64,000 bases of DNA, from assembly GCA_017656505.1 (NCBI GenBank), contig JACDNU010000006.1:1-64000 (forward strand), given 5' to 3'. A program made the position numbers and the translations under genes. How positions within the stretch are numbered: the stretch's first letter is position 1; each line of letters begins with the position of its first letter. The notes beneath the pieces are model-generated. The model was not told the origin of the DNA. It was given only the letters and a program-made list of their open reading frames with translations, and searched no databases. The stretch is from Archaeoglobus sp. Its GTDB lineage: Archaea > Halobacteriota > Archaeoglobi > Archaeoglobales > Archaeoglobaceae. This document shows positions 1 to 64,000 of this stretch, piece by piece.

Positions 1-1067
1 CTACTGGAAGGCCGAAGGGAGTTTTCTTCACGCACAGGCAGATAGTTTTGCACACGATAATTGGAGCCCTCACATTCTCCGGCTATGATCCCGATCTAAG
101 CTTCACATCCGACGATGTTTACATGCCTCTAACGCCAATGTTCCACGTGCATGCTTGGGGAGTACCTTACATAGCAACACTCAGGGGCACGAAGCAAGTG
201 TATCCTGGCAGATATGAACCCCAAATGCTTTTCAAGCTGGTTATGGAGGAGAAAGTAACGATAAGTCACTGCGTGCCAACGATTCTTGCAATGATAGTGA
301 ATGCCGTGCCGGAAGGCTTCAAGCTTCCGGGATGGAAGATGGTGATAGGCGGCTCCCATCTTCCGAAAGGTCTCGCAAAACGTGCGTTAGAAAAAGGGAT
401 AATTACAATGGCCGGCTATGGGTTAAGCGAGACGTGCCCCTTGCTCACACTGGCAGCGCTAAAAAGAAAGTTCAAGGATGTAGATGAGGAAACGAAGATT
501 GATTACAGAATTAAAGCTGGACTTCCTGTTCCCTTCATATATCTCAGGATCGTGGATGGCGAGATGAATGATGTCGGCACTGGGGAGATGGGAGAGATAG
601 TTGTCAGGGCTCCCTGGCTGACGCAGGCTTACTACAAGGATGAAGAGAAAACGAAGGAGCTATGGGAAGGAGGATGGTTGCATACCGGTGACATAGGGAC
701 TATGGATGAGGAAGGCTACCTCGAGATCAGAGATCGTATCAAAGACGTGATAAAGAGCGGCGGAGAGTGGATCTCCTCGCTAACCTTGGAGAATCTAATC
801 AGCCTTTATCCGGGTGTTTCGGAGGTTGCCGTAATTGGTGTGCCCGATGAAAAATGGGGTGAGAGGCCGCTTGCAATAATTGTGCCTGAAGCCGGAAAAA
901 GCCTCAGCGAGGAGGAAATCAAAAACCACCTCATGAAATTTGTGGAGGAAGGAAAAATAACGAAGTGGGCTGTACCCGAGAAATACGTTTTCGAGGAGAG
1001 CTTGCCAAAAACTAGCGTTGGAAAGATAGATAAAAAACTACTAAGGGAGAAATACAAAAGTGGTTGA
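1..1067 (+). CDS. Medium/long-chain acyl-CoA ligase (AMP-forming), 5' end outside the window
   Basis: This is the C-terminal part of an AMP-binding (ANL superfamily) fatty acyl-CoA ligase, which activates a carboxylic acid to its CoA thioester through an acyl-adenylate. The open frame enters at the window edge: the codons from base 3 read TGRPKGV, the end of the ANL P-loop, so roughly the first 200 residues are missing. Further ANL motifs are visible: GYGLSETCP (A5-like), WLHTGDIGTMDEEGYLEI (A7) and the C-terminal KTSVGKIDKK with the adenylation lysine. The phrase DVIKSGGEWIS is typical of medium-chain acyl-CoA synthetases of Archaea and anaerobic bacteria. The exact substrate cannot be read from the sequence. 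It precedes a prenyl reductase-family gene on the same strand after a repeat-rich spacer. Confidence 0.9.
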   Translation, partial: TGRPKGVFFTHRQIVLHTIIGALTFSGYDPDLSFTSDDVYMPLTPMFHVHAWGVPYIATLRGTKQVYPGRYEPQMLFKLVMEEKVTISHCVPTILAMIVNAVPEGFKLPGWKMVIGGSHLPKGLAKRALEKGIITMAGYGLSETCPLLTLAALKRKFKDVDEETKIDYRIKAGLPVPFIYLRIVDGEMNDVGTGEMGEIVVRAPWLTQAYYKDEEKTKELWEGGWLHTGDIGTMDEEGYLEIRDRIKDVIKSGGEWISSLTLENLISLYPGVSEVAVIGVPDEKWGERPLAIIVPEAGKSLSEEEIKNHLMKFVEEGKITKWAVPEKYVFEESLPKTSVGKIDKKLLREKYKSG

Positions 1068-1070
1068 AGG

Positions 1071-1114
1071 CTATAAAGCTTTAAAACTACAAAGCTAAAT
1101 TACAAAGCTAATAA
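1071..1114. repeat. Three imperfect tandem units just after the acyl-CoA ligase stop
   Basis: Three units of 14 to 16 bases follow one another: CTATAAAGCTTTAAAA, CTACAAAGCTAAAT and TACAAAGCTAATAA. They start three bases after the stop codon. The first contains AAAGCTTT. No function is evident; it belongs to a window-wide class of short tandem duplications at gene ends. Confidence 0.7.
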
Positions 1115-1189
1115 TACACCAGTGCCTGCATGGGATTTAAATATTTAAACAATCTTTTTTTGAGGCAATAACAATAGGGAGAGCATTCC

Positions 1190-2302
1190 ATGGATGAGGC
1201 TAAGCCCATCAAAATACCGAAGAAAATCGGAATAGCTGGTGCGGGACTCGCCGGTCTGCTCTCGGCATTGTGGATAAAAGAGAAGAATCCTGAAGTTGAA
1301 ATAGAAATATTCGAAAGGAGAAAAAAGGACAAATACAGGATTGATTGTGCAGAAGCTCTTCTTGACCAGAGAAAAGCATTTGACAGAGTTGGCGAGCTAG
1401 TTAAGCCTTTTATTACAAACAAGCTCGATAAAGTCGTCTGGAAAATGGAACTGGATGGAGAGTACAAGCTATCAACGATCCGCTACTCTCAACCTCCCTG
1501 CTGGATGGTGGATCGACTTTCATGGCAGCGGGATCTGATGGAGAAAGTTGAACGGCATGGAGTTAGTATAACTTTTGGAGAGAGAGTCGATCCAATAAGA
1601 ATTTTAGACGATTTCGATTTAGTTGTCGACGCCAGAGGAACTCAATCGAGAGAATATTTCGCAAGTGGAGTTTACAGCGTATTTTCCGGAAACTTCGAAA
1701 AGATTGCAGATACGACCATATCAGAAATAAGAGAGGATTCTAATGTCTATTACTGGATTTTTCCGATCAACGCAAAATTAGCCAACATCGGGTGTGGTAC
1801 ATACTTCGATTTCATTAAGAGGAGGGTCCTCGAGGAATACATTTCCGAACTAGAGTTCAACCTAGACGAGGAGATAAAAAGAGGTGCCGGGCTCGTTGAT
1901 ATTAGTTATGGGGCTATGCTCCATCACGGCGAGGAAAAGGTGATTGCCGAACAGGTTGACGGAAAAGGTATAGTTAGAGTTGGAGACGCTGCCGGCCTTG
2001 CAGATCCCTTGAGCGGCGAAGGGATGACCGGAGCTATTTCTTCAGCCTTCTGGCTGGCCTACAGCATATCCAGAGGAGACCATCTTGATAATCCTGACTA
2101 TCTTGCCGAGTATGAGAGGAAAGTTAGAGTTGAAAACGAATTTCTCTCGCAAACGATGGCGGCAATGGAGGCGAGAAGAGAGCATTACAGAGATTTCGTA
2201 AAATTCATGAGTTTACTTGATGGTGTAAATGGAAAATACCTAACCTCAAAACTTTTTGTTCTGAGATACCCCATTAGGGCTTTAAAACTGAGGTTTATGT
2301 GA
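1190..2302 (+). CDS. Geranylgeranyl reductase-family flavoprotein
   Basis: 370-residue FAD-dependent protein of the geranylgeranyl reductase family, which in Archaea saturates double bonds of prenyl chains, for example in membrane lipids or quinones. The N-terminal Rossmann motif GAGLAG (around residues 17-22) binds the ADP moiety, FERR ends the second strand, and VGDAAGLADPLSGEGM (around residue 264) is the second FAD signature of this family; YWIFP in the middle corresponds to the conserved YxWxFP motif. Length fits the family. Archaeoglobales carry several paralogues with different substrates, so I do not assign the lipid-specific reductase. Start chosen at the ATG after GGGAGAG. Confidence 0.85.
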   Translation: MDEAKPIKIPKKIGIAGAGLAGLLSALWIKEKNPEVEIEIFERRKKDKYRIDCAEALLDQRKAFDRVGELVKPFITNKLDKVVWKMELDGEYKLSTIRYSQPPCWMVDRLSWQRDLMEKVERHGVSITFGERVDPIRILDDFDLVVDARGTQSREYFASGVYSVFSGNFEKIADTTISEIREDSNVYYWIFPINAKLANIGCGTYFDFIKRRVLEEYISELEFNLDEEIKRGAGLVDISYGAMLHHGEEKVIAEQVDGKGIVRVGDAAGLADPLSGEGMTGAISSAFWLAYSISRGDHLDNPDYLAEYERKVRVENEFLSQTMAAMEARREHYRDFVKFMSLLDGVNGKYLTSKLFVLRYPIRALKLRFM

Positions 2303-2440
2303 TTTCCAGAGGGTTACTCACGCCTAGCTTCTAACAAATAAAAATCAGCAAAATACTTAAATAACTAACCGGTAAGAGACCAAACCGAGATTATTAAACT
2401 AAAACTAACAAACTTAAATCAAAATCTCAGGGTGATTGGA

Positions 2441-2590
2441 ATGGCAAGGTTTCCGGAAGCAGAGGCAAGATTGTTTAACGTAAAGATATGCATGAAATGC
2501 AATGCAAGAAATCCGATTAGGGCAACCCATTGCAGAAAGTGCGGTTACAAGGGACTTAGACCGAAGTCCAAGGAAAGGAGAGGGAAGTAA
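2441..2590 (+). CDS. rpl40e: Ribosomal protein L40e
   Basis: A 49-residue zinc-ribbon protein of the large ribosomal subunit. The sequence begins [12 protein letters not shown] and holds two CxxC knuckles (CMKC and CRKC) separated by ten residues, followed by a basic tail ending KERRGK, exactly the archaeal L40e pattern. The ribosome binding site GGTGAT lies five bases before the ATG. It stands alone between the reductase gene and the convergent livM. Confidence 0.95.
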
Positions 2591-2659
2591 ATAACCCAAC
2601 ATCCCAACCATCAACTCTTTTACTCAATTATTCCTCTAAAAATTAAAAAAGTTAGCAAA

Positions 2660-3721
2660 CTATTTTGCTGCGACCTCTTTTGCCTTTACTTTTCTCTTTT
2701 CAAGAACTTTTTTGATCGGAGAAGTCATAACCGGCTTCTCCTTCAACAGTCCCTCTGGCCTGTAAACGAGAATCACCAACATCACAATTCCGAAAAGAAT
2801 GTACTCAAGCCAAACAGGATCGAATGGCAGGCCAAGAGCTTGGACTATCTCAAATTTGTACGTGATAAGGAAAATTCTCGCTACAACAAAGGCTGAAACT
2901 CCAACAAAAACACCTCTCGTGTTACCCAATCCACCCAGCAGAATCATCAGGAAGGGGTAGAAAGTCCATTCAACCCTGCTGAAGTTTGTTGCGATTACAT
3001 TTACAGAGAACATCGAGTAAAGCGCCCCTGCTAAAGCTGCGATCGCAGAGCCGACAGCAACCGTCCTAATTCTCAGATTCATGATGTCTTTGCCATATGC
3101 TCTCACTACTGCATCGTTCTCCCTCATCGCCTTCAAGAGTCTTCCGTATGGTGAGGTGAGCATTCTATTCACAACATAGTAAACCAGCAATGCAATACCA
3201 ACGATGATTAAAGCGAAAACGAAAAGTCTCTGCTCTCCTGGGATGAATCTCAACACATCCGGAACTGTTACGCCGTAATATCCTCCGATAAGGTCCGGGT
3301 GGTAGTAGCTAACCATGAAGACTACCTCGCTTATAGCAAGTAAAGTAATTGCGAGATAATCCTCAGACAGCTTTGCACTGGGGAGGATAAAAAGCGCCCC
3401 AGTAACGGCCCCAAGAATTGCAGCTATCAGAAGACCGAATATTAAAAGTGCTATTCCTATCAAGGGGTTTTGCGCGATTAGATCGTTCATGGTTGTTTTT
3501 ACAACACCACTGGCATCTATTATCTGACCCGAAACACCAAAGATTACCATTAGAATTCTGTTCACTATGCCCCCTATCGCAATTGCTCCCATCAAGACCG
3601 CGAAAGCCCTCCCGAAATTCGGAATACCGCCAAAGCCGTATTCGATGTTGAGACTAAGACCAACGATTAGGTACAACCCAATCCATATCACTATGTTCAA
3701 GATGAGAAACTCGCCAGCCAT
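2660..3721 (-). CDS. livM: Branched-chain amino-acid ABC transporter permease LivM
   Basis: Second membrane subunit of a liv-type ABC importer for branched-chain or related hydrophobic amino acids. The protein (353 residues from the chosen start) has about eight to ten hydrophobic segments and the family phrases LSEDYLAITLLAISEV and YGRLLKAMRENDAVVRAYGKD, the EAA-like loop that contacts the ATPase. The ATG at 3721 is preferred because GGAGGATC stands just before it; an upstream ATG at 3736 in the same frame would place that ribosome site inside the gene. It overlaps the end of livH by 25 bases, so the two are translated from one message. Confidence 0.92.
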   Translation of the reverse strand: MAGEFLILNIVIWIGLYLIVGLSLNIEYGFGGIPNFGRAFAVLMGAIAIGGIVNRILMVIFGVSGQIIDASGVVKTTMNDLIAQNPLIGIALLIFGLLIAAILGAVTGALFILPSAKLSEDYLAITLLAISEVVFMVSYYHPDLIGGYYGVTVPDVLRFIPGEQRLFVFALIIVGIALLVYYVVNRMLTSPYGRLLKAMRENDAVVRAYGKDIMNLRIRTVAVGSAIAALAGALYSMFSVNVIATNFSRVEWTFYPFLMILLGGLGNTRGVFVGVSAFVVARIFLITYKFEIVQALGLPFDPVWLEYILFGIVMLVILVYRPEGLLKEKPVMTSPIKKVLEKRKVKAKEVAAK

Positions 3722-4617
3722 TTGATCCTCCTCCATTTTATAGAAACTATGCCTCTAGGCGCAAGAATTAGCATTATTACTAACACCACAAGAGAAATAA
3801 CCCTGCTGTAAACCAAAACAGAAGGTCCAAAAACCTCGGAAAGATTGAATGTAACAAAGGATTCTGACATTCCAACGATATAGCCCCCAAGCAAAGCACC
3901 GAATATGCTTCCTAAGCCGCCAACGATGCTAGAAGCAAAGATTGAAACAATTATTATGCCCCCAGTCATGGGGACTATTTCTTGCCTGAAGGGCAGCAAA
4001 ACTCCTGCGGTGGCTGCTAGTCCAGCAGAAAGAATCCATGAAACAGTTCGAGTTGTTTCAACGTTCACTCCCATAATCTCTGCGAGGTCTGGATTTTCCA
4101 TCGAAGCCCTCATCGCAACTCCAAATTTCGTCTTATAAAGCAAGAGGTAAAGACCGAAAAGAATTAACGCGATAACAAGGACTGAAACAACAAATATTCC
4201 TGAAAGGAAACCTACGGGGAAATCATAAGGTGTGAATATGAATCGTGTGGCACTCTTTTTAGTTACCATTCCGAGATAATCAGAATATGCTCCCATTATA
4301 CCCAACAGAATTAGATCAACAGCGAGAGTGGCTATCATTAGTATGACTATCTGTGCACCTCTGCTGATAAGTGGCTTCAGAACTCCTATGTAGACCACAA
4401 GCCCTAAAACACCGCCAAAAATCAATGCAATCGGAATCGAAAGGTAAGGATGGATTCCATAGAATCTGAGCAGTGTTAACGCAAGATAGCTTCCAAAAAC
4501 GGCAAAGGAACCTTGCGCGAAGTTTGGTACACCTGTTGTAATATAGGTCATTGTAAGTCCAATAGCAAGCAAAACAAGTAAATTCGAGTAAATTATCGCT
4601 CCTTCAAGGACGGACAT
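3697..4617 (-). CDS. livH: Branched-chain amino-acid ABC transporter permease LivH
   Basis: First membrane subunit of the liv importer. The N-terminus MSVLEGAIIYSNLLVLLAIG and the TGVPNFAQGSFAVFGSY stretch match LivH, where the (N)FAxG motif is conserved; MRASMENPDLAEIMGVNV is the cytoplasmic EAA loop. Two starts are possible: a GTG at 4626 and an ATG at 4617. I choose the ATG because it lies 26 bases from the centre of the TTTAAA box in the shared promoter, as expected for a leaderless archaeal message, while the GTG would lie upstream of the transcription start. Permease, ATPases and binding protein are split between two divergent units here. Confidence 0.93.
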   Translation of the reverse strand: MSVLEGAIIYSNLLVLLAIGLTMTYITTGVPNFAQGSFAVFGSYLALTLLRFYGIHPYLSIPIALIFGGVLGLVVYIGVLKPLISRGAQIVILMIATLAVDLILLGIMGAYSDYLGMVTKKSATRFIFTPYDFPVGFLSGIFVVSVLVIALILFGLYLLLYKTKFGVAMRASMENPDLAEIMGVNVETTRTVSWILSAGLAATAGVLLPFRQEIVPMTGGIIIVSIFASSIVGGLGSIFGALLGGYIVGMSESFVTFNLSEVFGPSVLVYSRVISLVVLVIMLILAPRGIVSIKWRRIKWLASFSS

Positions 4618-4634
4618 GGTCGCCACTACAACCG

Positions 4635-4650
4635 AAAGTTTTTAAACTTT
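4635..4650. promoter_or_regulatory. Palindromic bidirectional promoter of livHM and livKGF
   Basis: The 16-base element AAAGTTTTTAAACTTT is an inverted repeat (AAAGTTT, two T, AAACTTT) with TTTAAA at 4641-4646. Its centre is 25.5 bases before the livK ATG (4669) and 26.5 bases before the livH ATG (4617). Archaeal transcription starts about 25 bases from the TATA box, so one symmetric box could drive two leaderless messages in opposite directions. The only other sequence between the two ATGs is about 17 bases on each side. This is inferred from spacing; no start site is measured. Confidence 0.6.
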
Positions 4651-4668
4651 TAGGTTTATCGTTAGCAC

Positions 4669-6000
4669 ATGTCATGGAAAAAATTAGTTTTGGTAATAGC
4701 TATTGCGGCACTGCTGATGGCATGTGCCGGCGAGCAACCAAAACCGACCCCAACTCCAGCCCCGACTGCAACGCCTGCCGCTACCCCAACTCCCACACCA
4801 GCTGCAACTCCAACGCCAAAACCTTCTGTAGTTAAAATACCCATAGGTGTTCTCGCAGATCTTTCTGGGCCTTTAACGACCTACGGCCAAGACATTAAAG
4901 CGACCGTAGAAATAGCAAAAGATGATATAAACAAGTACTTCGAATCTAAAGGCAAACCATACAGAGTTGAGCTTTACGTTGAGGATACGAAAGTAGATCC
5001 AAAAGTTTGTCTGGATAAGGTACAGTCTTTGCATGGTAAGGGCGTAAGACTCATTGTAGGTCCGATGGGAAGTGGTGAAGTAAAGAACATCGCTCAGTAT
5101 GTAACTTCGAACAAGATAATAATCGTCTCGCCATCTTCTACAGCTATTCCCAGTCTGCTTGGAGTGACCAAGCCTGAGGAAAAGAAGTTCATCTTCAGGT
5201 TTGTTGCAACAGATGACTTCCAGACTCAGGCAATTGCCAAAGAAGTAGCTGATCTTGGTATCAAAGGTGTTGTAATAACTTATGTCGGAAACGCTTGGGG
5301 TAAGGGCCTGGCAGATGCTAGCCAGCCTCTCTTCAAAAAGTATGGAATAGAGGTAGCAAATGTTGTTGAGTATCCAGATCCTCCACCGGCAGACTTCTCA
5401 CCCTATCTAGGCACGCTGGAGAACAGCGTTAATGACTTGGTGAGCAAGTACGGTGAGGATAAGGTTGCTGTCGTCGCATATAGCTATGAAGAAGCATACA
5501 CAATGCTCTCACAGGCTCCAGCAAACTCAGTATTGCTGAAAGTCATGTGGATCGGATGCGATGGAACAGCAAAGAGCGGAAAGATAGGCGATGTCTGCGA
5601 TAGAGTGAATGCAGTTAAGATGTATTCAACGCTCTTCGACTCCAAAGGAAAGAGCTACGAGCAGCTCAACAAGACCTACTATGCCAAATACGGAAAGACA
5701 ACCTATCAGTATGGTCTCGATGCTTACGATGGTGCTTGGGTGCTTGCACTAGCCTTTGCACAGGTGTACGATGAGAAGGGTAAATTCGATCCCGATGCGG
5801 TGGCTTCGATAATACCAGAGGTGACGGAGAAGTACAGCAAAGGCGAATATGGAGTTACACCGGTTAGTGGATACATCAAGCTCAACGAGTGGAACGACAG
5901 AGCATCCGGAGATTATGCGATCTGGGGTGTTGAGAACTGCAAGTGGGTACTAAAAGGCGTATGGAAGTCTGAGACAAATGAAATCGTCTGGAAGAAGTGA
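4669..6000 (+). CDS. livK: Branched-chain amino-acid binding lipoprotein LivK
   Basis: Extracellular substrate-binding protein (periplasmic binding fold type I, Leu/Ile/Val-binding family), 443 residues. A lipoprotein signal with lipobox LMAC places the modified cysteine at residue 19, followed by a Pro/Thr/Ala-rich linker to about residue 52 that tethers the domain to the membrane. The domain starts IPIGVLADLSGPLTTYGQD, characteristic of the family, and contains the GPMGSGEVKNIAQY region that lines the ligand site. The ligand cannot be fixed from sequence; liv-family proteins also bind aromatic or other carboxylates. The gene is first in an operon with livG and livF and probably has a leaderless start. 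Confidence 0.93.
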   Translation: MSWKKLVLVIAIAALLMACAGEQPKPTPTPAPTATPAATPTPTPAATPTPKPSVVKIPIGVLADLSGPLTTYGQDIKATVEIAKDDINKYFESKGKPYRVELYVEDTKVDPKVCLDKVQSLHGKGVRLIVGPMGSGEVKNIAQYVTSNKIIIVSPSSTAIPSLLGVTKPEEKKFIFRFVATDDFQTQAIAKEVADLGIKGVVITYVGNAWGKGLADASQPLFKKYGIEVANVVEYPDPPPADFSPYLGTLENSVNDLVSKYGEDKVAVVAYSYEEAYTMLSQAPANSVLLKVMWIGCDGTAKSGKIGDVCDRVNAVKMYSTLFDSKGKSYEQLNKTYYAKYGKTTYQYGLDAYDGAWVLALAFAQVYDEKGKFDPDAVASIIPEVTEKYSKGEYGVTPVSGYIKLNEWNDRASGDYAIWGVENCKWVLKGVWKSETNEIVWKK

Positions 6001-6769
6001 CCTCCTATATACTAAAAACCTTTCCAAATTTTTTGATGGTTTAAAGGCTTTAAATTGTGTAAATATCAACGTAAAAGAGGGTAAGGTTACTCTTATCATT
6101 GGCCCGAACGGGAGTGGAAAAACAACTTTCATAAACACCGTTTCGGGCTTCTACAAGGCCGATGAGGGCCATGTTTATTATGAAGGGGTGGAGATAACAA
6201 ACAAACCACCCCATGAGATCTACAAGAACGGGATTGTAAGGACTTTTCAGATTCCTCAGCCGTTGAAGAAGCTTACAGTCCTCGAAAATCTGCTGATCGC
6301 AAAGTACAATCCCGGAGAGGGTGTTTTCAGCAGTCTGAGCCCAAGCTGGAAGAAGGCGGAAGAGGAGATGGTCGAAAAAGCATTTGACATCCTCGAGTTT
6401 CTGAAAATAGATCACCTATGGGATAACTTCGCCTTCCAGCTGAGCGGTGGTCAGCTAAAGCTCCTCGAGATAGGTAGAGCTATGATGGCGGATGCGAAGC
6501 TGATAATTACCGATGAGCCGGTAGCCGGAGTCAATCCCGTTCTTGCTGAAGCTATCCTCGACAGAATAACCGAGCTGAAAAAGAGGGGATACACCTTCCT
6601 GATAGTCGAGCACAGACTCGATCTCGTATTGCCGTACGTGGACTACATTTATGTCATGTCCAATGGCGAGGTAATTGCCGAAGGTGTTGAAGAGGAGATA
6701 ATGAATAACAAAGAAGTAATCGAGGTGTATCTGGGTGATACATACAGAGAAACTGAGTGCAGGGTATAA
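5978..6769 (+). CDS. livG: Branched-chain amino-acid ABC transporter ATPase LivG
   Basis: Cytoplasmic ATPase subunit of the liv importer, 263 residues. Walker A is GPNGSGKTT, the Q-loop is in VRTFQIPQP, the signature is [16 protein letters not shown], Walker B is [11 protein letters not shown] and the switch histidine lies in IVEHRLDL. The LivG-type long insertion after Walker A is present. The ATG at 5978 overlaps the end of livK by 23 bases, so translation is probably coupled. The next gene, livF, overlaps its 3' end by 35 bases. Confidence 0.93.
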
Positions 6770-7445
6770 GGAGGTTCACGTACTCTTTGACATAGATGCT
6801 GAGATAAAGAAGGGTGGGATAACGGCAATAGTAGGCCCGAATGGAAGTGGGAAGAGCACTTTGCTCAAGTCAATTTTTGGACTTACAACCATTTACTCGG
6901 GTAAAGTCATCTACAAGGATGATGACATAACCAATGTGCCCCCTTATGTCAGAACTAAACTAGGCATCGCTTATCTGCCGCAGGTCGACAATGTTTTCAC
7001 AAATCTGACAGTTGAAGAGAATTTGAAAATTGCTGGTTACACTCTGGAAAACTATGAATATGTTGAGAGGAGAGAAATAGCCCTCAGCGCTTTCCCTGAG
7101 CTAAACGATTTCCTGAATAGGAAGGCTGGAACGCTTAGTGGAGGAGAAAGACAGTTTCTTGCAATTGCAACGGCTCTAATAAGAAGAGCAGAGGTTCTGA
7201 TGCTGGACGAGCCAACAGCCCAGCTATCGCCTAAATTTGCAGAGATAATCTTTGACAAAATTCTGCAGCTCAGGGATGACTTCAAGCTCACGATCGCTTT
7301 GGTTGAGCAGAATGTTAAGCGTGCTTTGGAAATAAGCGAGTATACCTACTTACTTGTTAGTGGGAGGGTTGCTTTCGAAGGAAAGTCCAGCGAGCTAATG
7401 GAGCACGAGAAATTCGAGAAGCTCTGTATGGGAATAGTTGAGTAA
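6735..7445 (+). CDS. livF: Branched-chain amino-acid ABC transporter ATPase LivF
   Basis: Second ATPase of the liv importer, 236 residues, shorter than LivG as usual. It has Walker [10 protein letters not shown], signature [16 protein letters not shown], Walker [11 protein letters not shown] and switch region LVEQNV in which the usual histidine is a glutamine; QN at this position is normal for LivF. The start is a GTG within livG; the first ATG in frame is far inside the conserved domain. With livG it forms a heterodimer that drives LivHM. Confidence 0.92.
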
Positions 7446-7447
7446 TT

Positions 7448-7500
7448 TCCATAAATATTTTAAATTTATTTCAATTTATTTTCACCTTTTTCCTAGGCTT
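7448..7500 (+). terminator. T-rich tract after livF
   Basis: Bases after the livF stop contain repeated runs of T in an A/T-rich tract, ending in CTTTTT. Archaeal RNA polymerase terminates at such T-runs without a hairpin. The acetyl-CoA synthetase gene that follows begins about 145 bases later and has its own ribosome site, so a transcript end here is plausible but not proven. Confidence 0.35.
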
Positions 7501-7590
7501 TAAGATCTGGTATTCTGCCGCTAATTTAAAGGACTAAAATACTCCATCAAAGTTATATTTGGTTACGATTAATTCAAGATGGTGATAAAA

Positions 7591-9555
7591 ATGCCAGAAC
7601 TTGAAGCCCTTCTCAGAGAAGAGAGGGTCTTTTATCCCCCCGAAGAACTTGTTAATCGATCAAATATCAAGCAATTTATGGATAAACACGGAATAAAGAG
7701 CTATGAAGAACTCCTTGATAGATCAAAGGATTTAAATTGGTTTTGGACTGAAATGGCAAAAGAAGTTGGGATTGAATGGTTTTCAGAGCCTAAGGAGATC
7801 GTTAGCTGGGAGCCTCCATATGTGAAATGGTTCGTTGGAGCGAAATACAACATTGTCCATGATGCTCTAGATAAACAGGCTAAATTACGGAGAAACAAAG
7901 TTGCATATATATGGGAAGGCGAGGAAGGATTAGAAAGAAAGATTACTTACGGTGAGCTTTACTGGGAAGTCAATCGCCTTGCAAATGCCTTAAAGGAGTT
8001 AGGAATTAGGAAAGGAGATAGAGTTGCCATTTATTTGCCCATGCTTCCCGAACTTCCAATAGCTATGCTCGCATGCGCAAAGATTGGAGCTATGCATGCT
8101 GATGTTTTTTCCGGATTCAGTCCAATGGCACTTCGTGACCGAATAAACGACTCTGAAGCTAAACTTCTCATCACGGCTGACGGATTTTATCGGAGAGGAG
8201 GTATAATCCATCTTAAGGAGGATGCTGATAAAGCCTTGGAAGATGCTTCAAGTATAGAGAAGGTAATCGTCCTTGAGAGAATTGGTTTGAAAGTTCCGAT
8301 GCGAGAAGATAGGGACCATTGGTGGCACGAAATCGTGAGCAAACAGCCGAGGGAGTGTGAGACAGAAGTTATGGATGCAAACGATCCGCTATTTATCCTT
8401 TACACCTCTGGAACCACAGGTAAGCCGAAAGGCATCATCCACGCTCATGCCGGTTATGCTGTTGGTGTTGCAGCAACGCTAAAATACGTTTTCGATTTGA
8501 AGGAGAACGATGTTTGGTGGTGTACAGCCGATATAGGCTGGATTACTGGCCACAGCTACATAGTTTACGGGCCTTTAATCTTGGGAGCGACATCTGTAAT
8601 GTACTGTGGTGCACCGGACTATCCAAAACCTGACAGATGGTGGAAGATAGTTGAAAAGTATGGTGTAACAGTATTCTACACAGCCCCAACAGCCATACGA
8701 ATGTTCATGAAGCTAGGTGATGAATGGGTGGAAAAACACGATCTAAGCTCTCTCAGACTCTTAGGCAGTGTTGGAGAACCAATTAATCCTGAAGCTTGGC
8801 TCTGGTTTTACAAGCATGTTGGAAAGGAAAGGTGCCCGATTATGGACACCTGGTGGCAGACCGAAACCGGACATTTCATAGTTACTCCTCTGCCAATAAC
8901 ACCGCTTAAACCGGGCTCGGCTGTAAAGCCATTTCCTGGCATTGAAGCAGATGTTTTCGATGACGATGGAAATAGCTTAGCCAGAAAGAATGCAGGAGGA
9001 TATCTTGTCATCAAAAAACCCTGGCCGGGAATGCTTAGGGGGATCTGGAGAAATCCAGAGAGATACGCAAAAACCTACTGGGAGAAGTTCGAAGGAATTT
9101 ACTTAACGGGTGATGCTGCGAGAATTGATGAAGACGGATACTTCTGGATCCAAGGAAGACTTGACGATGTCTTGAATGTTGCAGGGCATAGAATAGGCAA
9201 TTCAGAAATTGAGTCCGCTCTGGTTAGTCATCCTGCTATAAGTGAGGCTGCGGTAGTCGGCAAACCACACGAGGTTAAAGGGGAGGCTATCGTGGCCTTC
9301 GTTGTGCTGAAGAAAGGGTACAAGGCATCTGAAGATCTGAAAAGTGAGTTGAGAGAACACGTTGGAAAGGAAATAGGAAAAATAGCAAGACCAGATGAAA
9401 TTTACTTCGTTCCTGATCTTCCGAAAACAAGAAGTGGTAAAATCATGCGAAGGCTTGTTAAAGCCAAGCTTACTGGAGGCAAAATAGGTGATACATCAAC
9501 TCTAATGAACCCGGAGTCCCTTATTTTGATAGAGCAGGTGATAGAGAGAAGTTAA
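7591..9555 (+). CDS. acs: Acetyl-CoA synthetase (AMP-forming)
   Basis: AMP-forming acetate (or short-chain acyl) CoA ligase of the Acs family, making acetyl-CoA from acetate, ATP and CoA. About 654 residues, full length for Acs. Core motifs: [11 protein letters not shown] (P-loop), [24 protein letters not shown] whose tryptophan narrows the acyl pocket in acetyl-CoA synthetases, [20 protein letters not shown] and the C-terminal [11 protein letters not shown] with the regulated lysine. The ATG at 7591 is preferred because GGTGAT stands just upstream; an ATG at 7579 is also in frame. Some archaeal relatives prefer propionate or branched acids, so the substrate is likely but not certain. It follows the liv operon but looks separately transcribed. 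Confidence 0.9.
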
Positions 9556-9601
9556 GCCAGATAAAGAGACCAAAGGAGAAACTCATTTCAAAAAACTTAA
9601 G

Positions 9602-9613
9602 ATTTTTATATTT
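9602..9613 (+). promoter_or_regulatory. TATA box of purB
   Basis: TTTTTATATTT is centred about 24 bases before the purB ATG. At that distance transcription would start at or next to the ATG, so the message is probably leaderless; no ribosome binding site is visible before the start. Confidence 0.55.
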
Positions 9614-9630
9614 CTCCACCAACTCCCTTT

Positions 9631-10983
9631 ATGCAGTCTCCCGTGCATCCAATCGATTATCGCTACGGCACCCCAGAAATGAAAAGGATTTGGAGTGAGG
9701 AGAGCAAAATAAAGAGGATGATTAGGGTTGAAATCGCTCTTCTGAAAGCTTTATCCAAAGCAGGATATTTTGAAATGGATTTCAAGGAGATAAAGCGAAA
9801 AACTCTCAAAATTAAACCGGAAGACGTCAAGGCGATTGAGGATGTGATAAAACATGATATAATGGCCCTCGTTAAAGCCATTTCCAATCAGCTCAGCGAG
9901 GCAGAGGCGAGATGGGTTCATTTCGGGGCAACTTCAAACGACATAATCGACACTGCAACGGCAACACAGCTTAGAGATACTGTAAAAATATTTGAGCTAA
10001 AGCTGAGAAAGCTCGCACTTTTGCTTAGCGAAAGGGCCGATGAGTTCAAGGAGGTTGTTTGTTTAGGAAGAACCCATGGTCAAGCCGCATTGCCAACAAC
10101 CTATGGCTTCAGATTCGCCATATGGGCTGCCGAAATAACGAGACACTACTTGAGACTTCAGCAGCTCAAAGAAAGATTGCTTGTCGGCCAACTAAGTGGA
10201 GCTGTGGGGACACAGGCGGCCTTCGGCGATAAAGGTTTTGAGATTGAAGAAGAGGTTATGCGACTCCTAAATTTAAAGCCCGCCATAATCTCTTCCCAAA
10301 TACTACCCCGGGACATCTACTGCGAGTATGTTGAATTTCTGGCAAATCTCTCCGCCACCCTCGAGAAGATCGCCACAAACCTGAGAGTTCTTCAAAGGGC
10401 TGAAGTTGCAGAACTTTCTGAGAAATTCGAGAAAAAGCAGGTTGGAAGTTCAACGATGCCTCACAAGCGAAATCCAATCGACAGCGAGAACATCTGTGGA
10501 CTTGCAAGGATTGTCAGAGGATTTGTCGAACCGCAGCACCAGAGCTCGATTCTCTGGGAGGAGAGAGACTTGACAAATTCGTCGGCAGAGAGAATAACGC
10601 TCGTTGAATCAACCATCTTGGCAGATCACATTCTAACAAAAACAATAAAGGTGATCTCGAATCTCAGTCTTAATGAAGAGGCTATAAGAAGAAATCTCGA
10701 AGCCCAGAAGGGATTGAATCTGAGTGAGGCGGTGATGGTTGCTCTAACGCTTAAAGGTGTGAGCAGACAGGAGGCGCATGAGATTCTGAGAGAGGCGGCG
10801 ATGAAGGCTTACGAAAGCGGAGAAGAATTTCTTGCTGTGCTTAGAAAAGATGACAGAATAAGGAAGTATCTTTCAGAAGATGAATTAGAAAGCCTGCTAA
10901 AGCCTGAGAATTACCTCGGAACAGCTGTCAGAAGAGTAGAATCGGTAATCGAATGGATTAACTCTGTTTTCAAAAACTCATGA
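9631..10983 (+). CDS. purB: Adenylosuccinate lyase
   Basis: Cytoplasmic enzyme of purine synthesis that cleaves SAICAR to AICAR and adenylosuccinate to AMP, releasing fumarate. It has 450 residues, in line with the family. Fumarase/aspartase superfamily landmarks are clear: HFGATSNDIIDTA (first substrate loop), GRTHGQAALPTTYG with the catalytic-region histidine, and the signature loop GSSTMPHKRNPI (around residue 270) containing the catalytic serine. Start at the ATG directly after a TATA box at leaderless distance. Isolated from other pur genes here. Confidence 0.96.
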   Translation: MQSPVHPIDYRYGTPEMKRIWSEESKIKRMIRVEIALLKALSKAGYFEMDFKEIKRKTLKIKPEDVKAIEDVIKHDIMALVKAISNQLSEAEARWVHFGATSNDIIDTATATQLRDTVKIFELKLRKLALLLSERADEFKEVVCLGRTHGQAALPTTYGFRFAIWAAEITRHYLRLQQLKERLLVGQLSGAVGTQAAFGDKGFEIEEEVMRLLNLKPAIISSQILPRDIYCEYVEFLANLSATLEKIATNLRVLQRAEVAELSEKFEKKQVGSSTMPHKRNPIDSENICGLARIVRGFVEPQHQSSILWEERDLTNSSAERITLVESTILADHILTKTIKVISNLSLNEEAIRRNLEAQKGLNLSEAVMVALTLKGVSRQEAHEILREAAMKAYESGEEFLAVLRKDDRIRKYLSEDELESLLKPENYLGTAVRRVESVIEWINSVFKNS

Positions 10984-10995
10984 TGATAATTATCA
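10984..10995. promoter_or_regulatory. Perfect 12-base palindrome upstream of the small DUF5371-like gene
   Basis: TGATAATTATCA is a perfect palindrome directly after the purB stop and directly before the TATA-like TTTAAGTA at 11001-11008. A protein bound here would sit over the BRE position. Together with the inverted repeat at 11016-11033 it looks like an operator pair around one promoter. The regulator is unknown. Confidence 0.45.
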
Positions 10996-11015
10996 AAAGG
11001 TTTAAGTACTAGCAG

Positions 11016-11033
11016 CTATCATTATTATGATAG
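11016..11033. promoter_or_regulatory. Inverted repeat overlapping the ribosome binding site of the DUF5371-like gene
   Basis: CTATCAT-TATT-ATGATAG is a perfect inverted repeat with seven-base arms. Its end touches the GGTGAG ribosome site (11033-11038) and it covers the expected transcription start. It shares TGAT/ATCA half-sites with the palindrome at 10984. It could be a DNA operator, or fold in RNA as a weak A/U hairpin near the ribosome site. Confidence 0.45.
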
Positions 11034-11042
11034 GTGAGTTAA

Positions 11043-11234
11043 ATGGTAAAGATCGTACATGCTCAGACGGTATTGCCAGAAAGCGTTTTGGAGGAGCTTA
11101 AGAAGAAAACAGGGGAGGGAGCAACTAAAGATGCTATAGCAAAGGCTGTAGATCACTATTTAATGTGCCCCTACACACATGAAGAACCCCTTGAAAAGAG
11201 ATTGGAAGAAGTTTTGAAAAAGAAGAAAAAGTAG
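11043..11234 (+). CDS. Small DUF5371-like protein
   Basis: A 63-residue soluble protein beginning MVKIVHAQTVLPESVLEEL, with a helical middle (KKKTGEGATKDAIAKAVDHYL), a CPY motif and a lysine-rich tail. From memory it resembles the archaeal DUF5371 family; the KTGE-TKDAIAKAVDHY stretch also has the look of a ribbon-helix-helix protein's helical part (KEAI-type). If so, the two palindromes in its own promoter could be its binding sites. Function unknown. Clear ribosome site GGTGAG before the ATG. Confidence 0.75.
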   Translation: MVKIVHAQTVLPESVLEELKKKTGEGATKDAIAKAVDHYLMCPYTHEEPLEKRLEEVLKKKKK

Positions 11235-11268
11235 TTTTTACCTTTTCCAAAATCCAATTTTCCTCCCC

Positions 11269-12339
11269 TTAAAATCTCTCCGGGGAGAATTTATCGTAGG
11301 TCTTGCCTTTAAGGATTACCTCTGCAACAAGCTCCCCAGCAGCTGGCCCTATCGTCATCCCATATTTTCCTAAGCCGTTCGCCTGGATGAAGCCTTTCAC
11401 ATTTGTTTCGCCAATTACTGGCAATCCATCTTTTCCACTGTCATAAACCCCAGCCCACTGCCTGAGCACAGATAAACCTTTGAGGCTAGGTATCATCTCC
11501 ACAGCCCTCTTGGCATATTTTATCAGAAAGTCCAGTGAAGATGAGGTTTCTGGATTGCTTACCTCCTTACCCAGTATTCCTCCAACAACCTCACCCCTCG
11601 CAGACTGGCTGAGATAGACACCATTTGAAACATTAAGAATATAAGGGTCTATGAAGGGTTTTAAGCTTTCAAGAACGCAGATCTCCTCCTTGATGATCGT
11701 ATTGTTCAGCTCTACTCCAGCAAGCTTGCTGATCTCATTGCTCCATGCTCCAGCAGCGTTCACAACGAAATCTGCCTTGTAAAACTCTCCGTTTGCTTTC
11801 AGCCCCTTCACTTCTCCCCCTTCTACGACAACTTCACTAACTTGCGTCATCGGCTTAATTTCTACCCCCCTTTCCTTACAGCCCTTTTCGTAACCCCATA
11901 TCACAGGCCAAGGGAAGATGACTCCTCCCTCCCCAAAAAACCCTCCTTCAACAGATTTAGGATTAAAGCCTTGAACCATGTTCTTTATCTCGTAAGGATC
12001 CACTTCCCTAACCTTCACACCCATCGATTTCTGCAAATGATATTCTTTCTCAAGCTCATCCAGATCAGCGTCGTTTTTTGCGACTTTCAGATAGCCATCT
12101 TTCCTAAGAAGAAAGTTGAAGTTAACCTCACCCTGGACGCTGTCGTAGATTCGAATGCTTTTTTTGGCAAGTTCGATTAGCTCTTTACTTCCAAGCATCG
12201 GAGTTATTCCTCCCGAATTCCTGCCCGATGAGCCATAGAGAGGGTATCTTCTCTCGAAAACGATAACCTCCGCTGAATTAGCGAGGTTGTAGGCAGCTGA
12301 AAGACCAACAATTCCGCTGCCGATAATCGCGATCTTCAT
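11269..12339 (-). CDS. FAD-dependent amino-acid dehydrogenase, beta (catalytic) subunit, DAO family
   Basis: 356-residue member of the D-amino-acid oxidase/glycine oxidase superfamily. The dinucleotide motif GSGIVGLSAAYNLA is at residues 7-20, FERR marks the acidic strand end and GRNSGGITP lies on the FAD face; the C-terminal part has GLGKYGMTIGPAAGELVAE. In dye-linked L-proline dehydrogenase PDH1 of Thermococcales the homologous beta subunit carries the proline-oxidising site. Here it is the last of four overlapping genes in the order alpha, ferredoxin, small iron-sulfur, beta, the same composition as PDH1. The substrate may instead be sarcosine, hydroxyproline or another amine, so the family call is firm and the substrate open. 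Confidence 0.85.
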   Translation of the reverse strand: MKIAIIGSGIVGLSAAYNLANSAEVIVFERRYPLYGSSGRNSGGITPMLGSKELIELAKKSIRIYDSVQGEVNFNFLLRKDGYLKVAKNDADLDELEKEYHLQKSMGVKVREVDPYEIKNMVQGFNPKSVEGGFFGEGGVIFPWPVIWGYEKGCKERGVEIKPMTQVSEVVVEGGEVKGLKANGEFYKADFVVNAAGAWSNEISKLAGVELNNTIIKEEICVLESLKPFIDPYILNVSNGVYLSQSARGEVVGGILGKEVSNPETSSSLDFLIKYAKRAVEMIPSLKGLSVLRQWAGVYDSGKDGLPVIGETNVKGFIQANGLGKYGMTIGPAAGELVAEVILKGKTYDKFSPERF

Positions 12340-12611
12340 TCCTCCTCACCTTCCATCAGGATGTAGAGTGGTACGGGATTAACTGGAGGTCTTTGCGTAG
12401 TTATGCCGATTTCGTCCACCGATTTCCCAGTTTTTTGGGCAAGAATCCTGAGAATGTGCATCAAACAGCCCTTACCCTGGCAAAAACCAGTGGTTGCTCC
12501 AGTGTATCTTTTAAGGCTTTCTATATCGTCGTAGCCCTCTTCGATCGCATGAATGATTTCTTCCTCGGTGAGATCCTCACATCTGCAAACTATCTTTCTG
12601 TCCTTGACCAT
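12336..12611 (-). CDS. BFD-like [2Fe-2S] small subunit of the dehydrogenase complex
   Basis: Small iron-sulfur protein of the bacterioferritin-associated ferredoxin (BFD) type. The four ligands are visible as CRCED near the N-terminus and GFCQGKGC about 35 residues later, the CxC and CxxxxC spacing of BFD domains. It probably passes electrons between the flavin subunits. I choose the ATG at 12611, which has GGTGAT five bases upstream; longer in-frame starts reach 12635 and would overlap the preceding gene by 11 bases. Its stop overlaps the beta-subunit start by four bases. Confidence 0.82.
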   Translation of the reverse strand: MVKDRKIVCRCEDLTEEEIIHAIEEGYDDIESLKRYTGATTGFCQGKGCLMHILRILAQKTGKSVDEIGITTQRPPVNPVPLYILMEGEEE

Positions 12612-12624
12612 TTCCATCACCCTT

Positions 12625-13107
12625 TCATCCTTCAATAATCCTTATCGCCCTGACATCGAAAATTAGCTCGGGATCCATCTCAACTCTTACTAGAGAAGTG
12701 TGATCGTTTTTCTCCGGCGGAAGAACCCATGTAACCTTTCCCTTTCCAACTTCCTCACCCTTTCTGTTAAGCAGAACTACCTCCTGACCTTTTTTAGGCC
12801 AAGGTAGGAATTCGTATGCGAGAGTTACATAGCCCTTACCATCCTTGATTCTGAGGATGAAAATAGCCAAACCTGGGCAAACCCTTATACACTGCATACA
12901 GCCATTGCACTTCTCATAGTCAACCTCCGGCGGAGCGTTTATGTTCTCCATCTTTATTGCATCGTACTTGCAGGATTCAATACATGGAGAGCAGGGGATT
13001 TCCTGCGGGCATTCGATGTATGCAACGTTCCTCTCTTCCAGCCTTTCCCTCGATGGTTTTGGTGGCAGTTCATCTTCCTCCAGATAACCTCTAACCAAGT
13101 AGCTCAT
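12625..13107 (-). CDS. 4Fe-4S ferredoxin subunit of the dehydrogenase complex
   Basis: 160-residue iron-sulfur protein. It has a CPQEIPCSPCIESCKYDAI cluster and a second CNGCMQCIRVCPG cluster, so it should hold two [4Fe-4S] centres, followed by a C-terminal beta domain. Its size (about 18 kDa) and place between the alpha and small subunits match the ferredoxin-like subunit of archaeal PDH1 complexes. The ATG overlaps the alpha-subunit stop by four bases, which indicates translational coupling. Confidence 0.85.
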   Translation of the reverse strand: MSYLVRGYLEEDELPPKPSRERLEERNVAYIECPQEIPCSPCIESCKYDAIKMENINAPPEVDYEKCNGCMQCIRVCPGLAIFILRIKDGKGYVTLAYEFLPWPKKGQEVVLLNRKGEEVGKGKVTWVLPPEKNDHTSLVRVEMDPELIFDVRAIRIIEG

Positions 13108-14675
13108 GCTCCCCCCTCCTCCATTGTAACTTTCTGCAATCCCGCTACTATCCTCGCACCGAAAGGTCCTTCCCTGAATTCCTTAAGATCTCTAACGACT
13201 TCCTCCCTGATTTTCAAAGCCTCATCTCCTCCATAGCCAATCTTTATCGCCGCATCTATGCCAGCAATCCTCCCCTCCATCATAGCAGCCGTTGCCTCCT
13301 CAATTCCCGCAACATCTCCTGCCACGTAAACCCCTTCAACTGTCGTTTCTCCATATTTGTTCCTCACCGGAACGAGACCACCAAGCTCGGGAACGAATTT
13401 CATTTCGCATCCAGCCTGATAAAGAAGCTCGTGAGTTGGAGAAAGACCTATTGCGATGCATATAAAGTCGCATTCTATTCTTTTTTCGCTTCCTTTAACG
13501 GGGCACCAGTTTTCATCCAGCTTTACAATCTCAGCAGCCTCAACCTTTTTCTTTCCAATCGCCCTCTGGATCGTGTAAGAGGTGTAAATTGGGACTCCAA
13601 GTCTCCTCACCTTAGCTGCATGAACAAAGTAGCCACCAATCCTAGGCATAGCCTCAACAATAGCAGCCACCTTAACTCCAGCTTGCATGAGCTGGTAGGT
13701 TAAGATTAAACCAACATTGCCCGATCCAACGATAAGACCCTTGTTGCCAGGCTTTATCCCATAGACATTCATCAAGGTTTGCACACCGCCAGCTCCGTAA
13801 ACTCCCGGCAGATCATTGTTCTCGAAAATAAGGGTTCTCTCATATGCTCCGGTTGCAACAACAATTTTCTTTGGTTTTATCCTTAAAAGCTTCTTTTCCT
13901 TCTCAACCGCCCCTACTATCCCATCGTAGATACCAAAAACCTTCGTTTCAAACCTGACGTCGATGTTTTTCAGTTCTTTTATCTCATCTGCCAGAATTGT
14001 TGCGATTCTTATACCCCTCGTTCCAGCCCTGTGCCTTCCGCTTCCAAAGAATCTGTGGGTCTGCTTAACCAGCTGTCCACCCAAAAAGGGATTTTCGTCC
14101 ATCAGGATTACCCTTGCTCCAGCTTTAGCTGCAAAAATAGCTGCACTCATGCCCGCTGGTCCACCACCAACCACAGCCAGATCCGTTTCAATTTCCTCAA
14201 AGCTTGCCTCTCCTTCAAAGACTTTTTTCGGCGGATTTCCTGTGCCTGCAAATCCCCTTACTCTTTTTGTAATGAACTCCCTAAGAATTCTCGGCCTGTT
14301 AAACTTCTTGTAGTGCGATCCATGTGGATAGAATCTGTCGATTATCGAATCAAGGACGCCAAGCAAGTCGTTGTCAGCATTCGGGAAGGAGTTCTGGGTT
14401 CGAACTTGCATACCATCCTTAACATAAACCTTGCAAACCCTTATGTTCGGAATTCCATCGACCTCCATCAAACATGAGGAGCACTTACCTATGGCACAGA
14501 AAAATCCTCTCGGTCTATGAAATCTGAAGGATCTACTGAAAGTCCTGACGCCGGCAGCATACAGAGCAGATGCTACTGTTTCTCCTTCGTAAGCCTTTAT
14601 AGGCTTCCCGTTGAAATATATCGTTACCTCTTTTCCCCTCTTGAACTCCACAATAGGATGATCTTCCAACCTCAT
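13104..14675 (-). CDS. Alpha subunit: [2Fe-2S] domain fused to FAD/NAD(P) oxidoreductase
   Basis: About 523 residues. The first 100 residues form a plant-type [2Fe-2S] domain (Fer2_4) with CAIGKCSSC and a later cysteine in RVCKVYV. The rest is a pyridine nucleotide-disulfide oxidoreductase fold: GGGPAGMSAAIFAAKAGA binds FAD, GSGNVGLILTYQLMQAG binds NAD(P), and GVYVAGDVAGIEEA is the second FAD motif. Relatives are sarcosine oxidase alpha, HcnA/HcnB and PDH1 alpha. It likely accepts electrons from the beta subunit, with NAD or quinone/ferredoxin as possible acceptor. The ATG at 14675 follows AGGTG; a GTG at 14684 would coincide with that ribosome site. First gene of the four-gene operon. Confidence 0.85.
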   Translation of the reverse strand: MRLEDHPIVEFKRGKEVTIYFNGKPIKAYEGETVASALYAAGVRTFSRSFRFHRPRGFFCAIGKCSSCLMEVDGIPNIRVCKVYVKDGMQVRTQNSFPNADNDLLGVLDSIIDRFYPHGSHYKKFNRPRILREFITKRVRGFAGTGNPPKKVFEGEASFEEIETDLAVVGGGPAGMSAAIFAAKAGARVILMDENPFLGGQLVKQTHRFFGSGRHRAGTRGIRIATILADEIKELKNIDVRFETKVFGIYDGIVGAVEKEKKLLRIKPKKIVVATGAYERTLIFENNDLPGVYGAGGVQTLMNVYGIKPGNKGLIVGSGNVGLILTYQLMQAGVKVAAIVEAMPRIGGYFVHAAKVRRLGVPIYTSYTIQRAIGKKKVEAAEIVKLDENWCPVKGSEKRIECDFICIAIGLSPTHELLYQAGCEMKFVPELGGLVPVRNKYGETTVEGVYVAGDVAGIEEATAAMMEGRIAGIDAAIKIGYGGDEALKIREEVVRDLKEFREGPFGARIVAGLQKVTMEEGGA

Positions 14676-14848
14676 GATCCACACCTTTTATTCTGATTTT
14701 TATGGGTTGCTCCTAAATGATTATACTGTATAACAGAGTTGGGATGGCTGGGAAATGTATTTAACCTTTGCCTTTTTTTATCTTTATTAAAATTTTAATA
14801 CCCCATCTAAATCCAATTATTTTTAATTACATTATTTGTTTCAATTAC

Positions 14849-14892
14849 AGTTAATAATAATTTAACTATGTTACATTCGCAACATTTATATA
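14849..14892 (+). promoter_or_regulatory. Promoter and candidate operator of the homocysteine gene cluster
   Basis: TTTATATA at 14885-14892 is a strong TATA box about 25 bases before the GTG at 14914. Upstream, AGTTAA and TTAACT at 14849-14867 form an inverted repeat with a seven-base spacer, ending 17 bases before the TATA box, where an archaeal activator or repressor could bind. The surrounding spacer (14676-14913) is very A/T-rich and also serves the divergent dehydrogenase operon; I see nothing else in it. Confidence 0.5.
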
Positions 14893-14913
14893 TTGGGAAG
14901 GGATGCTGCAATC

Positions 14914-16398
14914 GTGAAGCGAAAAACGATTGATGGGATTAACGAGAGGATTAAAGAGGGTTCTGCCGTTGTTGTCACTGCAGAGGAGATGAAAGAGATA
15001 GTAGAGGAGAAAGGAGCGGAAAAAGCAGCGGAAGAGGTTGATGTTGTCACTACTGGCACATTTGGTGCTATGTGCTCTTCGGGTGTTTTCTTCAATTTCG
15101 GCCATTCGGACCCTCCAATAAGGATGCAAAGGGTATGGCTCAATGATGTGGAGGCTTACACTGGCATCGCTGCCGTTGATGCGTTTCTGGGTGTTACTCA
15201 GCTTTCCAAAAGCGTCGAAGAGTATGGTGGCGCCCATGTCATCGAAGAGTTCGTGAAAGGCAGGGAGGTTGAGTTGAGAGCTGAAAGCGATGGTACAGAC
15301 TGCTATCCCAGAAAAGAGATCGCTACGGAGATAACTCTAGAAGATGTTAACCAAGCCGAGATGCTTAATCCTAGAAATGCTTATCAGAGATACAAAGCAG
15401 CTACGAACTCATCAAATAAGGTTCTGAAAACTTACATGGGGACTCTGCTTCCAAATTTCGGAAATGTTACCTTTGCAGGAACAGGGGAGATTTCCCCACT
15501 CAACAACGACCCAGAATACAGAACAATAGGTTTAGGTACGAGGATATTCCTTTGCGGAGCAGAAGGATACATAATCGGAGCTGGAACGCAGCATTCTCCA
15601 CCTTTCGGTACGTTGATGGTTAAAGGGAATCTGAAGGAGATGAGTCCCGATTACATGAGGGCATGCGTCTTCCCGGGCTATGGAGTTTCGATGTTCATAG
15701 GGATAGGCATCCCGATTCCCATCCTAGATGCAGAAATGGCCAAATTTACAGCTGTGAAAGATAGAGAGATCGAAACAGAAATTCTCGACTATGGAGTGCC
15801 GAGAAGAGATAGACCAGTTGTGAGAAAGGTGAATTATGAAGAGCTGAAAAGCGGTAAAGTTGAAATAAACGGAGAGGAAGTCAGGGTTTCACCCCTCTCA
15901 AGCTATTTTGTGGCAAGGAAGATAATGGAAGAACTCAAGCGGAGAATTGAGAATGGAGAATTCTTCCTTTCAAAACCAATCGAGCGGATTCCAGTAAGGA
16001 GCGATTTCAAGCCAATGAGGCAAAAAGAGATTGTCGTTGTCAAAAACGTGATGTCTGAAGCGATCAGAATTAGCCCGGAAACCAGCGTTATGGATGCGTC
16101 GAGGATAATAATAGACAAGAGTGTTAACCATCTGCCCGTTGTAGATTCCGAGGGAAAGCTCAGGGGAATAGTAACCTCGTGGGACATAGCGAAAGCCGTT
16201 GCGATGGGGAGAATGGGGAAGGTTGAAGAGATCATGACGACTAAAGTTGTGACCGTGCATCCTGAAGATCCGGTTGAATTTGCAGCTGAGAAGCTAAGAA
16301 GATATGACATCTCCGCCTTACCCGTGATAGATGCAAAAAGAAGAGTTCTTGGCTTGATTACTAGTGAGGATCTCAGTAGATTGATTGTTAAGAGGTGA
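14914..16398 (+). CDS. DUF39 homocysteine biosynthesis protein with C-terminal CBS pair
   Basis: Large subunit type (COG1900, DUF39) of the system shown genetically in Methanosarcina acetivorans to make homocysteine from aspartate semialdehyde and sulfide. The N-terminal DUF39 domain covers about residues 1-375, with VVVTAEEM, FGAMCSSGVFFNFGHSDPP and GGAHVIEEFV; two CBS motifs follow (VMSEAIRISPETSVMDASRI and IMTTKVVTVHPEDPVEFAAE). The CBS pair of the homologue MJ0100 binds S-adenosylmethionine or methylthioadenosine, so feedback sensing is a reasonable inference. The GTG at 14914 gives the family's usual N-terminus and lies at leaderless distance from the TATA box; a TTG at 14893 would fall within one or two bases of that box. 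Its two partner genes follow directly. Confidence 0.92.
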   Translation: MKRKTIDGINERIKEGSAVVVTAEEMKEIVEEKGAEKAAEEVDVVTTGTFGAMCSSGVFFNFGHSDPPIRMQRVWLNDVEAYTGIAAVDAFLGVTQLSKSVEEYGGAHVIEEFVKGREVELRAESDGTDCYPRKEIATEITLEDVNQAEMLNPRNAYQRYKAATNSSNKVLKTYMGTLLPNFGNVTFAGTGEISPLNNDPEYRTIGLGTRIFLCGAEGYIIGAGTQHSPPFGTLMVKGNLKEMSPDYMRACVFPGYGVSMFIGIGIPIPILDAEMAKFTAVKDREIETEILDYGVPRRDRPVVRKVNYEELKSGKVEINGEEVRVSPLSSYFVARKIMEELKRRIENGEFFLSKPIERIPVRSDFKPMRQKEIVVVKNVMSEAIRISPETSVMDASRIIIDKSVNHLPVVDSEGKLRGIVTSWDIAKAVAMGRMGKVEEIMTTKVVTVHPEDPVEFAAEKLRRYDISALPVIDAKRRVLGLITSEDLSRLIVKR

Positions 16399-16402
16399 TC
16401 AA

Positions 16403-16789
16403 ATGCTTCTATACCTTCATTTTGATTCAAAAACTGTTAAAGAACCTGTAATATCCCTAACAACTCTCGAGAAAAAAACCCTGATAAACATAATCCGTGG
16501 AAGCGTTGGGGCGAGAGAAGGGGAGCTATTTGTCGAGATAGAAGATTCTAGGGCATCTGAGATAATAGAATTCATAAGGTCGAAAGGCGTTGAGGTTACG
16601 GAAATAAGGGAGAAAATAGCGAAGAGCGAGGACTGTATTCATTGCGGAGCGTGTATCAGCATATGCCCAGTTGAGGTTTTCAGTCTTAACGACGATTTCA
16701 GAGTTGAGGCAGAGGTTGAGAAATGCATCAGATGCGGAATCTGCATATACGTTTGCCCAGTAAAGGCTCTCGAACTTCCAAGCATTTAA
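16403..16789 (+). CDS. NIL domain ferredoxin of homocysteine synthesis
   Basis: 128-residue protein: an N-terminal NIL domain (about residues 1-75), the small ACT-like fold also found in methionine importers, followed by two [4Fe-4S] motifs, CIHCGACISICP and CIRCGICIYVCP. The homologue in Methanosarcina (partner of the DUF39 protein) is required for sulfide-dependent homocysteine formation and may deliver electrons or sulfur. The ATG follows GGTGATC and lies four bases after the DUF39 stop, so the two are co-translated. Confidence 0.92.
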   Translation: MLLYLHFDSKTVKEPVISLTTLEKKTLINIIRGSVGAREGELFVEIEDSRASEIIEFIRSKGVEVTEIREKIAKSEDCIHCGACISICPVEVFSLNDDFRVEAEVEKCIRCGICIYVCPVKALELPSI

Positions 16790-16801
16790 TCTTTTTATTT
16801 T

Positions 16802-17521
16802 ATGAGATACCAGAGATATAGATTCAAACACAAGGAGACGATCGTAACGATTTTGGCAGAGAACGATACGCAATATGAGCTTGCCGTAGAAGCTATTTTA
16901 CGGGCGAGAAGGTTTATTGAAGAGAGGATAAAGAAGGATCCCTACTTTCTGATAACGTACGAACCTTACGAATTCCAAGTGGAGTTGGATGAAGTAACAT
17001 CGAGAATGATTAGAGCATCAAAAATAGCTAAAGTCGGGCCGATGGCAGCCGTTGCTGGAACGATTTCTGCTTTTGCAGTGGAAAACATGATAAAGGCTGG
17101 AGATTTTGCCTTGGTTGATAATGGAGGCGATATAGCGATGCATTCGTGCGACATTACAATAGGGATCTACATGCCAAGAAATCTGAACCTAGGTTTTCGG
17201 ATTAAAACTGATGGTTTTTACTCAGTCTGCACTTCCAGCGGTACGGTTGGACACTCCGTAAGCTTGGGTTTTGCTGATGCAGTTACAGTATTCGCCAAAG
17301 ATGCATCCATAGCCGACTGTTTTGCTACAAGAATAGGAAACGAGATAAAGGAGAATTTTGGAAAGGAAGAAATCGAGAAAACTCTCGAAATGATTTGGAA
17401 AGAGGCTAAAAATTACGTAGATGGAATCCTTGTCGTAAAAGAAGAGATTATCGGTAAAATCGGGAATGTTCCGAAGCTGAGGAAGGTGAAAATAGAACCA
17501 GATCTAATTACGAGGGGTTGA
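16802..17521 (+). CDS. UPF0280 (COG2122, ApbE-like) homocysteine biosynthesis protein
   Basis: 239-residue protein of the UPF0280 family, distant kin of the ApbE flavin transferase fold; GPMAAVAGTISAFAVE and DNGGDIA are its conserved segments. In Methanosarcina a COG2122 protein is the third component needed for homocysteine formation, but encoded away from the other two; here it is adjacent. The gene starts 12 bases after the ferredoxin stop, with only a T-rich TTTTTATTTT before the ATG, so it may be both co-transcribed and separately promoted. Confidence 0.9.
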   Translation: MRYQRYRFKHKETIVTILAENDTQYELAVEAILRARRFIEERIKKDPYFLITYEPYEFQVELDEVTSRMIRASKIAKVGPMAAVAGTISAFAVENMIKAGDFALVDNGGDIAMHSCDITIGIYMPRNLNLGFRIKTDGFYSVCTSSGTVGHSVSLGFADAVTVFAKDASIADCFATRIGNEIKENFGKEEIEKTLEMIWKEAKNYVDGILVVKEEIIGKIGNVPKLRKVKIEPDLITRG

Positions 17522-17534
17522 AGCAATTATCGAG

Positions 17535-17750
17535 CTAGATAACCGCCTTCTTTCTGAACTTATGACCGCATACAGGGCAAGAATAGCTACCCATGGTCGG
17601 ATTAAACTGCCACCACCACTCCTCCTGGGCAAAGCTGCAGTTTGGACACCTTATAACCACTTTTAACCCCTCAGTTGTTTTCTTGATATAATCATAAAAA
17701 TGTTCATATAAGGTTTTTGGTTTTCGTAATGATCTACCGGTGGGCAGCAC
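17535..17750 (-). CDS. Small zinc-ribbon protein
   Basis: A 71-residue protein with one zinc ribbon: CPNC then CPVC separated by 20-odd residues, with WWWQFNP between them. The basic N-terminus (RSLRKPK) could contact nucleic acid. I do not recognise a named family. The GTG start lies inside the end of pyrD, overlapping by 17 bases, so the two are probably on one message. No in-frame ATG exists downstream. Confidence 0.7.
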   Translation of the reverse strand: MLPTGRSLRKPKTLYEHFYDYIKKTTEGLKVVIRCPNCSFAQEEWWWQFNPTMGSYSCPVCGHKFRKKAVI

Positions 17751-18615
17751 CGATTAGATCCTCTGCATCGAGCTTCTCCCTTCTCAAGTAAGCAATCAAA
17801 CTTTCTTTCAGACTGTAAAATATTCTCTGACTGTAGAAAACTGCAGAACCAATCTGCACGGCTCTAGCTCCTGCAAGCATGAATTCGACAACATCCTTCC
17901 AAGTGGTTGCTCCTCCACACGCTATAATAGGAATGTTCAGTTCTTCAAAAAGATCCCAAACAATACGCATTGCTATGGGCTTGATGGCCTCTCCACTAAT
18001 TCCCCCACTAATGTTTGAGAGAATGGGTTTCTTCAGGGCTATATCTATCGCCATCCCTTTAAGCGTGTTTATCGCAACTATACCATCCGCCCCGCTTTCT
18101 TCCGCTGCTTTCGCAACCTCAAGATAATTCGAAAGGGCCGAGATTTTCGCAAAAACTGGTTTGGAGGTTTTTGACTTAACCGCCTTTACAATTTCCCCAA
18201 CGAGCTCTGGGTCATTTCCAATAGTAAGGCCGGCATCTTCTATATGGGGACAGCTGAGGTTTAGCTCGAAAGCATCAGCCATATCGAAACACCCAACGAG
18301 TTTAGAGAAATCTTCAGAATCCGATCCGAAAAGGCTCACAACTAGCTTCGACGCTTTGCTGAACTTCTTTAACTCTTCAGAGAAGTTCTTCGCTCCTGGG
18401 GAGGCTAAGCCCACCGCATTCAGTATACCATGGGAAAGATTTATAACTGCAGGATTTCTGTAGCCTTCCCTGGGCTCCAATCCGATGCTTTTCGTAACCA
18501 CCGCCCCGGCATTCTCAGCTATTAAATTGAGTGAGGATGCATAACTTCCCAAAATTCCACTTGCAAGCATTAACGGGTTTTTTAGTTTCATTCCGCAAAC
18601 TTCAACTTCAAGCAT
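17734..18615 (-). CDS. pyrD: Dihydroorotate dehydrogenase (class 1B type)
   Basis: FMN enzyme that oxidises dihydroorotate to orotate in pyrimidine synthesis, 293 residues. NPLMLASGILG begins the barrel, SIGLEPREGY and NAVGLASPG are conserved, and ELNLSCPH holds the family's active-site region with the class 1B cysteine. VAINTLKGMAID and GGISGEAIKPIA bind the FMN phosphate. Class 1B enzymes usually work with PyrK, not seen nearby. The ATG at 18615 is preferred over one at 18636, because the latter lies against a TATA box whose centre is 26 bases before 18615. Confidence 0.93.
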   Translation of the reverse strand: MLEVEVCGMKLKNPLMLASGILGSYASSLNLIAENAGAVVTKSIGLEPREGYRNPAVINLSHGILNAVGLASPGAKNFSEELKKFSKASKLVVSLFGSDSEDFSKLVGCFDMADAFELNLSCPHIEDAGLTIGNDPELVGEIVKAVKSKTSKPVFAKISALSNYLEVAKAAEESGADGIVAINTLKGMAIDIALKKPILSNISGGISGEAIKPIAMRIVWDLFEELNIPIIACGGATTWKDVVEFMLAGARAVQIGSAVFYSQRIFYSLKESLIAYLRREKLDAEDLIGAAHR

Positions 18616-18637
18616 TGGATTATCTTCATGCTCCAAG

Positions 18638-18644
18638 TATAAAA
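18638..18644 (-). promoter_or_regulatory. TATA box of pyrD
   Basis: TTTTATA read on the minus strand, centred 26 bases before the pyrD ATG at 18615. It decides the start: transcription would begin at that ATG, making a leaderless message. Confidence 0.55.
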
Positions 18645-18819
18645 TTTTAAGGCTTTGAATGTCGACTTGGATAAAATTGTTTTTTAGATATGATAACCAT
18701 CAAATTTATTGTTAGCATGAAAAATCTTCGGTTAACTTCATTTTCGAATCAAACCCTCATCATTAGATAAATAAATTTTAAACCGCAAAATAAATATTCT
18801 TCCGAGATAAGTGTGACTG

Positions 18820-19386
18820 ATGATAATCCCGCTGGCTCTGCTGATCAGCATAGCTGGTGTCTTCCATCTGATGGGCATTCATTCGATAGGCGCCCTTTTT
18901 ACCGGAATCTCACTAGTTTACGGTATGGTTATAGGATACTTAAGCATAAAAGAGCTTCCTGACAAGTTCTTTTTTACCAACACCTACTTCCTAACCTTCA
19001 CCCTCCCCGGCTCAATCCAAATTTCTCATTCCTTAGGCTACACCTTCCCACTGAACGTTATTGTTTGGTTCACATCTTATTTCGCCGGGGGGCTAATATT
19101 ATGGGTGTTTTTTCTTTGGAGGAAACTCGATAGAGAGATCCTACTATTTTTCCTAATTTTCCTTTTCTGCTTGAGTATAATCAACTTCTTCACATGGGCA
19201 AACGTTAACGGTGTACTTTACCCAGAATTAATCGTAAGGTCATTCAGATTCTTCTATCGATCATTCATTAATTTCTGCCTAGCCCCAGAATTCATTTTTA
19301 TGACTGAAGACATAAGCGTGCAGATTTTTATTGCACCCTTCATTTTCCTGATCGTTTCCCTCTTCGTTTTGGTGAAAAAGCTTTAA
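18820..19386 (+). CDS. Unknown integral membrane protein
   Basis: 188 residues with about six hydrophobic segments, the first beginning directly at the start (MIIPLALLISIAGVFHLMG) and the last ending VSLFVLVKKL. Few charges lie between the segments and no enzymatic motif is visible. I do not recognise the family. A TATA-like AAATAAATATT lies about 25 bases before the ATG, so it is probably expressed from its own promoter; the 200-base spacer to pyrD is A/T-rich and otherwise empty. Confidence 0.65.
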   Translation: MIIPLALLISIAGVFHLMGIHSIGALFTGISLVYGMVIGYLSIKELPDKFFFTNTYFLTFTLPGSIQISHSLGYTFPLNVIVWFTSYFAGGLILWVFFLWRKLDREILLFFLIFLFCLSIINFFTWANVNGVLYPELIVRSFRFFYRSFINFCLAPEFIFMTEDISVQIFIAPFIFLIVSLFVLVKKL

Positions 19387-19410
19387 ATCATAAATTAGCA
19401 ATTGCAAAAC

Positions 19411-19770
19411 ATGATTTATTTTAAATCAGGGGATGTTTTGAAAGAGATCGAGCTATTGCAAAACAAAACCGCCAAAATTATCCAAGAGCATCTGCCTATA
19501 AAAGGGATTGCAAAAAGGTGGGGAGACGAAATATACTTTGAAACTCCTATTAACATTTCCGAGCCGGAAGATTCGAGGGAAGTTGTTGAAGTAGGAGATG
19601 TTGCTTACTGGATTCCCGGCAAAGCAATTTGCATCTTTTTCGGCAAAACACCCATAAGCGATGATAAAATAAGACCAGCATCTCCAGTAAATCTCTTTGG
19701 AAAGATTAAAGATGTATCTGGTCTGGAAAGAATCGAAGAAGGTGATGAAGTTCTGATTTTTAAAGAGTAG
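19411..19770 (+). CDS. Cyclophilin-like fold protein (COG2164 type)
   Basis: 119 residues, predicted mostly beta, with WGDEIYFETP, VGDVAYWIPGKAICIFFGKTP and VNLFGKI, phrases typical of the small archaeal/bacterial proteins with a cyclophilin-like barrel (TM1367 group). No prolyl isomerase active site is known for the group and its role is unclear. Start taken at the ATG; a TTG three codons earlier is possible. It lies 24 bases after the membrane protein gene on the same strand. Confidence 0.7.
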   Translation: MIYFKSGDVLKEIELLQNKTAKIIQEHLPIKGIAKRWGDEIYFETPINISEPEDSREVVEVGDVAYWIPGKAICIFFGKTPISDDKIRPASPVNLFGKIKDVSGLERIEEGDEVLIFKE

Positions 19771-19854
19771 TTTGGGGACAAGGGATGGAGTATTTCCGAA
19801 AAAAATCACAATATTGAAGTACTATAATGGTTTCTTTCCGTTAAGGTGGTGCAA

Positions 19855-20799
19855 ATGGTAAGTGTTAATGAGATGGCGATGGATATTGTAGAGGATATGC
19901 TCGATTTTGAAGAAGAGCTAAGAATTGAATCCAAAAAACTCGAGAATGGTGCGACAGTTATCGATTGCGGCGTTAATGTGCCTGGGGGTTATGAAGCTGG
20001 TATAATGTACACCCAGATCTGCTTGGGCGGCTTGGCGGAGGTGAGCATCGTCACGGACACGATTAATGACATTCCCTTTGCTTTCATAACTGAATACACC
20101 GACCATCCCGCAGTAGCCTGCTTGGGAAGCCAGAAAGCCGGATGGGCCGTTAGCGTGGGAAAGTACTTCGCAATGGGAAGTGGGCCTGCAAGAGCTTTGG
20201 CGTTAAAACCGAAGAAAACCTACGAGCAGATCGAGTATCAGGATGATTCCGAGTATGCTGTCATAGCCTTGGAGGCTTCTAAACTCCCGAATGAGGAGGT
20301 TATGGATTTCATAGCCAAGGAATGTGAGGTTGAACCGGAGAACGTTTACGCAGTTGTCGCTCCAACAGCTTCGATTGTTGGAAGTGTTCAGATTTCGGGC
20401 AGAATAGTTGAGACAGCCATCTACAAGATGACAGAGATAGGGTATGATCCAAAGCAGATAATAAGCGGAGCTGGGAGATGTCCGATTGCCCCCATTCTTG
20501 AAAATGATTTGAAGGCGATGGGTTCAACGAATGACAGCATGATGTACTACGGCAGTGTTTTCCTCACCGTTGAGAAATACGATGAGATCCTCAAGAATGT
20601 TCCATCTAACACTTCAAAAGACTACGGAAAGCCATTCTATGAGATATTCAAGGCTGCAAACTACGACTTCTACAAGATCGATCCGAATCTCTTCGCCCCA
20701 GCACAGATTGCTGTGAATGACAAATCGACAGGCAAGACATACGTCCATGGCAAACTGAACGCTGAAGTTTTGCTGAAGTCTTACCAGATCGAACTTTAA
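19855..20799 (+). CDS. mch: Methenyltetrahydromethanopterin cyclohydrolase
   Basis: Cytoplasmic C1 enzyme interconverting formyl- and methenyl-tetrahydromethanopterin, a step of methanogenesis and of the reverse acetyl-CoA pathway in sulfate-reducing Archaea. 314 residues, family length. Conserved segments are [52 protein letters not shown] and [11 protein letters not shown]. The ATG follows AAGGTGGTG. It stands alone, as mch often does. Its presence is the strongest metabolic marker in the window for an H4MPT-using archaeon. Confidence 0.97.
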
Positions 20800-20915
20800 G
20801 AAAACATAAATCTTTTATTTACTTTATTTAGCCAGTGGATTCTTTTCATCTAATTTTTCCATTTTCTTTTTAAATTTTCGAAAGATTGAAATATAATATA
20901 TTCTACTGTTAATCG

Positions 20916-21272
20916 ATGGCAAAGGTTCTGATAGTTGATGATGATATCACAGTGAGAGATGTGCTCAAGGTAATGTTGAACGGACACGTTATAGTTGAAG
21001 CCACAAACGGAAGCGATGCTGTGAAGTATTTCAAAATCTTCAAGCCCGACATTGTTCTGATGGATGTCATGATGCCAGAAATGGATGGTGTTCAAGCTAC
21101 GAAAAAGATTCTTGAGATTGATCCCAACGCAAAGATTATCGCTATAACAGCATTTGCTTCAAGTAAAGGTCAAGAAATGCTCGATGCTGGGTCTGTAGCT
21201 GTTCTAGAGAAACCTTTTACGAGAAAAAGCATAAACGAGCTCATAGGAAAGTATGTAGGTCCAAAATCTTAA
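20916..21272 (+). CDS. Stand-alone CheY-type receiver protein
   Basis: 118-residue receiver domain with no output domain. The acidic pocket is D8-D10, the phospho-acceptor is D50 in LMDVMMPEMDG, the switch threonine is in AITAFAS and the lysine in LEKPF. No histidine kinase or chemotaxis gene is nearby, so the partner is unknown. TATATT about 25 bases before the ATG suggests a leaderless single-gene transcript. Confidence 0.9.
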   Translation: MAKVLIVDDDITVRDVLKVMLNGHVIVEATNGSDAVKYFKIFKPDIVLMDVMMPEMDGVQATKKILEIDPNAKIIAITAFASSKGQEMLDAGSVAVLEKPFTRKSINELIGKYVGPKS

Positions 21273-21313
21273 GATGGGAACTTTTAAATACCCTTCTTAT
21301 AAAACATAAGGAC

Positions 21314-21547
21314 ATGTCACTGAAAGAAAAAGTCGAAGAGATCATTGAAAAGGATATTAGGCCAGCCCTAATGAGGGATGGCGGGAACATAGCTCTTGTA
21401 GATGTGGAGGAAGAGGAGGGTGTTGTTAAGGTTCAGCTTCTTGGCGCTTGCGGTGGATGTCCGATGTCCCAGATCACGCTCACGATGGTGGTTGAGCAGC
21501 ATCTGAGGAGTAAAATTCCCGAGATAAAGAAGGTTGTTCCAGTTTAA
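21314..21547 (+). CDS. Nfu/NifU C-terminal domain iron-sulfur carrier
   Basis: A 77-residue protein consisting only of the NifU C-terminal (Nfu) domain: IRPALMRDGGNIALVDV and the cluster-binding GACGGCPMSQITL with CxxC. Such proteins carry or transfer [4Fe-4S] clusters. The ATG follows AAGGACATG with a short leader. Single gene; no sufBC or iscS beside it. Confidence 0.92.
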   Translation: MSLKEKVEEIIEKDIRPALMRDGGNIALVDVEEEEGVVKVQLLGACGGCPMSQITLTMVVEQHLRSKIPEIKKVVPV

Positions 21548-21636
21548 TTTAGTATAATATTTTTTATATAATTACTTATCATATGATGTTGATAAATATC
21601 AAAAAGATTAAATAGCTATACTCTGTTTTTGCTATA

Positions 21637-22050
21637 ATGATATACATCGAGCCGATTAACAGACTTATTAGAGATAAAAAGGCTGTTAAGGGAGAGAAAG
21701 TAAGCAAAAGGTATTTCGGGGGTTTTTGCGAGTGTGGAGGGATTATGTATCAGAAATCTTGGTTCCATTTCGATGGTCATTCGATTCTCATTTCGGAATG
21801 CGAAAAGTGCTGGAAAAACGAGTTCATAAACTTCAATGGTAGGACAAAAAGTGGTTCGAAAGGCAAAATTCAAGTAGTGGAGAGGGCCGATTTTAGAGAG
21901 TTCATAAAAGATTTCCTCTCCACCTCCGAATTCGAAGCTTTAATTGCGAAGAGCAGGGGTGAAAGATACAATTCCGCTGCCTTGAGCAGGGCGAAAAAGA
22001 AGCTTGAGGAGATGGATCTCCCCTTCGATGAAATTCTCGCATACATCTGA
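21637..22050 (+). CDS. Conserved-looking zinc-binding protein of unknown function
   Basis: 137 residues. The N-terminal half holds a likely zinc site, CECGG and later CEKC, about 26 residues apart; the C-terminal half is helical and charged (SRAKKKLEEMDLPFDEILAYI). This layout, a zinc ribbon plus a helical part, could suit a DNA- or RNA-binding protein, but I do not recognise the family. It is transcribed alone toward the convergent flippase gene. Confidence 0.65.
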   Translation: MIYIEPINRLIRDKKAVKGEKVSKRYFGGFCECGGIMYQKSWFHFDGHSILISECEKCWKNEFINFNGRTKSGSKGKIQVVERADFREFIKDFLSTSEFEALIAKSRGERYNSAALSRAKKKLEEMDLPFDEILAYI

Positions 22051-22074
22051 TTTTATTAAATAAATAACATCTTC

Positions 22075-22101
22075 TAAATTATCAATAAATTATAAATTAT
22101 C
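22075..22101. repeat. Direct repeat at the 3' end of the flippase-like gene
   Basis: TAAATTATC occurs at 22075-22083 and 22093-22101, period 18. Read on the minus strand the unit is GATAATTTA and its TAA is the stop codon of the gene ending at 22097, repeated downstream. Confidence 0.65.
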
Positions 22102-23116
22102 GATCTAGATATCTTGATTTTAGGATTTTTACGTTGACAACCAAACCGAATAGGAGGTTTGTATGGTAGGTTATTATTCTCCAGATCGCTACTAAAGAAC
22201 CCAGATACTCCTTACCAACAAAGAGGGAGTAAAAGTAAAACATTCCTGTCTCCGCAATACCACTGCTTCCTGGCGTAATCGGTGCGAGAGAGATTATAAC
22301 AAGGAAGAGTTGAGATGCAACTGATTCAGCCCAGTGGGGATTGGTTTTTAGAGCAAGAAGCAAAGCTGAAGGAACAAGAAACTCCGAAAACCATATCACA
22401 GCTGTTACGGCAAACAAAAATGCGAACTTGCTTTTCGGGATCGTAGCGAGCTGAACGGAAGCTTCTCTGAAAAAGAAAAGTTCTTTGGTTATCACAGTAG
22501 TTATTCTCTCTGCTTTTCCTTTTCCTATAAGTTTTTTGGCTAGAGAGGTCAGCTTTGCAGCAAGTTTCTCAACATTCCTCGGATCTTTGAATGAGAAGTA
22601 TAGAAAAGCTATGAAAAGAACAAAGAAAATTGTGAATGCAACGCCGGAGTAAATTCCAAATTTCGTTGTAAAGTCGGAGATGAAGACCATAACAGGTAAT
22701 GCTGAGATGAAAAATATCGCGTCTAAAAGCCTCTCTGCCAAAACAATGGCAGAAGATGCCCCAACACTCATGCCCCTATCTGTGAGCATTTTAACGCGTA
22801 GAGGTTCACCACCAGCAGAAGAAGGAGTAATCGCAGCCAGAAAACCTGATGCGAGGGAAGTTTGGAAGGCATACGAGAAGTCTATGTTATTACCCAAAGT
22901 GGAAGAGAGAATTTTCAGCCTATAGGCCCAGAAAATCCAGAAGAGAATGTGGAAAACGAGAGCCAAGCCAATGTAAAACGGGTTCAGCTCATAAATTATC
23001 TTCCAAGTTAGATGCGTCTCGGTGAATTTGAAAATGAGTGCCATCGCTAGAACGCTTATAAGCACTCCTGCTACCGTCGCTCTTTTCACTCCACGAGTCT
23101 TTTCTGTGGCTTCCAT
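22097..23116 (-). CDS. UPF0104 / AglD-type flippase-like membrane protein
   Basis: 339-residue protein with about eight membrane segments of the lysylphosphatidylglycerol synthase transmembrane (UPF0104) family. The conserved segments SLASGFLAAITPSSAGGEPLRVKML and ITPGSSGIAE are clear. In Archaea such proteins occur with glycosyltransferases and are suspected to move or act on lipid-linked sugars; the haloarchaeal AglD is one relative. The ATG follows GAGGTG and overlaps the glycosyltransferase gene before it by 31 bases. Last gene of a four-gene operon starting with mptE. Confidence 0.85.
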   Translation of the reverse strand: MEATEKTRGVKRATVAGVLISVLAMALIFKFTETHLTWKIIYELNPFYIGLALVFHILFWIFWAYRLKILSSTLGNNIDFSYAFQTSLASGFLAAITPSSAGGEPLRVKMLTDRGMSVGASSAIVLAERLLDAIFFISALPVMVFISDFTTKFGIYSGVAFTIFFVLFIAFLYFSFKDPRNVEKLAAKLTSLAKKLIGKGKAERITTVITKELFFFREASVQLATIPKSKFAFLFAVTAVIWFSEFLVPSALLLALKTNPHWAESVASQLFLVIISLAPITPGSSGIAETGMFYFYSLFVGKEYLGSLVAIWRIITYHTNLLFGLVVNVKILKSRYLDR

Positions 23117-24060
23117 TCAACACCTCTCCCTCGCAGAAAGTCAGCTAGCGATGAAAATGCTGCAGCCTGAAGAACTAAGGCATGGATTAGAAGACCTAGA
23201 GTTATTTTTAATTTTCTCCTCCCGTATTTTGCCAAAAGAAGAGGCGGAGATAGGAGAATGAGTGGAAGAAAGAGGGAAATGAAATAGGTGAGTGTGAGAG
23301 ACAGAAGCCATGAGATTTTAAAACGAATGTCAGACGACTTTTTTACTTGATTGAAATAGTTCCAGAGCTGCAAACCGCCGAAATACCACCTTTTTCGCTG
23401 AAAGTAAAGATCTTTCCAGTCAAGCGGTGCCTGTTCTCTTATCCAAGAATCCCTTACAAACAAAGCTTTGTATCCCAGAGAGTGCATTCTCGTAGCAAAT
23501 TCTGCATCTTCCGTAATAAACCTCTCGTCAATCCTGTATTTTTTTAAAATATCCCACCTTAAAACTCCAATTAACCCGTTAAACTGCTTGAATCCAGATT
23601 TCTTAAGTAAAAAATTGATCAACGCATACTCCACCTCAATTGTTTCCGAGCAAAGATTGATTGGGTTGCTGATCCTTCGCGGTGAGGAGGCAATGTAAGC
23701 ATTATCTGCACTTTCCAAACTCCTTATCGCATTTACCAAAAAATCTCTGGCCGGTTCGGAGTCAACATCGAAGATGGCAACGTAATCTGGCGAGAAGTTT
23801 TTGAGATGGCTTATCGCATCATTTATCGCCCCTGCACGTTTTCCCCTTGAATGCTTCCTGACTAACACATCCATACCCATTTTTAGCGGAATTTTTGGCC
23901 TCTCATCCATATCATTTCTAACATCGATGACGTAGAGGAATTTACAGTCAAAATCCGAGGAGTTAAGGTTCTTTAAATCCAAAACCGATCGTTTAATCAT
24001 TTCTGCAGGCTCAAAAGGTGATACAGGCACGATAATCGCAACCCTAATTGCAACCCTCAT
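23086..24060 (-). CDS. Family 2 glycosyltransferase, membrane-anchored
   Basis: 324 residues. A GT-A domain has FDVDSEP (the DxD metal site), ITEDAEFATRMHSLGY with the catalytic-base region, and QRKRWYFGG, the QxxRW motif of processive cellulose-synthase-like enzymes. Two membrane segments follow (around residues 240-300). It therefore probably adds sugars at the cytoplasmic membrane face. GGTG precedes the ATG; the gap to the GT4 gene is eight bases. Confidence 0.88.
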   Translation of the reverse strand: MRVAIRVAIIVPVSPFEPAEMIKRSVLDLKNLNSSDFDCKFLYVIDVRNDMDERPKIPLKMGMDVLVRKHSRGKRAGAINDAISHLKNFSPDYVAIFDVDSEPARDFLVNAIRSLESADNAYIASSPRRISNPINLCSETIEVEYALINFLLKKSGFKQFNGLIGVLRWDILKKYRIDERFITEDAEFATRMHSLGYKALFVRDSWIREQAPLDWKDLYFQRKRWYFGGLQLWNYFNQVKKSSDIRFKISWLLSLTLTYFISLFLPLILLSPPLLLAKYGRRKLKITLGLLIHALVLQAAAFSSLADFLRGRGVEWKPQKRLVE

Positions 24061-24068
24061 CCCAACAC

Positions 24069-25127
24069 CTACACCAAAGTGTAGTAGAGGTTCTCAACTC
24101 TTTCAGATACAACTTCCCAGCTGTACTTTTCGTTCACAGCTTTTAAGCCTTTTCTGGATAATTTTTCTGCCAGCCTGTCATCAGTCATAATCGCAAGAAT
24201 TTTTTCGGAAAGATCCTCAACATCCGAGAAAACCAAACCACCTTCAACTGCAACATCTCTAACCCCAGGTATGTTCGAGCCGATAACCGGAGTGGCAGAC
24301 GCCATAGCTTCGATCAGAACTATTCCAAAGGCTTCAAGCCTTGAAAAAGATGGGAGGACTAGCAATCTTGCCCACCTCATCCAAGAAGAAACTTCTTCAT
24401 CAGGCAGTCTTCCTTTGAATTCAGCTTCAACTCCAAGCTTTCTTGCAAGAAGCTCTAATCTCCCCCTGTCTTCGCCATCTCCAACTATAACAAGCCTTGA
24501 ATCTTTCAGCTTTCGTTTAACATCACACATCGCTTTTAAAAGGATGTCTACTCCCTTATATTCTACCAATCTCCCAACGTAGAGAACTATCGGCTCCCTT
24601 TCAGCCTTGCCGGGCTTGAAAATTTTTGTATCAACAGCATTTGGGATTATTTCGATCTTATCCATGAAGCGTGAAAGGATGGGGGAGGTTAAAGCGTAGC
24701 TAGAGGTTGTTGCAATTATCGCATCACACGATTCGAGCAGCGGGATGGTAATGCGAACGTTGAACTGCTCGATGAACCTCCCCATTAAAGAAGGTATCCT
24801 ATGACCGTCAACCGTTTCAGGCACCAGAACATCGTTGTGGTATGTTATTACGTGCGGAGACAGCTTCTCCTCCCTGATCATCCTTGCGAAGAATGGAGAG
24901 GGGATGTGGGAGTGATAGATATCCGCCTCAAGCCTAGGAAAAGAGAAAGGTAGAGGGGAGTAAGGCAGGTTCAAACATTTCACCTTCACAACCTCACTAT
25001 TTTCCCCTGTTGACGAGACTACTTTGACTTCATGGTTTTTTGAAAGGAATGAGGCCAGATATTTGACATGAACCTCAATACCACCTATGTGGGGGGGATA
25101 GTAAGGAGTCGTGAAAACTATCCTCAT
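24069..25127 (-). CDS. Family 4 glycosyltransferase
   Basis: 352-residue GT-B enzyme. It opens MRIVFTTPYYPPHIGGIEVH, with the glycine-rich acceptor loop, and the donor-binding C-terminal domain has LYVGRLVEYKGVDILLKA and SRLEAFGIVLIEAMASATPVI, the EX7E motif. The sugar and acceptor cannot be inferred. GGTGAAGC before the ATG overlaps the mptE stop, so translation is coupled. Confidence 0.9.
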   Translation of the reverse strand: MRIVFTTPYYPPHIGGIEVHVKYLASFLSKNHEVKVVSSTGENSEVVKVKCLNLPYSPLPFSFPRLEADIYHSHIPSPFFARMIREEKLSPHVITYHNDVLVPETVDGHRIPSLMGRFIEQFNVRITIPLLESCDAIIATTSSYALTSPILSRFMDKIEIIPNAVDTKIFKPGKAEREPIVLYVGRLVEYKGVDILLKAMCDVKRKLKDSRLVIVGDGEDRGRLELLARKLGVEAEFKGRLPDEEVSSWMRWARLLVLPSFSRLEAFGIVLIEAMASATPVIGSNIPGVRDVAVEGGLVFSDVEDLSEKILAIMTDDRLAEKLSRKGLKAVNEKYSWEVVSERVENLYYTLV

Positions 25128-25130
25128 GCT

Positions 25131-25745
25131 TCACCATCCGAGCTCGTGGGCTATGATTTTCCTCGCCCACTCTAGCTTTTTCTTTTTTATCCCGCTTGCT
25201 TTCTCGAAGTCGAAGCCGACAAGCTTGATATTCTTTGCCCCCATTTCCTTAGCCATGCAAACAGCCCTGTCTCCGTCCGTGAAGCCACCAAAGTTGTAAA
25301 TTCTGTCGAAAGGAATGCTCTGGGTTGTTCCGATGAAATCGTCAACTTTGGGAATTACCGATTTGATTCTCTCGATATTATCCCCATGAGCATGCAAGAC
25401 TAGCAGACAGCCCTTCTTTTGTATTTCAACCAGAAGCTCGGTTGGCTCTTCCATATCCGTAACATGAATGTCGGGGATGAAGTCGGTTAAGGCAAGCAAA
25501 GCCTTTCCAGCTGTAATTTTTATGCCACTAAAACTCTCCAGCTCCTTAACAGCATCATACTCCAAAACTGGGCCTATTACAACAACATCTCTTCCCTCAA
25601 TTTTTTTGAACAAAACTCCAGAATCGAGAAGTTTTTTCTTGCCGAGCTTATGCATTAGCACGGCAGAAAATTCATCCTCCTCCTTTGAAAAATTGAAATC
25701 CTTTAGGATTTGACGATAAAATTCAAGCCATGTTTCAAGATTCAT
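25131..25745 (-). CDS. mptE: 6-hydroxymethyl-7,8-dihydropterin pyrophosphokinase (DUF115, MptE)
   Basis: 204-residue DUF115 protein. The archaeal member MptE of Methanocaldococcus activates hydroxymethyl-dihydropterin with ATP, the step before condensation with 4-aminobenzoate-derived ribitol in tetrahydromethanopterin synthesis. Recognisable segments are VVIGPVLEYDAVKEL, ITAGKALLAL, IHVTDMEEP, LLVLHAHGDNIERI and NFGGFTDGDRAVCMA. The mch gene at 19.9 kb uses the final cofactor. It is the first gene of an operon otherwise devoted to glycosylation, an odd pairing. Confidence 0.88.
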   Translation of the reverse strand: MNLETWLEFYRQILKDFNFSKEEDEFSAVLMHKLGKKKLLDSGVLFKKIEGRDVVVIGPVLEYDAVKELESFSGIKITAGKALLALTDFIPDIHVTDMEEPTELLVEIQKKGCLLVLHAHGDNIERIKSVIPKVDDFIGTTQSIPFDRIYNFGGFTDGDRAVCMAKEMGAKNIKLVGFDFEKASGIKKKKLEWARKIIAHELGW

Positions 25746-25804
25746 CTGACCATTTAATTTAAATCAATTAATTTAAGCGTTTCTTTTTATTCAACGCTGT
25801 CTCT

Positions 25805-28800
25805 TTAAGCTTTCAATCTCCTCACGGATATTCTGACTTCCAGATCTTCAATCTTCCAATTTTTGACGTAAGCACTCTCATCGACTCTCTGGAACTCCAA
25901 ATTCTTCGCCCTCGTCTCAGTTTTTATGTAGTCCTCGAACCCTTTCACGATTTCGTTGTCTATGCTAACAGCAACGTCTACGAACTCCTCAACATCCAGA
26001 TCGAGCTCTTTCCTCATCTCCTGAATCCTCCTCACGATCTCCCTTGCGTAAGCTTCCCTTAAAATCTCTTCATCCATTTCAGTTGTAAGATAAACCTTGC
26101 CCTTACTGAAATCAGCCGTCTCGAGTCCGGAAGGGAGCTTTTCCTCGACAACGAGGATCTCATCTACATCCACCTTCTGCCCGAGAATTTCGATGTTGCC
26201 TTCCTTGATGGCTTTCCTGAGTTCCTCCTCGCTCATTGAGTTGATTATCTCCGCAACCTCCTTCGCCCTTTCCTTGAAAATCGGGCCTATTTTCTTGAAA
26301 TTGGGCTTAGCTTTTAAAACCTTCTCAACCTCCGAAACCTCGATCTCCTTCACATTGCATTGGGCCTTAATAACTCTCTCCAGCCTTTTTACAGCCTGCT
26401 CAATTTCTGATTCCTGAGCTTCAACTATCAGCTTTCTCAAGGGCCATCTGAGCTTTATTCCAGCCTTCTGCCTTGCATTGCTTGCGGCCTCGACTATCTC
26501 CCTCGCAACAACCATCTGCTTTTCCAGTTTCTCATCCAAAAGATCTTTGTCAAATTCGGGGAAGCTCTCAAGGAATACCGACTCCTTTGCATCTTTAAAG
26601 GCCGAAACGAAGTTGAGATAGATCCATTCTGCAAGATAGGGGGCCACTGGGGCGATTATCCTTATAGTTCTATCGACAACTTTTAGGATTGTTGAATACA
26701 CTGCGAGCTTGCTCGGAGATGTTCTTTCTTCCCAGACCACCGGCCTAACAAGCTGGATGTACCATCTGCTGAAATCCTCAACGACGAAATTCATGAATGC
26801 CCTAACGACTCTATGAATGCTGTAATTTTCATACGCCTCTTTCGCAATCTTGCAGAGATTCTCCAGCTTTGAAAGAATCCATCTCTCCTCTTCCCTTAGC
26901 TCTCCTTCCTCGCCTTCTCTAAATCTGTCGAGGAGCATATAAGTGTGTGCGAATCTCACGGCATTCCAGAAGATGTTAAGGACGCGGTTAACGTTCCTAA
27001 CCTCATCCCAGCTGAACCTCAAATCTTCCCAGACTGCCGAAGACAATACATAAAGCCGGAAAGCGTCGACACCAACTTCTTTCACAACGTCCTCTGGCTC
27101 GACAACGTTTCCAAGGCTCTTGCTCATCTTTCTACCCTGCTCATCCAGCGTGAACCCGTGCATGAGTACGGTTTTATATGGCGCTTTGCCAAAGCCAATA
27201 ACGCTCGCCCCCAGCTGCGAATAAAACCATCCTCTCGTCTGATCGTGACCTTCCGTTATGAAGTCTGCCGGCCAGAGCCTCTCAAATTCGTCCTTAAATC
27301 TGGGATACCTCAGCGTTCCCCACGATGCCACTCCGCTATCGAACCAGACGTCAAAAACATCAGGCACGCGATGCATTTTGCCGCCGCATTCGCAGTCAAA
27401 GGTTACTTCATCAATCTTCGGCCTGTGCAAGTCGAGATCGTCCTTCCATGGAACTTCATCTATGCTCCCAACAACCTTAAGCCTCCCGCATTCATCGCAA
27501 ACCCAGACAGGAATGGGTATACCCCAGTACCGTTGCCTGCTTATACACCAATCCTTCGCATTGCTTACCCAGTCCTTGAACCTCGCCTCACCGGCCCAAG
27601 AAGGAACCCATCTAACCCTGTCTATCTCTTCAAGCATCTTATCTTTAACTTCGGAAACCTTCAGGAACCACTGCTCGGTTGAGCGGTAGATTATGGGATT
27701 CTTACACCTCCAGCAGTGGCCATAGCGGTGAACAATGAAGCTTTCAGCGAGGAGGAGTCCTTTTTCCTTTAAATCGTTTATTATGACCGGGTTCGCTTCC
27801 TTGACATGTAGGCCAGCATATTTCCCCGCTTTTTCCGTGAAAATTCCCCTTTCATCAACCGGATTGAATACTTCGATTCCAACCTCCATCCCTAGCTCGA
27901 AATCTTCTAAACCATGCCCAGGAGCGATGTGGACGCAGCCCGTGTTTTCTGCCGTAACGAATTCGGCCATGTATACGGAATGGCTAAATTGCTGCTGCTC
28001 CGGTATAAGATCAGCCAAAGGATGCTCATACTCAACGCCGACCAGATCTTCTCCGAGATGGGTTTCAAGGATTTCCCAGCTTTCATAACCACCTTGCTCG
28101 AGAACATTCTCCGCAAGCTCCTTTGCTATAATGAGCGTTTCCTCCTTTCCATCTATCTTTGCTTTTATAACGGCATACTCCAAAGCGGGATGAACTGCTA
28201 CCGCCATATTCGCCGGCAAAGTCCAAGGCGTTGTTGTCCATATAACGATGTAATGACCCTTCTTCCCTTTAATTGGGAATTTAACGTAAATCGAGGGATC
28301 TTTCTCATCCCAGTACTCAACTTCCGCATCGGCTAAAGCAGTCTCGCATCTCGGACACCAGTTAACAACCATCAGCTGTCTTTCAAGCAAATTCTTTTCG
28401 TAACCTCTTTTTATCGTCCACCAGGCAGCATTGATGTAATCGGCCTTTATCGTCATGTAAGGATTTTCCCAGCCCATCCAAACTCCCAATGCTTTAAATT
28501 GCTCTTCCATCGCCTTTTTATTCTCCAGAGCGTACTTCAAGCATTTATTAATGAAAAGATCGATCCCGTAATCTTCTATTTCCTTCTTGCTCTTTATACC
28601 AAGCTCCTGCTCTACCTTAACCTCTATCGGCAGCCCATGCATGTCCCATCCGGGCGTGTCGGTAACGCGATAACCCTGCATTCTCCAGTATCTTAGGATT
28701 GTGTCCTTCAAAACCTTATTCCAAGCTGTTCCGAGATGAATCCTGCCCGTGGTGTAAGGAGGACCGTCAACAAAGAAGAATTTCTTTTCTCCCTTCTCCT

Positions 28801-28921
28801 TTACCTTTTCATAAATTTTATTCTTTCTCCAGTAATCTTCTATCTCCTCGACCACCTTTGAAGGATCATAAATTCTCGGAAATACTTTGTTTGACTTGCT
28901 CTGTTTTTGCTCTGAACCCAT
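25805..28921 (-). CDS. ileS: Isoleucyl-tRNA synthetase
   Basis: Class I aminoacyl-tRNA synthetase charging tRNA-Ile, 1038 residues. PPYTTGRIHLGTAWNKV holds the HIGH motif (HLGT), GRKMSKSLGN the KMSKS loop, and WTTTPWTLPANMAVAV the editing domain. Zinc-binding cysteine pairs are seen in CDECG and CECGG. The C-terminal part has the long archaeal/eukaryotic-type anticodon extension. The frame is open upstream to 29029, but the ATG at 28921 is preceded by GTGATAGG and begins with a normal length of leader before PRIYDPSKVVEEIEDYW, so the extra 36 codons are not used. Confidence 0.96.
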   Translation of the reverse strand: MGSEQKQSKSNKVFPRIYDPSKVVEEIEDYWRKNKIYEKVKEKGEKKFFFVDGPPYTTGRIHLGTAWNKVLKDTILRYWRMQGYRVTDTPGWDMHGLPIEVKVEQELGIKSKKEIEDYGIDLFINKCLKYALENKKAMEEQFKALGVWMGWENPYMTIKADYINAAWWTIKRGYEKNLLERQLMVVNWCPRCETALADAEVEYWDEKDPSIYVKFPIKGKKGHYIVIWTTTPWTLPANMAVAVHPALEYAVIKAKIDGKEETLIIAKELAENVLEQGGYESWEILETHLGEDLVGVEYEHPLADLIPEQQQFSHSVYMAEFVTAENTGCVHIAPGHGLEDFELGMEVGIEVFNPVDERGIFTEKAGKYAGLHVKEANPVIINDLKEKGLLLAESFIVHRYGHCWRCKNPIIYRSTEQWFLKVSEVKDKMLEEIDRVRWVPSWAGEARFKDWVSNAKDWCISRQRYWGIPIPVWVCDECGRLKVVGSIDEVPWKDDLDLHRPKIDEVTFDCECGGKMHRVPDVFDVWFDSGVASWGTLRYPRFKDEFERLWPADFITEGHDQTRGWFYSQLGASVIGFGKAPYKTVLMHGFTLDEQGRKMSKSLGNVVEPEDVVKEVGVDAFRLYVLSSAVWEDLRFSWDEVRNVNRVLNIFWNAVRFAHTYMLLDRFREGEEGELREEERWILSKLENLCKIAKEAYENYSIHRVVRAFMNFVVEDFSRWYIQLVRPVVWEERTSPSKLAVYSTILKVVDRTIRIIAPVAPYLAEWIYLNFVSAFKDAKESVFLESFPEFDKDLLDEKLEKQMVVAREIVEAASNARQKAGIKLRWPLRKLIVEAQESEIEQAVKRLERVIKAQCNVKEIEVSEVEKVLKAKPNFKKIGPIFKERAKEVAEIINSMSEEELRKAIKEGNIEILGQKVDVDEILVVEEKLPSGLETADFSKGKVYLTTEMDEEILREAYAREIVRRIQEMRKELDLDVEEFVDVAVSIDNEIVKGFEDYIKTETRAKNLEFQRVDESAYVKNWKIEDLEVRISVRRLKA

Positions 28922-29094
28922 CCTATCACTTCCCAGCTTAAATAATCGGGATGGATGTCTTTCGATCAGTGAGATTAAAATATTTTGCTGACTTGGTTTG
29001 GCGATTAACCTGTTCCGCCCTTGCAGCAAGTTCTCATCACGAAAAAGGTTATATATTCTCTGAGAGTATTAATCCAAAAAATTTGGAAGGGTAG

Positions 29095-29265
29095 ATGGCT
29101 TTGAGAAGGGCTAAGAAGTTCGAAGAATGGTTGGATTTAAAGCCCGTGACAGATGAGGAGTTCGAAGAACTCTTGAACGAGCCTCCTCGTCAGGAAATCA
29201 GAGGAAACAGAAAGAAGAAGCTGAAAAAGCTGAAGAAAATGGAGTTCCAGAGAGACTACTTCTAA
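29095..29265 (+). CDS. Small basic protein of unknown function
   Basis: A 56-residue protein, MALRRAKKFEEWLDLKPV..., with an acidic middle and a strongly basic segment (GNRKKKLKKLKKMEFQRDYF) at the C-terminus. No family is recognised. It has a good promoter (GGTTATATATTC about 45 bases upstream), the site GGAAGG before the ATG, and a T-rich terminator after the stop, so I regard it as a real gene. Confidence 0.7.
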   Translation: MALRRAKKFEEWLDLKPVTDEEFEELLNEPPRQEIRGNRKKKLKKLKKMEFQRDYF

Positions 29266-29286
29266 TTTTTTATTCTTTTTCTTTAA
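29264..29286 (+). terminator. Oligo-T terminator after the small basic protein gene
   Basis: Directly after the stop codon the plus strand reads TTTTTTATTCTTTTTCTTT, two strong T-runs, the form of an archaeal intrinsic terminator. Confidence 0.5.
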
Positions 29287-29390
29287 TCTGTTTTAATCTG
29301 TTACCTAAATCTGCTACTTAACGGCGATTATCTGGCTAAACACAACCATTTTCAGGTAAATAACTTAGGAGACAAGTTAAGACAAAAAAA

Positions 29391-30179
29391 TTACACACTG
29401 CTCATATACTCTCTGAGATAAGGTGGGATAAGATCCATGCAGTCTATACCGGCTGCTTTGCTAAAAGAATTTCCCATGATGTAGCCGGCAAGATGAAAAG
29501 GAGCTTCCTTAATCTCCACGTCCCTGTCCATACTCGCCATACACGGATAAGCGCACTGATGCTGATGGATCTCCTTCCAAAATTCCTCTCTGTTCTCGAT
29601 TATGTGTCCTTTCATCATTTTAGCCACGAAATGAGAACATCCACATGTATCTTTTAGCGCTTTGGCATCAATTATCCTCGAATTTTCTGCTTTGATCTTA
29701 AACTCCGGCATTCCGAAATCAAATTTCTCGCAAAATCTCCTAAGCTTTCTCGACTCAGGTTTGAAACTGCATAACGGCTTTGGAGCGGCAAACTCAATTC
29801 CTAGTTCATCGCAAATTTTAGCGATCTGGTTTCTAAGTCCGGGAGAGCACCATTTCGGGTCTTCTACAGGTATTAGAATTGCATCAGCTCCCGCTAAGGG
29901 GAGCTCCAGCAGCAAATCTGGATGGAGATTTATCGCTATAACTAAGTCACTAAGCTCCGGCAGCAACGCTTCCGGTTCATCTATATAAACACCGTAACTT
30001 AGAGGATCCGCATACTCTTCAACAACGCCAATTGCAGATGAGAAATCGTAATCCTTGCAGCGATCGCAAAACTCAATTCCGCAAGCCCCAAGCCTCGGGC
30101 AGGCTTCTGGATAGACAAAGTTCAGCACGAATCTCCTTCCGAACTCGCCGCTGAAAAGTATCGAAATCTCCACACCCAT
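29391..30179 (-). CDS. DUF166 family protein
   Basis: 262 residues of the archaeal DUF166 family, sometimes labelled thymidylate synthase in databases without proof. It starts MGVEISILFSGEFGRRFV and has a cysteine cluster CPRLGACGIEFCDRC plus further cysteines (CGCSHF, QCAYPC), which suggests an iron-sulfur or zinc centre. I choose the ATG at 30179; a TTG at 30197 is also in frame. The gene diverges from the flavoredoxin gene with a 125-base spacer. Function not established. Confidence 0.75.
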   Translation of the reverse strand: MGVEISILFSGEFGRRFVLNFVYPEACPRLGACGIEFCDRCKDYDFSSAIGVVEEYADPLSYGVYIDEPEALLPELSDLVIAINLHPDLLLELPLAGADAILIPVEDPKWCSPGLRNQIAKICDELGIEFAAPKPLCSFKPESRKLRRFCEKFDFGMPEFKIKAENSRIIDAKALKDTCGCSHFVAKMMKGHIIENREEFWKEIHQHQCAYPCMASMDRDVEIKEAPFHLAGYIMGNSFSKAAGIDCMDLIPPYLREYMSSV

Positions 30180-30269
30180 ACTTGACTTGCCCTTCAAAAA
30201 TCTTTCTAGGGCTAATAGATCTCAGAACGAACCTATTCACAAACGAAACGTTTTTACAATTCTCGGATG

Positions 30270-30299
30270 AAAGAGGAGTGGTGAAAAGAGGAGTGGTGA
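30270..30299 (+). repeat. Exact 15-base tandem duplication carrying two ribosome sites
   Basis: AAAGAGGAGTGGTGA occurs twice head to tail (30270-30284 and 30285-30299) immediately before the flavoredoxin ATG at 30305. Each copy has GGAG and GGTGA, so the message carries a duplicated ribosome binding site. Confidence 0.85.
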
Positions 30300-30304
30300 T
30301 AAGC

Positions 30305-30823
30305 ATGGAGTATCTTTACTATCTTTACCCGATCCGTACATATCTCATCGTTGCTGGAACACTGGAGAAACCAAATCCAATGACGGCAGACTGGGTTGTG
30401 CCGCTCTCCAGAAAACCCCCGTTGCTTGGGGTAGCGATCGCTCACACGAGGTACACAAAGAAGTTGATTGACGAGCAGAAGGATTTTGTCGTTGCAGTTC
30501 CAACCATGGAGTTGCTTAAGGATGTCTGGATTGCTGGAACTGTAAGTGGGGCCAAGAAGGATAAGAAAGAACTTATGAGCGTAACCTTCATCGAATCGAA
30601 ATCGGTTAAAGCGCCTTCGATAAAAGAGTGTGCAGCTAACTTGGAATGCAGGGTTGTTCAGGAGGTTGTAACCGGTGATCACACATTCTTCGTCGGAGAG
30701 ATCGTGAACGTGAGTTATGGAGATGCCTTCCCAAACAAGCCAGATATAGCCAACTTCCGCTTCATCCTTCATGTGGGTGGCAAGGACTTCACTGACACCG
30801 GAAACGAAACAATCCAGCCATGA
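30305..30823 (+). CDS. Flavin reductase-like (flavoredoxin family) protein
   Basis: 172-residue FMN-binding split-barrel protein of the flavin reductase-like domain family. NPMTADWVVPLSRKPPLLGVAIAHTRYT is the FMN-contact region, FVVAVPTMELLKDVWIAGTVSG and CRVVQEVVTGDHTFFVGEIV are the other conserved segments. Such proteins act in electron transfer or flavin reduction in anaerobes. The ATG at 30305 follows the duplicated ribosome site; the frame is open upstream but that part encodes no domain. Its stop is 12 bases before the nnr start. Confidence 0.88.
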   Translation: MEYLYYLYPIRTYLIVAGTLEKPNPMTADWVVPLSRKPPLLGVAIAHTRYTKKLIDEQKDFVVAVPTMELLKDVWIAGTVSGAKKDKKELMSVTFIESKSVKAPSIKECAANLECRVVQEVVTGDHTFFVGEIVNVSYGDAFPNKPDIANFRFILHVGGKDFTDTGNETIQP

Positions 30824-30840
30824 AAGCATGATAGCATGAC
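30816..30840. repeat. Triplicated ATGA unit between flavoredoxin stop and nnr start
   Basis: AGCCATGAA, AGCATGAT and AGCATGAC follow one another. The first contains the TGA stop of the flavoredoxin gene and the third contains the ATG of nnr, so a small duplication links a stop and a start. Confidence 0.6.
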
Positions 30841-32296
30841 AGCAGATTCAAATTCCGATTTCATAACCTCCGCCGAGATGGCGGCCATCGACACAAATTG
30901 CGAGTATCATGGCCTAAACAGACTCCAGCTGATGGAGAATGCTGGAAAAGCTTTGGCAGAGGTTGTTAGAGATAAAACAGCAAAGCTTGAGCTTGAGAAA
31001 AGTCTGCTGGTTTTCGCTGGGCTTGGCAATAACGGTGGCGATTCCTTCGTAGCAGCGAGACATCTGAAAGACTTTGAGATAGAGATTCTTCTGCTTGGAA
31101 GAGCAGATGATATAAAAACGGACATAGCAAGGAGAAATTTCGAAATTCTGAGGAGATCAGGCTATAAAATTCGGGAGATCAGAGATAGCACTCAATTTGA
31201 ATTAAAGGATGCTGAAATAATCATCGATGCTATGCTCGGCACGGGCGTAAAAGGAGAGCTGAGAGAGCCATACAGAAGTGCAGTTGAGCTGATAAACTCC
31301 TCAAAGGCTTACACTATAAGCGTAGATGTCCCAACAGGCCTGAATCCCGATACTGGAGAGTATGGAAGCTGCGTGAAGGCTGATGTAACTGTCACCTTCC
31401 ACAAGAATAAACCCGGTCTGCTTAAAGCCGAAGATAAGGTTGGTGAGATTATAGTTAAAGATATTGGAATCCCAGAAGCTTACGAGAAACTTGCAGGGCC
31501 AGGAGATGTAAAAGTAGTGTACAGCAGAGATGCCAATGCTCACAAGGGGATGCATGGCAGGATTCTGATCGTTGGTGGTGGAAAGTACACAGGCGCTCCA
31601 GCTCTGGCTGCAATCGCAGCCCTGAATGCTGGCGCAGACATAGTGACTTTAGCCGTTCCCGAGAGCATTCACGGCATTGTTGCCTCCTTCTCCCCGAACC
31701 TCATAGTTAGAAAACTCAAGGGGAGCATGATCAGCGAAAGAAACATTCCGGAGATCGAAAAGCTGGCTGAAAAGCATGATGTTTTAGCTTTGGGGATGGG
31801 AGTAGGTGACAAGGAATTTTCTAAGATTGCTGCCGAGATTCTTAAAATCAAAAAAGTAGAAAAAGCCGTATTGGATGCTGAGGGGATAACAAAGGAGATT
31901 CCAGAAGACATTGAATGCATTCTCACCCCGCATAGAGGAGAATTCAGGCGGGTTTTCGGGAAGGAAGCGACAGTCGACAACGTCATGGAGGAGGCTGCGA
32001 AAGTCCGAACGACAATTCTGCTTAAAGCGAAGGAAGACATAATCAGCGATGGAAATAAAGTGAGGGTCAACAGGAGCGGAAATGCTGGGATGACCGTTGG
32101 CGGAACAGGAGATGTTCTTTCAGGCTTGGTGGCTGCGTTTTTCGTCTCTGGAAGGCCCTTATGGAGTGCATCGGCAGCTGCGTTCATCAACGGTTACGCT
32201 GGTGATTTGTGCTTTGAGGAGAAGGGTTACAGCTTCACAGCATTAGACGTGGCTAACAAGCTTCCTCAAGCAATAAAATTTGCAATTGATTTTTGA
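30836..32296 (+). CDS. nnr: Bifunctional NAD(P)H-hydrate repair enzyme (epimerase and dehydratase)
   Basis: 486-residue fusion of the YjeF N-terminal epimerase (about residues 1-215) and the ADP-dependent carbohydrate kinase-like dehydratase (about 225-486). It repairs damaged NADHX and NADPHX, which form faster in hot cells. Motifs: AGLGNNGGDSFVAARHL in the epimerase; GGGKYTGAPALAAIAALNAGADIVT, ILTPHRGEF and GGTGDVLSGLVAAF in the dehydratase, the latter being the nucleotide anion hole. The ATG lies 12 bases after the flavoredoxin stop. Confidence 0.94.
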   Translation: MTADSNSDFITSAEMAAIDTNCEYHGLNRLQLMENAGKALAEVVRDKTAKLELEKSLLVFAGLGNNGGDSFVAARHLKDFEIEILLLGRADDIKTDIARRNFEILRRSGYKIREIRDSTQFELKDAEIIIDAMLGTGVKGELREPYRSAVELINSSKAYTISVDVPTGLNPDTGEYGSCVKADVTVTFHKNKPGLLKAEDKVGEIIVKDIGIPEAYEKLAGPGDVKVVYSRDANAHKGMHGRILIVGGGKYTGAPALAAIAALNAGADIVTLAVPESIHGIVASFSPNLIVRKLKGSMISERNIPEIEKLAEKHDVLALGMGVGDKEFSKIAAEILKIKKVEKAVLDAEGITKEIPEDIECILTPHRGEFRRVFGKEATVDNVMEEAAKVRTTILLKAKEDIISDGNKVRVNRSGNAGMTVGGTGDVLSGLVAAFFVSGRPLWSASAAAFINGYAGDLCFEEKGYSFTALDVANKLPQAIKFAIDF

Positions 32297-32326
32297 TTTC
32301 TGATTTTCCATCTTAAGGTGATCCTG

Positions 32327-33391
32327 TTGACGGAGTTCTTTCTGATGAAGTGGATCTACGAAAGGATGGTTTACACAAAAAAGGCTTGTAAGCTTGTATC
32401 AGAAAGTCTAAAAGGAGTAGAGGTATCGATATGCTTCCCACTCGAGTACAAAACTGCAGTGCTCGTAAACGAGCTTTCAGAAATCGTAGAGCTGAAGGTA
32501 TGCAGATTCGATGAGCCAACGACGAAAGATGAAGCTGTAAGATGGTTGGGGGATAAGGGAGTAAAGATAAAAGATAAGGAAGAATGTCTAGATTCACCCT
32601 ACTTTCTGGACTGCGTTGCAACGTTAAGCAGAAAGGCATTAAAACGCAAAAGGAGTGTGGAGGGAGTTATCGAACTAACCCGAAGCGGAGTTGACAGGCT
32701 CAGAGAGCTTGAGAGCTCGGGTGTTTTCAAGAAAGCAATCTCAGTCGATGACTCTGAAATAAAAGGAAAGGGGGAAAACATATACGGCACAGGTTTGGGA
32801 TTGCTCGATGCACTAACTAGGTTGAACATCCAGCTTCCCGGGAAAAGGGTTTTCATCATCGGTTTCGGAAGGGTTGGTGAAGGATGTGCTTCCTTGCTGA
32901 AAAAAATCGGATGTGAAGTGGAGGTTTTCGATAAAGACGAGCTGAAATGCATGCTTGCCGAGTATAAAGGCTTCAAAGTCAGCGAACCAGAGACCAGTTT
33001 GGGCAATGCAGACATAATCGTTACCGCCACCGGCTCCGATAGCGTGATAAATTCCTCAAATATTTCGTTCATCAAGAATGGAGCCATTCTTTGCAACATG
33101 GGTGCTGGCAGACATGAGATCGATTTGAGGGGTTTGACGGATTACGAAAAAGAAGACTTGGGCATAGTTTCCAAATTCAGCGGTAAGAATTACTTCTACG
33201 TTATGGCCAACGGAAGGCCGGTAAATCTTGCGGTGGGGAATGGGACTCCCCTCGAGATAATGGATAAGACCTTCGCTTTGGTGGTGTTTGCTCTTGACTA
33301 TCTCGTAAACCAAGATTTCTCTGGAATCATAAGCACTCCAAAAGAGGTAGAATACAAGTTGGCCAATCTGGTGAGCCTGAACAAACCATAA
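32327..33391 (+). CDS. S-adenosylhomocysteine hydrolase-family paralogue
   Basis: About 354 residues, clearly shorter than archaeal S-adenosylhomocysteine (or inosylhomocysteine) hydrolases of about 410. The NAD domain has IIGFGRVGEGCASLL and the family's C-terminal FYVMANGRPVNLAVGNGTPLEIMD; ELTRSGVDRLRELESSGVFKKAI and NIYGTGLGLLDAL match the hinge region. The usual D in KFDNLYG is E here (KGENIYG), the T/GHFD loop region reads GAGRHEID, and the N-terminal substrate domain is reduced. It probably binds NAD, but hydrolysis of adenosylhomocysteine is doubtful. The start is uncertain: TTG at 32327 after AAGGTGATC, GTG at 32318 or ATG at 32345. Confidence 0.8.
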   Translation: MTEFFLMKWIYERMVYTKKACKLVSESLKGVEVSICFPLEYKTAVLVNELSEIVELKVCRFDEPTTKDEAVRWLGDKGVKIKDKEECLDSPYFLDCVATLSRKALKRKRSVEGVIELTRSGVDRLRELESSGVFKKAISVDDSEIKGKGENIYGTGLGLLDALTRLNIQLPGKRVFIIGFGRVGEGCASLLKKIGCEVEVFDKDELKCMLAEYKGFKVSEPETSLGNADIIVTATGSDSVINSSNISFIKNGAILCNMGAGRHEIDLRGLTDYEKEDLGIVSKFSGKNYFYVMANGRPVNLAVGNGTPLEIMDKTFALVVFALDYLVNQDFSGIISTPKEVEYKLANLVSLNKP

Positions 33392-33398
33392 AACCATA
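33383..33398. repeat. Eight-base tandem repeat across the stop of the SAHH paralogue
   Basis: AAACCATA is repeated exactly twice; the TAA stop (33389-33391) straddles the junction of the copies. Confidence 0.65.
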
Positions 33399-33412
33399 AA
33401 TAAAAATTAAAA

Positions 33413-36400
33413 TTAGTCCTTGTTTTTATTATTTCTTCTAATAAAAAAGGCAACTACCAGTAGAATTCCTGCTGTTAATAGGCCCTCAAACGGTGAGGGA
33501 AGCGGGTTTAAAGGTTTTGCGGAAGGAGTACTTGTAGGAGTACTTGCGGGACTTTGTGGGGGATAAGATGGCTTAGGTGTGCCAGATGTTGGAGATTGTG
33601 CGGTTGGTTCCGTTGGTTCAACCGTAACCGAACTTTCTTTACAATCGGCAGGGCAGTTTTCAGGATTCTCCGGAACTCCGCATACACCATCACCGCAAAC
33701 GCTTTCCTTGAAGCTTAATTCCATCAGCTTTGTTACCTCTACTTCCTCATCTCCTACAACGCAGACCGCACACTTCTCTGCTGCAAGGTGGGAGCATTTT
33801 TGCCAGCTCTTTACCGTTTTCTGTTCATATCCCTCTTTCGCACAGTAGCTAAATTCGTCAGCAGCCTCTCCCCTTAAAAGCTCCCATCCCTCAACTTCCT
33901 TCCCATCAGGAAGTACGCAGACTCCTTTTTCTCCTTCGGGGGTGCTTTCCACCCGATACTCATATCCAAGCCCGAGGCAGTAAACCGCAGCGGGATTTTT
34001 TGCGCTGAAGGGTCTCTGACTTTCAAAAAATTCTTCAACTACAGGTTTAGGGGTAGAAGCGAGCTCAACACCTGTGACATAAAACGTCTCATTGACGAAA
34101 TCGGTGTAAGGATGGTCGTAGGGGAGGTATCCATATCCTTTAAGTCCGTATCCGATTCCATAACTATTCTTTTGAATCCATCCGCCACTTGTATTCCAGT
34201 CTGAAAAAATCATGCTGTCATTCCAGCCAACAAGGAGAACGCAATGTCCCCAATTTGATGAACAAATGGAGAGTGGCCCATAGCACAAAAGAGCCCTTTT
34301 TATGTCATCCATGCTTGGATTCACTTTCACATACTGTTTTACCGTCCAAAGATCGTTTTTCCAGTTAGAACAAACTCCATCCAAGTAGCTTGGATTAGAG
34401 CAGTAGCTGTCTGTTGAGTTCCAGCACGAGCTAAGACAGTACGTGATCTTGTACGTTTTCGTATCCTTATTGAACTCACATTTAGCATCGGGGAGAGACA
34501 GACAATTCTTATCATGAGTTACTGGAACGCAAGAAACAGAGAGGTAGGGATAGCAACTTTCATTGACAACTCCACCATCCCGAATTTCTTTAAGCGCCTT
34601 GTAATTCCAGCCACCGGCCATACAGTCCCCTCCTCCCTTTCTTCCGCTAACGAGATACTGTTCGGAGAGATCTATACCGGACATTGAAGGATCATCGTTC
34701 TCTATGTTGTATCTTGCCTCCACTACCGCAATTGCCGAATGTGCCCAGCATGAACCGCAGCTTCCCTGATCCTTCACCGGAGACATCCAGTTTTTCCCTC
34801 TCCAGTCTCTCCAGTCGAATTCGGATGGAAGATTGTAAACTTTGCATAGGGAGCATGGTCCGCAAATACCGCCACAATCCCAATTGGTTTCGTATCTTCC
34901 CCGAATTCCATCATCACAGTCGCATGCGTCTCCAACACCATCTCCATCAACGTCTCCTTGGAGCCGATTCTGCAATCCCGGACAGTTATCGCATATATCA
35001 CCCACTCCATCCCCATCCGAGTCTTTCTGTAGGGGATTGTAGGAGATGGGACAGTTGTCACATTTATCTCCACAGCTTGGATCCTTTATCCATTTCACCC
35101 CATCCCAGTACGTTGGATTTTTCTTGAACTCGCCACAATCTCCATCCGTATCTGCCTGATTTGGATTCTTTTGGTGCCAGCAGTTATCGCATGCATCTCC
35201 AACATTGTCGATGTCAAGGTAATCTGCCTGATCAGGATTGGGGGTATTCACACAGTTATCGCAAACATCTCCGATACCATCTCCATCCGAATCCTTCTGA
35301 TTTGAATTAGGCATGAAAGGACAATTGTCTTGGGTATCGCAAGCGTTGTCGTGGTCGCTGTCTCTGCAAATCTCGCATGCATATCTACATCCCTCCGTAT
35401 CTTTATCGTTCCAATTCTTAGCGGAATCGCATGTGTTGCGTTCTCCAATATTCCTCCCCTCGTTTCTAATATCAAATTCTTCATTTGCACACGCCTGATT
35501 ATTCAACAACCGATTATGCACCGAGTTCTGAATGTGAATACCTTCCCGGCTGTAGCTCTCCACATTTGAATCAAGCTGGCTGGAGGCAACTTTATTTAAG
35601 AAGATTCCGTAAATATCGTTCTCAAACAAAACGTTACTATGGAGGGTGTTGTTGGCTGCGTTCTCCACCGATATTCCAACGTCGTACCCGCTCACATTAC
35701 AATTTTCTATAACAACATCGTCAAAGCCGTTGTTGAGGATTCCAACTCCGTTTCCATTACCTAAAAGGCTTGCATTATTGCAATCCAGCGTCACACCATG
35801 GCTGTTTATGATGATCACACCCGCACTACCCGAGTCATTCAGATGATAAGAGCTCTCACAGAAAATCGTGTTCTTGTTTATCTTCAAGTTGTCGGTAGGT
35901 ACAATGCAGCAAAGGTAAGTGCAGTCCTTAGTTCCGGCATCGTTCCAGTTATGGGTGTTGTAACACCAGTTGCTATATCCAACATTGTTCCCTTTGTCCC
36001 CTTCCTGCCATATGTCTGAAACAAGATTACCGCACGCTTTATTGGATTTAACTGTGCTAAAATTGGAGTTCAAAAAGCCTAGACCGTAGCTGTTAAAACT
36101 CAGATTATTAGCGTAGATCTCGTTATAATCGGAATCCGTGAGTATCAAACCACCATAACCATTCAGGTACAAGTTATTTGAGCGGATCTTGTTGTTAGAG
36201 GAAGAATCAATCCAGATTCCGTACCAGAAATATCCGATCGTGCAGTTTGTGATAGTGTTGTTGCTTCCCGTTACCTTGATACCAAACTCTCCAAGATCAA
36301 AGGGTGAATTGCCAGCTATTAGGTGCCCTTTACAATCGAAGACGGTGTTATTTCCCGTGAATACAATGCAGTTTCCCGTCTGATTCAGAATGTTTTGGTT

Positions 36401-36532
36401 CAGTAAAACTTTACCAGAGTCTCCTGCCAATTTTTCAATGCATTCGCTGCATGAACCGCATTCGCTCGCTTGAGCTGTAGAAGACGAGACTAAAAAAATG
36501 GCTGCCAGCAATAAAATCTTGCATTTTTCCAT
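33413..36532 (-). CDS. Giant secreted papain-family protease with beta-helix and calcium-repeat stalk
   Basis: 1039 residues. Order: signal peptide (1-22); two copies of a right-handed beta-helix (NosD-like) module, each ending in NWND and a cysteine pair (about 25-210 and 211-390); thrombospondin type-3-like calcium repeats with DSDGDGIGDVCDNC-type units (about 390-540); a C1A peptidase (about 560-830); a cysteine-bearing region; a Pro/Ser/Thr-rich stretch; and a membrane anchor with RRNNKNKD tail. The protease has GSCGSCWAHS with catalytic C595, H763 in HCVLLVGWN and N789 in QKNSYG, so it should be active. The enzyme is predicted to sit outside the cell, membrane-tethered. Cysteines are abundant throughout. 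It is followed on the other side by another exported protein gene. Confidence 0.9.
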   Translation of the reverse strand: MEKCKILLLAAIFLVSSSTAQASECGSCSECIEKLAGDSGKVLLNQNILNQTGNCIVFTGNNTVFDCKGHLIAGNSPFDLGEFGIKVTGSNNTITNCTIGYFWYGIWIDSSSNNKIRSNNLYLNGYGGLILTDSDYNEIYANNLSFNSYGLGFLNSNFSTVKSNKACGNLVSDIWQEGDKGNNVGYSNWCYNTHNWNDAGTKDCTYLCCIVPTDNLKINKNTIFCESSYHLNDSGSAGVIIINSHGVTLDCNNASLLGNGNGVGILNNGFDDVVIENCNVSGYDVGISVENAANNTLHSNVLFENDIYGIFLNKVASSQLDSNVESYSREGIHIQNSVHNRLLNNQACANEEFDIRNEGRNIGERNTCDSAKNWNDKDTEGCRYACEICRDSDHDNACDTQDNCPFMPNSNQKDSDGDGIGDVCDNCVNTPNPDQADYLDIDNVGDACDNCWHQKNPNQADTDGDCGEFKKNPTYWDGVKWIKDPSCGDKCDNCPISYNPLQKDSDGDGVGDICDNCPGLQNRLQGDVDGDGVGDACDCDDGIRGRYETNWDCGGICGPCSLCKVYNLPSEFDWRDWRGKNWMSPVKDQGSCGSCWAHSAIAVVEARYNIENDDPSMSGIDLSEQYLVSGRKGGGDCMAGGWNYKALKEIRDGGVVNESCYPYLSVSCVPVTHDKNCLSLPDAKCEFNKDTKTYKITYCLSSCWNSTDSYCSNPSYLDGVCSNWKNDLWTVKQYVKVNPSMDDIKRALLCYGPLSICSSNWGHCVLLVGWNDSMIFSDWNTSGGWIQKNSYGIGYGLKGYGYLPYDHPYTDFVNETFYVTGVELASTPKPVVEEFFESQRPFSAKNPAAVYCLGLGYEYRVESTPEGEKGVCVLPDGKEVEGWELLRGEAADEFSYCAKEGYEQKTVKSWQKCSHLAAEKCAVCVVGDEEVEVTKLMELSFKESVCGDGVCGVPENPENCPADCKESSVTVEPTEPTAQSPTSGTPKPSYPPQSPASTPTSTPSAKPLNPLPSPFEGLLTAGILLVVAFFIRRNNKNKD

Positions 36533-36649
36533 TGCATTCTCTCCAAATTTTTAAATTTTTAAGAAACAAACTGATGAAATTTATTCTCTTAATATTTAAA
36601 ATTTTTGATCTATAATTAAAATTGTAGAAAAAAATATTAAAAAATTAAA

Positions 36650-37858
36650 TCAGGTTAAAATTTCCTCCTCAACTTCCTCCTGGACTTCCTGGCTGTATTC
36701 TTCCTCTACAAACCCATTAGAGCTTACTGCAAATCCCTTTACCTTATATACACCTGTTCCTTCAAGGTGCACAGCTCCACTTCCCTTCGCAAACACCTTC
36801 AAAGTTCCTTCTGCCGTAACAGTAATGTCTTCGCCCTTGATTATTATCTTGCCTTCTCCGGTGTAGGTTGCTGTTCCATTGTCAACGCTCTTATTTCCAA
36901 AGCCAACCGCCACGATCACGCTATCTTCGGGAGCTGTCACAGTCCCATTTCCGCATATCTTTACGATTCCGCTGCCCTCGATTATAACACTCCCGTTTCC
37001 AGCAGCAAACAGAATTCCGCTGCCTTCAAGGTCAACTGCTCCAGTTTGCTGATGGTTCATGAACCAGATTATTCTCTTAAGCTGAAGGTGCGAATGGCGC
37101 ATGTACTTGACAGCCATCTTCAGTGCATGATCTTCTCTTATCAGGAACTTGTTAACTGCTCTGTTCCTTTCAAGCTCCATCAGCCTTTCCTTAGCCTCTT
37201 CAAGCTTCTCTCTAGCCCTATCCGTGTCGGCAGTGAACTTTTCAAGCCATCTCTCCAGCATGGTTGTATCTTTGCCCTGAGCCTGATATTCCTCGATCAA
37301 TTCCTGAACCCTTTCCTTCACGTTATCGGCTTTATCAAGCATTTTCTCCATAACGAAGATCCATCTCAAGCCAATGGCCTTCTTCAGTGAAACCTTCGCT
37401 TCCAACCACTCCTTCTTCAGCTCCTTTGCTGCCTGCTTCAGCTCTTCGATGGTTGAAGCGCTTTCGATATCTTCCCTGACAGCAGAAAGATCGGCTATGT
37501 GTCCTTCTATCTCCTCAAGCAAAGCCTCTTTCTCGGGATAGTCAACGGAACTGTTCTCTACCTTCTCTTTGATGCTCAATAGTGAAGCCACAGCAAGATC
37601 GCAGCTCGAAAGTAGCCATGCTTTGAACTCATCGAAGGTGTCGTCGTTCAGCACTATTCCGAAATGCTTGCTTTTAAGCCTCGCTTTGTCCCTCAAATAC
37701 TTCTCTTTTATTTTCTCAAATTTTACAAACCTCTTCTCTCCCGGGGTATATCCCGGATTTCCCATATCGAACGCCGAGACTGGAACCATCGCAGCGACAA
37801 GCAATGCCACCATTGCGATGGCCACCATTTTCATCCCTTTACCCGCCGTCACCTGCAT
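36650..37858 (-). CDS. Exported coiled-coil protein with glycine-rich beta repeats
   Basis: About 402 residues; I recognise no named family. A signal peptide (KMVAIAMVALLVAAMVPVSAF) is followed by a long charged helical region (about 40-265; KEKYLRDKARLKSKH, LEEAKERLMELERN), then about 110 residues of short repeats of the kind GSGILFAAGNGSVIIEGSG, alternating small residues and hydrophobics with a 10-12 residue period, as in a narrow beta-solenoid; the tail is very acidic. Start uncertain: ATG at 37858 or the ATG at 37831 (MKMVAIAM), which has GTAAAGGG upstream. It is likely a surface or cell-envelope component and lies just upstream of the papain-type protease on the same strand. Confidence 0.75.
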   Translation of the reverse strand: MQVTAGKGMKMVAIAMVALLVAAMVPVSAFDMGNPGYTPGEKRFVKFEKIKEKYLRDKARLKSKHFGIVLNDDTFDEFKAWLLSSCDLAVASLLSIKEKVENSSVDYPEKEALLEEIEGHIADLSAVREDIESASTIEELKQAAKELKKEWLEAKVSLKKAIGLRWIFVMEKMLDKADNVKERVQELIEEYQAQGKDTTMLERWLEKFTADTDRAREKLEEAKERLMELERNRAVNKFLIREDHALKMAVKYMRHSHLQLKRIIWFMNHQQTGAVDLEGSGILFAAGNGSVIIEGSGIVKICGNGTVTAPEDSVIVAVGFGNKSVDNGTATYTGEGKIIIKGEDITVTAEGTLKVFAKGSGAVHLEGTGVYKVKGFAVSSNGFVEEEYSQEVQEEVEEEILT

Positions 37859-37943
37859 CACCTCGAAAACTTGTTGGAAGTGTTTAAATTTAAGGATTCT
37901 TTTAAGCGTGATAAATTGCCTCGGTTTTTAACAGTTTAAAAAG

Positions 37944-37985
37944 CTTTATTTTACTTTACAAAGCCCTCAAAAATTTTATTTTACT
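37944..37985. repeat. Direct repeat of 12 bases in the divergent promoter region at 38 kb
   Basis: TTTATTTTACTT occurs at 37944-37955 and 37974-37985, a 30-base period (about three helical turns), in the 213-base spacer between the exported coiled-coil gene and the membrane-tethered winged-helix gene. It could be a pair of binding sites; the spacer is otherwise A/T-rich with TTTAAAAG (38041) as TATA box of the rightward gene. Confidence 0.45.
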
Positions 37986-38071
37986 TCATGAAAATTTTTA
38001 GGGAAAGTTCGACTTCCATGATTTTATAGTTTCAGGAAGATTTAAAAGCACCTCAGCCCTTATCTCCAGAG

Positions 38072-38770
38072 ATGGGAAAACTCAGGGCCTTCACAACTTC
38101 CCTGCTGTCACTCATTATTTTCTGCTCACTCATAGCAAGCGCTAGCGCAGCAACAATCCATGGTAAGGTGTTCTCATGGGAAACCCTCGAGCCTGTGAGT
38201 GCGATAGTAGAAATAAACACCACTCCTGCTCAGAAAATGGTGGCAAAGAACGGAAGTTACTCTTTTGAGGTGCCTCCAGGCGTTTACAAGTTAAAAGCCT
38301 ACGTAATGGGATCAGATCTTTTTGCTGAGGAGAACATAACAATAGTAAAGGAAGGAAACTACGTCATAGACCTAGTTCTCTTTCCTCAAATTGAGTATCC
38401 CGAACTGGAGGACATAAACAAGGTCGAATTTCCGGTTGACGAGGGGGAGGGGGTAAATTATTACATCTATCTCATCCCCCTCGCCGTTGGGGGAATCGTC
38501 TTGCTTTTCTATCTCCGCACTCGCACTCCGCAAACGGTGGAATTTCAGGAAGAAAAGGCTCCTGATCTGCCGGAAGATCTTAAGGAGATTGTAGATATAC
38601 TCGTGAAAGAAGGTGGTAGGATTTCCCAGAGAGAGTTGCGTAAAAAACTCGGGTACTCGGAAGCGAAAGTCAGCCTGATGATAGCTGACTTGGAAAGAAG
38701 AGGGATAGTTGAGAAGGTAAAGAAGGGTAGAGGCAACATCCTCTTCCTCCGCGATGAATTCATAAGGTGA
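38072..38770 (+). CDS. Membrane-tethered winged-helix regulator with extracellular Ig-like domain
   Basis: 232 residues in an unusual order: a signal sequence (1-27), an extracellular carboxypeptidase-regulatory-like beta domain (about 28-110; IHGKVFSWETLEPVSAIVEI, NGSYSFEVPPGVYKLKAYV), a membrane segment (about 130-150; YYIYLIPLAVGGIVLLFYL), then a cytoplasmic MarR/ArsR-like winged helix (about 170-232; ISQRELRKKLGYSEAKVSLMIADLERRGIVEK). This is a one-component transmembrane sensor: the outside domain could respond to surface state and the inside domain bind DNA. TATA box TTTAAAAG lies about 28 bases before the ATG. It diverges from the coiled-coil surface gene, a possible target. Confidence 0.85.
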   Translation: MGKLRAFTTSLLSLIIFCSLIASASAATIHGKVFSWETLEPVSAIVEINTTPAQKMVAKNGSYSFEVPPGVYKLKAYVMGSDLFAEENITIVKEGNYVIDLVLFPQIEYPELEDINKVEFPVDEGEGVNYYIYLIPLAVGGIVLLFYLRTRTPQTVEFQEEKAPDLPEDLKEIVDILVKEGGRISQRELRKKLGYSEAKVSLMIADLERRGIVEKVKKGRGNILFLRDEFIR

Positions 38771-38869
38771 TTCTTCCTATCCTTCTTATGTTTCCCATGC
38801 ATCCTCTAATTCACTTTCAAGCCACTCAAAAAATTTATCTTTATTGGGTATAATTGATGAATGATCTAA

Positions 38870-40246
38870 ATGTTTCCAGAAAAAATGCTGGAAAGGGCAA
38901 GAGAAGTAGCATCTTTCATCGCAGAAAGTGATGATGTCCTTATCGTAACGCACATCGATGCCGATGGTATTACAGCCGGATCGATAGCCAAAATTACTCT
39001 CGAAAGGTTGGGAAAGAATTGCGATATCCTTTTTGTCAAGCAACTTGGAGAAAGCGAGATCGACAGAATAGCAGACGAAAGCAGGTTCACGTGGTTCACA
39101 GATTTGGGGAGCGGTCAGCTGGACTTGATAGCAAAAAATCTCCTCCATTTCGCGATAACAGATCACCACGTTCCAGTTTCAGATGATAGAAGGCAGCTTA
39201 ATCCACACATTTTTGGATTCGATGGAAGTTACGAACTTTCCGGAGCTACAACAACCTATTTGGTTTCAAAGATGCTTGGAAGAAGTCTATTCGCGAAAAA
39301 CGTTGATCTAGCAGCATTGGCAATAGTTGGAGCTGTGGGAGATCTGCAGGATTCTCGAGAAGGAAAGCTTATCGGTCTGAACAGAGAGATTTTGGAAGAT
39401 GGAATTGGAAGTGGAACTCTGGAAGTAAAAAAGGATTTGAGGTTGTTCGGGAAGCAGACTAGGCCGGTTGTGAAGATGCTCGAATACACATTCGATCCTT
39501 TCCTTCCGGGAATAAGTGGAAACGAGAAAGGCTCAATTGAGTTTCTAGAATCGCTGGGAATAAGGATTGATGAGTGGAGCAGGTGGATCGACCTAAGCGA
39601 GGAGGACAGGAAAAACGTTACATCTGCCTTGATTAAACTCTGCATGAATTCTAAAATGCCCTACAAGATCATCAAAAGGCTTGTTGGAGAGAGCTACATC
39701 TTACTGAACGAGGAGGAGGGTTCGGAGCTCAGGGACGCGATGGAATTTTCAACCCTTTTGAATGCCACCGCCCGCTACGGCTATCACGAAATAGGCTTGC
39801 AAGTCTGCCTTGGCGATAGGGAGGATGCACTGAGAAAAGCCAGATCTCTCCTTCAAAACCACAGAAGGAATCTCTCCGAGGGATTAAAACTCGTTGACGA
39901 GCTTGGAATTACAGAGCTTGAACATATCCAGTATTTCGATGCAGGAGACATGATTCTCGACACGATAGTGGGAATCGTTGCGGGAATGTGCTTTTCAAAG
40001 GCAAATCTGAACAAGCCGATCGTTGCTCTGGCTAAGAATGAAGAAGGAATAAAGGTATCGGCAAGGGCGACCCAGAAGCTCGTCGATAGGGGTGTGCATC
40101 TCGCGAAGGCGATCAAGGAAGTTGCTGAAAGGATTGGAGGAAAAGGAGGCGGCCACAGCATCGCAGCCGGAGCCTTAATTCCCGAATCAGAAGTTGAAAG
40201 CTTTCTGAGGGAGCTGGACAAACAAATCGGCTTTCAGCTCAGGTAG
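38870..40246 (+). CDS. RecJ-like DHH phosphoesterase
   Basis: 458 residues of the DHH/DHHA1 superfamily, archaeal RecJ-like branch. THIDADGITAGSIAKI holds motif I (DADG), FAITDHHVPVSDDRR motif III (DHH), and GGKGGGHSIAAGALI the DHHA1 signature at the C-terminus. Archaeal relatives degrade single-stranded DNA 5'-3' or clean up RNA, and one (GAN) binds the replisome; which applies cannot be told here. The ATG at 38870 follows a weak upstream region; the coding frame is unambiguous. Confidence 0.9.
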   Translation: MFPEKMLERAREVASFIAESDDVLIVTHIDADGITAGSIAKITLERLGKNCDILFVKQLGESEIDRIADESRFTWFTDLGSGQLDLIAKNLLHFAITDHHVPVSDDRRQLNPHIFGFDGSYELSGATTTYLVSKMLGRSLFAKNVDLAALAIVGAVGDLQDSREGKLIGLNREILEDGIGSGTLEVKKDLRLFGKQTRPVVKMLEYTFDPFLPGISGNEKGSIEFLESLGIRIDEWSRWIDLSEEDRKNVTSALIKLCMNSKMPYKIIKRLVGESYILLNEEEGSELRDAMEFSTLLNATARYGYHEIGLQVCLGDREDALRKARSLLQNHRRNLSEGLKLVDELGITELEHIQYFDAGDMILDTIVGIVAGMCFSKANLNKPIVALAKNEEGIKVSARATQKLVDRGVHLAKAIKEVAERIGGKGGGHSIAAGALIPESEVESFLRELDKQIGFQLR

Positions 40247-40262
40247 TGGGGCTAGAGGTTAA

Positions 40263-40277
40263 AACCCCGAAAGGGTT
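40263..40277. promoter_or_regulatory. Short inverted repeat between RecJ-like and winged-helix genes
   Basis: AACCC, loop CGAAA, GGGTT. Five-base arms only, so it may be chance; position is 40 bases before the winged-helix ATG. Confidence 0.25.
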
Positions 40278-40316
40278 ATAAGGAATTTTTAACCTAAAAG
40301 TTTTGAGGTTTTACCT

Positions 40317-40571
40317 ATGCCGGAAAAAGAAAGGGATCGGGAGCATCATGAGAGGCTTTTTAAAGCTTCTCTGAGCCCGTATAGAAGACAGATCGTTGCT
40401 GCAATAGGAATCCATGGAAAAACGAGGGAAGAAATCCAGAAAGAACTTAATCTTACAGACTTCCAGCTAAGATTCAATCTCGACTGGTTGATAAAAGAGG
40501 GTTTTGTTGTTGAGGAAGATGGTGTATTGAAGCTCACAGACGATGGAATCGAGCTTCTTGAGGCTGGTTAG
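40317..40571 (+). CDS. Small winged-helix DNA-binding protein
   Basis: 84 residues. A helix-turn-helix is visible in REEIQKELNLTDFQLRFNLDWLIKEG, followed by a wing (FVVEEDGVLKLTDDG), as in small archaeal winged-helix regulators. Its target is unknown. An inverted repeat AACCC-CGAAA-GGGTT (40263-40277) lies upstream of the start and could be its operator or the end signal of the preceding RecJ-like gene. Confidence 0.8.
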   Translation: MPEKERDREHHERLFKASLSPYRRQIVAAIGIHGKTREEIQKELNLTDFQLRFNLDWLIKEGFVVEEDGVLKLTDDGIELLEAG

Positions 40572-40589
40572 AAGTTGAAAAGGTTAGAA
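40566..40589. repeat. Direct repeat across the stop of the winged-helix gene
   Basis: GGTTAGAA occurs at 40566-40573 and 40582-40589, period 16. The TAG in the first copy is the stop codon. Confidence 0.6.
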
Positions 40590-40623
40590 ATAGAGCTGCA
40601 GAGTTACAGCTGATCCAGTTGCC

Positions 40624-41808
40624 CTACATCAGAACGAAGATCAAGATCAAGAGGACAGCTGTTAGGATTCCTGTTGGGAGGAGGCTCTTGTAAACACCGA
40701 ACAGCTTAGCCTTGTAGTATTCTGAAGTAAACACCAAGCAAAGGTGCAAGGGAGAGAGCATCACGCCAAGATAGCCAGCTCCAAAAACGAGCATGAAGTT
40801 TTTGTAGGCTATATCCCCAATCCCTGTAAATTTCGTGAGTAAAGGTAGGGCTATGGATGCGTAGCTTATCTCTACTCCAGTAGAGAACCCTATGATGAAA
40901 GAAAGGAGAAACGATGCAACCGCTGGCGGAAAATTCCAAGCATGCAGGTGCTGGAAAAATATTTCGGCTGAAGAAGTGTACTCAATTAAGCCCTTGTAAA
41001 TCATTACGGCAAATATCAGGACTATAATCTTGGCGTCCAGCGTTTTTCTGAAGATGGAATCCAGATCCGAAAACCTCACCCGTTTGTGGATAAAAAGGAT
41101 TGCAAGCGAAATTACGAGAGTTACAAGCAAATCAAGCTTGAAAACCAGACTCGCGAAGGCTACGATAATAACAGGATAAAAAGCATAAACCATTTTTAGG
41201 ATGTTTTTCCAGTTCGGCCTGAATCTTATCTCCAGCCTTCCGTACATCCAAGTCATTAAAAAGCCCGAAAAGATTGCTATTATCGCAATAGGATAGGTTG
41301 CTCTGAAAACTTCGAAGAAGGGGGCATTAACTACTGTAGCCCCAACAACAAAGCTCGGATAGAGGGGCCAGACTGTAACCCAAGGATGCCTGAACCAGTA
41401 GTTTATGTAGGTAGCGCGTTCGGGACTCAAGTTGAACTCTTTCACCAGATTGACAATCATCACGGCTGAAATCAGTGCTCCACCGGGCATTGGAAGTAAG
41501 CCGACTATTAACGGGATCAAAAGAAGACTGAGCATTCCTGTCATAGCCGAAACAGAATTCGTTAGAGCTTCGAGTAGTTTGAAGTATTCCATTGAATATC
41601 CGAGGGTGAAAGCAAGGATGACTATCGCCAGAAGCTTGAGTGTTTGAAAAGAGGTCGCATAGATAAAGATCTGATTGAAAGTTTCCAGCCCAATAGTGAG
41701 CAAACCTAGCAGAACAGCTCCTACCAAAATTGATACGCTTATGTTAATGAATCTGATCAGGATTAGAATTACTAAGATCGATACAAAAAGGGATATGGAG
41801 GGGTCCAT
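40624..41808 (-). CDS. DUF401 integral membrane protein (permease-like)
   Basis: 394 residues with about eleven hydrophobic segments, of the DUF401 family, distant from gluconate/citrate-type ion transporters. LLPMPGGALISAVMIVNLVKE and FRHPWVTVWPLYPSFVVGA are typical segments. A transported substrate has not been established for the family to my knowledge. It lies 46 bases downstream of metG on the same strand, separated by repeat sequence, and could be cotranscribed. Confidence 0.8.
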   Translation of the reverse strand: MDPSISLFVSILVILILIRFINISVSILVGAVLLGLLTIGLETFNQIFIYATSFQTLKLLAIVILAFTLGYSMEYFKLLEALTNSVSAMTGMLSLLLIPLIVGLLPMPGGALISAVMIVNLVKEFNLSPERATYINYWFRHPWVTVWPLYPSFVVGATVVNAPFFEVFRATYPIAIIAIFSGFLMTWMYGRLEIRFRPNWKNILKMVYAFYPVIIVAFASLVFKLDLLVTLVISLAILFIHKRVRFSDLDSIFRKTLDAKIIVLIFAVMIYKGLIEYTSSAEIFFQHLHAWNFPPAVASFLLSFIIGFSTGVEISYASIALPLLTKFTGIGDIAYKNFMLVFGAGYLGVMLSPLHLCLVFTSEYYKAKLFGVYKSLLPTGILTAVLLILIFVLM

Positions 41809-41813
41809 TTTCT

Positions 41814-41857
41814 ACTTTACCCTACTCTAACCTATTCTAGCACTTTACCTTACTCTA
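41814..41857. repeat. Direct repeats at the 3' end of metG
   Basis: ACTTTACCCTACTCT (41814-41828) and ACTTTACCTTACTCT (41842-41856) differ at one base and flank a related AACCTATTCTAGC. The metG stop (41855-41857) lies at the end of the second copy; the unit thus repeats stop-like TAG/TAA triplets into the spacer. Confidence 0.65.
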
Positions 41858-43942
41858 TCTTATCCTCGTCCCTGGTTCAACTTCCTTGTCAGGGTGAAGC
41901 AGTATCGGCTCTCCGTTTCTGTCCGCTGCGAGAATCATTCCCCTGCTTTCAACGCCCATGAGCTTTGCAGGCTTTAGATTGACAAGAATTGGCACGAGTT
42001 TGCCGACTAAAGCTTCAGGCTCGTAGTACTCAGCTATCCCCGCGACAACCTGCCTCACTTCATCTCCAACATCCACTTCCAGCCTAAGAAGTTTCTTGCT
42101 CTTCTCAATCTTCTCAGCCTTTACAATTTTACCAATCCTCAAATCGAGATTTTTAAACTCTTCAAAGGTTATCTCCCTCATATCAATCTCCTCCGGTTTG
42201 TTTTCCTCCTCAACTTTAACTTTCCCTCGGGTTTCAACTTCTGATACCTTAACCGATACCTTAACCTCTTCCAACTCTCCTTTCTCCCCTAACTCCCTTT
42301 TCTCTGCCATCGCTATTCTTTCATGCATCGTCTGTTCAAGCTCGGCTATTTTTTCGGGAAAAAGCTTCGCAAACGGGATCTTCGGCTTTTCAATCTCGAA
42401 GCCTTCAACCTTCAAAGCATCCTCAATTCCGGATTTCTTAACATCAAAACCCAAGAACTTCGAGAATTCCTTCATTGTTTTTGGAAGAACGGGATAGGAT
42501 AGGATCGTCAAAGCCTTGGCAAGCTGCAAACAAGTTGCAACAGCCTTCTCACATTCCTCACGATTCGATTTTATAAGATCCCATGGCTTTGCGTTCTGGA
42601 AGTAGTTGTTTCCAAAGCTTGAAAGCTCCATGAATGCATCGCTCACAGCCTTGAACTCCCAGTTCTCCAAAGCTTTCTTTATTTTATCAACCGCAGTCTC
42701 TATCGCTTCCAAAGCGGCCTCATCAACTTTTGCATCCAGCTTTCCGAAGTTCTTCCATGCGAAGTGAGTTACACGATAAAGAAAATTCCCAAGATTTGCT
42801 ATCAGCTCGTTATTAATTTTGTCTGCAAAAACCTCCCACGAGAAGTTGAGATCTTTCTGATGGGAGGTGTAGTTGACGAGGTAGTATCTCAAGAAGTCTG
42901 TGTTCAGGCCAGAAGCGAGATAGTCATCTTCCAGCCAGACAACGTAGCCTCTGGACTTTGAGAAGGTTTTGCCCTCAACCTTGACCATCCCACTGGCAAC
43001 GACAGCATTCGGCAAAGAATATTCCGCTCCTTTAAGCATCGCCGGCCAGAAGATACAGTGGTGGTAGACTATATCCAAGCCTATGAAGTGGATTATCTCC
43101 GCCTTGCTTTTAAGCCATATGTCTTTCCAATCCATTTTACCTTCGCAGGCTTTTTCGGTGAAGGAGATGTACCCTATTGGAGCGTCAACCCAGACGTAAA
43201 CAACCAGATCCTCGCCTGGAAATTTGACTCCCCATTCGAGGTTTCTGGTTATGCACCAGTCCTTGAGCTCCATCGTTACCCATTGCTTCGCATAATTCAA
43301 AGCATTTTCAGTGCCTTTCAGTTTACCCAGATAATCCAGAAGAAAATCCTTAAACTCGGTGAGCTTGAAGAAATAGTGCTTCTGCTTTCTGTAGATTGCT
43401 TTAGAGCCACAAATCTTGCATCTCGGTTCGAGAATTTCACCCGGCTCGAGATGTCTGCCGCATCCCTGATCGCATTCATCTCCCCGAGCGATCGCTCCGC
43501 AGTAAGGGCAAACTCCTTCAACGTATCTATCTGGCAAAAATCTGTTGCAGTTTGGACAGTAAGCCAGCTCGATCTCCTTGGGGTAGATGTAACCGTTGTC
43601 GAGCAACCTTTGCACGATCTCCTGCGTTCTTTTATGGTGATATTCAGCATCCGTCCTGCCGAAGTAGTCGAACTCCACATTTATCTCGCGAAAAACCTTC
43701 TGGAAGTGTTCATGGTAGATGTCAACGAGCTCCTTCGGTTTCAGACCTTCTTTTTCGGCGTTTACAACTATGGGCGTTCCATGACAATCGCTACCGCAGA
43801 CAAAAATCACTTCCTCGCCGAAGAGTCGAAGATATTTAACGTAAACATCTGCCGGCACATAAGTCCTGAGATGACCTATATGGGCCTTTCCGTTAGCATA
43901 TGGTAGGCCACAGGTGATGAGCTTGATCTTAGCCTTATCCAT
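41855..43942 (-). CDS. metG: Methionyl-tRNA synthetase with fused tRNA-binding domain
   Basis: 695 residues. PYANGKAHIGHLRTY contains HIGH, KTFSKSRGYV the KMSKS equivalent (FSKS), and four zinc-knuckle pairs are seen (CPNC, CPYCG, CDQGCG, CKICG). After the anticodon domain comes a charged linker (around residues 560-595) and an EMAP-II/Trbp111 OB-fold (about 600-695; NLDLRIGKIVKAEKIEKSKKLLRLEVDVG), which some Archaea encode separately. A TATA box (TTATAAT on the minus strand, about 43966-43972) lies 26 bases before the ATG, so the message is probably leaderless. Confidence 0.96.
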   Translation of the reverse strand: MDKAKIKLITCGLPYANGKAHIGHLRTYVPADVYVKYLRLFGEEVIFVCGSDCHGTPIVVNAEKEGLKPKELVDIYHEHFQKVFREINVEFDYFGRTDAEYHHKRTQEIVQRLLDNGYIYPKEIELAYCPNCNRFLPDRYVEGVCPYCGAIARGDECDQGCGRHLEPGEILEPRCKICGSKAIYRKQKHYFFKLTEFKDFLLDYLGKLKGTENALNYAKQWVTMELKDWCITRNLEWGVKFPGEDLVVYVWVDAPIGYISFTEKACEGKMDWKDIWLKSKAEIIHFIGLDIVYHHCIFWPAMLKGAEYSLPNAVVASGMVKVEGKTFSKSRGYVVWLEDDYLASGLNTDFLRYYLVNYTSHQKDLNFSWEVFADKINNELIANLGNFLYRVTHFAWKNFGKLDAKVDEAALEAIETAVDKIKKALENWEFKAVSDAFMELSSFGNNYFQNAKPWDLIKSNREECEKAVATCLQLAKALTILSYPVLPKTMKEFSKFLGFDVKKSGIEDALKVEGFEIEKPKIPFAKLFPEKIAELEQTMHERIAMAEKRELGEKGELEEVKVSVKVSEVETRGKVKVEEENKPEEIDMREITFEEFKNLDLRIGKIVKAEKIEKSKKLLRLEVDVGDEVRQVVAGIAEYYEPEALVGKLVPILVNLKPAKLMGVESRGMILAADRNGEPILLHPDKEVEPGTRIR

Positions 43943-43968
43943 GGCTGATTGGTAATTGGCCGAGATTA

Positions 43969-43998
43969 TAACTTTTTGGTTTGTAACTTTTTGGTTTG
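43969..43998. repeat. Exact 15-base tandem duplication in the metG promoter
   Basis: TAACTTTTTGGTTTG is present twice head to tail (43969-43983, 43984-43998). On the minus strand it reads CAAACCAAAAAGTTA; the copy nearer metG overlaps the TATA box, so the second copy duplicates the BRE/TATA-upstream region. Confidence 0.8.
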
Positions 43999-44093
43999 GG
44001 GTTCTTCAATGGATTCCGCAGTAGATTCTGAGCTCATGGAAAAAAGTTATACACGAGACTTCGCGCTGAGAAATTCGAGCTGAGCAACCCCAT

Positions 44094-44309
44094 CTATGCG
44101 GTGTGGCTTTTAAGCTCTATTGAGAGAGGCCTTTCTTTTAATTCACTTACTTTTAAAATGGAAAAGCCTATTATATTTCCTTCTTCATCGACTTTTTCCA
44201 TCACTGCATCGTTTTCCGTTTCCCTAAAATATCCTTTTTTCCGCTCAAATAGAACTTCAAGATAATCTCCCTCTTTATCATACCATATTTTTATTATTTT
44301 CTTCTCCAC
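44094..44309 (-). CDS. DUF2283 protein, candidate antitoxin
   Basis: 71 residues of the DUF2283 family, recognised by IWYDKEGDYLEVLFERKKGYFRET and the FSILKVSELK ending. DUF2283 proteins are often encoded with small DUF4258/RelE-like toxins and are predicted antitoxins. The GTG start has AAGGTGG six bases upstream. It follows, 40 bases downstream, the small nuclease-like gene at 44350-44622 on the same strand. Confidence 0.82.
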   Translation of the reverse strand: MEKKIIKIWYDKEGDYLEVLFERKKGYFRETENDAVMEKVDEEGNIIGFSILKVSELKERPLSIELKSHTA

Positions 44310-44343
44310 AGTATTCCACCTTTCTTTATCTTATCTGTGAAAT

Positions 44344-44371
44344 ATGCAGTTATAATAATGCAGTTATAATA
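44344..44371. repeat. Exact 14-base tandem duplication at the toxin gene 3' end
   Basis: ATGCAGTTATAATA occurs twice (44344-44357 and 44358-44371). On the minus strand the first-read copy encodes the last residues of the toxin candidate and the next copy supplies its TAA stop (44350-44352). Confidence 0.8.
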
Positions 44372-44622
44372 AATATATCCTCAGTTGATACTTTAACTAC
44401 AACACATAAATATTTCTCCGTTACCGGTGTGGTGTCATAATGCCGATAAAACAGCTCAACTTCAGGATCGGTTTGTGATCTCACGATTACATCGGGATCT
44501 AATAACGTTTCCCGTATTCTATCGATTTGCCCGGACATTTCTGGATGGTCAACCTCGATGTGTTCCTGTCTTTCCTCAGTTAATCGAATCTGCCGTTCAT
44601 GAATGTCCTCAAACCATTTCAT
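44350..44622 (-). CDS. Small toxin-like protein (RelE/EndoU/DUF4258-like)
   Basis: 90 residues from the ATG at 44622: MKWFEDIHERQIRLTEERQEH..., with HPEM near residue 30, FYRHYDTTP and EKYLCVVVKVSTEDIFIITALL at the end. This pattern (RLTEERxxHI, HPEM, KYLxVVVK, FIITA) is typical of small predicted RNases of the PBECR/DUF4258-like groups that sit beside DUF2283. No toxic activity is shown by the sequence alone. The frame is open further upstream into nth but without family resemblance there. It lies between nth and the DUF2283 gene. Confidence 0.72.
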   Translation of the reverse strand: MKWFEDIHERQIRLTEERQEHIEVDHPEMSGQIDRIRETLLDPDVIVRSQTDPEVELFYRHYDTTPVTEKYLCVVVKVSTEDIFIITALL

Positions 44623-44663
44623 CCAAGTACACTTTTTTACACTTAATCCGGAAAACCAATTCA

Positions 44664-45314
44664 CTAAACTCCAACCTTCTGGCAGAACTCCTCCACCGGG
44701 CATTCAGAGCAGAGCGGTTTTATAGGCCTGCAAACCGTCTGCCCAAAGGCGACGAAAGCTGTGTTAACCCGCTTCCACAACTCCTTTGGAACGATTTTCT
44801 TAAGCTCCTCCTCAGTCTCTTCAGGCTTTTCCGTTCTAACCAAGCCTAGGCGGTTAGCTATTCTGTGGACATGAGTATCGACAGCGATTGTGCTCTTGTT
44901 GAAAGCATGGGTCAGAACAACGTTTGCGGTTTTTCTTCCAACGCCGGGCAACTTTACCAGCTCTTCATAAGAATCTGGCACTCTCGAGCCGTGTTCTTCC
45001 ACGAGTATCTTCGCCATCGCCTTGAGGTTCTTAGCCTTGTTCTTGTAGAACCCGGCAGCCTTAATCAATGAGGCTATCTCCTCTTCCGAAAGCCTTGCAA
45101 GCTTTTCTGGCGTGTCAGCGACTTTGTAAAGATTGCTCGCAGCCCTAACAGTCTGCTCGTCCCGCGTTCTCGCACTGAGGATTGCAAAGACGAGATGCTG
45201 AAAGGGTTCGTTAAGAAAACCCTTCAGCGTAAAAACCGGAGCGTTTCTTTTTCTGGCCTCGCTTTCCATTAAATCCAGAAGCTTTTCCCAGTCTAGGGAT
45301 TTTTTAGGTATCAT
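44664..45314 (-). CDS. nth: Endonuclease III (DNA glycosylase/AP lyase)
   Basis: 216-residue base-excision repair enzyme. The helix-hairpin-helix LPGVGRKTANVV contains the catalytic lysine, IAVDTHVHRIANRLG the catalytic aspartate, and CRPIKPLCSECPVEEFC the [4Fe-4S] loop (Cx6Cx2Cx5C). All hallmark residues of a bifunctional glycosylase/lyase are present. The two genes after it on the same strand form the toxin-antitoxin candidate. Confidence 0.94.
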   Translation of the reverse strand: MIPKKSLDWEKLLDLMESEARKRNAPVFTLKGFLNEPFQHLVFAILSARTRDEQTVRAASNLYKVADTPEKLARLSEEEIASLIKAAGFYKNKAKNLKAMAKILVEEHGSRVPDSYEELVKLPGVGRKTANVVLTHAFNKSTIAVDTHVHRIANRLGLVRTEKPEETEEELKKIVPKELWKRVNTAFVAFGQTVCRPIKPLCSECPVEEFCQKVGV

Positions 45315-45341
45315 CTGCGGATCAAAATCAAAAAAGAAAAA

Positions 45342-45379
45342 TTATTCAGCATCGTTATTCAACAATCTATTCAACATCG
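45342..45379. repeat. Three tandem copies of the ilvC 3' end
   Basis: TTATTCAGCATCG, TTATTCAACAATC and TATTCAACATCG follow one another. The last encodes, on the minus strand, the final codons and TAG stop of ilvC; the other two are diverged copies downstream, each again carrying TAA after GAA. Confidence 0.75.
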
Positions 45380-46371
45380 ATCCCTTTGAGCCAGGGCATC
45401 ATCTTCCTTAGCTCTCTTCCAACCTTCTCGATTGGATGATTCTTCTCCATTTCAAGCAGTTTGTTGAAGACCGGCCTGTTAGCCTGGTTTTCAAGAATCC
45501 ACTCCCTTGCAAACTCTCCCGTCTGAATCTCTCTGAGTATCTTCCTCATTTCCTCTTTCGTTTGCTCGGTGAAGATTCTTTTGCCACGGGTCATTCCTCC
45601 GTATTTGGCTGTATCGCTCACCGAATACCACATCGCGTAGATTCCGCCTTCGTAGATCAGATCTATTATCAGCTTTAGCTCATGTAAGACTTCGAAGTAA
45701 GCTATTTCAGGCTGATAGCCTGCCTCAACCAAAATCTCGAAGGATGATTTGATCATCTCAGCTACTCCTCCACATAAGTTGACTTGCTCCCCGAAAAGAT
45801 CGGTCTCGGTTTCTTCCTTAAATGTTGTTTCTATAACCCCGGCTTTCGTCGCCCCGATTCCCTTTGCATACGCCAATGCTTTCTCCAAAGCTTTGCCGGT
45901 GTAGTTCTGATGAACAGCAACCAGAGCGGGAACTCCTATGCCTTCAGTGTACATCCTTCTGACTATGTGTCCCGGCCCCTTTGGAGCGATCATGGTGACA
46001 TCAACGAACTCGGGCGGAACTATCTGGTTATAATGGATGTTGAAACCATGAGCAAACATCAGCATGTCTCCTTCTTTAAGGTTGTCTTTTATGCTTTCCT
46101 GATACACCGCAGGCTGGAGATTATCCGGCACCAGAAACATTATGACTTTCGCCTCTTTCACAGCTTCGGGAGTTTCAACAACCTCAAAACCATCATTTAC
46201 AGCTCTTTCCCAATTCTTCGTTCCCTTCTTATCCGCAACTATGACATCCAAGCCGGAATCCCTCAGATTCTGCGCATGTGCATGTCCCTGGCTCCCGTAA
46301 CCGATTATTGCAATCTTCAAACCCTTCAAAACCTCAAGATTCGCATCTGCATCATAGTATACCTTCGCCAT
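45367..46371 (-). CDS. ilvC: Ketol-acid reductoisomerase
   Basis: 334-residue class I enzyme of valine/isoleucine/leucine synthesis, converting acetolactate or acetohydroxybutyrate to the dihydroxy acid with NAD(P)H and magnesium. [18 protein letters not shown] is the dinucleotide site; [34 protein letters not shown] (metal-binding D and E) and [19 protein letters not shown] complete the family pattern. GGTGATCGG precedes the ATG. No ilvB/N is adjacent. The gene diverges from a small regulator gene across a shared TTTAAA box. Confidence 0.97.
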
Positions 46372-46401
46372 CCGATCACCGAAGCTTGTTGGGACATATC
46401 G

Positions 46402-46407
46402 TTTAAA
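46402..46407. promoter_or_regulatory. Shared TTTAAA box between ilvC and the zinc-ribbon regulator gene
   Basis: The only clear TATA-like element in the 60-base divergent spacer is the palindromic TTTAAA. It is 27.5 bases from the rightward ATG (46432) and 33.5 bases from the leftward ilvC ATG (46371), distances that fit transcription both ways. The fit is less exact than at livH/livK. Confidence 0.45.
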
Positions 46408-46431
46408 TACATTTCTTCAAAGTGAGAAGGG

Positions 46432-46731
46432 ATGAAATCGCGTGAAAGCACGAGAACTCTAAGGGAGAAAATAATCGATCTCCTACTCGAGAAGAGAAAG
46501 ATAACTGTGAGCGAGATAATTCGCTTTTTGGATCTCGATCCCAGAATGGAAAGAGAAGTTCTCTCAACAATTGAGAAAATCCCGAAAACTTTGAAGAGGA
46601 AGGGTTTCCAACTCTACATGATACCACCAAAATGCAAATCCTGCGGTTTCGAATTCAGCAAGCCGAAGGCGAGCAAATGTCCGAGATGTAAAAGCCAAAG
46701 AATTGAGGAGGCGATTTTTGTTCTTGAATAG
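46432..46731 (+). CDS. HTH plus zinc-ribbon predicted transcription regulator (COG3357 type)
   Basis: 99 residues: an N-terminal helix-turn-helix (LREKIIDLLLEKRKITVSEIIRFLDL), a linker helix, and a C-terminal zinc ribbon with CKSCGFEF and CPRCKSQR. This is the archaeal COG3357 arrangement of predicted transcriptional regulators. It faces away from ilvC over a shared promoter box, so it may control ilvC or itself, an inference from position only. Confidence 0.82.
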   Translation: MKSRESTRTLREKIIDLLLEKRKITVSEIIRFLDLDPRMEREVLSTIEKIPKTLKRKGFQLYMIPPKCKSCGFEFSKPKASKCPRCKSQRIEEAIFVLE

Positions 46732-46759
46732 GGAAATTCTTTGTCTTCGCAGTCCGATC

Positions 46760-47062
46760 CTACAGCACATCTCTCGCTTTCATCCCTGGCTTAGCCCCCA
46801 TTTCCAGAGCTTTCGATGTCGCAACTTTAATCTTTGCATTTAAAACATCCTCGAAATTTCTAACGCCGCTAACTATACACGCTGCATTCCCCATCTTTTC
46901 AAGGATCTCCGGATTGAGGTACGCACAACCAACCAGAATTCTTTCACCCTTCATGATTAATAGCGGAGCTCCCTCCAAGTCAATTTTTATTCCGAGAACT
47001 TCCTTCCCCTCAATTTCGAGGCTCGCAACCTCCACCCCAGATTTTGAGAATAAGGTTTTCAT
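46760..47062 (-). CDS. DUF1805 protein
   Basis: 100 residues of the DUF1805 (YunC-like) family: VASLEIEGKEVLGIKIDLEGAPLLIMKGERILVGCAYLNPE is its core with the GCGY-like cysteine segment reading GCAYL. Structures of the family exist but no function is established. It is convergent with the regulator gene, whose stop lies 28 bases away. Confidence 0.85.
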   Translation of the reverse strand: MKTLFSKSGVEVASLEIEGKEVLGIKIDLEGAPLLIMKGERILVGCAYLNPEILEKMGNAACIVSGVRNFEDVLNAKIKVATSKALEMGAKPGMKARDVL

Positions 47063-47213
47063 AATCGGGGTTCTGCTTGTGTTAATAAAAGTTTTAAGGG
47101 TTAAAGAGTTGGTGCGCTTAGCGAAACGATTTCGGGAAAGTACTTTTCGGAATGGGGAAAAAATTTTATATTGCCCAATCCCTCGCTTTATGCTGAATTT
47201 TTGGTGATGCTAA

Positions 47214-47783
47214 ATGTATGCGAGAATCAAGATCAGGGATACCGTTAGAGTTCCTCCTTCAAGATTCGGTGAGGATATAAACGAAGTGATTGAGGATCTG
47301 CTCTGGGAGCAGTTCGAAGGAAAGCTCGACAAGGAGTACGGAATGATCATAGGGATAGAGAGCATAGAGGATATCGGAGAGGGCAGAATCATCGAGGGCG
47401 ATGGAGCCGTCTACTACGACGTCGTATTCAATGCGATCTCCTTCAAACCGGCAATGCAGGAGGTTATAGAGGGCGAAGTTATGGAGATAGTCGAGTTCGG
47501 AGCCTTCGTAACCATCGGGCCTTTGGATGCTCTCCTGCACATGAGTCAGATAATGGAAGATTACGTTGTCTACGACGACAAGAACAAGAGGCTCATAGGC
47601 AAAGAAACGAAACGATCACTGACCGAGGGAGATTTTGTCAGGGCGAGAATCGTCGCCCTAAGCCTGAAGGAGAGAGAGCCGGAAAAAAGCAAAATTGGTC
47701 TAACAATGCGCCAGCCCTGGCTTGGATGCCTGAGATGGCTGGAAGAGGAGAAGGCAAAGCTTGAAAAGGAGATTCAAGGATAG
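47214..47783 (+). CDS. rpoE1: RNA polymerase subunit E' (Rpo7)
   Basis: 189 residues, the archaeal counterpart of Rpb7, part of the polymerase stalk with subunit F. N-terminal RNP-like domain (MYARIKIRDTVRVPP, LLWEQFEGKLDKEYG) then an S1 RNA-binding domain from about residue 82 (GEVMEIVEFGAFVTIGPLDALLHMSQI). GGTGAT precedes the ATG. It heads a run of informational genes in the classical archaeal order RpoE', Spt4, CoA kinase, S24e, S27ae. Confidence 0.97.
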   Translation: MYARIKIRDTVRVPPSRFGEDINEVIEDLLWEQFEGKLDKEYGMIIGIESIEDIGEGRIIEGDGAVYYDVVFNAISFKPAMQEVIEGEVMEIVEFGAFVTIGPLDALLHMSQIMEDYVVYDDKNKRLIGKETKRSLTEGDFVRARIVALSLKEREPEKSKIGLTMRQPWLGCLRWLEEEKAKLEKEIQG

Positions 47784-47794
47784 TGGGTGAAACT

Positions 47795-47983
47795 ATGCCA
47801 GATTATGCATGCAGAAAGTGCAAGTTCATAAACCACGACACCCTCGTTTGCAAGAACTGCGGAAGCACGGATCTCACGAAGGAGTGGTACGGCTATATAG
47901 TGATAATCGATCCGGAGAAAAGCCAAATTGCCGAGAAGCTCGGAATAAAGATCCCCGGAAAGTACACGATAAAGGTTGACTGA
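47795..47983 (+). CDS. spt4: Transcription elongation factor Spt4 (RpoE'')
   Basis: 62-residue zinc protein pairing with Spt5 to hold the polymerase clamp. Zinc ligands are CRKC and CKNC, followed by the STDLTKEWYGYIVIIDPEKSQIAEKLG fold typical of Spt4. I choose the ATG at 47795 rather than a GTG at 47783, because GGGTGA lies between them as ribosome site. Confidence 0.95.
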   Translation: MPDYACRKCKFINHDTLVCKNCGSTDLTKEWYGYIVIIDPEKSQIAEKLGIKIPGKYTIKVD

Positions 47984-47995
47984 ATACAATTTTCC

Positions 47996-48583
47996 ATGGA
48001 AAGAGGTCTAAAACTCCCGGAAAGCCTGAGAGCTTTTCTCGCAAAGCCTCACGGAAGGCTGTACCGGGGAAAAGGCTTAGAGACAATCCAGAAAATTGAG
48101 GAACTTGGAAAGCATACACCTTTAGTTTGCGTTGGCGACATGGTAAGCTATTACGCCTTCAAAGCAGGATTTATCCCGGATATGGTTATAATCGACTTAA
48201 AAACCGTCAGGGGCGAACTCGATTCCGAGAAAGTTTCTTTCATCAAATCGAGGATTGAAGATTACGAAAAAAGGAGGGTTAGGAACCCACCAGCCTTCCT
48301 GACTCCCGAACTCACGTCAATCTTGGCAGAGAGTGTGAAAGAGCTTGGAAAGAAAAAGATTGCCTTAGTCGTTGAGGGTGAGGAAGATCTGGCAACACTT
48401 GCACTGGTCTACCTTCTGCCTTACAACTCGCTCATCCTTTACGGCCAGCCAGGCGAGGGCGTTGTGGCTTTGGTTGTAACGAGAGAGCAAAAAAATATAA
48501 TACCCGGGATACTTGAGAAGATGGAGAGGCTTGAGGATGGGGAAAAGGTAATAAAGCTCATCCTCGATGAGGGAATTCTCTGA
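47996..48583 (+). CDS. GTP-dependent dephospho-CoA kinase (DUF359)
   Basis: 195-residue DUF359 protein. The Thermococcus homologue phosphorylates dephospho-CoA with GTP as the last step of CoA synthesis in most Archaea. Typical segments are VCVGDMVSYYAFKAGFIPD, IIDLKTVRG, VVEGEEDLATLALVYLLPYNSLILYGQPGEG. The short gap to spt4 and the classical gene order support cotranscription. Confidence 0.92.
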   Translation: MERGLKLPESLRAFLAKPHGRLYRGKGLETIQKIEELGKHTPLVCVGDMVSYYAFKAGFIPDMVIIDLKTVRGELDSEKVSFIKSRIEDYEKRRVRNPPAFLTPELTSILAESVKELGKKKIALVVEGEEDLATLALVYLLPYNSLILYGQPGEGVVALVVTREQKNIIPGILEKMERLEDGEKVIKLILDEGIL

Positions 48584-48607
48584 TAAAAGGGTGAAATTCT
48601 GATAAAA
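48574..48607. repeat. Imperfect tandem duplication across the CoA kinase stop
   Basis: AATTCTCTGATAAAA and, after GGGTGA, AATTCTGATAAAA. The first copy contains the TGA stop; the second repeats it about 20 bases on. Confidence 0.6.
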
Positions 48608-48639
48608 ACGATCATAAATCCCAAATCGGAGGTGAACCG

Positions 48640-48969
48640 ATGGAAATAGAGGTTGAAAGAGATAACACAAATCCGCTCCTGAAGAGAAGAGAACTGCATC
48701 TAAGGCTAAAATATGAGAAATCCCCTACTCCTACAAGAAAAGCTGTAAGAGAGAAGGTAGCAGGGCTTTTCAACGTTAGCCTTGACAGGGTAGTCGTCAG
48801 CTACATCAAGCCCCATTTCGGGAAAAGCGAGGCAACATGCTACGTCAAAATCTACGATTCAAATGAAGAGCTTTTAAAAACCGAACCGAAGTACGTCATT
48901 GCAAGAAACTTCCCGGCAGAGGCTGAAGGGGCTGAAGGGGCTGAAAGCGAGGCTGAGAGCGCAGCCTGA
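48640..48969 (+). CDS. rps24e: Ribosomal protein S24e
   Basis: 109 residues, small-subunit protein. MEIEVERDNTNPLLKRRELHLRLKYEKSPTPTRKAVREKVA is a clear S24e N-terminus and VVSYIKPHFGKSEATCYVKIYDS the second half. The C-terminal 20 residues are an Ala/Glu tail of short repeats (GAEGAESEAES), encoded by repeated GGGGCTGAA, which is an extension beyond the domain. GGAGGTGA precedes the ATG. Confidence 0.96.
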   Translation: MEIEVERDNTNPLLKRRELHLRLKYEKSPTPTRKAVREKVAGLFNVSLDRVVVSYIKPHFGKSEATCYVKIYDSNEELLKTEPKYVIARNFPAEAEGAEGAESEAESAA

Positions 48970-48983
48970 GCTGAGGTGATAAG

Positions 48984-49133
48984 ATGAGCGTTCACAAGTA
49001 TTACGAGATAAAGGGTGAAAAGCTGATAAGGAAGCGAAAGTTCTGCCCGAGGTGCGGAGAGGGGGTTTTTCTGGCCGAACATGCGGACAGACTTTCATGC
49101 GGGAAGTGCGGTTATACGGAGTTCAAGAAATAG
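48984..49133 (+). CDS. rps27ae: Ribosomal protein S27ae
   Basis: 49 residues with a zinc ribbon, CPRCG and CGKCG, and the phrases [10 protein letters not shown] and [15 protein letters not shown] of S27ae. GGTGAT lies upstream of the ATG. In Eukarya this domain is fused to ubiquitin; here it is free. It directly precedes kae1. Confidence 0.96.
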
Positions 49134-49154
49134 ATTAATAGATTAATAGATTAG
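49131..49154. repeat. Eight-base tandem repeat starting at the S27ae stop
   Basis: TAGATTAA, TAGATTAA, TAGATTAG: three copies, the first beginning with the TAG stop codon of rps27ae. The unit repeats the stop codon in frames shifted by two bases. Confidence 0.75.
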
Positions 49155-49197
49155 ATGTTAAATGAATTAAATAAATTAATCCGCTAACCGATAACCA

Positions 49198-50163
49198 ATG
49201 ATTTCCCTTGGAATCGAAGGTACAGCATGGAGCCTAAGCGTAGGGGTTGTAGATGAAGATGAAGTTCTGCTCATAGAGAACGATCCCTACATCCCGAAAG
49301 AGGGTGGAATTCATCCGAGGGAGGCTGCGCAGCACCACTCAGAAAGAATAGGTCCACTTATAAAATCCGTTCTTTCGAAAGTCGATAAAGTTGACGTCGT
49401 CTCCTTTTCCCAAGGCCCGGGAATGGGGCCATGCTTAAGGATAGTTGCAACCGCAGCCAGAGTTCTTTCACTCAAGCTCGGGAAACCGCTGGTTGGAGTC
49501 AACCACTGCTTAGCACACTTAGAGGTGGGAAGGTGGAAGACGGGAGCGAAGAATCCCGTTACGCTTTACGTAAGCGGTGGGAATTCGCAAGTAATAGCGA
49601 GAAGGGGCAAGCGATACAGGGTTTTTGGGGAAACGCTTGACATAGGCATAGGAAACGCTCTGGATAAGCTGGCAAGATACATGGGCTTGAAGCATCCCGG
49701 TGGGCCGAGAATCGAGGAGCTTGCAAAGAGAGGTAAAAAATACCATGAGCTCCCCTACGTCGTTAAAGGGATGGATTTTTCCTTCAGCGGGATGGTTACG
49801 GCTGCACAGAAGCTTTACGATGACGGAGTAAGTAAGGAGGACGTCGCCTTTAGCTTTCAGGAAACAGCTTTTGCAATGCTTGCAGAGGTTTCAGAGAGGG
49901 CGATGGCATATCTCGACAGGGACGAGCTCCTTCTCGTAGGAGGAGTTGGTGCGAACTCCAGGCTTGCAGAGATGCTCAAAGTAATGTGTAAGGAGAGGAA
50001 TGCGAAATTCTACTCTCCGCCCAAGGAGCTTATGGGAGACAACGGAGCGATGATCGCCTACCTCGGATTGCTCATGTTCAAGCATGGCTACGAGACGAGA
50101 CTTGAAAATTCAACTGTTAAGCCGGATTTCAGGATAGAGGAAGTTGATGTAAGCTGGGATTAA
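49198..50163 (+). CDS. kae1: tRNA threonylcarbamoyladenosine synthase Kae1 (KEOPS catalytic subunit)
   Basis: 321 residues of the Kae1/TsaD family, which transfers the threonylcarbamoyl group to A37 of ANN-decoding tRNAs. HCLAHLE holds the metal-binding histidines, YVSGGNSQV the ASKHA phosphate loop, and GGVGANSRL with MGDNGAMIAYLG the C-terminal adenosine and metal motifs. Unlike Methanocaldococcus, where Kae1 and Bud32 are fused, bud32 is a separate gene nine bases downstream. The third KEOPS subunit Cgi121 is 11 kb away. Confidence 0.97.
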   Translation: MISLGIEGTAWSLSVGVVDEDEVLLIENDPYIPKEGGIHPREAAQHHSERIGPLIKSVLSKVDKVDVVSFSQGPGMGPCLRIVATAARVLSLKLGKPLVGVNHCLAHLEVGRWKTGAKNPVTLYVSGGNSQVIARRGKRYRVFGETLDIGIGNALDKLARYMGLKHPGGPRIEELAKRGKKYHELPYVVKGMDFSFSGMVTAAQKLYDDGVSKEDVAFSFQETAFAMLAEVSERAMAYLDRDELLLVGGVGANSRLAEMLKVMCKERNAKFYSPPKELMGDNGAMIAYLGLLMFKHGYETRLENSTVKPDFRIEEVDVSWD

Positions 50164-50172
50164 GGTGAGTTT

Positions 50173-50799
50173 ATGCAGCAAAAACGGCGAAAACAGCAAC
50201 AAAAACCGGAGAAGATCTATCTTGGAGGAGAAGCTGAGGTTAGAATCTATGCTGATTACGTTGAGAAAATAAGGAGAGAGAAAAAGTACAGAATCACTGA
50301 ACTCGACAAGATTCTGAGAGAGAACAGAACGAGGAGTGAAGCGAGGATAATTTCTGCAGCAAGAAAAGTTGGTGTTCCCACTCCACTCATTTTCGATGTT
50401 GAGGGGGAGAAAATCACAATGGAAAGGATAAAGGGGGAGCCGCTGAGGGAGATAATGAATGAGGAGCTTAGCAGAAAACTCGGTCAGCTTGTGGCAAGGC
50501 TCCACGATGCAAGAATTATCCATGGGGATATCACGCCAATGAACCTCATCTACTCGGACGGGAAAATATTCTTCATCGATTTCGGACTTTCTTTCTACGA
50601 CAACAGAATTGAATCGAAAGGGGTAGATCTTCACATTTACTTCGAATCCCTCAAAGCATACTTTGATGATTGGAGACGATTGAAAGAGGCTTTTATCTCC
50701 GGCTACTCAAGTTATTCAAAGGCTGAAGAGGTTTTGAAAAGAGCGGAAGAAATAGAGGCTAGGGGGAGATACGTAGAGAGAAGATTGAGAAATGCTTAG
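50173..50799 (+). CDS. bud32: KEOPS kinase/ATPase Bud32
   Basis: 208-residue minimal protein-kinase-like ATPase. IYLGGEAEVRIY is the glycine-poor nucleotide loop, RTRSEARII and MERIKGEPLRE follow, HGDITPMNLIY is the catalytic loop and FIDFGLSFYD the DFG equivalent. It works with Kae1 in the tRNA t6A complex. It starts after AAGGTGAGTTT and its last bases overlap the convergent ModE gene by four. Confidence 0.96.
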   Translation: MQQKRRKQQQKPEKIYLGGEAEVRIYADYVEKIRREKKYRITELDKILRENRTRSEARIISAARKVGVPTPLIFDVEGEKITMERIKGEPLREIMNEELSRKLGQLVARLHDARIIHGDITPMNLIYSDGKIFFIDFGLSFYDNRIESKGVDLHIYFESLKAYFDDWRRLKEAFISGYSSYSKAEEVLKRAEEIEARGRYVERRLRNA

Positions 50800-51158
50800 C
50801 TCTTTGTTTCTTTTTCCAGCTCACTTTCCATCTTCTTTTCCAGTTCTCTTTCAACTTCCTTGGCTATTACTCTCAGCTGCTCCTCGATGCTGAGATATTG
50901 CTTGAGCAAAGCCTTGCCTAACTGAGTTAGCGATGTTCCACCACCAGCCCTACCACCTCTCTCCCGCTCTACAACCTTCCCGATTCTGCTCTCCATTTTT
51001 TGCAGGTAATTCCAAACAAACCGATAAGACATTCCGAGCATTTGAGCTGCTCCCATTATCGATCCGGATTTATCAATGGCATACAGTATGTCAGCCCCAC
51101 CCTTCCCAAGAATTGGTTCACCATCCTTCTCAAACCAAAATTTGTATCTCAATTTCAT
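50796..51158 (-). CDS. ModE-type winged-helix regulator without molybdate-binding domain
   Basis: 120 residues: the N-terminal LysR-like winged helix of ModE (ILYAIDKSGSIMGAAQMLGMSYRFVWNYLQKMESRIG, RGGRAGGGTSLTQLGKALL), then a highly charged helix (EVERELEKKMESELEKETKS) and no TOBE molbindin domains. It is the last gene of the tungstate transporter operon (stop of wtpC 21 bases before) and likely controls it, with metal sensing done another way. GGAGGTC precedes the ATG, a sequence created at the end of a tandem repeat. Confidence 0.9.
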   Translation of the reverse strand: MKLRYKFWFEKDGEPILGKGGADILYAIDKSGSIMGAAQMLGMSYRFVWNYLQKMESRIGKVVERERGGRAGGGTSLTQLGKALLKQYLSIEEQLRVIAKEVERELEKKMESELEKETKS

Positions 51159-51167
51159 TTAAGACCT

Positions 51168-51200
51168 CCTTTTCCAATTTTAACCTTTTTCCAATTTTAA
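51168..51200. repeat. Tandem duplication at the wtpC-modE junction
   Basis: CCTTTTCCAATTTTAA (51168-51183) and CCTTTTTCCAATTTTAA (51184-51200). On the minus strand the first-read copy is the wtpC 3' coding end; its repeat contains the stop (51180-51182), and the end of the second forms the AGGAGG ribosome site of the next gene. Confidence 0.8.
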
Positions 51201-51920
51201 AAAACTATACATCTTCTCAAACAGATCTCCTACCGCCACGAACTCAGCCACTTCCTTATTTCTCGCGGAGAAAAGGTCTTTAACTTCACTAACATGCATT
51301 ATCCTACCACCCATGATTACAGCAACTTTTTTAGCCAGCAAAACAGCCTCGATGAAGCTATGGGTTACATGGATGATTGGAATTCCGAACTCAAAATGCA
51401 CTCTCCTCAGTTCCTCCATTAACATCTCCTTGGTTTTCAGATCAACTGCCGATAATGGTTCATCCAGCAGCAATAGCTCTGGCTCCACAGCTAAAGCCCT
51501 CGCTAGCGCAACTCTCTGCCTCTCTCCTCCGCTAAGGCTAGTGGGATTTCTCCCCAACAAGTGTTCGATGTGAAGTTTCTCTGCCAAATCGTAAACCCTA
51601 GAGCTATCCCTAATTCTTCTAGCTTTCAAGCCGTATTCTATGTTCTTAAAAACATTGAGATGGGGGAAAAGGGCGTAATCCTGCGGAACCAATCCTATTC
51701 TTCTCTTCTCCGGTGGTAAATGTGTTATATCACGGCCATTGAGTATAATCTCTCCTTTATCAGGCGTGAGGATCCCCGCTATGATTTCAAGCAAAACACT
51801 CTTCCCAGCACCTGTAGGCCCCAAAAGAACGAAATATTCCTTTTCAATTTCCAAGCTTATCTCTGTTAGACTGAATTTCCCGAATTTCTTTGAAACTTTT
51901 TTCACTTCAAGTATGCTCAT
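51180..51920 (-). CDS. wtpC: Tungstate/molybdate ABC transporter ATPase WtpC
   Basis: 246-residue ATPase of the tungstate importer. Walker [15 protein letters not shown], signature [15 protein letters not shown], Walker [13 protein letters not shown] and the switch [10 protein letters not shown] are present. The C-terminal TOBE domain found on many ModC/WtpC proteins is absent, as in the Archaeoglobus fulgidus ModC whose structure is known. The start overlaps the wtpB stop by 14 bases. Confidence 0.93.
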
Positions 51921-52716
51921 TCTTCCTACCCCATAGAAGGACTCTCAGGAATATGAAGACAGCAAAGCAGAATAGAATCAGAATAACAGCCACTGGCCTG
52001 CTTGCTGCAAGCCCAGCTGTAAGAAATCTGTCGTATATCAGGGTTGGTGCTATCATTGGATAGTATGCGATTATCACAACAGCCCCGAACTCGCTTATCG
52101 CCCTTGCCCACGACATTAACGCTCCGGCTGCGAGATGGTGCCATGTAAGAGGAATCGTAATTGTGAAGAAGACCTTCGCTTGAGAAGCTCCTAATGTTCT
52201 CGCAACCTGTTCTAGCCTCAAGTCAACACTCTGAAAACCCTCTCTTGCCGTGTTTATGTAGAATGGAGCTGAAACGAAGAGCATCGCCACAACTATACCT
52301 GGCAACGCATCGACAAATTTAACGGGTGAGAATGAACCGATCAAACCACTCGATCCGAAAACGGCGAGCAAAGCGATTCCAGCCACTGTATGGGGGATTA
52401 TAACCGGCAGGTCGACGAAGCCTTCGATGGCACTTTTTCCATAGAAGTCAGTTCTCGCAAGCAGATATGCCAGAGGAGTGCCGAAAACTATTGCGATTAA
52501 TGTAGAGAGTAGTGCAGCATAAGACGTTAGGAATATGGAGTCCCAGACTGCTTTATCCTGAATTGCCTTTATGAGCCCGTTGAGATCGAAGAGCTGGTTA
52601 AGAACTGTTGAAACGATGGGGAGGAGGATGAATAAAACCATCAGCGAGGAGAGAAAGGCTACAATCTTTAAAAAATTTATATATAGGTTTTGGAGACTTT
52701 TGGTATTCGATGTCAT
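51907..52716 (-). CDS. wtpB: Tungstate/molybdate ABC transporter permease WtpB
   Basis: 269-residue permease with about six membrane helices. The EAA loop reads [49 protein letters not shown], typical of ModB/WtpB. GGTGTTAAGAT precedes the ATG; the upstream spacer carries a fourfold ten-base repeat. It forms a homodimer with WtpC in the membrane. Confidence 0.94.
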
Positions 52717-52720
52717 ATCA

Positions 52721-53823
<1,103 letters not shown>

Positions 53824-53884
53824 CTATTTTTAGCTGGGTGCAAAATAAAAGTTTGAATTAAAATTGTAAGAGCGTTTCCGATTC

Positions 53885-54835
53885 TTAAGATCCAGCCAAC
53901 TCGTCGTCAATTACTTTGTAGAAGGCCTCAACAGGCTGTGCTCCAACAACCTTAATCCCGTTGATAAATATCGTTGGCGTTCCTGTTACACCCGCTTTAG
54001 CTCCATCGATGTAATCCTTTTGAATCTCCTCTTCGTACTTTTCCGAATGGATGCAGGCCTTGAATTCATCGACGTTTAAACCAAGCTCATCTGCATAGAC
54101 ATAGAGCTTTTCCTCTACAAGGCTTTCATTTGGCTTCACCCACTTATTTTGTCTCTCAAACAACATATTGTGAAAATCCCAGTATTTTCCTTGATCCCCA
54201 GCACAGTTTGCTGCTTTGGCTGCCAATTTTGAGACGTTTCCATGCACGGGGAAGTCCCGATAAACGAATTTAATCTTATCACCATATTTATCAAGAATCT
54301 GAGGCAGGATTTCTGTCTCGAACTTTGCACAGAATGGGCATGTAAAGTCTGAAAACTCGATTATCGTAACTTTGGCATTTTCTCCACCTATGTAAGGATC
54401 ATCATCCTCGCTGACTTCGGTTCGCTGCACTTCCGGTTTCTTGCTTATATCCACAGATTGCAGGACAAGAGTTTTCCCATCTCTGGTTAGGTAAACGTCT
54501 GACATCCCAACAACCTGATTGTCCCTCTCAAATTGGAGGGAAAGCTTGTACAAATCATCGCTGTAAACGGAAACGTTTACCAGTTTTGCTGTTATTCCGG
54601 GCTGGAGCAGATAGCTGTTTATGTATTCCATCGAATTGTCGATTAAAGTCTGATTTATTGTTTGACTTAGCTGATTAGGATAGGTAGATTGGGAGGGTTG
54701 AGACTGCGGTTGAGCCGGAGATTGAGGTTCACAAACGTTAATCTGACCTTGGCTTATGCCAAAGTAGTATCCAGCAGCCAAACCAACTCCAACACCGACC
54801 AGAATACCGATTATCAGGAGATACTCTTTTTTCAT
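53885..54835 (-). CDS. DsbA-like thiol oxidoreductase, membrane-anchored
   Basis: About 316 residues: an N-terminal membrane anchor (YLLIIGILVGVGVGLAAGYYFG), a Pro/Gln-rich linker, a small domain of about 90 residues, and a thioredoxin-fold DsbA domain with DFTCPFCAKFE (active site CPFC), KFVYRDFPVHG and GVTGTPTIFING with the cis-proline. It acts outside the membrane on disulfides of exported proteins. Such exported cysteine-rich proteins exist here, such as the papain-family protease. The ATG at 54835 gives the anchor directly; the preceding TTG is unlikely. Confidence 0.9.
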   Translation of the reverse strand: MKKEYLLIIGILVGVGVGLAAGYYFGISQGQINVCEPQSPAQPQSQPSQSTYPNQLSQTINQTLIDNSMEYINSYLLQPGITAKLVNVSVYSDDLYKLSLQFERDNQVVGMSDVYLTRDGKTLVLQSVDISKKPEVQRTEVSEDDDPYIGGENAKVTIIEFSDFTCPFCAKFETEILPQILDKYGDKIKFVYRDFPVHGNVSKLAAKAANCAGDQGKYWDFHNMLFERQNKWVKPNESLVEEKLYVYADELGLNVDEFKACIHSEKYEEEIQKDYIDGAKAGVTGTPTIFINGIKVVGAQPVEAFYKVIDDELAGS

Positions 54836-54955
54836 GACCAATGCTGATCAGAGAGGTTTAAAAACCTTCCTGAGACTGGGTAATTTTCTCGATGATTTTA
54901 AAATTAGAATAAATAACAAAGTAATAATATTCAAGACTGAAAAATAAATTAAAAT

Positions 54956-55861
54956 TTAGGCCGTTTTTCCAGTAACGTGTGGCGGGAGTAGTTTTGTCAT
55001 CACTTTCTGGTCAGTTATTATACCCACAGGCCTTCCTTTATCGGTTACAACCAGAATCCTAACCTCCTCATCCCTCATGAGTCGGATGGCTTCTCTGATG
55101 GTTGTGTCTTTCTCCGCCATCACTATTTTCGGCCTCATCACCTCTTCAACCTTCGCATCGATTTTTCCCTCTGCAATGGCTTTAACTGCATGTTCAACCG
55201 TAAAGATTCCAACGAAGCTATCGCCACTCTTAACAGGAGTACAATAGATCCTTCTCTCAGCCAGAATCTTCGAGGCCTCTTTTATGCTGGCATCCTTGTC
55301 CACAGTAATTATCGGTGTTGACATGTGCTCTCCAATCGTGTCCTTAGGTAGTGCGACTATCCCTTCGGTGTCGATTATAACAGTATTTGCTGTGTCATCC
55401 CTTCCGCTAACCTTTCCCACAACCACAAGCTCGTTAACGGGTGTGGGGCCGATAAGGAGCCTGTCTCCAACGGAGATTTTCTTTGCGTCTCCTACCATCC
55501 TTATTCTCGCCTGACAGACCTCAGGATGGGATATCGATGGGAAGCTTATTTCTTCGACAGTCAAATCATCAAGCAATTCATCGTTTCTTATAACCGGAAC
55601 TCTGACAGCTTCTTCAGGCTTTGTGATCGATAGCATCTCATAAGCTTTCACTGTTGGCCTATATCCGCCTTTTGGCCCAGGCACACCTTCGACCAGTCCC
55701 AGAGCCCTCAATGCTTGCATCTGATTTCTTACCGTGCCAGGATTTCGGTTAATCAGCTCTGCGATCTCCTCACCTTTGATTGATAATCCTGTTTTCCTCT
55801 TATATAAAGTGATTAGAGCATACAGTATATCTTTCTGAATCTGGGTTAGCTCGAGCTCCAT
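54956..55861 (-). CDS. Winged-helix regulator with two CBS domains
   Basis: 301 residues: winged helix at 1-65 (IAELINRNPGTVRNQMQALRALGLVEGVPGPKGGYRPT), a middle beta domain (about 80-170) and a CBS pair (MSTPIITVDKDASIKEASKIL and MRPKIVMAEKDTTIREAIRLM). CBS pairs usually bind adenylates, so this is a ligand-sensing transcription factor. AGGAGGTAATTTG before the ATG is a strong ribosome site; a TATA box TTATTTATAC lies about 48 bases upstream. Confidence 0.88.
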   Translation of the reverse strand: MELELTQIQKDILYALITLYKRKTGLSIKGEEIAELINRNPGTVRNQMQALRALGLVEGVPGPKGGYRPTVKAYEMLSITKPEEAVRVPVIRNDELLDDLTVEEISFPSISHPEVCQARIRMVGDAKKISVGDRLLIGPTPVNELVVVGKVSGRDDTANTVIIDTEGIVALPKDTIGEHMSTPIITVDKDASIKEASKILAERRIYCTPVKSGDSFVGIFTVEHAVKAIAEGKIDAKVEEVMRPKIVMAEKDTTIREAIRLMRDEEVRILVVTDKGRPVGIITDQKVMTKLLPPHVTGKTA

Positions 55862-56106
55862 TCAAATTACCTCCTAAAACTTTCTGAACTCTTAAAGGAA
55901 AGTGTATAAATAATTTTTCACCGATATTCTGATCATAGAGTTTCAAAGTCTATCGAGAAAAAGAAAAAGAGGCTTGTTCCCTGTAATTTATTCTAAATTG
56001 GTCACCAGAACCTTTGTTTTATAGATGTTAATTATCAATAGTAAATAAAAGATAAAGCTGCTGCAGTACATATATTTAAATGCCTGAAAGCCAAAGATGA
56101 TTAGAC
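55862..56106. promoter_or_regulatory. 245-base divergent spacer with promoters of CBS regulator and NOG1-like GTPase
   Basis: The left end holds the TATA box and ribosome site of the CBS regulator. On the plus strand, ATATATTTAAATG around 56070-56083 is the TATA box of the GTPase gene, about 30 bases before its ATG. The middle is A/T-rich and I see no RNA gene or repeat there. Confidence 0.45.
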
Positions 56107-57045
56107 ATGACAAACATTAAGGAAAGATTTGAGCCTCGAAAACTTCCTTCGGTCTTGAGGAGTGAGGAACTTATAGACAAAGCCTTCAGAAGGGCTTCGA
56201 AGGTTAGCGGAAGAAATAAAAGAGAGAGGGCGATAAACAAACTGTCTACCCTCTCAAACGTCTTTAGCGACTACTTTAACCGAATAGTATCCTCCCACCC
56301 CAGCTACCAGAATCTCCCCCCCTTTTACAAGGAGATAATTGACATCGTGGTGGGAATAGGAAAGTTGAGAAAGAGTTTAGGAGCCCTTTCTTGGGCAAAT
56401 TCAGCCGTTCAGAAGGTGATCAATAAGGGTATAAGGGAGTTAAAGGGGGGTAAAGATCCTGAAATTGTTTTAAGATCAGTTTACGGCAGAGTATCCTCGA
56501 TAATAGAGCAAATAGGTGATGAATTGGATTTTCTAATTGAAGCAAAGCAGAAGATGAGGGAAATTCCCACACTTTCAGATGAGCCGATTGTAGTTGTAGC
56601 CGGGTATCCGAACGTCGGAAAATCTAGCTTGGTTGCTGCCCTATCCACCGTCAAGCCCGAAATAGCAAGTTATCCCTTTACAACCAAAAAGATTTTTGTA
56701 GGTAGGAGCAATGCCAATGGAAAAAGCTTCCAGCTCATCGATACTCCCGGCCTCCTCGATAGACCCATTCACAAAAGGAACAGGATCGAGAGAAAGGCCG
56801 TTTTATGCTTGAGGCACCTGGCTGACTGCATAATCTTCATTCTCGATCCAACCGAAACATGCGGATACAGCATTGAAAGCCAAAAATCCCTTCTTGATGA
56901 GATAAAAAGGGAGTTCAGCGTTCCAATTATTGCCGTTTACAGCAAGTCGGATCTACACGAATACCGCGATCTCCCAGCTTTCTCAGCTGTTACAGGAGAG
57001 GGGGTTGAAGAAATCAGACAATTCATAAAAGAACATCTCAACTGA
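56107..57045 (+). CDS. NOG1-like GTPase (ribosome biogenesis)
   Basis: 312 residues. An N-terminal helical domain (NIKERFEPRKLPSVLRSEELIDKAF, SLGALSWANSAVQKVI) precedes an OBG-type G domain with GYPNVGKSS (G1), FTTKKIFVG (switch I), DTPG (G3) and SKSD (G4). This matches archaeal NOG1, a factor of large-subunit assembly. It stands alone with its own promoter. Confidence 0.9.
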   Translation: MTNIKERFEPRKLPSVLRSEELIDKAFRRASKVSGRNKRERAINKLSTLSNVFSDYFNRIVSSHPSYQNLPPFYKEIIDIVVGIGKLRKSLGALSWANSAVQKVINKGIRELKGGKDPEIVLRSVYGRVSSIIEQIGDELDFLIEAKQKMREIPTLSDEPIVVVAGYPNVGKSSLVAALSTVKPEIASYPFTTKKIFVGRSNANGKSFQLIDTPGLLDRPIHKRNRIERKAVLCLRHLADCIIFILDPTETCGYSIESQKSLLDEIKREFSVPIIAVYSKSDLHEYRDLPAFSAVTGEGVEEIRQFIKEHLN

Positions 57046-57096
57046 TCTTAAATCTCGGATGAGTCTCGAGATGTCTCAAAATAAACCAAGGCTAAA

Positions 57097-57930
57097 TTAA
57101 AAAATTCTTCCTCCGTAGAAGATCAGATAGGAAACGTAACCGGCGATCACACCCGTGTTAAGGAAAGGGAGGCCAGGATGAGCACCTTCTTTTCTCTCGA
57201 CCGTGTAAATTAGAAGGAACAGTCCGATTATCCCACCTATAAGGGTAAGAAGTGCAGAAATTTTGATGAAACCTATGTATGGGGATTCGGTGAAAACCTG
57301 AGCAGACACGACAAGGATGTTCGGGATTACAACATCCCCAACTCCCATAAAAACAGCCTTATCTTTTGATTCTTCCAAGTTTTTAAGCTGAAACGAGCGG
57401 GAGAAAGGAATGACGAAAAGCATCGGTAGCTTCATCTTTGTTATGGAGTCTGCAAGATCAACCATGTGGCCTGTTTTGTAAACTGAGATGAAATCGTAGA
57501 TCGCAAGCGCAAGTAAAAGAACTATGACTGGAAATGGAGAGAGGCTGATTCCGAAAATCGAGGTAACACCTGCAGCTAGCAGCAGAGCCGTGATGTCTAT
57601 AACCAACCAGTTCGGTTTCTTTACGAGCAGAACGAGGAGTAGAACAGAAAGAACTGCAGAAAAAATGCCTAAAAATGGGTAAAGAACATAGTACATAGAT
57701 ATGAAGATGAGAAGATACATCAGCCACTGAATCAGGCTCTGTTTGAACTTTGCAACTATGAGAATGAAGGCTGTGAAAACCAGGATTATCAGAAAGTAAT
57801 AGACAGAATTCATAACATCTCCCGGATCGCTAAATGCTTGCATTCCCGCCTCTTTGTAATCGGGTGATGCTGCAAGAGCAAGGATTACAGTGAGCATGTA
57901 AACCAGTATCAGTAGGTAGCGAGCTTTCAA
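57097..57930 (-). CDS. Presenilin-type intramembrane aspartyl protease (PSH, DUF1119)
   Basis: 277 residues with about nine membrane helices. The two catalytic aspartates are D146 in IYDFISVYKTGH and D199 in the GxGD motif MGVGDVVI; the C-terminal PALP motif of presenilins reads PGLP (252-255). This fits archaeal presenilin homologues, which cut membrane-embedded peptides. The start is a TTG preceded by AAGGTGAGAGG; no in-frame ATG gives the first helix. The substrate is unknown. Confidence 0.88.
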   Translation of the reverse strand: MKARYLLILVYMLTVILALAASPDYKEAGMQAFSDPGDVMNSVYYFLIILVFTAFILIVAKFKQSLIQWLMYLLIFISMYYVLYPFLGIFSAVLSVLLLVLLVKKPNWLVIDITALLLAAGVTSIFGISLSPFPVIVLLLALAIYDFISVYKTGHMVDLADSITKMKLPMLFVIPFSRSFQLKNLEESKDKAVFMGVGDVVIPNILVVSAQVFTESPYIGFIKISALLTLIGGIIGLFLLIYTVERKEGAHPGLPFLNTGVIAGYVSYLIFYGGRIF

Positions 57931-58116
57931 CCTCTCACCTTCTTTGCGGATGCTTTAAGCTTTAAACACTCCCTGAGGAACTATAAAAACTTTCTCAATT
58001 CAGTTTCATTTTAACCTTCCTTAATTTTTAGTCCGTTTTTAGTCCCTTCTACCACTTTCACGCCACACAAACCATTTAAATATAGGAAACTAGATCCTCA
58101 TTTTCAGGTGGTTCCT

Positions 58117-58239
58117 ATGCAGGGTATGTGTGAAATGCAAATTGCAAAAACCTCAGAATTCTTTTTAGGATTGGTTGAGAGAGCAGAATTTTATGGAAAG
58201 AACTTCTTAGAGCCTTCTGAGGAGATAATTGAGATCTAG
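58117..58239 (+). CDS. 40-residue hypothetical protein
   Basis: MQGMCEMQIAKTSEFFLGLV... ending EPSEEIIEI, 40 residues, mildly acidic. No family recognised. CAGGTGG lies nine bases before the ATG and TTTAAATATAGG about 35 bases upstream is a good TATA box, so it is likely real; the codons follow the neighbours' A/G-rich use. Confidence 0.5.
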   Translation: MQGMCEMQIAKTSEFFLGLVERAEFYGKNFLEPSEEIIEI

Positions 58240-58272
58240 AGCAAAACTCAATAAATTAAAAAAATATAGTAA

Positions 58273-60108
58273 TCAGTATTTTACGTAGATTTTTTTACCC
58301 CTCATCAGTGCTATTTTGATCGTTTTTCCGGGATCTTTATCTTTCCTTATCCTTATCACACCCTTCCTTCCGACAGATGCAGTTGTTATGTACTCGTTCT
58401 CAGCAAACACGTCTACTTCTCTCCCCTCCAGCCCGGGAACGTAGATCAACCACTGCTTTTTGCTCTCTCCAACCTCTGCCTCCATTACTTTTCCTTTCCT
58501 CTTCTCTTTCAGCGGTTGGACGTCGATGCTTACCTTCACCTCATCCTCAATTCTGCGAATGTTTCTACCCCTTCTACCAAGCAGAAATGAAATCTGGTCT
58601 TCCGGAACTCTAACAATTGCTTTCCTCTCGCTCAGAACATCAACTTCGTAATCTCTCACCAGATCGGAGAGTATCGCCTCTAGAATCGCTTTAATTTCAT
58701 CTGGATCCCTCTCACCAACAAGAGGCATCACAACAACTTGTTCGCCGTATGTATAGATCTCAAACTCAACCCTCTTGGAGTTGAAGTCGTGAACATCTAT
58801 CACCGGCCTTGCCAGGTCGGCTTCTGTCATGCCGGTTGGAACCTTCACCGTGAATTTAAGCTCGTAAACTTTCGTGATCCTGCCGGCATCGATGAAGATG
58901 ACGGTGTCAACAACCTGCGGAATAACACCTAAATCCACCCTTCCAACCATTCTTTGAATGGCATCGATCGGCCTCGTAGCATGCGTCACGCCAATCATCC
59001 CAACTCCCGCCAATCTCATGTCTGCAAAGGTCTGAAAGTCGGAGGTCTTTCGTAGCTCGTCGTAAATAGTGTAATCCGGTCTTACGAGAAGTAGAATATC
59101 TGCTGTAAGCGACATATCGCCTTCAAGCGGGGCGTATTGGGTTATCTCATCCCTCACCATGAGGTCTCGAGGACTTTCCATCGTCTTTACCATGAATCCA
59201 TTCTCCATAAGGAAGTCCGCAACGCTTGCAGCGAAAGTTGACTTTCCTGCACCCGGTGGACCGGCTATAAGGATTCCCCTCTGCTTCTCGATAAATCTCC
59301 GCTTTAACTCTTCGCTCACACCATATTCGTTTATTGAGACCTTTGCTACCGGTCTAACGGCTGTAATCTCCATCTTATCTGCGAAAGGCCTTTCAGCTAT
59401 TGCTATTCTTAAATCCCTCAGCTGTACAACTGTGGCTCCATGCCTCTCTATCTCAACGCTGCTGTCATCATCTTGTCTTGCCGCTTCGAGAATCTCATGG
59501 GCTATCTCTCGCAGTTCCTCCAATGAGAGAGGCTTGTCGCTTAGCTTTACAAGCTTGAGGTTGCCTATTCTACCCCTCTTCGCGAAGGGTGGGTTTCCCT
59601 CCCTAAGATGAACGCTTGCAGTATCAGCGGTGAAAAATGAGATTACTTTCGTCTCCTCTGGCCTTATCTTCTCCTGCCTAAGCAGCACGGAATCGATGCC
59701 TTTTGCCTTTGACACAAGATGCTGAACCCCGTCACATGTTACGAGGGTTGCATTTTCCGCTTCAGCAACCTTTCTTATCAGATCATCTATAGCTCCACCT
59801 CTTGAAAGCTTGATGTCCTCAAGCTTTGGTCTCTCTCCAGCAAATCTGAATTCGATTCCCCTCTCCTCAGCTATCCTTCTCAACCTCGTGATCTCCTCAA
59901 GCCCTTGGTATCCGCTCATCTTTCCGAAGTTTGCCTGAGCCTCCAGCTCCGCAACAGCCGGCTCTGGAATTATTATGCTTCCCCTAAAATTACTGGTCTC
60001 GAAAAACCTAGAGAGTCTTCCATCAACAAGAGCGCTTGTATCAGGAACTATCTTCTTTTTTTGGGAAATTTCATGATAAAGATCACTTTCAGCCCTACTC
60101 TCAATCAT
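58273..60108 (-). CDS. PIN-ATPase-KH protein (archaeal PilT/PINA type)
   Basis: 611 residues: N-terminal PIN nuclease domain (about 15-140; VPDTSALVDGRL and conserved acids), a PilT/VirB11-like ATPase (about 250-480; Walker A GPPGAGKSTF, IYDELRKTSDF, GVTHATRPIDAIQ), and a C-terminal KH domain (LLGRRGRNIRRIEDEVKVSI) plus a small beta domain. In Sulfolobus the related PINA is a hexameric helicase tied to Holliday junction resolution. AGGAGGTAG precedes the ATG. hisI ends 11 bases upstream on the same strand. Confidence 0.93.
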   Translation of the reverse strand: MIESRAESDLYHEISQKKKIVPDTSALVDGRLSRFFETSNFRGSIIIPEPAVAELEAQANFGKMSGYQGLEEITRLRRIAEERGIEFRFAGERPKLEDIKLSRGGAIDDLIRKVAEAENATLVTCDGVQHLVSKAKGIDSVLLRQEKIRPEETKVISFFTADTASVHLREGNPPFAKRGRIGNLKLVKLSDKPLSLEELREIAHEILEAARQDDDSSVEIERHGATVVQLRDLRIAIAERPFADKMEITAVRPVAKVSINEYGVSEELKRRFIEKQRGILIAGPPGAGKSTFAASVADFLMENGFMVKTMESPRDLMVRDEITQYAPLEGDMSLTADILLLVRPDYTIYDELRKTSDFQTFADMRLAGVGMIGVTHATRPIDAIQRMVGRVDLGVIPQVVDTVIFIDAGRITKVYELKFTVKVPTGMTEADLARPVIDVHDFNSKRVEFEIYTYGEQVVVMPLVGERDPDEIKAILEAILSDLVRDYEVDVLSERKAIVRVPEDQISFLLGRRGRNIRRIEDEVKVSIDVQPLKEKRKGKVMEAEVGESKKQWLIYVPGLEGREVDVFAENEYITTASVGRKGVIRIRKDKDPGKTIKIALMRGKKIYVKY

Positions 60109-60118
60109 ACTCTACCTC

Positions 60119-60526
60119 CTACTCATTCATTTTAGCATTCCACAAGCTTCGGTAAAAGCAACTTCTCTCCCCCGTATGACAGGCGTTTCCTTTCTGCCTA
60201 ACAAGATATATCAGTGCATCTCCATCGCAGTCAACGAGGATTGAAACTACTTCTTGCGTGTTACCTGAGGTTTCGCCCTTCTTCCAAAGGGTTTTTCTAC
60301 TTCTGCTCCAGTAATGCGCATAACCGCTCTCCATCGTTTTTTCCAGAGCAAGCTGATTGGCATATGCAAGCATCAAAACCTCTTTCGTTCCAACATCTTG
60401 AGCGATTACAGGAATAAGCCCTTGGCTGTTAAATTTTATTTTATCCAACATTTTGCCCAACTCAATCTTTTTTTCCCTATTCTTATCATCCTTCAAACTA
60501 TCCTTCAAACTTTCAATACTTTCCAT
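60119..60526 (-). CDS. hisI: Phosphoribosyl-AMP cyclohydrolase
   Basis: 135 residues, third step of histidine synthesis. Zinc and magnesium ligands are in [12 protein letters not shown] and [14 protein letters not shown], and [21 protein letters not shown] is the substrate loop. It is not fused to HisE. A TTTATAAA box 27 bases before the ATG suggests a leaderless message; the N-terminal 25 residues (charged) extend beyond the domain. Confidence 0.95.
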
Positions 60527-60640
60527 CGAACGCTAGACCATAAGAAGCTTTATAAATGCTGTGTAATAACTAGGTAGGAGGCCGATTAATAAGAAGAATT
60601 AATAATGAATTAGCAATTAAACTTGATTCAGGTGAGGCGG

Positions 60641-61348
60641 ATGAGGTTATTCAACACGGGAATCATTTCCCTTGACACCCAACTTGGAGGTGGATTTCCC
60701 TCAGGCAAGCTCATCCTAATTCTCGAAGAGCCTGGGACAGGAGGAGAGATCTTTACCTTTCACATCTCCATAGAGGGAATAAAAAAGGGAGAGAAGGTTC
60801 TCTATGTAACAACTGACTATCCTGAGCAGGAAGTTATAGAGAGCCTCAAACTCTACTTCAACTTCGAATCGAACGATAACCTCGAGGTTCTCGACCTCTT
60901 CACCCCTAGAACGACTTCCCTTCTGGAAGAGGGTGATGTAAGGAGTTTCATAAAAAGCACGAGAAGAGATTATCTGAGCGAGATAAAATACAGGCTGAAC
61001 AGAGGAAACCATGATAGGGTTATAATCAACAATCTCACCTACTTTTTGATGAATTACAGCTTTGAGGAAGTAAATTCATTCCTCGGAGACCTCAATCTCC
61101 TCGCAAAGGTAAAAGATAGCCTGATAATCATGCTGATGACGAAGGACATGTTCGACAAGAAGATAGAGACTGCAATAAAGCATCAAAGTGGTGGAGTAAT
61201 CGAGCTAACGCTCAAAGAGATGGAAAACGAGATCCAGAGGAGGCTGAAAGTGATAAAGCTTGAAAGGTATGTTGTGCCGAAAAACATTCTGAGGTATGAG
61301 ATAACCGACAAAGGAATATCCATGGAGTCGTTGATGAGAGTTATGTAA
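60641..61348 (+). CDS. KaiC/RAD55-like protein with degenerate P-loop
   Basis: 235 residues with the RecA/KaiC layout: N-terminal ISLDTQLGGGFPSGKLILI, usually leading to a Walker A GxPGTGKT, here EEPGTGGE (29-36) with the lysine and threonine replaced; Walker B-like RVIINNL has N for the aspartate. The rest (VLYVTTDYPEQEVIESL, HQSGGVIEL) fits the COG0467-like RecA superfamily. ATP hydrolysis is therefore unlikely. The ATG follows GGTGAGGCGG; it is cotranscribed with the KEOPS subunit gene downstream (gap about 19 bases). Role unknown. Confidence 0.85.
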   Translation: MRLFNTGIISLDTQLGGGFPSGKLILILEEPGTGGEIFTFHISIEGIKKGEKVLYVTTDYPEQEVIESLKLYFNFESNDNLEVLDLFTPRTTSLLEEGDVRSFIKSTRRDYLSEIKYRLNRGNHDRVIINNLTYFLMNYSFEEVNSFLGDLNLLAKVKDSLIIMLMTKDMFDKKIETAIKHQSGGVIELTLKEMENEIQRRLKVIKLERYVVPKNILRYEITDKGISMESLMRVM

Positions 61349-61365
61349 AAAACAGAAATGTAAAA
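61343..61365. repeat. Direct repeat across the stop of the KaiC-like gene
   Basis: ATGTAAAA at 61343-61350 contains the TAA stop (61346-61348); it recurs at 61358-61365, just before the next start, period 15. Confidence 0.55.
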
Positions 61366-61367
61366 CT

Positions 61368-61853
61368 ATGGAATTTATGAAATTCGAGAAATTCGAGATT
61401 TTAAGCGGTTATATCGATGTCGAAGATGTTGGAAGCTATCTGGAATCGTTAGATTGCGATGCAGCAATTATCGATGCAAATTATGTCATAGACCAGGAAA
61501 ATGTAAGATTTGCTGCTGAAAAGGCGATAAAGTCATGGAACGAAGGAAAGAGCATCGCAAAAACCCTCCCCATGGAAATCTTGCTTTATTCTGCTGCAAC
61601 CAGACAGATTAAGGATGCATTGAAGATCGGAATAAAGAAGGGGAGAAACGCCGTTTTTGTCGTTTTGCTTAACTGTGAAAAGATTCCAAACTTTAAGAAG
61701 GAAGATTTCAAAAGAATTGAACCTACAGCGGAGCAAATAGAGAGAATTAAGGAATTTTATGGTATAAGCGATGAGGAGCTGGAAATCGTTGGAGTTGAAA
61801 GGCTTAATCTTCTGATTAGGGAGAGGATAGCACTGTTCAGTTTGGGAAAGTGA
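61368..61853 (+). CDS. cgi121: KEOPS subunit Cgi121
   Basis: 161 residues of the Cgi121/TPRKB family, which binds Bud32 and tRNA in the t6A complex. IIDANYVIDQENVRFAAEKAIKSW and LLYSAATRQIKDALKIGIKKG are its conserved helices, followed by ISDEELEIVGVERLNLLIRERIALFSL. Kae1 and Bud32 are encoded at 49-51 kb; Pcc1 is not seen in this window. Downstream partner of the KaiC-like gene. Confidence 0.94.
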   Translation: MEFMKFEKFEILSGYIDVEDVGSYLESLDCDAAIIDANYVIDQENVRFAAEKAIKSWNEGKSIAKTLPMEILLYSAATRQIKDALKIGIKKGRNAVFVVLLNCEKIPNFKKEDFKRIEPTAEQIERIKEFYGISDEELEIVGVERLNLLIRERIALFSLGK

Positions 61854-61863
61854 GAATTTCGAA

Positions 61864-62892
61864 TCACTTCAATTTAAGAATCTTCGGAACCTCTCTCTCA
61901 TAAGGTGGAAATACAACTCCCTTTTCTGTTATCAATGCTGTCACGTATTTCAGCGGAGTAGGGTCGAAGGCAGGATTGTAAACCTTTACCTCCTCCGGAG
62001 CCGTTCTGCACTCCTTACAGAAACAGTATCTCAGTTCATCAGCCGATCTCTCCTCTATAACAACATCCTTCATGCTGCGCGTCCAGTCGAAGGTTGTGAG
62101 TGGAGCGGCGACAAAGAAAGGTATTCCGTGCTCCTTTGCAAGGACAGCCAAGCTATAGGTTCCAATCTTGTTGAAAACCGCATCTCTTACGATCCTGTCC
62201 GCCCCGACAATTACCTTGTCAATCATCCCTTTCTGCATAACTATCCCCGCCATACTATCAGTTATGAGCGTAACATCTATGCCGTCCTGCAACAATTCCC
62301 AAGTCGTTAACCTTGAGCCTTGGTTGAGTGGTCTTGTTTCGCATGCAAAAACCCTCACCTCTTTGCCCTCAAGCCTCGCACTCCTTATTACCCCCAAAGC
62401 GGTTCCCCACTCAACTGTTGCAAGGCTTCCAGTGTTGCATATTGTAAGAATGGTATCTCCATCCTCTATCAGCTTAGCTCCAAATCCACCCATAAGCTTG
62501 TTCCTAGTTATATCCTCCTCAGCAATCTCCTCAGCTTCCTTCAAAGCGATTTTTCTCGCCTCATCAATGGAAGAAGATTCGAGAACTCTCTTGAGGACTC
62601 TCTCGACTCCAACAGCAAGATTTACCGCCGTTGGCCTAGCATTTGCTAGTAGCTCTGCTCTTTCCTTTACGTAATCTTTAAATTTCTCAAAATCCTCGAA
62701 GTCCCTTTCACGGGTTGCGAGGGCAACGCCATAAGCACCGGCAGCCTCCAAGGCTGGAGCGCCTCTAATAGCAAGCCTTCTGATAGCATCAATGAGCTCA
62801 TCAACATTTTTTATCTCCAAAATTTTGAGATTCGCTGGCAGAAGGGTTTGGTCAACCATCTTTATGCAATCTTCCCAGTAAATGGTTCGCAT
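61864..62892 (-). CDS. mtnA: S-methyl-5-thioribose-1-phosphate isomerase (MtnA)
   Basis: 342 residues, member of the eIF2B-like isomerase family: MRTIYWEDC, IRRLAIRGAPALEAAGAYGVAL, ICNTGSLATVEWGTALG with the catalytic cysteine, and IVGADRIVRDAVFNKIGTYSLA with the catalytic aspartate. It isomerises methylthioribose 1-phosphate in methionine salvage; some archaeal relatives use ribose 1,5-bisphosphate, but the motif set here fits MtnA. The aspartate in GADRI is present. Confidence 0.92.
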   Translation of the reverse strand: MRTIYWEDCIKMVDQTLLPANLKILEIKNVDELIDAIRRLAIRGAPALEAAGAYGVALATRERDFEDFEKFKDYVKERAELLANARPTAVNLAVGVERVLKRVLESSSIDEARKIALKEAEEIAEEDITRNKLMGGFGAKLIEDGDTILTICNTGSLATVEWGTALGVIRSARLEGKEVRVFACETRPLNQGSRLTTWELLQDGIDVTLITDSMAGIVMQKGMIDKVIVGADRIVRDAVFNKIGTYSLAVLAKEHGIPFFVAAPLTTFDWTRSMKDVVIEERSADELRYCFCKECRTAPEEVKVYNPAFDPTPLKYVTALITEKGVVFPPYEREVPKILKLK

Positions 62893-62952
62893 GAGCTAAA
62901 GAATGCCCTTGAATTTTTTAGGTTTTATGGTCTCGGTAGCTATGGAATTTAA

Positions 62953-62972
62953 AAAATGAGTTAAAATGAGTT
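62953..62972. repeat. Exact ten-base tandem repeat between radical SAM and mtnA genes
   Basis: AAAATGAGTT is repeated twice head to tail, about 40 bases downstream of the radical SAM stop (both genes on minus) and 60 upstream of mtnA. Confidence 0.55.
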
Positions 62973-63013
62973 AGATCGTTTTTTATCCTCACGAGATCTG
63001 CAAATTGAACTCT

Positions 63014-64000
63014 TTACCTTGGAATGTAAATACATCTGGGTTCTTGTTGCAAATAGTCACCTGTTAAAGCATAAGCTCTTGCTCTGGAGCCTCCACATAT
63101 TTTGCGAAACTCGCACTTCCCACATTTGCCTTTCAACTTGTTTGGGTTTTTGAGGTCTTTGAAAATCTCGGATGAGTTGTAGATCTCTTTCAAACTCTCT
63201 TTTCTAACGTTTCCAGCTACAAGCGGCAGAAAACCGCTGGGATAGACCTCACCAACATGGCTTATGAAGAGCATCCCCCTCCCGTCGGTGATCCCGGTCA
63301 TTCTCCTTATACCATCGGCCAAACTTCTTCCATGTCCTCCTGCGACAACTCTGGACTCCCCACCACCTCCACCGCTATCTCCATCGCTAACCCCACCGCT
63401 AACCTCGATCTGATCGAGCAACTCGAAATATAGCTCGGAGACTTTTGGCTTAATCCCAGCGTCCCTTTGAAGCTCGATTCGCCTGAGGTGGGTTGCAGCA
63501 GAACTCTTAACATTCAGGCCGCTTTTTGAGACGTCGTAAAGCCAGTTTAGCACATCCTCGAACTCCTGTGAGCTTGGCATGTACTCAGCTTTAGCCCTTC
63601 CCGTTGGAACTACGAAGAAGACATCCCAGAGAGTCACTTTGTTATCCATCGCGAGCTTTGCTACATTCGCGAGATCATGTAGGTTGAATTTTGTAACTGT
63701 TGTATTTATCTGAGTTGAAATACCAGCTTTTCTAGCATTTTTCAAAATTTTCATCGACTCGCTGAAGGTTCCTTTTACTCCTCTAAAACCATCATGAATT
63801 TTTTCGTTACTGCCATCTATGCTTATCGCAATTCTCGAGATTCCCACATCCTTCAAAGAATCAAGAACTTCAGGAGTTGCTAGATCCGTTCCGCTAAATG
63901 CCATCGCCATCCTCAGGCCATTATCAACTCCGTACTTCACAATCTCAAAAACGTCCTCCCGCAAGAGAGGATCGCCACCCGTAATTACGACCAAAGGGAA
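63014..64000 (-). CDS. Radical SAM/SPASM protein (AhbC/AhbD or TIGR04053 type), N-terminus outside the window
   Basis: The visible part is the C-terminal 329 residues of a radical SAM enzyme; the CxxxCxxC cluster site lies beyond the window edge, the frame being open to base 64000. It shows ITGGDPLLR (the GGE-like motif), AISIDGSNEKIHDGFRGVKGTF and a SPASM domain CGKCEFRKICGGSRARAYALTGDYLQQEPRC. These are features of the AhbC/AhbD heme-from-siroheme group and the TIGR04053 family. An unusual Gly/Ser/Asp-rich insert of about 25 residues sits between LDQIEVSGG and RRMTGITDGRGMLFIS. Which family member it is cannot be decided without the missing part. Confidence 0.82.
   Translation of the reverse strand, partial: FPLVVITGGDPLLREDVFEIVKYGVDNGLRMAMAFSGTDLATPEVLDSLKDVGISRIAISIDGSNEKIHDGFRGVKGTFSESMKILKNARKAGISTQINTTVTKFNLHDLANVAKLAMDNKVTLWDVFFVVPTGRAKAEYMPSSQEFEDVLNWLYDVSKSGLNVKSSAATHLRRIELQRDAGIKPKVSELYFELLDQIEVSGGVSDGDSGGGGGESRVVAGGHGRSLADGIRRMTGITDGRGMLFISHVGEVYPSGFLPLVAGNVRKESLKEIYNSSEIFKDLKNPNKLKGKCGKCEFRKICGGSRARAYALTGDYLQQEPRCIYIPR

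Follow-up and report, generated by a model that had tools for sequence, protein, structure and literature searches.

A Compact Gene Trio of the L-Aspartate-Semialdehyde Sulfurtransferase Type as the Probable Homocysteine Route of an Archaeoglobus Species

Introduction

On the window, a stretch of 64,000 nucleotides from a member of the Archaeoglobaceae, genes for a DUF39-CBS protein (HcyBio), a NIL-ferredoxin and a UPF0280 protein follow one another directly. Do these three genes constitute the route by which the organism makes homocysteine, and is their adjacency out of the ordinary? A sequence-only reading of the window had assigned the trio to the anaerobic formation of homocysteine from aspartate semialdehyde and sulfide, and had taken the adjacency as a sign of a functional unit.

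The known systems are described in PMC5764234 and PMC12068725. The L-aspartate-semialdehyde sulfurtransferase (L-ASST) of Methanosarcina acetivorans (MA1821-MA1822, MA1715) comprises the same three protein types and both conserved cysteines. The earlier statement that all three proteins are required in Methanosarcina stands in part: the third protein, MA1715, is important at low sulfide, and its mutants are rescued by more sulfide, whereas it was in Desulfovibrio vulgaris that all three proved necessary (PMC5764234). In the Miyazaki F strain of that species, a sulfate reducer as our host may be, DvMF_1464, DvMF_0262, and DvMF_0044 are all needed for homocysteine (PMC5764234). By their locus numbers these genes are scattered, while the window genes are contiguous.

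Results

The Locus and Its Transcription Signals

All three genes lie on the forward strand, separated by gaps of 4 nt and 12 nt (Table 1). The HcyBio gene has its start at a GTG; an in-frame TTG is found at 14893. A TATA box whose centre lies 25 nt upstream supports this start, and a leaderless transcript from the HcyBio gene is likely, as judged from these signals. Of the 22 related upstream regions compared, 19 carry their most TATA-like octamer, which agrees in 6-8 of 8 letters, 25-31 nt upstream of the start that was used. The three off-range regions are L009 as well as L048 and L081, the latter two measured from the start of a tblastn match and not from a gene start.

Table 1. Features of the homocysteine locus in the window.
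Feature	Position	Strand	Remarks
TATA box TTTATATA	14885..14892	+	centred 25 nt upstream of GTG start
Putative L-ASST large subunit, HcyBio (DUF39/COG1900a) with C-terminal CBS pair, 494 aa	14914..16398	+	PF01837, 490 bits
HcyBio domain	14965..15969	+	PF01837 positions 1-349
CBS pair, MJ0100-like	16027..16395	+	phmmer 2.1e-34 to 3kpb/3kpc/3kpd
Putative L-ASST small subunit, NIL and two 4Fe-4S sites, 128 aa	16403..16789	+	PF09383, Fer4 families
NIL domain of small subunit	16406-16603	+	PF09383
UPF0280/COG2122 protein, predicted ApbE fold (T-fold), 239 aa	16802..17521	+	NF003324, 2o34

Directly before the start of the NIL-ferredoxin gene, and spanning the end of the HcyBio gene, stands GAGGTGATC, which resembles the consensus of a ribosome-binding sequence. 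The 12-nt gap ahead of the UPF0280 gene is T-rich and no obvious ribosome-binding site was seen in it, so that a separate UPF0280 transcript is possible. The three genes are presumably carried on one message.

Several other candidates were discarded. A search of positions 10000-24000 at Rfam gathering thresholds returned no match, and a riboswitch or another RNA of a family known to Rfam was rejected for this region. The element GTAATATT seemed to recur ahead of the HcyBio gene in related genomes; an exact copy of it is absent from the window. Carriage on plasmids was rejected on the absence of matches in a blastn comparison against a plasmid collection, which is a weak test.

The HcyBio-CBS Protein

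The assignment of the three products, put forward from the letters alone, is confirmed by profile scores far beyond chance. The first protein matches PF01837 with 490 bits (cut-off 26.2), while the MMP16 model TIGR03287 gives 179.7 bits and thus stays below its cut-off of 363.95. On these two scores the protein is of the homocysteine type and not of the coenzyme M type, and its identification as the coenzyme M synthase MMP16 was rejected. A profile search of the whole genome found it to be the single HcyBio protein of the host; unlike Methanosarcina, the genome has no second one such as MMP16.

Our alignment of 46 HcyBio-CBS proteins spans lineages from Archaeoglobi to Lokiarchaeota, and every row has Cys54 and Cys130. 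Their counterparts in the enzyme of Methanosarcina are Cys54 and Cys131, a correspondence mapped through the row of Methanosarcina spelaei (L062) and not through MA1821 itself. Of these two residues, Cys54 is the one essential in vivo in the Methanosarcina L-ASST (PMC12068725), and a persulfide on a conserved cysteine was reported by Rauch and colleagues (through PMC5764234). Beside the catalytic Cys54 lies the stretch D43-V-V-T-T-G-T49, in which D43, V45, T46, G48, and T49 are kept in all 46 rows and T47 in 45. The stretch bears a loose likeness to the target motif of ApbE, D-x-x-[S/T]-G-A-[S/T] (PMC12052999); the strict flavinylation motif occurs in none of the 46 rows.

The C-terminal CBS pair matches PF00571 with 104.5 bits in two stretches. 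Structure searches with the 494-residue model of the entire protein had only CBS domains among the matches listed. Among solved structures, the pair of MJ0100 comes nearest (phmmer E 2.1e-34; 3kpb/3kpc/3kpd), and the model superimposes on 3kpc with Z 22.0 and an rmsd of 1.1 over 122 residues at 48% identity. The PDB titles of the MJ0100 entries name S-adenosylmethionine (SAM) and 5'-methylthioadenosine (MTA) as ligands. MJ0100 itself is presumably an HcyBio-CBS protein, since the HcyBio homologue from Methanocaldococcus sp. SG1 has the same domain at its end and the MJ0100 chain is numbered 386-508; its CBS pair would then be the terminal part of an HcyBio protein, as in the window.

By analogy with MJ0100, the CBS pair likely binds SAM. 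In the first CBS motif T421 is kept in 46 and D424 in 45 of the 46 rows; the second site appears more variable, as D486 is kept in only 31 of 46. SAM binding by the CBS pair is a reasonable idea in view of the likeness to MJ0100; the feedback suggested by the sequence-only reading is a hypothesis that goes beyond binding, and the effect of SAM may have either sign. Control by SAM through CBS and by methionine through NIL has already been proposed (PMC12068725).

The NIL-Ferredoxin Protein

The second protein matches the NIL family PF09383 with 37.8 bits (cut-off 24), and 4Fe-4S families match as well. It combines a NIL domain and two 4Fe-4S sites (Cys 78, 81, 84, 88 and Cys 108, 111, 114, 118) in one short chain and hence belongs to the MA1822 type; all eight cysteines are kept in 21 of 21 aligned rows. 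Reduction of the thioaldehyde step by the NIL-ferredoxin was proposed by Rauch and colleagues (through PMC5764234). In nine named genomes without a NIL-ferredoxin gene beside HcyBio, it is encoded elsewhere, at full length in eight and cut short in one.

The UPF0280 Protein and Its Predicted Fold

The third protein scores 280.3 bits against NF003324 (PRK04334, 'hypothetical protein'; cut-off 275), a family which we take to be the one named UPF0280/COG2122. It matches PDB entry 2o34 (DVU1097 of Desulfovibrio) at E 2e-20, and the UPF0280 profile finds the same entry at 1.3e-48.

Its predicted model (pLDDT 94.5) agrees with 2o34 at a VIA Z of 25.3 and with the flavin transferases ApbE, Ftp, and FmnB at 15.4-17.6, after which the next fold, urate oxidase, drops to 8.5. 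Foldseek lists 39 ApbE-type chains at E 1.0e-6 to 1.5e-4. From this model we predict an ApbE flavin-transferase fold (T-fold) for UPF0280. Its sequence, in contrast to its predicted fold, does not join it to the ApbE family: a Pfam search of the protein gave no family, ApbE included, up to E 10, and the UPF0280 profile reached entries of TP0796 only at E 0.81-0.93.

The catalytic set of the V. cholerae ApbE consists of Asp285, Ser241, and His257 (PMC12052999). In a weak local profile alignment with hand-counted numbering, D172 and T176 of UPF0280 pair with Asp284 and Thr288 of TP0796. Among 36 aligned UPF0280 rows, D172 and S145 are invariant and T176 is kept in 34. The histidine closest to the TSS stretch, which is itself conserved, is H151; 18 rows have His at this position, 17 have Pro, and one has Arg.

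No cysteine is invariant among the 36 rows; the best position, C143, is Cys in 29, Ala in six, and Gly in one. The cluster of cysteines near the end that was suggested for a COG2122 protein of Methanococcus (PMC9431491) is not conserved in these rows.

The Host Genome

The host assembly consists of 95 contigs and is rated 99.6% complete. The sequence-only reading had supposed a sulfide-producing organism, and the genome bears this out: dsrA is matched with 600.5 bits and dsrB with 551.2 bits. The presence of DsrA and DsrB supports a sulfite- or sulfate-reducing life and hence a supply of sulfide, as read from these genes. Aspartate-semialdehyde dehydrogenase (Asd, 519.6 bits) and homoserine dehydrogenase (435.2 bits) are encoded as well.

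The MetX/MetZ route, which the sequence-only reading had set against its own proposal, was sought in the assembly and not found. PF01053, which covers MetB, MetC, MetY, and MetZ, has five partial matches in the genome, the best of 33.9 bits above the cut-off of 27 and the other four below it. Scanned whole, the five proteins score as two aspartate-aminotransferase-like proteins, a sugar aminotransferase, a NifS-type cysteine desulfurase, and HisC; none of them is of the MetB/C/Y/Z type. No MetX is among the six alpha/beta hydrolases of the genome; the family matches listed for the five proteins and for the hydrolases are those at E under 1e-20 or 1e-30. MetA (PF04204) has no match. A backup route of MetX or MetA together with MetB, MetY, or MetZ was therefore rejected, as the 95 contigs hold no candidate for it. 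The methionine synthase family PF01717 has no match in the genome either; Archaeoglobus has been assigned to the divergent MesC family (PMC7857596).

Distribution of the Trio among Archaea

We surveyed the host's own genome and 59 relatives (n = 60). HcyBio is present in 52 genomes, one of which (G004) has a match cut short and stands outside the 51 full matches. UPF0280 is present in 52 genomes at E <= 0.001. Fifty of these matches are strong (at least 186 bits), all of them in genomes with HcyBio, and none of the eight genomes without HcyBio has a strong match. Weaker, partial but significant matches to the UPF0280 profile occur in two genomes without HcyBio (98.6 bits in G036 and 91.2 bits in G037). 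HcyBio without UPF0280 was seen in two genomes, which are 80% and 72% complete. For the 59 relatives the Fisher value of the co-occurrence is 2.0e-8, with relatedness ignored.

In the 50 genomes with both, the two genes lie side by side in 33; three others have them on one contig but at a distance, and 14 on different contigs. The 17 non-adjacent cases were counted regardless of contig ends. The separation of UPF0280 from the pair in 17 of the 50 shows that it need not be a member of the operon.

At named archaeal loci, taken from the best 80 of 579 relatives, eight lie too near a contig end and were left out. The remaining 72 comprise 37 trios, 26 pairs without an adjacent UPF0280 gene, and nine loci with HcyBio alone. 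A locus was scored as a trio when no more than 400 nt separated NIL from HcyBio and, likewise, UPF0280 from NIL. Trios were seen in Archaeoglobaceae, Methanocellales, Methanomicrobiales, Methanolobus, and Methanosalsum, among others, and also in Altiarchaeota, Bathyarchaeota, and Hadesarchaea. The NIL and UPF0280 genes overlap by 4 nt in nine of 20 loci, with starts chosen by script.

Where UPF0280 is not adjacent, it is encoded elsewhere in 29 of 29 named genomes. These were taken from 35 loci, leaving out L094, L098, and L120, where UPF0280 lies elsewhere in the locus, as well as L045, L046, and L049, which belong to G012, G031, and G014, genomes that have UPF0280. The 29-genome and 60-genome sets may overlap, and their counts were not summed.

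With 37 of 72 evaluable loci and 33 of 60 genomes showing adjacency, the compact trio is common in archaea and Methanosarcina is an exception. The earlier remark that the third gene lies elsewhere in Methanosarcina holds: in contrast to the window, MA1715 is away from the pair, judged by its locus number, and Methanosarcina spelaei and Methanosarcina sp. MSH10X1 (L066) carry just the pair at the HcyBio locus, their UPF0280 genes lying in other parts of the genome. The emphasis placed on the adjacency, however, is not justified by these counts. A bacterial three-gene run, DET0921:DET0919 of Dehalococcoides, is also in print, apparently for the DUF39 pathway (PMC5764234). The portions of PMC8351635 and PMC5424206 drawn on here add nothing on the gene order of the trio.

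Discussion

From the family matches, the conserved cysteines and the failure to find any other route in the host genome, the trio is very probably a standard L-aspartate-semialdehyde sulfurtransferase operon and the homocysteine route of its host. By analogy, the window copy would work as the characterized L-ASSTs do. HcyBio would transfer sulfur from sulfide to aspartate semialdehyde via a persulfide on Cys54, and the NIL-ferredoxin would provide the electrons for the putative reduction of the thioaldehyde to homocysteine. UPF0280 may make the use of sulfide by HcyBio efficient. Both the CBS pair, by binding SAM (and MTA), and the NIL domain, perhaps by binding methionine, would probably serve as sensors of end products.

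That the HcyBio protein uses another aldehyde, e.g., sulfoacetaldehyde in the manner of MMP16, with homocysteine made otherwise, is very unlikely. HcyBio/COG1900 does include MMP16, and L-ASST may partly replace MMP16 in Methanosarcina (PMC12068725); against such a substrate speak the low TIGR03287 score, the four-methanogen alignment in which only the L-ASSTs have a CBS domain (PMC12068725), and the lack of an alternative homocysteine route among the families searched in the host genome. Still less credible is the view that the trio is a chance grouping in which UPF0280 belongs to a different process. The 17 of 50 genomes with separated genes, the T-rich gap in the window and the weaker UPF0280-like matches in two genomes without HcyBio would fit it, but adjacency in 33 of 50 genomes and in 37 of 72 evaluable loci (from the best 80 of 579) across many archaeal groups, together with nine of 20 loci in which the NIL gene runs 4 nt into the UPF0280 gene, argues against it. 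So does the co-occurrence of UPF0280 with HcyBio, in line with Desulfovibrio, where the fitness of UPF0280 mutants follows that of the DUF39 gene with r = 0.98 (PMC5764234). The recurrent adjacency and the co-occurrence thus support the functional unit that the sequence-only reading had proposed.

Within the L-ASST operon, the role of UPF0280 allows for more than one reading. As a persulfide or sulfur carrier, it would hand sulfur from a cysteine of its own to Cys54 of HcyBio. Its close co-occurrence with HcyBio and the cysteine at C143 in most rows are consistent with this, yet no cysteine column is invariant, C143 being Cys in 29 of 36 rows, and the model points to an ApbE fold; we regard a carrier role as rather doubtful, though a serious candidate. 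Because no UPF0280 cysteine is invariant, a cysteine-borne sulfur relay is doubtful as a mechanism of the entire family, and UPF0280 could bring sulfide otherwise or act on HcyBio as an enzyme. A specific form of the latter, in which UPF0280 is an ApbE-fold activator of HcyBio that uses a metal and a nucleotide, carries no sulfur, and modifies, e.g., a threonine near Cys54, would explain the close pairing of both proteins. It is improbable, weakened as it is by the absence of the strict motif from all 46 HcyBio rows and by the lone histidine near the presumed site, which is not conserved.

Conclusions

The pathway and the idea of its control by SAM are already known in print, and the adjacency of the trio is ordinary. 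What is new here is modest: UPF0280 follows HcyBio closely, and it has a predicted ApbE fold and no invariant cysteine. For an archaeon with dsrAB, in whose genome no MetX or MetY was found, a probable homocysteine route is indicated. Its compact trio is a common archaeal layout, from which Methanosarcina departs. The function of COG2122 is thereby constrained twice, by its pairing with HcyBio, kept in almost all of the genomes examined, and by a predicted flavin-transferase fold without an invariant cysteine.

Genes and a Possible Regulator Site or Promoter Element Flanking the Trio

Immediately 5' of the TATA box of the HcyBio gene lies GTTACATTCGCAAC, which contains the half-sites GTTnC/GnAAC and has no further exact copy in the 64-kb window. 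The same letters occur at the HcyBio loci L010, L014, and L016 in three genomes of the same genus, and L004 deviates by two letters. The element may represent a regulator site or simply a promoter element. Further upstream and divergent from the trio (HcyBio-CBS, NIL-ferredoxin, UPF0280), a gene set at 11269-14684 resembles heterotetrameric sarcosine oxidase or amino-acid dehydrogenase. Among the best 80 of 579 relatives, a SoxA-like gene adjoins HcyBio also in L016, L023, L025, L029, L048, and L081; in L004, L010, and L014 it was not found within the upstream stretch examined.

Between the trio and pyrD, a short frame ending in ...GSYSCPVCGHKFRKKAVI carries CPNC and CPVC pairs and probably encodes a small zinc-ribbon protein. 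For the 188-aa protein, scans of Pfam and NCBIfam revealed nothing at E <= 0.001.

Features surrounding the trio
Feature	Position	Strand	Remarks
FAD subunit, BFD-like 2Fe-2S protein, ferredoxin-like protein, SoxA-like subunit	11269-14684	-	
GTTACATTCGCAAC element	14870-14883		
Short frame	about 17530-17670	-	
188-aa protein	18820-19386	+	hydrophobic, membrane-like by eye
Cyclophilin-like protein	19402-19770		PF04126; adjoins 188-aa protein
Methenyl-H4MPT cyclohydrolase (mch)	19846-20799	+	2.3 kb 3' of trio

Distribution of Trio Members

Nine of the best 80 of 579 relatives (L053, L054, L056-L060, L074, L077), which are Methanophagales, ANME-2, other Methanosarcinales or Methanomicrobia records, have no NIL-ferredoxin gene beside HcyBio-CBS; all nine genomes encode UPF0280 and NIL-ferredoxin at other sites. 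In three of them, L053, L056, and L058 (two Methanosarcinales records and one ANME-2), mch follows close downstream of HcyBio.

Partial matches to the UPF0280 profile were obtained in two genomes of the same order without HcyBio, G036 (C205:2058-2627, 98.6 bits) and G037 (C5:71301-71795, 91.2 bits). These may be either divergent UPF0280 members or a different ApbE-fold protein.
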